Assembly: GCA_026125665.1 (NCBI GenBank)
Contig: JAHCKS010000061.1
Location: 1-33,027, forward strand
Reading direction: 5' to 3'
Length of the DNA: 33,027 nt
Origin: Rubrivivax sp.
GTDB taxonomy: Bacteria > Pseudomonadota > Gammaproteobacteria > Burkholderiales > Burkholderiaceae_C
The position numbers were made by a program, and so were the translations under genes. How positions within the stretch are numbered: the first letter of the stretch is position 1; every line of letters begins with the position of its first letter. The notes under the pieces were generated by a model. The model ran no database searches and was not told the DNA's origin. It was given only the letters and a program-made list of their open reading frames with translations. Shown piece by piece: positions 1 through 33,027 of the stretch.

Positions 1-346
1 GCGGCGGTGCAGCGCCCTCGCCGTCGCCATCGCCGCGCCCGCCCCCGCCGCAGCCCACCAGCAGCCAGGCTGCCAGCACGGCGGCGAACAGCGCCGCGAG
101 GCGACCCCGGTGCCCGGCCACGCCCTGCGGGCGCGCGGCGGCGAAAGCCTGCGCCCCGCGCCAGGCATTCACCGGCAGCAACACCAGGTGCAACGCCACC
201 ACCGGGGCCAGGCCGGCCGCCAGGCCATAGGCGATGAAGGCGACGTTCGTGAACACGGCCAGCACGCGCATCGCACGGGCGTGGGCCGTGGCGAACGTGG
301 CCACCATCAGCGCCGCGGCGCTCCAGCCCAGGGTGTCGGCATGCAT
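1..346 (-). CDS. Small hydrophobic membrane protein, C-terminus cut by window edge
   Basis: The minus-strand reading frame begins at ATG (346-344), behind a good ribosome site (GAGGAG, about 8 bases upstream), and stays open to the window edge, giving about 115 visible residues. The visible part is mostly hydrophobic. There is a first helical stretch at about residues 9-22, a second around 28-60 that ends in a short LHLVLLPVNAWR segment, then an arginine-rich loop, and a third helix around 83-97 that ends in LLVGCGGGG. This looks like an inner-membrane protein with at least three membrane segments. The HxxLLPxNxxR segment resembles the membrane part of small proteins seen in Burkholderiales, sometimes joined to a cyclic-nucleotide-binding domain. 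The end of the gene is not visible, so no function is assigned. Confidence 0.6.
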   Translation of the reverse strand, partial: MHADTLGWSAAALMVATFATAHARAMRVLAVFTNVAFIAYGLAAGLAPVVALHLVLLPVNAWRGAQAFAAARPQGVAGHRGRLAALFAAVLAAWLLVGCGGGGRGDGDGEGAAPP

Positions 347-746
347 CGGTCACTCCTCACGCGATGGATGGCACACGAGCCTGCAGCCGGCCCGCGCGAT
401 GCCCCGCAGGGCGCAGCCCTCGCGCCTTCTGCCTGCCGTGGGAAGAACGCGGCGATGCCGCCGACCCGGACAGCGCCTGCGGCGCCTCGCCCTTCGGAGG
501 GAGCCGCGCGGCATCGCGGCCGGCCTTGCGGCGCAGGGCCCGGCGCTGCCCGCAATGACCCGCCGATCACGTTCATCGCCTCAGCGCGCCGCACGCAGCC
601 GAAGATGCGTTGCCGGTGCCTCCGACCAGGAGGCTCCCATGTCGAAGACCCGTTCGTCCGCGGCGCGGCGCGCGCGGCTGACCCCCGTCGACTTCGTCGT
701 GCTGCGCATCGTGCCGTGGCCGCCTGGTCGCGCGGCCGCCGCCGCT
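347..746. other. Gene-poor stretch between the membrane protein and the kinase
   Basis: No convincing complete gene is seen in these 400 bases. One start-like signal is present on the plus strand: AGGAGG at 628-633 followed by ATG at 639. Its frame gives about 30 plausible residues (MSKTRSSAARRARLTPVDFV...) and then runs antisense into the end of the kinase gene without a stop. It may be the remnant of a gene whose rest has been lost, or chance. No clear rho-independent terminator for the kinase operon was found here. Confidence 0.4.
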
Positions 747-3563
747 TTAGCGCACCGTGCCTGCCTCCAGGAGCCGGGCCGCCCGCAGCATGGCCTGTCG
801 GCCTTCGGCTGCCTGGCCGAGCGCGATGTGCGCCTGGCCGAGCGTCGCCAGGCGCCCGGCCTCCTCGGGCCCGTCGGCGCCTCCTTCGCCGGGCGCGCGC
901 TGCAGGCGCTGCAGCTCGGCCATGGCTTCGCGGGCGTCGCCTCGGGCCAGCGCCAGCTGCGCCAGCTCGGCGCGTGCCGCATCACGCCGCGGCCGGTGCA
1001 GCGGCGTGTCGGGCAGGGCCGCCAGCGCCTCCTGCTGCAGTGCCATCGCCTCCTCGGTGCGCCCCTGCAGCGCGCGCACGAGACCGGCCGCGTGCAGGCC
1101 GCGGTAGCGCGGCACGGGGCGTGCCGCGCGGTACGCGGCCAGCCGCGGCGCGAGCTCGCTCCAGGCCGCATCGAGCCGGCCGAGCCGCGCCAGCGAGGTC
1201 GCATGGCTGGCCGCGATGTCCAGCGTCAGCGGATGCCCGGCGCCCCGCTCGCGCTGCATCCAGGCCAGCGCGCGAGCCAGCTGCTCGCGCGCTTCCTCGT
1301 GCCGTGCCAGCGCCAGCAGCGCCCGGCCATGTGTCCAGCGCGCCGCGGCCACGGTGTAGGAGTCCTCGGCCGCGTCGCGCTCGGCGATGCGGCGGGCGAG
1401 CGCGGCCATCGCTTCGGCCGCCGCGGGCCGCATCAGCTCGAGCTCGAAGCGCGCGATGTCGGCCGCGACGAAGGCGGCCATGTTCGCCTCGGCACCGAGC
1501 AGCTCGCGCACCTGCTGCAGCACGTGGCGCAGCTCGTCCACCGCCTCGGCGTAGCGCCCGACGTTGCCCAGCGCCCGCCCGACCATGAAGCGGGCGTCGA
1601 GCACGCGCGCGTGCGGCCGTTCGCCACCGTGGATGCGCAGCAGCCGCTCGCGCGCCTCGACGGCCAGCGTCAGCGTGGCCTCGGCGTCGCCGCCGAACTG
1701 GCCGGTGGAGGCCAGCAGCAACGCCGCGTCGCCGGCCACCGGGTCGTTCTCGCCGCGCAGCTGCACGGCCAGCTGCAGCGCCTCGCGCGCCACGGCCGTG
1801 GCCTGCACATACTGCCCGCTGTCCAGCGCCAGGTGCGCCGCGGCAGTCAGCGCGCGCTGCAGGTTCTCGCCCGGCCCGGTGCGCGCGCCGCGCAGCACCG
1901 GCAGCAGCACGTCGAGCTCGGCCTTCATCTCGGCCGTGCGGCCGCGAAAGCGGTGCACGGCCAGCATCGTGATGCGTGCCTTCTGCGTCAGCGGGTGGTC
2001 GGCACCGAGGCCGCCGCGCCCCTCGTCGATCGCCTGCGCCAGCACCTGCTCGGCGCGTTCGAAGCGGCTCAGCCCGACGTAGCTGGCGCCGAGCATCTCG
2101 AGCAGCTCGATGCGCGTGGCCGCGCCGCCGGGCAGCGGGCCGCGCAGCCGCTCCTCGGCGCGCTGCAGCAGGCCCTCGACCGTCGGCGCGCGGCTCGTCG
2201 TGTTGAACGGGTCGGCGTCGGCCAGCAGGCCGGCGACGAAGCCCTTCACGGCCTCGGCGCGCCGCTGCTCCCCGCGCGCCACGTGCGCCTGCCACAGGGC
2301 GACGACGAGCCCTGCGGCCAGCGCCAAGCCCACCGCGGCGCCGGCCGACACGGCGAGCCGGTTGCGCCGCACGAAGGTGCGCACGCGGTACCACGCGCGG
2401 TCGGGTTGTGCCAGCACCGGGCGGCGCTCGAGGTGCCGCTGCACGTCCTCGGCCAGCGCGGCCACCGTCGCGTAGCGCTCGGCCGGTTCGCGCTTCAGCG
2501 CCTTGAGCACGATCGTGTCGAGGTCGCCCCGGATGGCGGCGCGCCGCGCCGGCGGCGCCAGCGCGCTCGGCCGCGGCAGGTCGCCCTGCGACACCGCCTG
2601 TTCGAGCGCCGCGCGCGCCGGCTGGCGCGCCGGCTCGAGCCGGTACGGCCGTGCGTCGGCCAGCAGCTCGAACAGCACGACGCCGAGCGAGTAGACGTCG
2701 CTCGCCGTGCCGATGGGCCGGCCGAGGACCTGCTCGGGGCTCGCGTACTCGGGGGTGTAGGCGCGGCCGGCCTCGCGCGTGAGCTCGGTCTCCGCCACCA
2801 CGCCTTCGGCGGCCAGCTTGGCGATGCCGAAGTCCAGCAGCTTCACGTCGCCGGTGGGGGTGACGAGCATGTTCGCCGGCTTCAGGTCGCGGTGCACGAC
2901 GAGTTGCGCGTGCGCGTGCGCGACGGCGCGGGCCACCTGCAGGAACAGGCGCAGGCGCGAGCCGACGTCCAGCTGCCTCGCCCGGCAGTGCATGTCGATG
3001 CGCTCGCCGGCCACGTACTCCAGCGCCAGCCACGGCTGGCCCTGCGGCGTGACGCCGGCGTCGTACAGCCGCGCGATGTTCGGGTGCTCGAGGGTGGCCA
3101 GGATCTCGCGCTCGCGCGCCAGGCGCTCGGCCAGCCCGGCGCGTTTCCACGCGCCGTGCGGCAGCTTCAGCGCCACCTGCCGGCCCTGCAACATGTCGGT
3201 GCGTTCGGCGAGCCACACGCTGCCCATGCCGCCGCTGCCGAGCTCGCGCAGCAGCCGGTACGGGCCGACCGCATCGCCGGCCCGCTCGCCGGCGCCGGGC
3301 GCAGGAGCGAACTGCCCCGTCTCGACCTTCGGGAGCGTCTCGAGCAGGCGCGCCGCCGTGGCTGGCGCGCCGCCCGAGGCTTCGGCCGCGTCGGCGGCGT
3401 TGGCCAGCAGCGCACGCAGGCGCGGCACCAGGGCCACCGCCGGCGCGTCCGACAGCGAGTCGAGCCAGGCCGCCCGTGCGCCCGCCGGCTTGGATAGCGC
3501 CTCGTCGAGCAGCGTGCGCAGCATCGCCCACTCGTGCGGCGCGAGCCTGAAGGCCTCATTCAT
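747..3563 (-). CDS. Membrane-anchored Ser/Thr protein kinase with TPR-like C-terminal half
   Basis: The protein has about 938 residues. An N-terminal region of about 100 residues is followed by a Hanks-type kinase domain: glycine loop LGSGGMGSVW at 108-117, ATP lysine K133 (VALK), catalytic loop HRDLKPAN with D226, DFG with D244, and a YTPEYASPEQ activation segment. All catalytic residues are present, so it should be active. One membrane helix lies after the kinase domain (RNRLAVSAGAAVGLALAAG, about residue 400). The remainder is alanine/leucine-rich helical repeats of TPR type, probably outside the cytoplasm. The start is the ATG at 3563 (MNEAF), placed directly behind GGAGGA. The frame is open further upstream, but only through a 13-bp repeat array. 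It is the last gene of the unit protease, exosortase-like, sigma factor, kinase, 170 bp behind the sigma factor. Kinases of this layout next to ECF sigma factors are known to control them by phosphorylation (e.g. PknT/EcfP in Vibrio). The same role here is inference. Confidence 0.9.
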   Translation of the reverse strand: MNEAFRLAPHEWAMLRTLLDEALSKPAGARAAWLDSLSDAPAVALVPRLRALLANAADAAEASGGAPATAARLLETLPKVETGQFAPAPGAGERAGDAVGPYRLLRELGSGGMGSVWLAERTDMLQGRQVALKLPHGAWKRAGLAERLAREREILATLEHPNIARLYDAGVTPQGQPWLALEYVAGERIDMHCRARQLDVGSRLRLFLQVARAVAHAHAQLVVHRDLKPANMLVTPTGDVKLLDFGIAKLAAEGVVAETELTREAGRAYTPEYASPEQVLGRPIGTASDVYSLGVVLFELLADARPYRLEPARQPARAALEQAVSQGDLPRPSALAPPARRAAIRGDLDTIVLKALKREPAERYATVAALAEDVQRHLERRPVLAQPDRAWYRVRTFVRRNRLAVSAGAAVGLALAAGLVVALWQAHVARGEQRRAEAVKGFVAGLLADADPFNTTSRAPTVEGLLQRAEERLRGPLPGGAATRIELLEMLGASYVGLSRFERAEQVLAQAIDEGRGGLGADHPLTQKARITMLAVHRFRGRTAEMKAELDVLLPVLRGARTGPGENLQRALTAAAHLALDSGQYVQATAVAREALQLAVQLRGENDPVAGDAALLLASTGQFGGDAEATLTLAVEARERLLRIHGGERPHARVLDARFMVGRALGNVGRYAEAVDELRHVLQQVRELLGAEANMAAFVAADIARFELELMRPAAAEAMAALARRIAERDAAEDSYTVAAARWTHGRALLALARHEEAREQLARALAWMQRERGAGHPLTLDIAASHATSLARLGRLDAAWSELAPRLAAYRAARPVPRYRGLHAAGLVRALQGRTEEAMALQQEALAALPDTPLHRPRRDAARAELAQLALARGDAREAMAELQRLQRAPGEGGADGPEEAGRLATLGQAHIALGQAAEGRQAMLRAARLLEAGTVR

Positions 3564-3691
3564 GCCGTCCTCCGCTGCCGTCCTCCGCTGCCGTCCTCCG
3601 CTGCCGTCCTCCGCTGCCGTCCTCCGCTGCCGTCCTCCGCCGCAGTGCTCCGCCACAGTCCTCCGCCGCAATCCTCCGCCACAATCCTCCG
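3562..3691 (-). repeat. Ten-copy 13-bp tandem repeat of Shine-Dalgarno-like units before the kinase start
   Basis: Read on the minus strand, ten 13-bp units follow each other without gaps. Four are diverged (CGGAGGATTGTGG, CGGAGGATTGCGG, CGGAGGACTGTGG, CGGAGCACTGCGG), five are identical (CGGAGGACGGCAG, plus-strand 3575-3639), and the last is CGGAGGACGGCAT, whose final AT forms part of the kinase ATG. Nine of the ten units carry GGAGG. The diverged units lie on the sigma-factor side and the identical ones next to the kinase, as expected if the array grew from the kinase end. A unit of 13 bp shifts the frame by one per copy, but because the array is upstream of the start codon it does not alter the kinase protein. 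Confidence 0.95.
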
Positions 3692-3733
3692 CCGCGGGTG
3701 CCGGGCGCTGCCGACCACAGGCGCCGCTTGCGG

Positions 3734-4477
3734 CTACTTCAACGCCTCGGCGAGGAACAGCCGCGCCTGCTCCCAGTCGCGCCGCACGGTGCGGTCGGTG
3801 ACGCCGAGCGCCTCGCCGATCTCCGTCTCCGTCATGCCGCCGAAGTAGCGCATCTCCACCACCCGCGCCATGCGCTCGTCGACCTGCGCCATCTCGGCCA
3901 GCGCCTCGTGCACGCGCAGGATGTGCTCCTCCTCGGCGGGCACGGCGTCCACCAGGTCGCCCGTGAGCGTGAGCAGGGCCACGTCGCCGCCGGCGCGCTC
4001 GGTCTGCCGCTGCCGCACCATGTCCACGATGATCGAACGCATCGCCCTGCCGGCGTAAACGAGGAAACGCGGCCGATCCGGAAACGCCACGCCGGCCATC
4101 CGGCTGAGCTTGAGGTAGGTCTCGTGCACGAGCGCCGTGGTGTCGAGCACGGTGTTGCGGCCACCGCCGCGCAGCCGCGCGCGCGCCAGCCGGCGCAGTT
4201 CCTGGTACGCGGCGGCAAAGGCCTGCTCGACGCTGAGGTCGGCCGGTGCGGGCGTGCCGCCGACGTCGGGCGGGGCCGGCAGCCCGGCGGCGCTCGCCGC
4301 AGCGCCCTCGCGCGGCGCGCTCGGGGTCGAGGCCTTCGGTGGGCCGGACGGGCCCACCGGAGTGCCTTCGCGCTGCGCGCTGCGGAATTCACCCTTCGGG
4401 CGGCCGGGCGGGCTCATGGTCGGCGTGTCGTTCGTACCGTTGGCTGGGCCATGGACCGGATCGTGCGGACTGGGCAC
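3734..4477 (-). CDS. ECF-type sigma-70 family RNA polymerase sigma factor
   Basis: The protein has 247 residues from a GTG at 4477. The recognisable sigma domain begins at about residue 80: region 2 reads AAAYQELRRLARARL, then TALVHETYLKL, then RPRFLVYAGRAMRSIIVDMVR. Region 4 carries EIGEALGVTDRTVRRDWEQAR, a helix-turn-helix near the C-terminus. This fits the Sigma70_ECF family (TIGR02999-like), often encoded beside Ser/Thr kinases. The first ~80 residues are proline/glycine-rich and consist largely of two tandem copies of a DNA repeat (plus-strand 4301-4418), so they are probably not an ancestral part. The start is unsure: GTG 4477 or ATG 4417 (MSPPGRPKG), neither with a strong ribosome site. 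It lies 68 bp after the exosortase-like gene and ahead of the kinase on the same strand. No anti-sigma factor gene is nearby, so control by the kinase is a reasonable inference. Confidence 0.88.
   Translation of the reverse strand: MPSPHDPVHGPANGTNDTPTMSPPGRPKGEFRSAQREGTPVGPSGPPKASTPSAPREGAAASAAGLPAPPDVGGTPAPADLSVEQAFAAAYQELRRLARARLRGGGRNTVLDTTALVHETYLKLSRMAGVAFPDRPRFLVYAGRAMRSIIVDMVRQRQTERAGGDVALLTLTGDLVDAVPAEEEHILRVHEALAEMAQVDERMARVVEMRYFGGMTETEIGEALGVTDRTVRRDWEQARLFLAEALK
4301..4418 (-). repeat. Two tandem copies of a ~60-bp dispersed repeat inside the sigma factor gene
   Basis: Unit 1 (4301-4355) and unit 2 (4361-4415) are offset by 60 bp and match at about 39 of 55 positions by eye. On the coding strand they encode [17 protein letters not shown] and the related GPPKASTPSAPREGA. 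Unit 2 matches a block in fdhD (11051-11117) at roughly 85 percent over 68 bp, but there it is read in another frame. A short perfect stem GGTGGGCC/GGCCCACC also lies at the junction of the units. Confidence 0.8.
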
Positions 4478-4545
4478 ATTGTGGGCGCCGCGCAGGCAAG
4501 CATGCGCGGTGCCGATGCGAGGACGCGGCGCTGCCGGCCGCTTCG

Positions 4546-5790
4546 TCAGCGCGAGGCCGGCGCGGCGGGCCGCGCCTGCGGCCGCAGCATCCGGTTCGCC
4601 TGTGCGTACTCCACGTCGGGCCTGTGCTGCACCTTCGCGATCAGCGCCAGCGTCAGCGCGTCGAGGTCGTAGCGCAAGCGCAGGTGCGCCTCGGCCCCGT
4701 CGGGCTCCACGCCCGGCTGCAGGAGACCGGCCACGGACAGGCGGCCGGGCAGCGCTTCGCGCCGGGCGGCGGAAGTGCCCGGGCGTGTCTCGAGCCGCAG
4801 CACGAGCTCGGCGGCCGGCAGGCCGCTCGTCGAGCCCGCCGAAGGCGCAGGCACCGTCATCACCGCCCGCTGCACTGTCGCTTCACGGCCGGCGCGAGCG
4901 AGCAGCTGGCGGCCGAGCGCCTCGCGGTCGACGGCGAGCAGCGCCTCGCGCCCCGAGGTCACCTGGGCCAGCACCAGCGGCACGCCGAGCTCGCGCGAGA
5001 GCCGCTGCGCCAGCGGCGCCACGCCGGCCACGGTGCGCTTGCCCGCCAGCACGTCGGCGAGCTGCCGGCCGGGTTCGGTGGCATCGCGGAACTTGACGAT
5101 CAGGTCACCGGACACGATGGGCGCGGCCTGCGGCGACGGCATGGCCGTGCCGCCGGGCACCGGCGTCGCGGGGGCCTGCGCGACCGGCATGCCTCGGGCC
5201 GAGGCGAGCACGACCAGCGGCACGCACACGAGCGCGGCCGCCGCGGCGGCCTGCGGGAGAGGGACCCCTGTCGCGGCCCGTGGCCCGGGCGCCGCTCGCC
5301 CGTCCCGCGCATCGCTCCGCTGCCGCAGCACCCAGGCCACGAGCCCGGCGCCCGCTGCCACGAGGAAGAGCGGCCCGATCACCTCGTGCATCCAGGCGAA
5401 CGAGGCCGGGGCGACGGCCCCGCACCAGAGCACCGCGACGAGCCGCAGCTGGTTGGCCAGCGCAACCGCCGCCACACCGACGAGCGCACGCGCCAGCACC
5501 CGCGGCAGCGCCGCACGCGCCGGCGCGGCCGGGCCGTCGCGCACGCCGGGCGGTCGGCGGTCCCTCCCGCGGCGCGAGACGGCGAACGAGACCGCGGCCA
5601 GCGTCACCAGCCACAGCAGCACGGGCCACAACGCCGTGCAGTCGCGGTGCACCTGCGCCACGAAGCCCGAGGCGTGCCGCAGCTGGTCGCCGTGCAGCTC
5701 GAACGGCGTGCCGAGCGCCCCCAGCACCACCTGCGCCACGCGCGCCGTGGCCAGGCCGAGCGCGTCGATGGCCGCCAGCGGCTCGCTCAT
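4546..5790 (-). CDS. Exosortase/archaeosortase-like membrane protein with a subtilase-propeptide-like C-terminal domain
   Basis: The protein has 414 residues in two parts. Residues 1-200 hold several membrane helices with the exosortase signature order: a cysteine in HRDCTALWPVLLW (C51), an arginine in ANQLRLVAVLW (R116) and a histidine in FAWMHEVIGPLFLV (H135). A further helix lies at about 181-198. In known exosortases, Cys/Arg/His form the active site that cuts C-terminal sorting tails. Residues ~225-400 are soluble. They begin GDLIVKFRDA and end RPDVEYAQANRML, matching the start (GQVIVKLRAG) and end (RPDVEYAQPNFIV) of the propeptide of the protease encoded just upstream. The gene starts 7 bp after the protease stop codon, so the two are probably translationally coupled. 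Exosortase fused to a propeptide-like domain is not a layout known to me. Inference: it processes the neighbouring protease's tail, and its extra domain binds or inhibits that protease. It could instead be a non-sorting membrane protein, since sequence similarity outside the three motifs was judged by eye only. Confidence 0.75.
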   Translation of the reverse strand: MSEPLAAIDALGLATARVAQVVLGALGTPFELHGDQLRHASGFVAQVHRDCTALWPVLLWLVTLAAVSFAVSRRGRDRRPPGVRDGPAAPARAALPRVLARALVGVAAVALANQLRLVAVLWCGAVAPASFAWMHEVIGPLFLVAAGAGLVAWVLRQRSDARDGRAAPGPRAATGVPLPQAAAAAALVCVPLVVLASARGMPVAQAPATPVPGGTAMPSPQAAPIVSGDLIVKFRDATEPGRQLADVLAGKRTVAGVAPLAQRLSRELGVPLVLAQVTSGREALLAVDREALGRQLLARAGREATVQRAVMTVPAPSAGSTSGLPAAELVLRLETRPGTSAARREALPGRLSVAGLLQPGVEPDGAEAHLRLRYDLDALTLALIAKVQHRPDVEYAQANRMLRPQARPAAPASR

Positions 5791-5797
5791 GCCCCAT

Positions 5798-7729
5798 TCA
5801 GCCCCGGCGCGTGCGCCACCGCCAGGCGCCGAGCATCGCCATGAGCCCCATCGCCAGCGCGCCTGCCCATGACAGCGCCGACACCTTGGCCGCCACGGTG
5901 ATCGCCGCGCTCGCCTGCGCCCCCTCGACGCTGGCGCTGACGGTGGCGTTGCCCGGTGTCAGCCCGGCGACGACGACGCGCGCCTGGCCGGTGGCATCGG
6001 TGGTGGCCGAGGTCGGCGTCACCGTGGCCACGGCGGCGTTGCTGGTGGCGAAGGTCACGGCCTTGTTCGCCAACGGCGCACCGGCGGCCGACACCGTGGC
6101 CACCAGCGTGGCGCTGGCGCCGATGTTCAGCGTGGCCGTGTTGGGCGCGAGTGCAACCATCGCGCCGTCCGGCGGTGGGGGCGGCGGCGGCGGGGGCGGC
6201 GGCGGCGTGCCGCCGAGCGCCGCGCGCGCGTTCAGCAGCCCCGCGCCGCAGGGGCGCGGGCATTGCGTCGTGTCGCGCGGCAGCGCCTGCGCCTTCAGCT
6301 CCGCGAGCACCTGGGCCGGCGTCAGCGTCGGCCGCGCGGCGAGCATCAGCGCCACCACGCCGGCCACGTGCGGGCTCGCCATCGACGTGCCGTTGTAGCG
6401 CGCGTAGCCGCCCTGCACCATCGACAGCACGCCGTCGTTCTGGCCGTCGCCGGTGTCGTCGCGCTGCGTGTCGCCGCCCGGCGCGAGGATGTCGATGCGC
6501 GGCCCGAAGTTGGAGTAGCGCGTGACGAGGAAGCCACGGGCGTCGCTCGCCGCCACCGTGACGACACCGTTGCAGCCCGCCGGCACGAAGCCCGACGCAT
6601 CGGCCGCCGAGTTGCCCGCCGCGACGACGACGGTGGCGCCGGCGCCGATGGCGTCGTTGATCGCCGACTGCGTGGCCGGCGAGGCCGAGCACGGCGACCC
6701 GCCGCCCAGGCTCATGTTGATGACCTTGGCCGGCGTGGCGTTGTTCGGCACGCCGGGCACCGGCAGGCCGGCGGCCCAGCGGATCGCGTCGTTGATGTCG
6801 ACCATCGTGCCGCCGCACTTGCCGAGCACGCGCACGGCCTGCAGCTTCACCGTCCAGTTGACGCCGGCCACGCCGACGCCGTTGTTGGTGTTGCCCACGC
6901 CCACGGTGCCGGCGACGTGCGTGCCGTGCCAGCTGTTGGGCTGCCCCGGGATGCCCGGGCCGCACTCGCCGGTGCTGAAGCCGTCGCCGGGGTCGGTGGG
7001 GTCGTTGTCGCGGCCGCCGCCGTCGTTGGCGATGAAGGCGTCGCTGATCATGTCGAAGCCGGGCACGAGGTTCGGCGAGCCGGTGATGTCCGGGTGCGCC
7101 GGCAGGATGCCGGTGTCGATGACGGCGACGACGACGTTGGCCGAGCCCTTGTTCGTCTCCCACACCTGCGGCAGGTTGATGCCGCCGGGCACCTGGCCCG
7201 TGCCGGTGCCGTTGTCGGCGTAGTGCCACTGCTGCACGAAGCCGGGGTCGTTCGGCACGGCGCCGATCTGCACGATGAAGTTGGGCTGCGCGTACTCGAC
7301 GTCGGGGCGCGCGGCGATCGTGCGCACGAGCTCGAGCGTGCGGTCGCGCATCGCCTGCGGCTGCATGTTGCGCGCCACGCCGGGCTGGATGCGGTAGATG
7401 CGCTCGCCGCCCGAGGTGAGCTGCTCGTCACTCTCGATCTGCAGGCGCTGCATGTCGGGCGCGGCCATCGCCGTGGTGCGGCCGGCGCGCAGCTTGACGA
7501 TGACCTGGCCCGGCACGAACGGCGCCTCGCCGGCAGCGATGCGGCGTTCGAGCAGGCGGCCGACGTCCTCGGGGCTTACCGGCTGCACGGCGAGCGGTGC
7601 CGGCGGTGGGCTGGGCGCGGGGGGCGGGGCCTGCGGCGCCGGGGCCGGCGTGCGCTGGCACGCGGCCAGCGCCAGCAGCGCCGCCGCCACCACGGCGAAA
7701 CGGGAGCCTGACGGCGGCTTGGTGTTCAT
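5798..7729 (-). CDS. Subtilisin-like (S8) serine protease, lipoprotein with C-terminal membrane tail
   Basis: The protein has 643 residues. The start is ATG 7729, right behind AGGAGGAGG; the frame is open upstream but without signal-peptide character. Residues 1-24 are a lipoprotein signal with lipobox LAAC (C24), followed by Q25, which favours the outer membrane. A proline-rich linker comes next, then a propeptide (about 70-153), then the catalytic domain with D205 (VIDTGI), H268 (HGTHVAG), oxyanion N373 (AAGNS) and S449 (NGTSMASPHVAG). All are intact, so the enzyme should be active. After the domain come a run of 12 prolines, an Ig-like domain of about 85 residues, and a final segment ALSWAGALAMGLMAMLGAW ending in RWRTRRG. 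That last piece has the shape of an exosortase/sortase target tail (short motif, helix, basic end), close in feel to IPTLxxWG-type tails but not matching them exactly. First gene of the four-gene unit. Confidence 0.92.
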   Translation of the reverse strand: MNTKPPSGSRFAVVAAALLALAACQRTPAPAPQAPPPAPSPPPAPLAVQPVSPEDVGRLLERRIAAGEAPFVPGQVIVKLRAGRTTAMAAPDMQRLQIESDEQLTSGGERIYRIQPGVARNMQPQAMRDRTLELVRTIAARPDVEYAQPNFIVQIGAVPNDPGFVQQWHYADNGTGTGQVPGGINLPQVWETNKGSANVVVAVIDTGILPAHPDITGSPNLVPGFDMISDAFIANDGGGRDNDPTDPGDGFSTGECGPGIPGQPNSWHGTHVAGTVGVGNTNNGVGVAGVNWTVKLQAVRVLGKCGGTMVDINDAIRWAAGLPVPGVPNNATPAKVINMSLGGGSPCSASPATQSAINDAIGAGATVVVAAGNSAADASGFVPAGCNGVVTVAASDARGFLVTRYSNFGPRIDILAPGGDTQRDDTGDGQNDGVLSMVQGGYARYNGTSMASPHVAGVVALMLAARPTLTPAQVLAELKAQALPRDTTQCPRPCGAGLLNARAALGGTPPPPPPPPPPPPDGAMVALAPNTATLNIGASATLVATVSAAGAPLANKAVTFATSNAAVATVTPTSATTDATGQARVVVAGLTPGNATVSASVEGAQASAAITVAAKVSALSWAGALAMGLMAMLGAWRWRTRRG

Positions 7730-7870
7730 GGATCCTCCTCCTGGCTCGGTGCGCGACGCACAGGCCCGCTGCCGCGAGGCGCCCCACCGCCGAGAGGCGA
7801 TGGCGCACGCGGGTCCGGTCGCGCAGGACAGTCTCTGCCCGCACCCGGGCGGCCACAAGGTGCGAACCTA

Positions 7871-7897
7871 GGGGACCGTGTCCCCCGCAGGGGGGAC
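7871..7897. promoter_or_regulatory. Overlapping GC-rich palindromes upstream of the protease operon
   Basis: About 140-160 bp ahead of the protease start lie GGGGAC (7871-7876), GTCCCCC (7880-7886) and GGGGGAC (7891-7897). The middle block can pair with either neighbour: a 6-bp stem with a 3-base loop, or a 7-bp stem with a 4-base loop. The two hairpins exclude each other. In the only long untranslated region of the operon this could be an operator or a leader structure, which is inference. The remaining bases between 7730 and 8001 show no gene and no clear -35/-10 pair. Confidence 0.4.
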
Positions 7898-8001
7898 GTG
7901 TCGTCGCCGCAGGTTCATGCCCGAAGCGCACCCGAGGCAGCGCGCCGGGCGTCGCGCGATGCCGCGCGCGGCACCGGCGCGCCCGGGAGGTCGAGGCCTC
8001 A

Positions 8002-8160
8002 GAAGCTGTGAATGAACCGGCCGCGCCCGAGCGGCACGCCAAACGGCGCCCGATCTAGGCGCAAAGCGCAGCCATAGCTCGGGCTATGGCGAGCATTTGC
8101 AACGACGAGCGGGCGTCGTTTGGCGTGACGAGCGGGCGTGGAGGGTTCGTTCACAGCTTC
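8002..8160 (-). mobile_element. 159-bp hairpin element, copy A (MITE-like)
   Basis: The ends are inverted repeats, GAAGCTGTGAAYGAACC. Inside, successive blocks pair across the element (e.g. CACGCCAAACG with CGTTTGGCGTG), and the centre is a perfect small stem GCCATAGC/GCTATGGC. The whole element can therefore fold into one long imperfect hairpin. It is identical base for base to copy B (31731-31889) in reverse orientation. On the minus strand it begins immediately after the TGA stop of the threonine aldolase gene and is followed by another TGA. It contains no gene. It may act as a transcription barrier between the aldolase and the protease operon. It resembles a non-autonomous miniature transposon, but no matching transposase lies in the window. 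Confidence 0.88.
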
Positions 8161-9210
8161 TCAGCGCCCGCCCAGCAGCGCGGCGAGCTGCGCTGCCGCC
8201 TCGTCGCACTGCGCGGCGTTCACGTCCAGGTGCGTCACTGCACGCACCGTGCGCGGCCCGAAGGCGTTGAGCAGCACGCCGCGCTTGCGCGCCTCGGCCA
8301 CGAGCGTGGCCGCGTCGGGCGTGCCCGGCACGTCCGCCTTCAGGTGGAAGACGACGATGTTCGTCTGCACGCTTGCGAGGTCGAGCCGCACCGGCGCGCA
8401 ACCGGCCAGCCGCTCGGCCAAGCGGCGGGCGTTGGCATGGTCCTCGGCCAGCCGCGCGCGGTGGAACTCCACGCCGTGCAGCGCCGCGGCGGCAAAGATG
8501 CCCACCTGCCGCATCGCGCCGCCCAGCCGCCGGCGGTGGCGGTTGGCGCGCGCGATGACCTCGCGCGGGCCCGCCAGCAGCGAGCCGCCGGGCGCGCCGA
8601 GCCCCTTGCTGAAGGCCACCGAGACGAGGTCGAACGGCGCGGCGAGCTCCTTCTCGCTGCGGCCGCTGGCCACGGCGGCGTTCCACAGCCGCGCGCCGTC
8701 GAGGAAGCTGGCGATGCCGCGCTCGCGCGCCAGCGCGCAGATGCGCACCGCCTCGTCCTGCGGAAAGACGACGCCGCCGGCGCGGTTGTGCGTGTCCTCG
8801 ATCTCCACCACCGTGGTGGCCGGGAACACCGGCAGGCCGGCCGGCTTGATGGCCGCCTCGAACTGCTCGCGCGTGAAGACGCCGCCCTCGCCGACCTCGA
8901 CGATCTGCACGCCGGCGTTGGCCGCCGCGCCGCCCGCCTCGTGCCAGCCGGCATGCGCCTCGCGCGCCGTGATCACCTCGTCGCCGGGGCGCGCCAGCGC
9001 CAGCAGCGCCACCTGGTTGGCCATCGTGCCGCTGGGCATCCACAGCGCCGCTTCCTTGCCGAGCAGCGCCGCCATCTGCTCCTGCAGGCGGTTGGTCGTG
9101 GGGTCCTCGCCGTACTGGTCGTCGCCGACGTCGGCGCGGGCCATCGCCTCGCGCATGGCAGGCGTCGGGCGGGTGACGGTATCGCTGCGCAGGTCGATCG
9201 CGGTGGGCAT
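8161..9210 (-). CDS. ltaE: Low-specificity L-threonine aldolase
   Basis: The protein has 349 residues and is a fold-type I PLP enzyme that splits L-threonine or L-allo-threonine to glycine and acetaldehyde. It opens with the family signature [19 protein letters not shown] and continues with [10 protein letters not shown]. The glycine/serine loop PSGTMANQ, the region [10 protein letters not shown] (Asp that holds the PLP pyridine) and [11 protein letters not shown] with the PLP-binding lysine near residue 200 are all present. Length and motifs are normal. The start is ATG 9210, directly before the DLRSD motif; its ribosome site is weak. The stop codon abuts the 159-bp hairpin element. It is divergent from moeA across 184 bp that hold no obvious signal. 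Confidence 0.93.
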
Positions 9211-9394
9211 GGGCGGGGCTCGTCGGTTCGTGGCTCGGGCCGGGGCCGGTTCGGCGGGGCGGGTCGGTCCCGGGCGGCATTGTGTGCGCTGCGACGGACA
9301 ATCCGCGCGTCGGGTCGCCTGCCGGTCGGACCCGCCTCGCGCCACCGCGGCGCGGGACCCGCAAGAACCCACCGCATCCGCCGACCCGCACCCG

Positions 9395-10726
9395 ATGAAC
9401 GAACTCGGCCCCTCCCCGCTCGCTGCCGGCGAGCGCAACCTCGGCGTCGACGAGGCGCGCGCCGCCATCGCGGCGGCGCTGGTGCCGCTGCCGCGGAGCG
9501 AGTCGCTGGAGGTGCCGCTGCACGAGGCCGACGGGCGTGTGCTCGCCGCCGACGTCGTCTCGCCGATCGACGTGCCGGCGCACGACAACTCGGCGATGGA
9601 CGGTTATGCGTTCGCCGGCGCGGCGCTGCGCGCCGACGGGCCGACGGTGCTGCGCGCCACCGGCACCGTGGTGGCCGGCGCACCGTACGGCGGCACGCTC
9701 GGCGCCGGGCAGTGCCTGCGCGTCATGACGGGAGCGGTGATGCCGGCCGGCGCCGACACCGTCGTGCCGCTGGAGCTCGTGCGGGTGCAGGGCACCCCCG
9801 ACGGCGGCGAGGTGCACATCCCGCCGGGCGTCATCCGCCCGGGCGAGAATCGGCGCAAGCGCGGCGAGGACCTCGCCGCCGGCAAGGCCGCGCTCGCCGC
9901 CGGGCGGGTGCTGCGGCCGGCCGACGTCGGGCTCGCGGCTTCGCTCGGGCTCACGCGCGTGCGCGTCATGCGGCCGCTGCGCGTGGCCCTCTTCTCCACC
10001 GGCGACGAGGTGACCGAGCCCGGGGCGCCGCTGGCGCCCGGCTGCATCTACGACAGCAACCGCTTCTCGCTCGGCGCGGCGCTGCGCCGCCTGGGCATGG
10101 AGGTGGTCGACCTCGGGCTCGTGCGCGACGACCGCGCCGCGCTCGCCGCCGTCGTCGCGCGCGCCGTGCGCGAGGCCGACGCCGTGGTGACGAGCGGCGG
10201 CGTGAGCGCGGGCGACGCCGACTACACGCGCGACATCCTGGCGCGGCACGGCGACGTGGCGTTCTGGAAGGTGGCGATGCGGCCGGGGCGGCCGTTCGCC
10301 TTCGGGCTGCTGCGGCGCGAAGGAGCCGGCGGCCTCGCACCGGGGCCGGCGGGCGAGGCCCCGCCGCCGAGCTCGTGGCTCTTCGCGCTGCCCGGCAACC
10401 CGGTGGCCGCGCTCGTCACGTTCTATGCCTTCGTGCGCGAGGCACTGCTCGTGCTGGCCGGCGCGAACGCGGCACCGCTGCCCGTGCTCAGCGCGCGCAG
10501 CACGGCGCCCATTCGCAAGCGCCCCGGGCGCACCGAGTTCCAGCGCGCCATCGTCGAGCCTGCACGCGACGGCGGCGGCTGGCAGGTGCGCCTCTTCGGC
10601 AGCCAAGGCGCCGGCGTGCTGCGCAGCATGAGCGAGGCCAACGCGCTCGTCGTGCTGGCACACGACCAGGGCAGCGTGGCCGCCGGTGAACCGGTCCCGG
10701 TGTGGCTGTTCGACGGGCTGGTCTGA
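9395..10726 (+). CDS. moeA: Molybdopterin molybdenumtransferase MoeA
   Basis: The protein has 443 residues and inserts molybdate into adenylylated molybdopterin in cofactor synthesis. Visible features are [17 protein letters not shown] (N-terminal domain), [28 protein letters not shown], the MoCF-binding domain with FSTGDEV and [13 protein letters not shown], and [13 protein letters not shown] typical C-terminal beta domain with RTEFQRA ends the protein. A linker rich in Gly/Pro/Ala ([18 protein letters not shown]) between the MoCF domain and the PGNP motif is longer than usual. Start ATG 9395 gives a normal N-terminus. It stands tail-to-tail with fdhD (24-bp gap) and belongs to a molybdenum-cofactor group with fdhD and mobA. 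Confidence 0.96.
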
Positions 10727-10750
10727 GCGCCGCTTCTTGCCGGGGCGACC

Positions 10751-11812
10751 TCAGCGCCGGGGCGCGAGGCGCGCCGCGCCGGCGTAGCAGAGGTAGTTCT
10801 GCCCGCCTGCGCGGCCGATGAGGGTGAGGTTCAGCGACTCCGCGAGCTGCTGGCCCATCGCAGTCGCGCCGTTGCGCGAGACGACGAGCGGGATGCGCAG
10901 GCTCGCCGCCTTCAACACCATCTCGCTCGTCAGGCGGCCGGTGGTGTAGAGCCAGCAGGCCTCGCCCGGCACCGCATGCATCGCCATCCAGCCGGCCACG
11001 GTGTCGACGGCGTTGTGCCGGCCGACGTCCTCGACGTGCACGAGCATCTCGGGCTCACCGGAGCACCTTCGCGCTTCGCGCTCCGGCATGAGCCCTTCGG
11101 GCGGCCGGGCGGGCTCATGCGCGGCACGCCACAACGCGGTGCCGTGCACCGAGCCGGCGTCGCGGTGCACGCTGGGCAGCCGGCGCATCGCGTCGAGCAG
11201 CGAGACCAGGCTCTCGTGGGCCACTGTCGGGGTGTCTGCCGCGGGTGCAGGCAGCGGCGGCACACGCTGCAGCCAGTCGCCGAACACCGTGCCCTGCCCG
11301 CATCCGGTGGTGACCGTGCGGCGGGCCAGGCGCTCGGCCAGACTGCCGACCCCGGCGCGCGTGCGCACCGCCGCCGCCGCGACGTCCCAGTCCACCGAGA
11401 CGGACTCGACCTCGCCGACGTTCGCCACGAGGCCCTGGTTCAGCAGGTAGCCCAGCGCCAGCAGCTCGGGCTCCTGGCCGAGCGTCATCAGCGTCACCAC
11501 TTCCTGCCGATCGACATACAGCGCCAGCGCGCGCTCGGCGGCGAGCTGGATGGTCCGGCGCGTGCCGTCGCTGGCCACGGCGACGGCCTCGCGCATCAGC
11601 GCGGCGCGGGCCTGCGTCAGCACCGGCAGCTGGCCCGATGGCGCCACGCGCCGTGCACGTGCGTGCGGCGCGAGGTTCACGGACACGGCGGCTCCTCTGG
11701 CCGTGGCGACGCCTGCACCGGCGGCCGCGGCGCCAGCATCGACCTCGAGACCCTCCAGGCCGGCGAGCACCGGGGCATCGGACGGGTCCTCTTCGATGGC
11801 GATGGTTGACAT
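10751..11812 (-). CDS. fdhD: Formate dehydrogenase accessory protein FdhD
   Basis: The protein has 353 residues and is a sulfurtransferase that hands sulfur from IscS to the molybdenum cofactor of formate dehydrogenases. The family core is clear: EPELLALGYLLNQGLV, TTGCGQGT at the place of the catalytic cysteine motif, EDVGRHNAVDTVAGW, and TTGRLTSEMVLKAA...VSRNGATAMGQQLA near the end. The usual CxxC-like motif keeps one cysteine only (CGQG). Between ALWRAA and EMLVHVEDVGRHN there is an insert of about 23-25 residues (HEPARPPEGLMPEREARRCS...) encoded by a dispersed DNA repeat. Start ATG 11812 (MSTIAIEED) was chosen; an upstream in-frame start at 11866 would add 18 residues. Divergent from mobA. 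Confidence 0.93.
   Translation of the reverse strand: MSTIAIEEDPSDAPVLAGLEGLEVDAGAAAAGAGVATARGAAVSVNLAPHARARRVAPSGQLPVLTQARAALMREAVAVASDGTRRTIQLAAERALALYVDRQEVVTLMTLGQEPELLALGYLLNQGLVANVGEVESVSVDWDVAAAAVRTRAGVGSLAERLARRTVTTGCGQGTVFGDWLQRVPPLPAPAADTPTVAHESLVSLLDAMRRLPSVHRDAGSVHGTALWRAAHEPARPPEGLMPEREARRCSGEPEMLVHVEDVGRHNAVDTVAGWMAMHAVPGEACWLYTTGRLTSEMVLKAASLRIPLVVSRNGATAMGQQLAESLNLTLIGRAGGQNYLCYAGAARLAPRR
11051..11117 (-). repeat. Dispersed ~60-bp repeat inserted in fdhD
   Basis: The block matches the sigma-factor repeat (4356-4418) at about 85 percent over 68 bp and runs in the same direction on the plus strand. In fdhD the reading frame is offset by one base relative to the sigma gene, so the encoded peptides differ completely (EPARPPEGLMPEREARR against SPPGRPKGEFRSAQREG). 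That shows selection or spread at DNA rather than protein level. The block ends carry GGGCTCA in direct orientation. Confidence 0.85.
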
Positions 11813-11895
11813 GCGGGCGCTGCTCACGGCTGCCAGTGGAACACAAACCGCCGACCCGCTCCGCACGCGGGCGCATCGCTGCCGCGGGCCTCAGA

Positions 11896-12591
11896 ATGCC
11901 GGTGTCACGACGCGATGCGCCATTGAACACTCCTGACCCCCGGCCCAGCATCACCGGCCTCGTGCTTGCGGGCGGGCGCGGCAGCCGCATGGGCGGTGTC
12001 GACAAGGGCCTGCAGGAGCTGCACGGCCAACCGCTGGTGCTGCATGCGCTCGATCGCCTGCGGCCGCAGGTGGCCACGCTGGCCATCAACGCCAACCGGC
12101 ACCTCGACGTCTATGCAAGGCTCGGCGTGCCCGTGTGGCCGGACAGCGAGCAGGGCTTCCCCGGGCCGCTGGCCGGCATGCTCGCGGGGCTGATGCAGCT
12201 CGAAGCCCTCGGCAGCGAGTGGCTGGTCACGGTGCCGTGCGACACGCCGCGGTTTCCGCTGGACCTGGTGGCCCGCCTGCATGCCGCCGCCCTCGCTGCC
12301 GGTGCGTGCGTGGCGATGCCGGTGACCGAGGAACCCCGCGTGCCAGGCGAACGGGACCCGGGAGAGGCGCCGGCGCCCCAGCCGCAGCCCGTCTTCTGCC
12401 TGCTGCACCGCTCGCTGCGCGAGCCGCTCGCCGCCGCGCTGGCCGAGGGCGAGCGCAAGATCGACCGCTTCACCCGGCGCCACGGCCATGTGCTGGTGCC
12501 CTTTGCCGACAGCGATGGCTTCTTCAACGCCAACACGGCCGAGGAACTGCAGTGGCTGCGCGGGCAGGCCGGAGAGGCCGCAGGCCGCTGA
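11896..12591 (+). CDS. mobA: Molybdenum cofactor guanylyltransferase MobA
   Basis: The protein has 231 residues and transfers GMP from GTP to molybdopterin to form the guanine dinucleotide cofactor needed by formate dehydrogenase-type enzymes. The nucleotide-binding signature LAGGRGSRMGGVDKGL lies at residues 23-38, followed by INANRHLDVYARLGVPVWPD, FPGPLAGMLAGL and VPCDTPRFP (metal-binding Asp). The C-terminal FFNANTAEEL is also typical. A TTG at 11923 is an alternative start that would give a more compact N-terminus; neither start has a strong ribosome site. Its neighbours moeA and fdhD belong to the same pathway. Convergent with ispF. Confidence 0.94.
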   Translation: MPVSRRDAPLNTPDPRPSITGLVLAGGRGSRMGGVDKGLQELHGQPLVLHALDRLRPQVATLAINANRHLDVYARLGVPVWPDSEQGFPGPLAGMLAGLMQLEALGSEWLVTVPCDTPRFPLDLVARLHAAALAAGACVAMPVTEEPRVPGERDPGEAPAPQPQPVFCLLHRSLREPLAAALAEGERKIDRFTRRHGHVLVPFADSDGFFNANTAEELQWLRGQAGEAAGR

Positions 12592-12636
12592 GGCGGCCCC
12601 ACGCCGGCTCCCGCCCACCAGACCGACCCGCGGGCG

Positions 12637-13149
12637 CTAGGCGGGTGCGTCGGGCCGCGGCGCGCGCCACAACAGGCACACGGCGCGCGCCTCGATGGCG
12701 CGGCCCTCGCCCACCGGCCCCATCTTCTCGGCTGTCTTGGCCTTCACGTTCACCGCGTCGCCGCCGAGGCCGAGCACGCCGGCGATGCGCTCGCGCATCG
12801 CCGGGATGTGCGGCGCCATCCTCGGCGCCTGCGCGACGATGGTGGCGTCGACGTTGACGACGCGCCAGCCGGCGGCGTGCACGCGTTCGAGCGCGCGTGC
12901 CAGCAGCAGGGCCGAGTCGGCGCCGGCATGGGCGGCGTCGGTGTCCGGGAACAGGCGGCCGATGTCACCGAGGCCCGCCGCCCCGAGCAGCGCGTCGGTG
13001 ATGGCGTGCAGCAGCGCGTCGGCGTCGGAGTGACCGGCCAGGCCGTGCGTGTGCGGCACGGTCACGCCGCCCAGCACCAGCGGCCGCCCGGTGACGAGCG
13101 CGTGCACGTCCCAGCCTTCGCCGATGCGCAGGTCATTGAGAGGGTTCAT
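12637..13149 (-). CDS. ispF: 2-C-methyl-D-erythritol 2,4-cyclodiphosphate synthase IspF
   Basis: The protein has 170 residues and forms the cyclic diphosphate in the MEP isoprenoid pathway. Motifs: GEGWDVHAL with the metal ligands D14 and H16, [21 protein letters not shown] (third metal histidine), LFPDTD, and the C-terminal [19 protein letters not shown]-terminal extension of a few residues (APRPDAPA) is slightly longer than usual. The start is ATG 13149. It follows ispD on the same strand with a 41-bp gap, so the two consecutive-pathway enzymes are co-transcribed. Confidence 0.96.
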
Positions 13150-13190
13150 CGGTGAGCCAGCGCAGGGGCGTCGATGGGTCCGACCGCGCA

Positions 13191-13898
13191 TCAGCTGCGC
13201 GATCGCAGCAGCCGCTCGGCCAGTGCCAACTCGGCCGGCCACGTGAGCTTGATGTTCTCGATGTCGCCGCGCACGAGCCGCGGCGCGAGGCCCAGCGCCT
13301 CGACGGCGCTGGCCTCGTCGCTGACCGAATCGCCGGCGGCGGCCAGCGCGCGCTGCAGCAGGCCGAGGCGGAACATCTGCGGCGTCTGCGCCAGCCACTT
13401 GCCCTCGCGCGGCACCGTGGCGGCAACACGGTCGGCCCCGGCGTTCGCCTGCTTGAGCGTGTCGCCGAGCGGCATCGCGAGCAGGCCGCCGACGTCGTCG
13501 GCACGGCAGGCCTCGATGAGCGCCTCCACCCAGCCCGGCCTCACGAGGCAGCGCGCGGCGTCGTGCACGAGCACCCAGTCGGCATCCCCGGCGCCGCGTC
13601 GACGCAGCTCGCCCAGGCCATGGGCCACGGTCGCGGCGCGGCTCGCGCCACCGCAGCGCGCTACCCAGGCCCGCATCCCTTCGAACTGGGGCGCGTGCCG
13701 CTCGAACAGGGTGTCGTCCGGGGCCAGCACGACGAGGATCGCCTCCAGCCCGCGCACCGCACCGAGAGCGGCCAACGTGTGCGCGACGACCGAGCGCCCG
13801 GCGAGCATCGTGTACTGTTTCGGCCCGCCGGCCTGCGCCCGTTCGCCGACACCGGCGCAGGGCACGAGCGCGTACAGGCGGGCGGTGTCTTCGGGCAT
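13191..13898 (-). CDS. ispD: 2-C-methyl-D-erythritol 4-phosphate cytidylyltransferase IspD
   Basis: The protein has 235 residues and activates MEP with CTP in the isoprenoid pathway. The CTP-binding signature reads [18 protein letters not shown], a variant of the usual PAAGxGxRxGxxxPKQ with Cys in place of the first alanine. Also present are [46 protein letters not shown] and [11 protein letters not shown]. Length and motif order are normal. Its start at 13898 faces mfd across a 70-bp gap that contains the short palindrome GATTCTAGAATC (13908-13919). Confidence 0.96.
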
Positions 13899-13968
13899 CG
13901 CCGGCGATTCTAGAATCCGGGTCCACCACGCCCCGCCGTGTCATGCGCCGGGGCGGTTGTCTTTGTAG

Positions 13969-16900
13969 ATGCAACTCCCTCCGCTGGCGCCGGGCAGGCG
14001 CTTCACGCTCCCGCGGCCACAGGGCTCGGGCGATGCCCTGTTGCTCGCCGCGCTCGCACGCGAACGCGCGGCCGCCCGCGCGCAGGGCGGCGCACCGCTT
14101 GCCGTCTTCACCGCCGATGCCGCCGACGCGCAGCGGCTGGCCGACGAACTGCCGTTCTTCGCCCCCGGCCTCGTCGTCGCGCAGTTCCCGGACTGGGAGA
14201 CGCTGCCCTACGACAACTTCAGTCCGCACCAGGACCTCATCTCCGAGCGCCTGGCGACGCTGTGGCGCATCCAGCAGCGCGAGGTGGACGTGCTGCTCGT
14301 GCCGGCGACGACGGCGCTCGCGCGGCTCGCGCCGCCCTCGTTCCTCGCCGGCACGACGTTCCACTTCCGCCAGAAGACGCGCCTCGATGAGGCGAAGCTG
14401 AAGGCGCAGCTCACGCTCGCCGGCTACCAGCACGTGAGCCAGGTCGTGAGCCCGGGCGAGTACGCGGTGCGCGGCGGCCTCATCGACCTGTTCCCGATGG
14501 GCTCGCCGGTGCCGTACCGGGTGGACCTGTTCGGCGACGAGGTCGACTCGATCCGCACCTTCGACCCCGACACGCAGCGCAGCCTCTACCCGGTGCCCGA
14601 GGTCCGGCTGCTGCCCGGGCGCGAGTTCCCGATGGACGAGGCGGCGCGCACGGCGTTTCGCGCGCGCTGGCGCGAGCGACTCGAGGGCGACCCGACCAGG
14701 GCCCGCACCTACAAGGACATCGCCTCGGGCATCGCCAGCGGCGGCATCGAGTACTACCTGCCGCTCTTCTTCGACGCCACCGCGACGCTGTTCGACTACG
14801 TCGGCACCGAGGCGCCGCTCGTGCTGCTGGGCGAGGTGGACGCGGCGCTGCAGCGCTTCTGGGCCGACACGCGCGAGCGCCACCGCTTCCTGCAGCACGA
14901 CAAGGAGCGGCCGCTGCTGCCGCCGGAGGACCTGTTCCTGCGCGTCGAGGAGTTCTTCGCCGCCACCCAGCCGCATGCCACGCTCGCGGTGCGCGGCCCC
15001 GGCGAGCTGCCGTGGTGCCGGCCACTGCCCGACGTGGGCATCGAGCGCGGCGCCACCGAGCCGCTGGCCGCGCTCGAGCACCACCTGGACGGCACGCCGC
15101 ATCGCGTGCTGCTCGTCGCCGAGAGCGAAGGCCGGCGCGAGAGCCTGCTCGAGCTGCTGCGCGACCACCACATCGTCGTGCCGAGCGTCGCCAGCCTCGC
15201 GGAGTTCGAGTCCGGCGAAGAGAAGGTGGCCATCGTTGCCGCCCCGCTCGCGCAGGGCTTCCACTGGCTCGAACCCGAAGCCGAGGCCGGCAAGGCGGCT
15301 CGCTCGCTGCAGTTCATCACCGAGACCGAGCTCTTCGCCACGACGCGCGAGGCGCGCCGGCGGCGCAAGCAGGAGCAGGTCTCGAGCGTCGATGCGCTCA
15401 TCAAGGACCTCTCGGAGCTCAAGGTCGGCGACCCCGTCGTGCACGCGAACCACGGTATCGGCCGCTACCAGGGGCTGAAGAGCATCGACCTCGCGTCCGA
15501 GGATGGAGGCGGCACGAGCGAGTTCCTGCACCTCGAGTACGCCGAGAAGGCGACGCTTTACGTGCCGGTGTCGCAGCTGCACCTGATCAGCCGCTACACC
15601 GGCGTCAGCGCCGAGGAGGCGCCGCTGCACAGGCTGGGCAGTGGCCAGTGGGAGAAGGCGAAGCGCAAGGCCGCCGAGCAGGTGCGCGACACGGCGGCCG
15701 AGCTGCTGAACCTCTACGCGCAGCGCGCGGCGCGCGACGGCTTCGCGCACCGCTTCTCGGCGCACGACTACGAGGCCTTCGCCGCCAGCTTCGGCTTTGA
15801 GGAGACACCCGACCAGCGCGCCGCGATCCACGCCGTCATCCAGGACATGATCTCGCCGAAGCCGATGGACCGGCTGGTGTGCGGCGACGTCGGCTTCGGC
15901 AAGACCGAGGTGGCGCTGCGCGCGGCGTTCGTCGCCGTGCACGGCGGCAGGCAGGTGGCGTTCCTCGCGCCGACGACGCTGCTGGCCGAGCAGCACTACC
16001 AGACGCTGGTGGACCGCTTCGGCAAGTGGCCGGTGAAGGTCGCGGAGCTGTCGCGCTTTCGCACCGGCAAGGAAGTGAAGGCGGCGCTGGAAGGCATCAC
16101 CGCGGGCCGGGTCGACATCGTCGTCGGCACGCACAAGCTGCTGGCCGCCGACGTGAAGTTCGCTCGCCTGGGGCTGCTCATCATCGACGAGGAGCACCGC
16201 TTCGGCGTGCGCCACAAGGAGGCGATGAAGGCGCTGCGCGCCGAGGTCGACGTGCTGACGCTCACCGCCACGCCGATCCCGCGCACGCTCGGCATGGCGC
16301 TGGAAGGGCTTCGCGATCTCTCAGTCATCGCCACCGCGCCGCAGCGGCGGCTGGCCATCAAGACGTTCGTGCAGAACGAGGGCTCGAGCATCATCCGCGA
16401 AGCGGTGCTGCGCGAGCTCAAGCGCGGCGGCCAGGTGTACTTCCTGCACAACGAGGTGGAGACGATCGCCCACCGCCGCGACCGCCTGGCCGAGCTCGTG
16501 CCCGAGGCACGCATCGCCATCGCGCACGGCCAGATGCCCGAGCGCGAGCTCGAGGCGGTGATGCGCGACTTCGTCGCGCAGCGCCACAACGTGCTGCTGT
16601 GCTCGACGATCATCGAGACCGGCATCGACGTGCCGAGCGCCAACACCATCGTCATCAGCCGCGCCGACAAGTTCGGCCTGGCGCAGCTGCACCAGCTGCG
16701 CGGCCGTGTCGGCCGCAGCCACCACCAGGCCTACGCCTACCTGCTCGTGCCCGACAAGGAGGGCCTGACGAAGCAGGCGGCGCAGCGGCTGGAGGCGATC
16801 CAGCAGATGGAGGAGCTCGGCAGCGGCTTCTACCTGGCGATGCACGACCTCGAGATCCGCGGCGCCGGCGAGGTGCTCGGCGAGCAGCAGAGCGGCAACA

Positions 16901-17472
16901 TGATGGAGGTCGGCTTCCAGCTCTACAACGACATGCTCGCCGAGGCCGTGCGCTCGCTGAAGGCGGGACGCGAGCCGGACCTCCTCTCCCCGCTCGGCGG
17001 CCTGGCCGGAACGACCGAGGTCAACCTGCACGCGCCGGCGCTGCTGCCCGACACCTACTGCGGCGACGTGCACCAGCGCCTGTCGCTGTACAAGCGCCTG
17101 GCCACGGCCGAGAGCGCCGATCGCATCGACGCGCTGCTGGAGGAGGTCACCGACCGCTTCGGCCGCCTGCCACCGCAGGGCCAGACGCTCTTCGACACAC
17201 ACCGCCTGCGCGTGCTGGCGCGGCCGTACGGCGTGGCCAAGATCGACGCCGGGCCGAAGCTGATGAGCGTGACCTTCCGGCCGAACCCGCCGATCGACGC
17301 GATGCGCATCATCGAGCTGGTGCAGAAGAACCGCGCCGTCAAGCTGGCCGGCAACGACAAGCTGCGCATCGAGCGTTCGGTCGACAGTGCCGCCGAGCGT
17401 GCGCAGTTCATGCGCGACCTGCTGCGCTCGCTCGGCACGCCGCAGGCGGCGGCGCCGAAGGTGCCCGCGTGA
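13969..17472 (+). CDS. mfd: Transcription-repair coupling factor Mfd
   Basis: The protein has 1167 residues, full length for the family. It removes RNA polymerase stalled at DNA damage and recruits UvrA. The N-terminal UvrB-like part reads [13 protein letters not shown] and [26 protein letters not shown]. The RNA polymerase interaction domain follows around residues 480-540 ([20 protein letters not shown]). The translocase has Walker [10 protein letters not shown] (about residue 640), the DEEH box [14 protein letters not shown] (about 740), [13 protein letters not shown], and helicase motifs V/VI around [27 protein letters not shown]. The C-terminal domain that binds UvrA is present. Its stop overlaps the serB start (GTGA). 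Confidence 0.98.
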
Positions 17473-18236
17473 GCGCGCAGCGGGAAGGTACTCCCGTGAG
17501 CCCGGACACCGCTCGCGACGACGAACGCGCGCGCGAAGTCGAGCCCGGCCTCTTCGTGCGAGGCTTCGTGCCGCCACTGCGCCTGGCCGACTTCAAGCTC
17601 GTTGCCTTCGACATGGACTCCACGCTCATCGGCATCGAGTGCATCGACGAGATCGCCGCGGTCGCCGGCCGGCGCGCCGAGGTCGCCGCCATCACCGAGG
17701 CCACGATGCGCGGCGAGATCGCCCACTACAGGCACAGCCTGCGCCGGCGGCTGTCGCTGCTGCGCGGCGTGCCGGAGAGCGCGCTGGCCGAGGTGTACGA
17801 GAAGCGGCTGCGGTTGAACCCGGGCGTCGAGGCCTTCGTTCACAGCTGCCGCGAAGCGGGCTTGAAGACGCTGCTGGTCTCCGGCGGCTTCACCTACTTC
17901 AGCGAACGCGTGCGTGCCAGGCTGCAACTCGACTTCGCGCGCGCCAACATGCTCGAGGTCGTCGACGGCCACCTCACCGGCCTGCTTCTGGAACGGCCCT
18001 GGGGCGAGATCGTCGACGGGGCCGAGAAGAAGCGCGTGCTGCTGGAGGTGTGCGAGCTGATGGGCGTGGCTCCGGCGCAGGCCATCGCCGTCGGCGACGG
18101 CGCCAACGACCTGCCGATGATGAGCGTCGCGGGGCTGTCCATCGCCTACCACCCCAAGCCCGCGGTGCGCGACCGCGCGATGCTGGCCATCGCCAAGGGC
18201 GGCATGGACCGGGCGCTGGCGGTGCTGGCGGGCTGA
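17469..18236 (+). CDS. serB: Phosphoserine phosphatase SerB
   Basis: The protein has 255 residues from GTG 17469 and carries out the last step of serine synthesis. This is a HAD phosphatase with the nucleophile motif FDMDSTLIGIECIDEIA (D48 nucleophile, D50 acid/base), SGGFTYFS (motif II), K in the KKRVLLE region and GDGANDLPMM (motif IV). The core is normal. The first ~15 residues ([11 protein letters not shown]) come from a partial copy of the dispersed repeat seen in the sigma factor and fdhD genes. GTG 17469 overlaps the mfd stop by 4 bases. GTG 17496, behind GGAAGGT, is an alternative that would give 246 residues. The neighbour downstream is convergent, with only 20 bp between. Confidence 0.95.
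   Translation: MSAQREGTPVSPDTARDDERAREVEPGLFVRGFVPPLRLADFKLVAFDMDSTLIGIECIDEIAAVAGRRAEVAAITEATMRGEIAHYRHSLRRRLSLLRGVPESALAEVYEKRLRLNPGVEAFVHSCREAGLKTLLVSGGFTYFSERVRARLQLDFARANMLEVVDGHLTGLLLERPWGEIVDGAEKKRVLLEVCELMGVAPAQAIAVGDGANDLPMMSVAGLSIAYHPKPAVRDRAMLAIAKGGMDRALAVLAG
17472..17505 (+). repeat. Partial dispersed repeat at the mfd/serB junction
   Basis: About 34 bases around AGCGCGCAGCGGGAAGGT match the coding-strand repeat of the sigma factor gene and fdhD at roughly 85 percent. Here it is read in the same frame as in the sigma gene ([11 protein letters not shown]) and supplies the GGAAGGT that could serve as ribosome site for the alternative start at 17496. Only the downstream half of the ~60-bp unit is present. 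Confidence 0.6.
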
Positions 18237-18256
18237 GCCTTCGTCCCGGACCGCTC

Positions 18257-19120
18257 TCAGCCGCCCCGGAAGACGATCTGGACGCGGTGTCGCCGCGGCG
18301 CGGGCAGCGGTGCATAGCGCCACTGCTGCACCGCCGAACGCACGATCGGCACCACCTGCCGCGGCACGGGCGGCATGACTTCGACATCGCCGACGCGGCC
18401 GTCGGTGCCGATGGTCATCTCGACCACGACTTCGGGCCGAACCATCTGGTCCAGCAGCCGCGGGGGCAGCTCGGGCTCGACCATGTGGACGAGCCGCACC
18501 GGCACCACGATGGCCGGCGGGCCGAGTGGCGGCAAGGCCGGCAGCACGACCGGCGGGGAGATCGCGGCCCGCGAGGGCGCGGCCGGAGCGGGCTCGGGCA
18601 CGACGCGCACCGCAGCCGGCGGCACCGCGTCGAGCGGCAACGTACGAATGACGAGGATGGGCGAGTCTTCTTCGGCCGGTGCGCCGCCTGGGCCACCATT
18701 GCCGCCGTTCGCGCCGTTCGTGCCGTTCCCGCCGTGGCTGTCAGGCGCCGGCGCGGCGGGCGCCGTACCGCCGTCGGGCACCGCTGACTGCGGCTCGGCA
18801 GGCACGGCGGCAGAGGCGGTCGGGGTGGGCCGGCCCGGGTCGGGCTCGACGCGCCGGCGCACCTTTCCGGCTTCGAGGATGGCCCGCAGCGGGCTCTCGG
18901 CCGCGCGCTGTGCGCGCTGCATCGCGGCACTGGAGGCGGCACCCCGCGCTGCCGCGGTGCTGCCTGCGGCCGACGCCGCCGCCGCGGTCGATCGCACGAT
19001 GCCGCTGGCTGCGGTGCCCGGCGGCCGTGCCGTCTGTGCGCCGCCCCATGACGGCCACAGCAACAGCGCGCCGAGCGAGGCGAGTGCCGGCACCCACGCC
19101 CGAATCGACCGATGTCCCAC
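18257..19120 (-). CDS. Exported protein with TonB-type C-terminal domain
   Basis: The protein has about 287 residues from GTG 19120; an upstream TTG at 19186 would add 22 residues that do not look like part of a signal. The N-terminus is a signal peptide or anchor (SIRAWVPALASLGALLLWPSWGGAQ). A long Ala-, Pro- and Arg-rich middle follows, with a Gly/Asn linker GGNGTNGANGGNGGPGGAP. The last ~90 residues look like a TonB C-terminal domain: VHMVEPELPPRLLDQMVRPEVVVE, GTDGRVGDVEV, IVRSAVQQWRYAPLPAP, ending RVQIVFRGG. A TonB would pass energy from ExbB/ExbD to outer-membrane receptors, but no exbBD genes are nearby. It lies 105 bp downstream of the iron-binding protein gene on the same strand, so an iron link is possible but unproven. 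Confidence 0.75.
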   Translation of the reverse strand: MGHRSIRAWVPALASLGALLLWPSWGGAQTARPPGTAASGIVRSTAAAASAAGSTAAARGAASSAAMQRAQRAAESPLRAILEAGKVRRRVEPDPGRPTPTASAAVPAEPQSAVPDGGTAPAAPAPDSHGGNGTNGANGGNGGPGGAPAEEDSPILVIRTLPLDAVPPAAVRVVPEPAPAAPSRAAISPPVVLPALPPLGPPAIVVPVRLVHMVEPELPPRLLDQMVRPEVVVEMTIGTDGRVGDVEVMPPVPRQVVPIVRSAVQQWRYAPLPAPRRHRVQIVFRGG

Positions 19121-19225
19121 AAGCCCGCCCGCACCTCCGCAGGCGGCCGATTCTAGGGAGCGCAGGCGACGGCCATCCGGCGACAACCGCGCCGGAGTCG
19201 ACGCGTTCCGCGCGCCTGTCGCGCC

Positions 19226-20278
19226 TTACTTGAAGCCGACGCGGTCGAGCATCTGCTGCACGGCGACCTGGTTGGCGCCGACCTTGGCGATCGGGATCGT
19301 CTCGGACTTGAAGCGGCCCATCTGCATCAGCGCCGGGTTCTCGGTGCTCACACCCACCGCCACCGGGTACTCGTTGTTGCCGTCGGCGAAGTAGCGCTGC
19401 GCGTCGTCGCTCGCCAGGTACTCGAGGAACTTCACCGCCGCGTCGCGGTTCTTCGCGTGCTGCGCCACGGCCGCGCCGGCGATGTTCGTGTGCGTGCCCC
19501 AGCTGGCCTGGTTGGGAAAGACGAGCGCCGTCCTGGCCACGACCTCGCGGTCCTCCGGCTTGGTCGAGCGCAGCAGCCGCGCGTAGTAGTAGGTGTTGGT
19601 GATCGCCACGCCGCACTCGCCCGCGGCGACGCCACGGATCTGGTCGGTGTCGCCCCCCTTGGGCGGGCGCGCCATGTTGGCGACCAGGCCCTTCAGCCAC
19701 TCCTCGGTCTTCTGCGGGCCCAGGTGCTCGAGGACCGAGCCCCACAGGCTCAGGTTGTACGGATGCGAGCCGCTGCGCGTGCACACCAGGCCCTTCAGTG
19801 CCGGGGATGCAAGCTTCTCGTAGGTGTCGACGTCGGCTGCCTTCAGGCGCAGCTTGTCGTAGACGAGCACGCGGGCCCGCGTGGACATGCCGAACCACTG
19901 CGGCCCCTGCCCGGCGTCGGCACCGCGGAACTGCGCCGGGATGCGTTGCTCCAGCAGGGCCGACTTGACCGGCTGGAACAGGCCGTCCTGCTCGCCGCGC
20001 CACAGGCGGGAGGCATCGACCAGCAGGATGACGTCGGCCGGGCTGGCCGCGCCTTCTGCCTTCAGCCGCGAGAGGATGCCTGCGTCGTCGGCGTCGACGC
20101 GGTTGATGCGGATGCCGGTGGCCTTGGTGAAGTTGGCGTACAGCGCTTCGTCCGTCTGATAGTGGCGGGCGGAGTACAGGTTCAGCACCTGGCCCTGCGC
20201 GAAGGCGGGCAGGCCTGGCGCGGCGAGGGCGGCGAAGGCAAGGGCGCCGAGGACGGCGCGACGGGTGGCAGTGCTCAT
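19226..20278 (-). CDS. Periplasmic ferric-iron binding protein of an ABC transporter (FbpA/FutA type)
   Basis: The protein has 350 residues. The start at ATG 20278 is followed by a signal sequence with a twin arginine (TRRAVLGALAFAALAA...AFAQ), which could be Sec or Tat. The mature part begins QVLNLYSARHYQTDEALYANFTKATGI, the standard opening of ferric-binding proteins. Also present are RVDADDAGILSRLKAEG, a SGSHPYNLSLWGS segment and the tyrosine cluster TNTYYYARLL, where FbpA-type proteins bind Fe(III). The C-terminus reads FLEYLASDDAQRYFADGNNEYP. No permease or ATPase gene lies beside it, so it would work with a transporter encoded elsewhere. A Fur-box promoter upstream supports iron control. 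Confidence 0.92.
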   Translation of the reverse strand: MSTATRRAVLGALAFAALAAPGLPAFAQGQVLNLYSARHYQTDEALYANFTKATGIRINRVDADDAGILSRLKAEGAASPADVILLVDASRLWRGEQDGLFQPVKSALLEQRIPAQFRGADAGQGPQWFGMSTRARVLVYDKLRLKAADVDTYEKLASPALKGLVCTRSGSHPYNLSLWGSVLEHLGPQKTEEWLKGLVANMARPPKGGDTDQIRGVAAGECGVAITNTYYYARLLRSTKPEDREVVARTALVFPNQASWGTHTNIAGAAVAQHAKNRDAAVKFLEYLASDDAQRYFADGNNEYPVAVGVSTENPALMQMGRFKSETIPIAKVGANQVAVQQMLDRVGFK

Positions 20279-20326
20279 GGCAGGTCGGGCCGCAGGTGCA
20301 GGCCGGTTGAGGTGATCGACCGGGCG

Positions 20327-20355
20327 ATAATATCGCAACTGCGAATCATTGTCAT
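20327..20355 (-). promoter_or_regulatory. Promoter with Fur box for the ferric-binding protein gene
   Basis: On the minus strand ATGACA (20355-20350) and TATTAT (20332-20327) are spaced by 17 bases, a good sigma-70 pair about 50 bases ahead of the start codon. TGCGAATCATTGTCA (plus strand 20340-20354) matches the palindromic Fur core TGATAATnATTATCA at 12 of 14 defined bases less one (11 of 14) and overlaps the -35 and spacer. Iron-loaded Fur would therefore block the polymerase. This is what is known of Fur sites; binding here is inferred. Confidence 0.7.
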
Positions 20356-20425
20356 TTGCGTCAAGTCAAACGGGCGCACCGCGAACTTCCGTGCCTGGAG
20401 CGGTGGCCGCCCGAGCCGGTGCTCC

Positions 20426-23400
20426 CTACGCGTCGATCTGCGCCCAGACCTTGTCCAGCCGCTTCGCACTGACCGGCTGGGCCGTGCGGAGCTCCTGGGC
20501 AAAGAGGCCGACCCGCAGCTCCTCCAGCAGCCAACGGTACTCGGCGAGGCGGGCGTGCGCCGCGCCGCGCAACTCCGCCTGACGGCGCACCCAGCGCTGC
20601 TCCAGCGGCCGCAGTTCCGCCAGCCGCGCCAGGTCGCGAGCCGGGTCCGCACGCAGCTTGTCCAGGCGCATCACGATGGCGCGCAGATAGCGCGGCAGGT
20701 GGTGCAGCTGCGGCCACGGTGTCTCGGCCAGGAACCGCCTGCCCACCAGACGCTGCAGCTGTCCCGCGACGTCGTCGGCCACCTCGCGCGGCGGCTTGGC
20801 ATCGCGCAGCTTGCGCGTGGCCGCCGCGTACTCCGCCAGCACGGCCGCCGCCTGCCGCGCCACCTCCTGTGCCACGAGGTTGATGCGGGCGCGGCCCTCC
20901 TCCAGCCGCGCCTTGAAGGCGGCCTCGTCGGCCGGCAGCGGCTCGCCGAGGAACGCACGCTCGAGGGCCACGTCGACGATCTGCCCGCGCAGCTCCTCCA
21001 GCGTGCCCAGCGGCATGAACGACGCGGCCATCGCCTGCAGGCCCGGCAGGTTCTTCTCCAGATACCTGAGCGGCTCGCGCAGCTGCAGCGCGAACAGCCG
21101 CCGCAGCCCGCCGCGGTGGCGCACGGCGGCCACCTCGGGTTCGTCGAAGACTTCCACGGTCACCGCGTCGCCCTGGTCCACCAGCGCCGGGAATCCGACC
21201 ATCACCTGGCTGCCGCGGCGCACTTCCATCAGCTCGGGCAGCTCGCCGAAGGTCCAGGCGGTGTGGCGCTGCACCGGCAGCGGCGGCGCCTGTGCCGTCA
21301 CGGCTGCCGGCGCGGGCTTCGACGGCAGCTCGGCACCTCGCGCCGTCACTGCGGGCTCGGGCGCGGTGGCCGGGGCACGAGCAATGTCGGACTTCAATGC
21401 CGCCAGCGCCTGGAAGGCGCTGCGCGCCTCGCGTCCCCACTGCGCCTTCAATGCGGCGAGGTCGCGCCCCATGCCGAGCTGGCGGCCGTGCTCGTCGACG
21501 ACGACGAAGTTCATGAACAGGTGCGGCGGCACCTGCTCGAGCTTGAAGTCGGCGCGTTGCACCGGCAGCTGCGTGCGTTCGCGCACCGCCTTCAGCAGCG
21601 CGTCCATCAAGCTGCCTTCGGCGAACGGCACCGCTCGGCAGAAGGCCTCGGCGAACTCCGGCAGCGGCAGGAGCCGCGAGCGCGGCCGCTGCGGCAGGCT
21701 CTTCAAGAGTGCCTGCACCTTGGCCGCCAGCAGGCCCGGCACCAGCCACTCGCAGCGCGCCTCGCTCACCGGGTTCAGCGCGAAGAGCGGCACCGTCACC
21801 GTCAGCCCGTCGCGCGCGTCGCCCGGCTCGTGCAGGTAGCTCGCGGCGCAGTCGATGCCGCCCAGGCGCACCCGGCGCGGGTAGGCCTCGGTGGTGACGC
21901 CGGCGGCCTCGTGCCGCATCAGCTCCTCGCGCGTGAGCTGAAGCAGCTTCGGCTCGCGCTTCACCGCATCGCGGTACCAGCGCTCGAAGCTGGCGCTGCC
22001 GTGCACGTCGGCCGGCAGCTGCGCGGCGTAGAAGGCCTCGATCAGCGTCTCGTCGACGAGCACGTCCTGGCGGCGTGCCTTGTGCTCGAGCTCCTGCACC
22101 TCGCGCAGCACGCGCCGGTTGTGCGCGAGGAACGGGTACTTCGCATCCCAGGCGTCGGGTTCGGTGAGCGCGGCGACCAGGGCCTCGCGGATGAAGATCT
22201 CGCGCGCCGCGGCCGCATCGACGAGCGCATAGCCGACGCGCCGGTTGTTGTAGACGACGAGCCCGTACAGCGTGGCACGCTCCAGCGCCACCACCTCGCC
22301 CGCCTTCTTCTCCCAGTGCGGCTCGAGCAGCTGCTTCTTCAGCAGGTGCCCGGCCAGCGGAGGGATCCACTGCGGCTCGATCGCCGCGATGCCGCGGCCG
22401 TACAGGCGCGTCGTCTCGACGAGCTCGGCGGCGACGATCCAGCGCCCGGGCTTCTTCGCGAGGTTCGCGCCCGGGTGGCGCCAGAACCTGATGCCGCGCG
22501 CGCCGAGGTACCCCTCGTCGTCGTCCGCCTTGCAGCCGATGTTGCCCAGCAGCCCCGCGAGCAGCGCCAGGTGCACCTGCTCGTAGGTGGCCGCAGCGGC
22601 GTTCAGCCGCCAGCCCTGCTCGGCAACCACGGTGTGCAGCTGCGCATGGATGTCGCGCCATTCGCGCACGCGGCGCGGGCTGATGAAGTGCTCGCGCAGG
22701 CGCTGCTCCTGCTGCCGGTTGCTGAGCCGGTGCTGGTCGACCTGCCGCGCCTTCTCGCCGGCCGCCGCGTGCCCGTGCACGCCGCGCCCGGCCTCGATCC
22801 AGCGCCACAGCGCCAGCGTGCCCATGAACTCGCTTCGCTCGTCGTCGAAGGGCTTGTGCTTCTGGTCGGCCGCCTGCTGCTGCTCGAGCGGGCGGTCGCG
22901 CACGTCGGGCACGCTCAGCGCGGCGGCGATGACCAGCACCTCGGCGAGCGACTGCCGCTCGCGCGCCTCGAGGATCATGCGGCCGATGCGCGGATCGAGC
23001 GGCAGGTGTGCCATCGCGCGCCCCGTCGCGGTGAGCTCGTTGTCGTCGTCCACCGCGCCGAGCTCGGCCAGCAGCGCGTAGCCGTCGGCGATGGCCTTCC
23101 TCGGCGGCGGCTCGAGAAAGGGGAAGTCCTCGACGCGCCCGAGGCGCAGCGACTTCATGCGCAGGATGACCCCGGCCAGCGAGCTGCGCAGGATCTCGGG
23201 GTCGGTGAAGCGCGGCCGCCCGAGGAAGTCCTTCTCGTCGTACAGGCGGATGCACACGCCGTCGGCAACACGCCCGCAGCGGCCCGCGCGCTGGTTCGCC
23301 GCCGCCTGGCTGACCGGCTCGACCAGCAGCTGCTCGACCTTGTTGCGGAAGCTGTAGCGCTTGACGCGCGCCACGCCGCTGTCGATGACGTAGCGGATGC

Positions 23401-24481
23401 CGGGCACCGTGAGCGAGGTCTCGGCGACGTTGGTGGCCAGCACGATGCGCCGGCCATGGCCGGGCGTGAAGACGCGGTCCTGCTCGGCCTGCGACAGCCG
23501 CGCGAACAGCGGCAGGATCTCCACCGGCCCGCGCAGCGGGCCGCTCGCTGCCCCCGGCCCGCCCCTGGACGCGTGGGCAAGGTGGCGGCGCAGGTGCTCG
23601 GCCGCCTCCCGGATCTCGCGCTCGCCGGGCAGGAAGACGAGGATGTCACCCGGGCCCGCGGCGGTGGTGCCGCTTCCCTTGACGGCGGTGGTGCCGGTGC
23701 TTCCCGCGCCGCGCCAGAGCTCGTCCACCGCGTCGGCCAGCGCGTCGTTGAGCCCGAAGTCGCGGCTCTCCTCGAACGGACGCCAGCGCTGCTCCACCGG
23801 GAACAGGCGCCCGCTCACCGCGATGACCGGGGCCGGGCCGCGGGCGCCGGCGAAGTGCTGCGCGAAGCGCTCGGCGTCGATCGTCGCCGAGGTCACGACG
23901 ACCTTCAGGTCCGGCCGCCGCGGCAGGATCTGCCGCAGGTAGCCGAGCAGGAAGTCGATGTTGAGGCTGCGTTCGTGCGCCTCGTCGATGATCAGCGTGT
24001 CGTAGGCGGTGAGCAGCGGGTCGCCCTGCGTCTCGGCGAGCAGGATGCCGTCGGTCATCAGCTTGACGCTGGCACCGGGTTGCAGCCGGTCCTGGAAGCG
24101 CACCTTGAAGCCGACCACCTCGCCGAGCGGCGAGCCCAGTTCCTCGGCGATGCGCCTGGCCACGCTCGCCGCGGCGATGCGCCGCGGCTGGGTGTGCCCG
24201 ATCAGGCCGCGCCCGCCTGCGCCGAGCCCGCGACCGAGCTCGAGCGCGATCTTCGGCAGCTGCGTCGTCTTGCCCGAGCCGGTCTCGCCGCTGACGACGA
24301 TCACCGGGTGCTCGGCCAGCGCCCGCGCGATCTCGGAGCGGCGTGCGCTGACCGGCAGCGCCTCCGGATAGGTGATGGGCGGCAGCGGCGTCGCCCGGGG
24401 CGGCACGGCACGCCTCGCCTCGGCCACACCGGCTGCACCGGCCTCACCGGCCTCGGGCCGGGAGCGGCGGGGCGGATTCAT
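20426..24481 (-). CDS. hrpA: ATP-dependent RNA helicase HrpA
   Basis: The protein has 1351 residues, full length for the long bacterial HrpA. It is a DEAH-box RNA helicase known in E. coli for mRNA processing and for rescue of stalled ribosomes. Motifs are in order: VVSGETGSGKTTQLPK (Walker A, around residue 65), TQPRRIAA, IIDEAHERSLN (DEAH box), VTSATID, VLATNVAETSLTVPGIRYVIDSG, and NQRAGRCGRVADG (motif VI). Helicase-associated (HA2) and OB domains follow. The long C-terminal part, from about residue 620, is the family-specific DUF3418 region. A proline/alanine-rich N-terminal 35 residues is extra. Start ATG 24481. It lies 42 bp after the small glyoxalase-fold gene on the same strand. Confidence 0.96.
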   Translation of the reverse strand: MNPPRRSRPEAGEAGAAGVAEARRAVPPRATPLPPITYPEALPVSARRSEIARALAEHPVIVVSGETGSGKTTQLPKIALELGRGLGAGGRGLIGHTQPRRIAAASVARRIAEELGSPLGEVVGFKVRFQDRLQPGASVKLMTDGILLAETQGDPLLTAYDTLIIDEAHERSLNIDFLLGYLRQILPRRPDLKVVVTSATIDAERFAQHFAGARGPAPVIAVSGRLFPVEQRWRPFEESRDFGLNDALADAVDELWRGAGSTGTTAVKGSGTTAAGPGDILVFLPGEREIREAAEHLRRHLAHASRGGPGAASGPLRGPVEILPLFARLSQAEQDRVFTPGHGRRIVLATNVAETSLTVPGIRYVIDSGVARVKRYSFRNKVEQLLVEPVSQAAANQRAGRCGRVADGVCIRLYDEKDFLGRPRFTDPEILRSSLAGVILRMKSLRLGRVEDFPFLEPPPRKAIADGYALLAELGAVDDDNELTATGRAMAHLPLDPRIGRMILEARERQSLAEVLVIAAALSVPDVRDRPLEQQQAADQKHKPFDDERSEFMGTLALWRWIEAGRGVHGHAAAGEKARQVDQHRLSNRQQEQRLREHFISPRRVREWRDIHAQLHTVVAEQGWRLNAAAATYEQVHLALLAGLLGNIGCKADDDEGYLGARGIRFWRHPGANLAKKPGRWIVAAELVETTRLYGRGIAAIEPQWIPPLAGHLLKKQLLEPHWEKKAGEVVALERATLYGLVVYNNRRVGYALVDAAAAREIFIREALVAALTEPDAWDAKYPFLAHNRRVLREVQELEHKARRQDVLVDETLIEAFYAAQLPADVHGSASFERWYRDAVKREPKLLQLTREELMRHEAAGVTTEAYPRRVRLGGIDCAASYLHEPGDARDGLTVTVPLFALNPVSEARCEWLVPGLLAAKVQALLKSLPQRPRSRLLPLPEFAEAFCRAVPFAEGSLMDALLKAVRERTQLPVQRADFKLEQVPPHLFMNFVVVDEHGRQLGMGRDLAALKAQWGREARSAFQALAALKSDIARAPATAPEPAVTARGAELPSKPAPAAVTAQAPPLPVQRHTAWTFGELPELMEVRRGSQVMVGFPALVDQGDAVTVEVFDEPEVAAVRHRGGLRRLFALQLREPLRYLEKNLPGLQAMAASFMPLGTLEELRGQIVDVALERAFLGEPLPADEAAFKARLEEGRARINLVAQEVARQAAAVLAEYAAATRKLRDAKPPREVADDVAGQLQRLVGRRFLAETPWPQLHHLPRYLRAIVMRLDKLRADPARDLARLAELRPLEQRWVRRQAELRGAAHARLAEYRWLLEELRVGLFAQELRTAQPVSAKRLDKVWAQIDA

Positions 24482-24523
24482 CGGGCGCGCATTATCCGTG
24501 CGCGCCCCCGCGCACGCGACGCC

Positions 24524-24925
24524 TCAGCCGGCGGGCGGGCTGTACGCGATGACGTTGAAGAACGCGCCCTGCGGGTCCTGCAGCACGGCGAAGCGACCGA
24601 CGGTGGGGATGTCCATCGGCCCGGCGCACAGCTTGCCGCCGAGCGCCTTGCACTTCTCCACCGCCGCGTCGGTGTCGGGCACCGTGACATAGGCGCCCCA
24701 CATCGGCGGCGAGCCCTTCGCCTCCGGCGGCGTGGCCATGATGCCGCCCACCGAGGTGCCGCCGGCCTTGACGACGTGGTAGTCGCCCTGGCCCATGTTC
24801 ATCACCTCGACGGTCCAGCCGAAGAGCTTGCCGTAGAACTCGACGGCAGCCTTCGGGTCGGGGGTCATCAGCTCGGTCCAGCTGAAGGCGCCGGTGGTCT
24901 TGTAGACGTCCTCGTACGATTGCAT
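24524..24925 (-). CDS. VOC (glyoxalase/bleomycin-resistance fold) family protein
   Basis: The protein has 133 residues from ATG 24925, with a strong ribosome site AGGAGG. It shows the paired beta-alpha-beta-beta-beta modules of the VOC fold: FSWTELMTPDPKAAVEFYGKLFGW, then the second half WGAYVTVPDTDAAVEKCKALGGK and the ending GRFAVLQDPQGAFFNVIAY. Family members bind a metal and act on small carbonyl or aromatic substrates, or sequester drugs; which of these applies here cannot be read from the sequence. The likely metal ligand position near the end has Q/N rather than a clear His/Glu pair. Upstream of hrpA on the same strand; divergent from argA over 174 bp. Confidence 0.85.
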   Translation of the reverse strand: MQSYEDVYKTTGAFSWTELMTPDPKAAVEFYGKLFGWTVEVMNMGQGDYHVVKAGGTSVGGIMATPPEAKGSPPMWGAYVTVPDTDAAVEKCKALGGKLCAGPMDIPTVGRFAVLQDPQGAFFNVIAYSPPAG

Positions 24926-25099
24926 GGCAACGGCCTCCTGCCTGGCTTGGGGAAGGTCATCGTGGATGCGGTGAACGGTGCCGTCAAGAGCCATTGAGCG
25001 ACCTGCCCGGCGCGTTCGGCGTGCGCTGCCGTCGCACATCGCACGCCGGCGGCACACCCCCTTCCGGCACAATCGCGCGCCGCCCGCCGTGCCCTCGCG

Positions 25100-26440
25100 A
25101 TGAGCCTCGTCTTCCCGCACACCTTCGTCCCCTGGTTCCGCGCCGTCGCGCCGTACATCCACATGTACCGCGGCAAGACCTTCGTCGTGGCGCTGGCCGG
25201 CGAGGCCATCGCCGCGGGCAAGCTGAGCGTCTTCGTGCAGGACCTGGCGATCCTGCACGCGATGGGCCTGAAGGTCGTGCTCGTGCACGGCTTCCGGCCG
25301 CAGGTCACCGAGCAGCTCGCGGCCAAGGGGCACGCGTCGCGCTTCCATCGCGGCATCCGCATCACCGACCCGGTGGCGCTGGACGCCGCGCAGGAGGCCG
25401 CCGGCCAGCTGCGCTTCGAGATCGAGGCCGCCTTCTCGCAGGGGCTGCCGAACACGCCGATGGCCAACGCCACCGTGCGCGTCGTCTCGGGCAACTTCCT
25501 CACCGCACGGCCGGTGGGCATCGTCGACGGTGTGGACATGAAGCACAGCGGCCTCGTGCGCCGCGTCGACCATGCGGCGATCCGCCGCGCCATCGAGAGC
25601 GGTGCCATCGTGCTGCTGTCGCCGTTCGGCTTCTCGCCCACCGGCGAGGCCTTCAACCTGACGATGGAAGACGTGGGAACGGCCACCGCCATCGCCCTGG
25701 GTGCCGACAAGCTGCTCTTCCTGACCGAGATCCCGGGCATCCGCGAGAACCTGGACGACCCGGAGAGCCCGATCGACACCGAGCTCACGCTGGCCGACGC
25801 GCGGCGGCTGCTGGCCGCGCTGCCGCCGCCGCAGGCCCCCGCCGACCTCGCGCACTACCTCGGCTACTGCGTGCGCGCCTGCGAGGGCGGCGTCGAGCGC
25901 AGCCACATCCTGCCCTACGCCACCGACGGGGCCATCCTGCTCGAATGCTTCACGCACGACGGCATCGGCACGATGGTCGTCGACGAGAAGCTGGAGAGCC
26001 TGCGCGAGGCCGGCCCGGACGACGTCGCCGGCATCCTGACGCTGATCGAGCCGTTCGAGCGCGACGGCACGCTGGTGCGGCGCGAACGAACCGAGATCGA
26101 GCGTGATATCGCCAACTACACCGTCATCGAGCACGACGGCATCATCTTCGGGTGCGCCGCGCTGCTGCCCTACCCCGAGGCCCGGACGGCCGAGATGGCC
26201 GCCCTCACCGTGAGCCCGCAGTCGCAGAGCCAGGGCGACGGCGAGCGGCTGCTCAAGCGCGTCGAGCAGCGCGCCAAGGGCCTGGGCCTGGACAGCATCT
26301 TCGTGCTGACGACGCGCACGATGCACTGGTTCCTCAAGCGCGGTTTCGTGCAGGTCGACCCGGAGTGGCTGCCCGAGGCCCGCAAGCGAAAATACAGCTG
26401 GGACCGGCGCTCGCAGGTGCTGGTGAAGAAGCTGCACTGA
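25100..26440 (+). CDS. argA: Amino-acid N-acetyltransferase ArgA (N-acetylglutamate synthase)
   Basis: The protein has 446 residues and catalyses the first step of arginine synthesis, acetyl-CoA + glutamate. The N-terminal amino-acid-kinase-like domain (about 1-290) carries KVVLVHGFRPQVTEQL, RITDPVALDAAQEAAG, GIVDGVDMKHSGLVRRVD and LTMEDVGTATAIALGADKLLFLTE. The arginine-feedback site lies in this domain in the family. The C-terminal GNAT domain (about 300-446) includes ALTVSPQSQSQGDGERLLKRV, the acetyl-CoA loop, and TTRTMHWFLKRGFVQVDPEWLP. Length and order are standard for the two-domain enzyme of beta- and gammaproteobacteria. yggX follows 36 bp downstream. Confidence 0.97.
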   Translation: MSLVFPHTFVPWFRAVAPYIHMYRGKTFVVALAGEAIAAGKLSVFVQDLAILHAMGLKVVLVHGFRPQVTEQLAAKGHASRFHRGIRITDPVALDAAQEAAGQLRFEIEAAFSQGLPNTPMANATVRVVSGNFLTARPVGIVDGVDMKHSGLVRRVDHAAIRRAIESGAIVLLSPFGFSPTGEAFNLTMEDVGTATAIALGADKLLFLTEIPGIRENLDDPESPIDTELTLADARRLLAALPPPQAPADLAHYLGYCVRACEGGVERSHILPYATDGAILLECFTHDGIGTMVVDEKLESLREAGPDDVAGILTLIEPFERDGTLVRRERTEIERDIANYTVIEHDGIIFGCAALLPYPEARTAEMAALTVSPQSQSQGDGERLLKRVEQRAKGLGLDSIFVLTTRTMHWFLKRGFVQVDPEWLPEARKRKYSWDRRSQVLVKKLH

Positions 26441-26476
26441 TGGCCGGGCCCCGCCCGGCCGCGACGGAGATGCCCG

Positions 26477-26749
26477 ATGGCACGCATGGTGAACTGCGTC
26501 TACCTGAAGAAGGAGGCCGAAGGCCTGGCCTTCGCGCCCTATCCCGGCGAACTGGGCAAGCGCATCTACGACAACGTCAGCAAGGAGGCGTTCGAGGCGT
26601 GGAAGCGGCACCAGACGATGCTGGTCAACGAGAACCGCCTGAACCTCGCCGATGCGCGGGCGCGCCAGTACCTGGCCCGGCAGATGGAGCAGTTCTTCTT
26701 CGGCGAAGGGGCCGAGCGGCCGGCCGGCTACGTGCCGCCCGCGCGCTGA
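26477..26749 (+). CDS. yggX: Probable Fe(2+)-trafficking protein YggX
   Basis: The protein has 90 residues, standard size for this single-domain family, which helps protect iron-sulfur proteins from oxidation. The signature [20 protein letters not shown] has the conserved cysteine at residue 7. [33 protein letters not shown] and [14 protein letters not shown] follow in the usual order. It is 36 bp after argA on the same strand and probably shares its transcript. Confidence 0.96.
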
Positions 26750-26840
26750 GAGCAGCACCCCCCGGCGCGCGGCGCACGGCCCCGGCCGCCGCACGCGCCG
26801 GCCCGGTCACGTCGCAGCGGGCAGTACCGCCCGGCCGGCC

Positions 26841-29800
26841 TTGAGGCCGCCACCCGCGACCAGTCTGCGAGGACGCCTGCTGGCCACCGTGGCCGGCACG
26901 CTGACCCCGCTGCGCTGGGCCACCGTGGCCCTGGCTTCGGTGGCCTTCGCCTACGCCGGTGCCCTGGCCTGGCCGACGGCGGAGCCGTGGACCTGGGTGG
27001 CGCTGCCTGCCGGCCTGGCGCTGGCGGCGGTGTTGCGATTCGGCTGGGCGATGCTCACCGCGGCGCTGGCCGGCCTGGCCGCGGCCATGGCAGGCAGCGT
27101 GCAGAGCCTGTCGTTCGGTCTCTATGCGTTGCTGGCGGTGCTGGCCACCGTCGTGTTCGCGGTGCGGCTGCTGCTGATGCTCGGCTTCGATGCCCGGCTG
27201 GAACGGGCCCGCGACGTCGGCGCCCTGGTGCTGGTGGTGCCGCTGGCCGCGGCCGCGCCGACCCTCGTGCTCAGCGCGTGGGTGGCGGCGGTGCAGGCCG
27301 AGCTCTGGTGGCCGGGTGGCGTGGCCGGCTGGACGATCCTCGTGCTCGGCATGCTGCTGGCCGCCGCCGCCGGTCTCGCCACCGATCGCCGCGTTCTGCA
27401 CGCCCTGCAGCCGCAGGCCGACTGGCGCGAGACGCTGCTCGCGGCGCTGGCGGTGGTGGCCACGCTTGCCGCGCTCTGGGCGCTGCCGCAGATGGGCCCG
27501 GCGCTGCAACTGCTCACCGCGCTCGTTCTGCCCTTGCTGGCCGCATCGCTCGCGTTGCGCGGGCACTTCACGCTGGCCGCCGGCGGCACCCTGCTGTCGA
27601 TGCTGGTGGCCGCCGTGGCGCTGCGCGACCAGCCGCTCAGCGAGACCTCGCGCACGGAGTTCGGCGCGGCGTTGCTCGTCTGGGGCGTGGCGAGCGCCGC
27701 GGCGCTGTTCGGTGCACACGCCGCCGCGGTGGCCTGGGCCGGCCGCGCGCAGCGCTGGGAGTGGGCGCTGGACGGCTCTCGCCTGGGCGTCGCCGACTGG
27801 GACCTCACCAGCGGCAGCGGCTTCGCCTCGGCCGCCTGGCGCGCCCTGACGCACTTCCGCGGCCGCCGCTGGGAGCCGTCGGCCTGGATGGCGCAGCTGC
27901 ACCGCGACGACCAGCCGCGACTTGCCGCCGCCGTCGAGGCCGTGCAGGCAGGCGCCAGCGGCCGCCGCCAGGTGGAGCTGCGCCTGCCCGAGGCGGGCGG
28001 CTGGCGCTGGTTCGAGGCGACGCTGCTGGTCACCGAGCGCGATGCCGCCGACCGGCCGACGCGCGTGCTCGTGACGCTGGCCGACATCCACGAGCGCCGC
28101 GAGGCCCAGGAACGCCAGCGCATGTCGGTGGCCCTTTTCCAGCACCTGCACGAGGGCCTGCTCGTCACCGACGCCGAGATGCGCACGCTGGACGTCAACC
28201 CGGCCTACGGCGAGATCCTCGGCACGACGCGCGAAGCGATGGTCGGCCGCGTGCCTTCGCTGCTGCGGCCCGACCCGGCCGACCCGCTGGCGCGCGAACA
28301 GCGTGCGGCGATGTGGGCCGCGCTGCGCGACCAGGGGCGCTGGCGGGGCGAACTGCTGGAAAAGCGCGCCGACGGCCAGCCGCTGACGCTGCAGACCACG
28401 ATCTCGGCCGTGCCGGGAGCGGGCGGCACGCACGACCGGCCCGACTACCACGTCGTCGTCATCGCCGACATCACCGAGCAACGCGCCCAGCGCGAACGGC
28501 TGGAGCGCCAGGCCCACTTCGACGAGCTGACGCGGTTGCCGAACCGCGCCCGCCTGTCGCAGCTGCTGATCGACGCGATGGCGAGCACCGACCGCGACGG
28601 CTACCTGCTCGTCGTGTGCTACCTCGACATCGACCACTTCAAGCCGGTGAACGACCGCCACGGCCACGCCGCCGGCGACCGGCTGCTGGTGGAGCTGGCC
28701 GGGCGCCTGCGCAGTGCCTTGCGCAGCCGGGAGAACTGGGCCGACGCCGCGGCGCGCCTGGGCGGCGACGAGTTCGTGCTGCTGCTGCGTGCCGGCACGA
28801 TCGAGGAAGCGCGGCTGGCCGTCGAACGCGTGCTGCGCGTCGTCGCGCAGCCCTACGTCATCGACAAGGAAGCCGAAGCGGTGCACGTCAGCGCCAGCAT
28901 GGGCGCCACGATCTACCCGATCGACCGCAGCGACGCCGACACCTTGCTGCGCCACGCCGACCACGCGATGTACGGCGCCAAGCAGGCCGGACGCAACGGC
29001 TACCTCTTCTTCGACCCCGAGAACCGCCGGCGCACCGAGGAGCGCGTGATGGCCATCGGCCGCGTGCAGGAGGCGCTGGACCTGCACGAGTTCGTGCTGC
29101 ACTACCAGCCGAAGGTGGACATGCGCACCGGCCGCGTGCTGGGCCTGGAGGCACTGCTGCGCTGGGACCACCCGCAGCAGGGGCTGATCGCGCCACTGCA
29201 GTTCCTGCCGCTGATCGAGAACACGGGCCTGTCCGCCCGCGTCGGCGACTGGGTGCTCTCTCAGGCGCTCGACCACCTCGTGCAGTGGGTCCGCGCCGGG
29301 CTGGACATCTCGGTCAGCGTCAACATCTCGGCGCGCCACCTCCAGGAGCCGGACTTCGCACTGCGCCTGGAGGCGCTGCTGGCGCGCCGCAGCGAGCCGC
29401 TGGCGGCGCGCCTGGAGCTCGAGATGCTGGAGAGCGCCGCGCACGCGGACATCGAGGCCACGTCGTCGCTGATGGCGCGCTGCCGGGGGCTGGGCGTGCG
29501 CTTCGCGCTCGACGACTTCGGCACCGGCTACTCCACGCTCACCTACCTGAAGCGCCTGCCGGTCGACGTGCTGAAGATCGACCGCAGCTTTGTGCACCAC
29601 ATGCTCGACGACACGCACGACCGCGCCATCGTCGAGGGCGTCATCGGCCTGGCGCGCACCTTCAACTGCAGTGTCGTCGCCGAAGGCGTGGAGTCGCCGG
29701 CGCAGGCGCGTGCGCTGCTGGAGCTCGGCTGCGACATCGGCCAGGGCAACGGCATCGCGCCGCCGATGCGCGCCGACCGCGTCGCCAACTGGGTGCGCGA

Positions 29801-29855
29801 CTACCGCGGCATGTTCGCCCTGGCGTCGGCGGCGGGCGGCCACGCCGGCGCCTGA
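26841..29855 (+). CDS. Membrane PAS-GGDEF-EAL protein (cyclic-di-GMP turnover)
   Basis: The protein has about 1004 residues. The N-terminal ~270 residues hold around eight hydrophobic helices, probably a membrane sensor. Then come a PAS-like region (about 300-430) and a PAS domain opening LFQHLHEGLLVTDAEMRTLDVNPAYGEIL. The GGDEF domain (FDELTRLPNRARLSQ..., LGGDEFVLLL with GGDEF at 641) and the EAL domain (EALLRWDHP at 770, FALDDFGTGYSTLTYLK at 891, VVAEGVES) follow. Both active sites look intact, so it could make and break cyclic-di-GMP. The GGDEF inhibitory site usually reading RxxD reads NWAD, so product feedback may be absent. No ATG lies near the start: TTG 26841 or GTG 26889 are the choices, neither with a strong ribosome site. 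It stands between yggX and dnaG. Confidence 0.93.
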   Translation: MRPPPATSLRGRLLATVAGTLTPLRWATVALASVAFAYAGALAWPTAEPWTWVALPAGLALAAVLRFGWAMLTAALAGLAAAMAGSVQSLSFGLYALLAVLATVVFAVRLLLMLGFDARLERARDVGALVLVVPLAAAAPTLVLSAWVAAVQAELWWPGGVAGWTILVLGMLLAAAAGLATDRRVLHALQPQADWRETLLAALAVVATLAALWALPQMGPALQLLTALVLPLLAASLALRGHFTLAAGGTLLSMLVAAVALRDQPLSETSRTEFGAALLVWGVASAAALFGAHAAAVAWAGRAQRWEWALDGSRLGVADWDLTSGSGFASAAWRALTHFRGRRWEPSAWMAQLHRDDQPRLAAAVEAVQAGASGRRQVELRLPEAGGWRWFEATLLVTERDAADRPTRVLVTLADIHERREAQERQRMSVALFQHLHEGLLVTDAEMRTLDVNPAYGEILGTTREAMVGRVPSLLRPDPADPLAREQRAAMWAALRDQGRWRGELLEKRADGQPLTLQTTISAVPGAGGTHDRPDYHVVVIADITEQRAQRERLERQAHFDELTRLPNRARLSQLLIDAMASTDRDGYLLVVCYLDIDHFKPVNDRHGHAAGDRLLVELAGRLRSALRSRENWADAAARLGGDEFVLLLRAGTIEEARLAVERVLRVVAQPYVIDKEAEAVHVSASMGATIYPIDRSDADTLLRHADHAMYGAKQAGRNGYLFFDPENRRRTEERVMAIGRVQEALDLHEFVLHYQPKVDMRTGRVLGLEALLRWDHPQQGLIAPLQFLPLIENTGLSARVGDWVLSQALDHLVQWVRAGLDISVSVNISARHLQEPDFALRLEALLARRSEPLAARLELEMLESAAHADIEATSSLMARCRGLGVRFALDDFGTGYSTLTYLKRLPVDVLKIDRSFVHHMLDDTHDRAIVEGVIGLARTFNCSVVAEGVESPAQARALLELGCDIGQGNGIAPPMRADRVANWVRDYRGMFALASAAGGHAGA

Positions 29856-29879
29856 CCCGGCGAGGCCTAAACTGCCGCG

Positions 29880-31730
29880 GTGATCCCGCAAGGCTTCATC
29901 GACGAACTGCTGGCGCGCACCGACATCGGCGCCGTCGTCGGCCGCCACGTCGAGCTGAAGAAGAGCGGCGGCAACCTGATGGGGCTGTGCCCCTTCCATG
30001 CCGAGCGCAGCCCCAGCTTCTCGGTCACGCCGGCCAAGGGCTTCTACTACTGCTTCGGCTGTGGTGCCGGCGGCGACGCCATCCGCTTCCTCGTCGAGCA
30101 CCTGGGGCTGTCGTTCGTCGAGGCGGTGCGCGAGCTGGCGCAGGCGGCCAGCCTGACCGTGCCCGAGGAGCAGGTCAGCGCCGAGGAACGCCAGCGCCAG
30201 ACGACGCTGCGCGAGCGCCGCGCGAGCCTCGGCGAGCTGCTGGCCAAGGCAGCCGCCTTCTACCGCGCGCAGCTGAAGGCCAGCCCGCGGGCCATCGAGT
30301 ACCTCAAGGGCCGCGGCCTCACCGGCAGCATCGCGGCGCGCTTCGGCCTGGGCTTCGCGCCGCCGGGGTCGCGCACGCTGGCGGGAGTGTTCGGCCAGTA
30401 CGACGACCCTCGGCTGGAGGAGGCGGGCCTCGTGCGCGTGCGCGACGAGCGCGACGCCGGCGAGGCCGCCCACGCCGAAGGCGATGAACGCGGCCGCTAC
30501 GACTGGTTCCGCAACCGCGTGATGTTTCCGATCCGCAATGTCGCCGGCGAAGTGATCGGCTTCGGCGGCCGCGTGCTCGACGACAGCAAGCCGAAGTACA
30601 TGAACTCGCCGGAAACGCCGCTGTTCAGCAAGGGGCGCGAGCTGTACGGCCTGTTCGAGGCGCGGCAGGCGCTGCGCGAGGCCGGCTGCGCGCTCGTCGT
30701 CGAGGGCTACATGGACGTCGTGGCCCTGGCCCAGCACGGCTTCGCCAATGCCGTGGCCACGCTCGGCACGGCCTGCACGGCCGAGCACGTGCAGAAGCTC
30801 TTCCGCTTCACCGACACGGTGATCTTCAGCTTCGATGGCGACGCCGCCGGGCGCCGCGCCGCGGCGCGGGCGCTCGAGGCAGCGCTGCCGCACGCCACCG
30901 ACCTGCGCACCGTGAAGTTCCTCTTCCTGCCGCCCGAGCACGACCCCGACAGCTTCGTGCGCGAGCTGGGCGCCGAAGCCTTCCGCGCCGCCGTGGCGGC
31001 GGCCGTGCCGCTGTCACGGCAGCTGGTGGAACAGGCCTCGCACGACTGCGACCTCGGCACGGCCGAGGGTCGTTCGCGCATGCTGGCGCAGGCCCGGCCG
31101 CTCTGGCACGGCCTGCCCGAGGGCGTGCTCAAGCGCCAGCTCCTTGCCGAGCTGGCGGACACCACGCGGCTCGACACGGCCGACCTGGCGCGGCTGTGGG
31201 GTGCATCGTCGGGAAAGCTCACGGCGCGGGACCGCTCGGGGCCGTTGCGGCTGCTGCGGTCGGGGTCCATCCGCGTGGCCCCCGCCGGCCCGGCGGAGGT
31301 GGCACTGCGGCTGCTGCTCCAGCACAGCGACTGGTGGGACCGGTTGCTGCCGGACGACCATCAGCTGCTGCACGAGCTGGCCGCGCCTCACGGCGACGTC
31401 GTTCGCTGGCTCGAGACGCAGCTCGTCGAACACGGTCCGCTGCCCTGGTCGCAGCTTCACGACGCGATGGCCGGCGAGCCCTGGGGCGAGAGCGCCCGCG
31501 CATGGGTCCGGGCCGGGCTGGGCGACGAGGCGCACAGCTTCGACGAGCTGCGGCGCATCCTGTCGGTGCTCTGGCAGACCGTGCTCCGCGACGAGGCCGA
31601 AGACATCGTGGCGGGCACGCCGGGGCCCGAGGATCTCGGCCGCTATCGCGAGATCATGTCGCAGATCGCGGCCATCAAGGCGGCGCAGGCCGGCGGCGCG
31701 ACAGCTCGGACCGCCGGCCCGGCGCCCTGA
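29880..31730 (+). CDS. dnaG: DNA primase DnaG
   Basis: The protein has 616 residues starting at GTG 29880 ([20 protein letters not shown], a typical opening). It makes the RNA primers for replication. The zinc-binding motif is complete: C37, H40, C58 and C61 (CPFH...YYCFGCG). The RNA polymerase/TOPRIM core includes [36 protein letters not shown] with the catalytic Glu, and [13 protein letters not shown] with the metal aspartates. The C-terminal part (about 440-616) is the DnaB-binding region. It directly follows the GGDEF-EAL gene (24-bp gap). Its stop codon is immediately joined to hairpin element copy B. rpoD follows, as in the usual dnaG-rpoD order, but rpsU is not in front. Confidence 0.97.
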
Positions 31731-31889
31731 GAAGCTGTGAACGAACCCTCCACGCCCGCTCGTCACGCCAAACGACGCCCGCTCGTCGTTGCAAATGCTC
31801 GCCATAGCCCGAGCTATGGCTGCGCTTTGCGCCTAGATCGGGCGCCGTTTGGCGTGCCGCTCGGGCGCGGCCGGTTCATTCACAGCTTC
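31731..31889 (+). mobile_element. 159-bp hairpin element, copy B (MITE-like)
   Basis: This copy is identical at all 159 positions to the reverse complement of copy A (8002-8160). It begins at the base after the dnaG TGA (31728-31730) and is followed by TGA (31890-31892). Relative to the transcribed gene it has the same orientation as copy A, so the same end always faces the upstream gene's stop codon. The arms pair over most of their length around the central GCCATAGC/GCTATGGC stem. It separates dnaG from the rpoD promoter. Confidence 0.9.
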
Positions 31890-31892
31890 TGA

Positions 31893-32223
31893 GCACACAC
31901 CGAGGGCGCCGCAGCCGTTCGGTATAATCCGTCGTTTCCTGCAGCGGCAAGAGTGACGGCAGCACCTCCGGCCCCGACCTCCCTCGACAAGGGCTTCGTC
32001 AGGTCAACCCTCCCCGCAAGGGCTGCCTTCTCCGGACGTCACGCGAGCTTGCCCGCTCCGGCCCCTCACGCCATGGCGTGCGCTGGTTGCCATTCGCACG
32101 TCGCCACCGGCGCGCTGCGGGAGGCAGCGCAGTCGCGCCTGCCCTGATCGCCTGCTGCCGACGCGCCGCCCGACCGTTCGCGCCGAACCGCCTGCTCGAC
32201 GCTCCTTTGCCCGAAGGATCCGC
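31893..32223 (+). other. rpoD promoter region and long untranslated leader
   Basis: These 331 bases have no convincing gene. TATAAT at 31923-31928 is a perfect -10; a leader of about 290 bases then runs to the rpoD start. A short frame from GTG 31953 (64 codons) has no family resemblance and no ribosome site and is not called. The leader is GC-rich with several short CAAGGGCT-type repeats, but no terminator with a T-run. A regulatory leader is possible but not shown. Confidence 0.5.
31923..31928 (+). promoter_or_regulatory. Perfect -10 box upstream of rpoD
   Basis: TATAAT in CGGTATAATCC. At the 17-base spacing the -35 position reads CCGAGG, a very poor match, so the promoter may need an activator or an UP-like input, or may have lost its -35 when the hairpin element inserted 34 bases upstream. 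In such GC-rich DNA a perfect TATAAT is unlikely by chance. Confidence 0.6.
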
Positions 32224-33027
32224 ATGACCACCGCCAAGAAGCCTGCCACCCCGCCCGCCAAGCCTGCCGCGAAATCCAAGGACGGCAAGGACCACGCGAA
32301 GGACCACAAGGACGGCAAGGTCAAGCCGGGCGCCGCGCCGGCCAAGCCACCGGCGAAGGCCGAGGCCAAGGTTCACCCGGCCAGGGCAGCCGCACCCGCG
32401 CCCGCCAAGCCGGCCAAGGCCGAGAAGGCGGCTGCGGCCAAGCCGGCGAAGGCCGCGGCGCCGCCGGCACCCGGCAAGCCTGCCAAGGGCGCGGCGACCA
32501 AGGCCGAGTCGAAGGGCGGCAAGGCAGCCGCCGGCCGCAAAGGCCCCGACCCGAAGGCCGAGAAGGGCCAGTCCGACGACGAGGACCTGGGCGACATCGA
32601 GTCCGACTTCGAAGGCGAAGGCGACGCCGAGGTCGAAGCCGCCGAACCGGCCGCGGAGGCCGAGAAGGCCAAGCCGCTGCGCATGAAGGTCAGCCGCGCC
32701 AAGGAGCGCGCGCTGATGCGCGAGTTCGGCCTCGAGGAGACCACGCTCACCGAGGAGGAGGCGAGCAAGCGCCGCCAGGAGCTGAAGACGCTCATCAAGA
32801 TGGGCAAGACGCGGGGTTTCCTGACGCACCAGGAGATCAACGACCACCTGCCCGAGCGCCTCATCAACGAGGAGATCCTCGAAGCGATCGTCTCGATGCT
32901 CAATGACATGGGCATCGCGGTCTACGAGCAGGCGCCCGACGCGGCGACGCTGCTGGTGGCCGGGGGCAACACCTCGACCGCCACCGACGAAGAGGCCGAG
33001 GAAGCCGCCGAGGCCGCGCTGTCCACG
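32224..33027 (+). CDS. rpoD: RNA polymerase primary sigma factor RpoD (N-terminal part; 3' end beyond window)
   Basis: The frame is open from ATG 32224 to the window edge, 268 residues. The first ~155 residues are low complexity: Lys/Ala/Pro-rich with many PAK motifs (KPAKAEKAAAAKPAKAAA), then an acidic patch (DDEDLGDIESDFEGEGDAE). From about residue 157 sigma region 1.1 is clear: KTLIKMGKTRGFLTHQEINDHLP, then NEEILEAIVSMLNDMGIAVYEQAP. Such lysine/alanine-rich extensions are known in Burkholderiales RpoD; their role is not established. The GAAGGA just before the start is a ribosome site. Position after dnaG is the common macromolecular-synthesis order. Confidence 0.95.
   Translation, partial: MTTAKKPATPPAKPAAKSKDGKDHAKDHKDGKVKPGAAPAKPPAKAEAKVHPARAAAPAPAKPAKAEKAAAAKPAKAAAPPAPGKPAKGAATKAESKGGKAAAGRKGPDPKAEKGQSDDEDLGDIESDFEGEGDAEVEAAEPAAEAEKAKPLRMKVSRAKERALMREFGLEETTLTEEEASKRRQELKTLIKMGKTRGFLTHQEINDHLPERLINEEILEAIVSMLNDMGIAVYEQAPDAATLLVAGGNTSTATDEEAEEAAEAALST

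Follow-up and report, generated by a model that had tools for sequence, protein, structure and literature searches.

A subtilase with a presumed sorting tail, a minimal exosortase and a domain related to subtilase propeptides lie together in Rubrivivax, followed by a detachable ECF43-like sigma factor and kinase

The stretch of DNA analyzed here, called the window, comprises 33,027 nt of Rubrivivax sp. contig JAHCKS010000061.1 (assembly GCA_026125665.1). Four genes on its minus strand encode an S8 protease, an exosortase-like protein, an ECF sigma factor, and a Ser/Thr kinase. The original prediction had placed them on one strand with gaps of 7, 68, and 170 bp, and this was borne out when the kinase was read from its ATG start; the key residues claimed for each gene were found by alignment and motif check. 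A search of positions 600-8300 for terminator-like or sigma-70-like sites returned none. Since shuffled sequences contained on average only 1.1 and 0.1 such sites, their absence is hardly informative.

The protease gene (5798..7729, minus strand) encodes a subtilase of 643 aa (Pfam PF00082, Peptidase_S8, 174 bits) with the catalytic residues D205/H268/S449, assigned by motif. Its nearest solved structures are secreted proteases, e.g., 7w2a, 5yl7, 3ti9, and 3lpa. Alignment of six sequences delimited a propeptide (7244..7519, minus strand; mean column identity of 85%) that ends in RPDVEYAQPNFIVQIGA and is followed by VPNDP of the expected mature chain, which, judging from alignment with proteases of solved structure, should begin near residue 158. 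This propeptide lies barely above the cut-off of the Pfam fervidolysin prodomain (21.1 versus 21 bits). At the C terminus, alignment revealed the motif KVSALSW followed by a hydrophobic stretch and an Arg cluster (5801..5902, minus strand), presumably a sorting signal. Five same-genus proteases carry this arrangement as KVSA(L/W)SW plus hydrophobic stretch and Arg cluster, and it is divergent at locus L019, where the tail is 35% identical to that of the window; the hydrophobic stretch of the window tail falls below the hydropathy threshold of 1.6 that we used. The protease thus appears to be tailed, as had been predicted. What the prediction overlooked is that the signal region ends like a lipobox (L(A/V)AC-Q), as recognized by eye in the window protease (LAAC24-Q) and in four same-genus copies. 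To our knowledge, it is unusual for a single protease to carry both a lipobox and a C-terminal tail, which counts against our main reading.

The next gene (4546-5790, minus strand; TIGR04178, 30.0 bits) had been described as exosortase-like, which holds for its first half. Residues 1-163 (5302..5790, minus strand; TIGR04178 and alignment) form a minimal exosortase domain of ~155 aa. All six homologs exceed the cut-off of 23 bits for the TIGR04178 exosortase/archaeosortase signature (30.0, 37.5, 26.5, 34.5, 31, and 34.7 bits), and C51, R116, and H135, which match the Cys, Arg, and His with a catalytic role in exosortases, are invariant in their alignment. None of the named subfamilies in NCBIfam (XrtA, H, M, R, S, X, and others) fitted, with best scores of 21-46 bits against cut-offs of 86-225; Exosortase H (TIGR04177) was the best of them for five of the six exosortases; for L019, XrtM came first and Exosortase H next. 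The gene's second half encodes a distinct propeptide-like domain (PLP) of 188 aa (4546..5112, minus strand), which had been overlooked. An extra transmembrane helix links the two domains in the fused forms (5203..5259, minus strand). By hydropathy, it spans residues 178-196 in the window protein and 153-171 in that of locus L010, and AlphaFold2 predicts a helix at residues 179-199 in the window protein.

Fusion of exosortase and PLP in one frame occurs in the window and in L010, a Rubrivivax MAG. At L009, L011, L016, and L019, each is a gene of its own; both lie in the same frame, with one TGA and a 9-bp gap between them. PLP is also a separate gene at L133. These one-frame and same-frame split forms therefore provide a domain-fusion link between exosortase and PLP, and PLP is the part that ties the exosortase to the protease. 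Because the frame continues behind the single TGA, some fused product may also arise in the four split species by leaky termination. We considered whether the window fusion was an assembly error and rejected this explanation, as the diverged L010 is fused likewise, with 53% identity over the fused protein.

To which family does PLP belong? An HMM built from 12 protease propeptides, with no PLP among them, matched all seven PLPs (E ≤ 1.2e-4), compared with 0.025 for the best of 2,100 residue shuffles. Comparison of PLP with the propeptide by hhalign gave an E value of 7.5e-7 and a probability of 92 over 25 columns. AlphaFold2 predicted two propeptide-like units in PLP, with an additional helix in the first (pTM 0.78, mean pLDDT 85.9; the model of the fused exosortase-PLP protein had a pTM of 0.49). 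Only the second unit matches in sequence (best domain, 16-24 bits); the first gave no significant match, and its likeness is one of predicted topology. When PLP was compared with the PDB by Foldseek, no match reached E ≤ 0.001 and the best 50 of 1059 included no propeptide; PDB sequence searches run with profiles of PLP or of propeptides likewise turned up none. The Pfam fervidolysin prodomain scored 14.8 bits on the window fusion, below its cut-off of 21, and NCBIfam gave no match for three separate PLPs. On sequence grounds, we regard PLP as homologous to S8 propeptides.

The ends of PLP were compared with those of the proteases. At L133, PLP ends in YAQPNFVVTIN, and the protease there reads YAQPNFLVNIVREPNDP. 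Six of the seven PLPs extend 11-15 residues beyond the YxQxN motif, compared with 7 for the propeptide of the window protease, and so lack an exact product-like end. A signal-like hydrophobic N terminus above the hydropathy threshold was present in two of the five separate PLPs. Could PLP serve mainly as an adaptor for docking, or as an aid to folding, in the exosortase reaction rather than as an inhibitor, its fold recognizing the protease and bringing the tail to the active site? Such a role would agree with a C terminus that exceeds a product-like tail in six of seven copies, with fusion to the exosortase in two of six loci, and with two predicted units, known stand-alone propeptide-like inhibitors having one. 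L133 speaks against it: protease and PLP are kept there without an adjoining exosortase, which is encoded elsewhere in that genome, and PLP therefore seems to act apart from the exosortase. Furthermore, the known stand-alone propeptide-like proteins are inhibitors, as far as the excerpts of PMC6993865 describe them. We consider the docking role unlikely as the main function of PLP.

How many proteins share the tail? The original prediction had the sigma factor drive other tailed proteins. In each of six genomes, 150 of the 169-340 first-look candidates were scored, and matches to the tail model were listed up to E 10. One convincing tailed protein was found per genome (6/6), in every case the protease. 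The best match after the six proteases had an E value of 0.005, and 14 of the weaker matches, inspected by eye, looked like wrong-frame or internal stretches or the last helices of membrane proteins, which makes a tail shared by many proteins unlikely. One convincing tail in each of six genomes argues, therefore, for a dedicated one-substrate system. The IPTL-CTERM model had no match in the window's own genome and likewise none in control genomes.

Clear PLPs were found at seven loci. The protease adjoins PLP at all seven and the exosortase also at six (the window, L009, L010, L011, L016, and L019). A close copy of the protease (82-100% identity) is present in 5 of 81 genomes of the genus, all five with exosortase and PLP, and none of the partners was present at the 20 loci fetched from 44 further protease matches of 43-54% identity. 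Within the genus, the protease was searched in 81 genomes and the fused protein in 60, so an exosortase or PLP without a close protease may have been overlooked in ~20 genomes. The wider counts come from genome samples: PLP matched 2 of 399 genomes of the family, 3 of 369 of the class (one of which weakly matched a protease ORF), and 4 of 399 of the order (three partial matches, E 6e-5 to 3e-4), each count including the window's own genome; in the order of G727, one of two genomes matched, G727 itself, a member of the query alignment. No PLP was found in plasmids. A single-protein scan of genome contigs gave no match, and an alignment-based scan led to four loci. The fused protein also gave weak matches in G045 (E 1.6e-4) and G028 (E 9.8e-4); the G028 region (L012) matched none of the four proteins.

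The sigma factor gene (3734..4477, minus strand) scored 160 bits with TIGR02999 (cut-off, 126) and is ECF43-like. In region 2.2, all nine aligned copies have DTTA in place of DAED; in the window this motif occupies residues 112-115, with T114 as a candidate phospho-Thr. The adjoining gene (747..3563, minus strand) encodes a Hanks-type Ser/Thr kinase of 938 aa (Pkinase, 139 bits; TPR_12), in which the kinase domain is followed by one transmembrane helix (2301-2357) and a TPR region. Translation could start at the ATG at 3563 or at an upstream TTG, extending the gene to 3671. Directly before the ATG lies a 13-bp tandem repeat of about 9-10 copies (3563..3695, minus strand; Tandem Repeats Finder), most units of which contain a GGAGGA Shine-Dalgarno-like core. 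A Hanks-type kinase adjoins the sigma factor at all four loci with protease and sigma factor (the window, L009, L010, and L016). Judged by TIGR02999 and these motifs, the pair is of the known ECF43/Hanks-kinase type. The predicted pairing of an ECF sigma factor with a kinase carrying an outer TPR part agrees with the ECF43 paradigm in the literature; there, according to the excerpts of PMC13147305 and PMC8999054, the sigma factor is phosphorylated by a protein built of a kinase, a TM, and a periplasmic TPR part.

The four families had been proposed to form a single unit. Their order and strand are repeated at three further loci (L009, L010, and L016), i.e., at four of the six loci having protease, exosortase, and PLP, the genes being 0-211 bp apart when measured from the chosen ORF starts. 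The unit is not indivisible: at L011 and L019 the sigma factor and kinase are not beside the other genes, and close relatives of the pair occur away from such a protease at L135, L136, L137, and L138. Scattering in relatives, which the original prediction had named as its refutation, is thus seen in part, for the sigma factor and kinase. Because the pair follows the protease unit at four of six loci and also occurs away from it, it is best described as a detachable regulator, and its absence from two of six loci weakens its relevance to the protease. The two halves may even be neighbors only, an independent pair having come to lie downstream in the ancestor of four lineages with no functional tie. 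Separability of both halves and the variable gap between PLP and sigma factor (68, 102, 0, and 9 bp) would agree with this. Set against it is the conservation of order and strand in four lineages, the other three proteases being 82-87% identical to that of the window, and we place mere neighborhood on the improbable side.

Does the sigma factor drive the operon, as had been proposed? A conserved element, CCTAGGTTCGCACCTTGTGGCC, precedes the protease gene (7851..7872, minus strand; aligned upstream of five operons). Without mismatch, it was found solely at this operon, in four of the seven genomes searched. With up to two mismatches, there were six matches in the seven genomes, four of them at this operon, compared with eight for the reversed control; the pattern was derived from these operons, and G012, with a differing copy, gave no match. 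We therefore rejected the element as the mark of a sigma regulon. G009 likewise carries the element, with no such sigma/kinase pair next to its operon, a finding that goes against control of the operon by the sigma factor. The proposal had been one circuit, in which the kinase senses the state of the protease or surface and phosphorylates the sigma factor, which drives the operon and other tailed proteins. Adjacency at four of six loci with short gaps, the DTTA motif, and the kinase-TM-TPR layout are what such a circuit would show. The loci at which the pair and the protease stand apart, an element without a regulon in seven genomes, and the single convincing tailed protein in each of six genomes all argue against it, and we judge it quite unlikely.

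The anatomy of the unit is well supported, and from it we infer a mechanism. With moderate confidence, we propose a dedicated exosortase system in which a trans-acting propeptide inhibits the protease and passes it to its sorting enzyme, with a phospho-sigma switch attached. Export of the protease would involve a lipoprotein-like precursor that bears both a propeptide of its own and the KVSALSW-TM-Arg tail and becomes a surface or secreted subtilase, and the adjoining minimal exosortase would cut, or cut and transfer, the tail. PLP may act in trans as a propeptide-derived inhibitor or chaperone, a separate and presumably exported protein in most relatives and one tethered to the exosortase by a membrane helix in the window. 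Until tail processing, it would keep the protease inactive and position it at the sorting enzyme. As a detachable phospho-switch, the ECF43-type sigma factor and the TPR-kinase encoded downstream would control the expression of some genes, perhaps including these. A more specific version, which we offer tentatively and with some doubt, is a safety catch: the trans propeptide joined to the exosortase would block the subtilase in the envelope, the tail cut would release it, and the phospho-sigma switch might set its amount. Activation and delivery of the protease would then be one event.

If the unit works as it looks, it would represent a new way to lock a protease until delivery. Comprising a single exosortase, a single evident substrate, and a substrate-related partner fused to the enzyme, it would also be a small, testable unit for studying exosortase action, and it widens the range of possible outputs of ECF43 kinase/sigma pairs by a protease unit. 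As far as our searches reach, a link between a sorting enzyme and a protein resembling subtilase propeptides would be the first of its kind. In open-licence PMC full text, with most subscription papers outside, exosortase with propeptide gave no hit and exosortase with subtilase gave other subjects only, as far as the retrieved excerpts go; in the same collection, exosortase with sigma factor and subtilisin gave none.

How does the unit compare with known systems? The motif of IPTL-CTERM is IPTLSEW, and the VSALSW of the tail described here resembles this target motif of Exosortase H (TIGR04177/TIGR04174); unlike Exosortase H proper, the exosortases score only 21-41 bits with the XrtH model, against a cut-off of 86. 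In the rhombosortase/GlyGly-CTERM system, a dedicated sorting enzyme adjoins its single target, and GlyGly-CTERM proteins include S8/S53-type proteases according to a figure legend (excerpts of PMC3237569). In both, a single membrane sorting enzyme is encoded next to a single target with a tail, in our case a presumed sorting signal; the present enzyme, however, is a member of the exosortase superfamily, the tail motif is KVSALSW, and there is a third, propeptide-like protein that is either linked or fused to the sorting enzyme. A separate gene for a propeptide-like protein is shared with the stand-alone inhibitors listed in the excerpts of PMC6993865 (SUB1-ProM, TgMIC5, yeast peptidase B, Pleurotus peptidase A, and an Arabidopsis inhibitor), of which SUB1-ProM is encoded beside subtilase genes and inhibits one. 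That group is eukaryotic, whereas PLP is bacterial, has two predicted units, and is joined to a sorting enzyme in two species. Finally, the sigma/kinase pair resembles PknS-EcfK of Xanthomonas citri and PknT-EcfP of Vibrio parahaemolyticus, as presented in the excerpts of PMC13147305 and PMC8999054, in having a region 2.2 Thr motif instead of DAED and a kinase adjoining the sigma factor, and it shares the kinase-TM-periplasmic TPR layout with PknS (PMC13147305). It differs in keeping the first Asp of the motif (DTTA versus QTTA), and, where the outputs described for those pairs are a T6SS or polymyxin resistance, its neighbor is a protease-exosortase unit.

The four genes singled out in the original prediction form a unit on the minus strand that is real and conserved, with gaps of 7, 68 and 170 bp as claimed, and no terminator-like sites were detected at window positions 600 to 8300 (shuffles average 1.1). 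The first gene (5798 to 7729) encodes a protease in which Peptidase_S8 and Ig-like domains occur together with a C-terminal tail. The second (4546 to 5790) passes the general exosortase/archaeosortase signature TIGR04178 at 30.0 bits (cut-off, 23) and matches no named exosortase subfamily. The third (3734 to 4477) is a TIGR02999 ECF sigma factor, and the fourth (747 to 3563) is a kinase with TPRs. The most unusual feature of this unit is not the list of four genes but the joining of the exosortase to a propeptide-like domain (PLP, propeptide-like protein), which resembles the propeptide of the adjacent protease. Between the operon and the next gene lies an inverted repeat (7980 to 8182; 76-nt arms, 76% complementary, 51 nt apart) with the look of a large hairpin or a miniature mobile element.

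How widespread is this arrangement? A search with the fused protein among 100 genomes (its own and 99 relatives) gave three good matches beyond its own genome and two weak ones. An alignment scan of public genome contigs gave four loci, all from metagenome-assembled genomes (three labeled Rubrivivax sp. and one Burkholderiales bacterium), of which one, L016, was new; in a family-wide sample of 399, the matches were its own genome and G104, which carries locus L019. Protease, exosortase and PLP thus occur together at six loci: the window, L009, L010, L011, L016 and L019. A lipobox-like L(A/V)AC-Q was seen by eye at the protease N terminus in all of these except L019. Within the genus, a close protease (82 to 100% identity) was found in 5 of 81 genomes, all five of which also carry exosortase and PLP. 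Another 44 protease matches were obtained; none of the 20 fetched (43 to 54% identity) had any partner in the fetched stretch, which for some was short at contig ends.

The exosortase and PLP parts share a single frame in the window and L010. In the split loci (L009, L011, L016 and L019), the exosortase gene ends after 148 to 202 residues, and the ATG of a second gene encoding the remainder lies 9 bp past its stop. In all four, this stop is TGA and the PLP gene is in the same frame (TGA plus exactly 9 bp before the PLP ATG: L009, 9234 to 9246; L011, 7560 to 7572; L016, 9797 to 9809; L019, 10686 to 10698). The fused and split forms therefore differ by a single in-frame stop codon, which makes leaky termination across the TGA of the split loci conceivable.

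Six PLPs align across about 180 residues with a mean column identity of 73%. For the PLP part of the window fusion, Pfam gave nothing over threshold (fervidolysin prodomain, 14.8 bits versus a cut-off of 21), and three separate PLPs had no match in NCBIfam. An HMM of 12 propeptides from proteases, PLPs excluded, matched all seven PLPs at E ≤ 1.2e-4, compared with 0.025 for the top hit among 2,100 residue shuffles. Significant similarity is confined to the second half (DVEYAQANR in PLP versus DVEYAQPNF in the propeptide). PLP is predicted to comprise two units, the first with an additional helix, and the predicted topology is that described for subtilase propeptides in PMC6993865. Foldseek with the predicted PLP returned no significant solved relative, so that the fold assignment rests on topology and sequence; for the first PLP unit, the putative fold was assigned from topology alone.

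The seventh PLP comes from L133, a locus from another family of the same class, where the gene for a 54% identical protease (10576 to 12507) overlaps the PLP gene (9887 to 10654) by 79 bp. This PLP ends in YAQPNFVVTIN, almost at the exact point expected for the end of the propeptide of its own protease (YAQPNFLVNIVREPNDP). The remaining six PLPs extend 4 to 8 residues beyond the window propeptide (11 to 15 versus 7 after N). No exosortase, sigma factor or kinase homologs were found in the 20 kb fetched, and that genome has one exosortase at another site. The seven loci hint that a protease with a propeptide acting in trans was the older pair and the exosortase a later addition.

On which side of the membrane would PLP reside? 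The conserved Cys of the exosortase immediately precedes one predicted helix, the Arg lies inside the next, and the His is near the start of a third. Arg-rich stretches occur between helices two and three, in a loop that in the window exceeds most of its counterparts by some 20 residues, and after helix four. From the positive-inside rule, these stretches are expected to face inside, and the extra helix at residues 178 to 196 is then expected to bring PLP outside. The N termini of split-form PLPs look signal peptide-like by eye, and two of five (L016 and L133) passed a hydropathy threshold.

The sigma factor and kinase follow PLP in the window, L009, L010 and L016, with two tandem kinases behind the sigma factor in L010 (3 to 3209 and 3576 to 6542, with 67% and 52% identity to that of the window). 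They do not adjoin PLP in L011, where selA follows, or in L019. None of eight fetched loci with close sigma relatives had such a protease in the stretch; a window-like kinase was adjacent to sigma in four (L135 to L138) and lay at a greater distance in another two (L139 and L142). L137 belongs to G500, a genome that carries the protease unit as well, and represents a second copy there. Region 2.2 of sigma reads DTTA in nine of nine copies. According to PMC13147305 and PMC8999054, ECF43 members are without DAED, most have Thr at that site, and this Thr is phosphorylated by the neighboring kinase in the studied cases. By this precedent and its DTTA motif, the pair is of a known, ECF43-like kind, with T114 of the window sigma factor as the predicted phospho-acceptor.

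The window sigma factor has roughly 70 to 75 additional N-terminal residues (4252 to 4477) relative to the L009 reading, Pro/Gly/Ser rich and repeat-like, and its actual start may lie more internally. A 13-bp tandem repeat of about 9 to 10 copies (3563 to 3695) separates the sigma factor and kinase genes; a Shine-Dalgarno-like core, GGAGGA, is present in most units, and the array runs directly up to the ATG of the kinase. Inspected by eye, the corresponding gaps of L009, L010 and L016 have no such array. Changes in copy number could tune translation of the kinase.

Upstream of the protease, CCTAGNTTYNCNNCTTGTGRCC or a variant close to it is common to five operons. In the seven genomes searched, zero-mismatch sites were confined to the protease operon (G000, G009, G039 and G500), and two of the six hits in all lay outside operon sites, each with two mismatches; a reversed control pattern gave eight hits. 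The idea that the sigma factor drives its own operon gains no support from this element, since G009, where the best sigma relative reaches 55% identity, retains it without an adjacent sigma factor.

A model of the tail recovered the protease in all six genomes, with E values no worse than 1.3e-14; no other protein among the scored candidates passed 0.001, and none of 14 other candidates read by eye resembles a genuine tail. A second exosortase is encoded elsewhere in each, higher scoring in the window's own genome and four others of the genus and lower scoring in G104. The small exosortase is therefore an additional enzyme with one evident client. In this it is like rhombosortase, whose single target tends to adjoin its enzyme (PMC3237569). 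We rate the unit as a candidate dedicated sorting system of a new form, to which a regulator of known type is attached.
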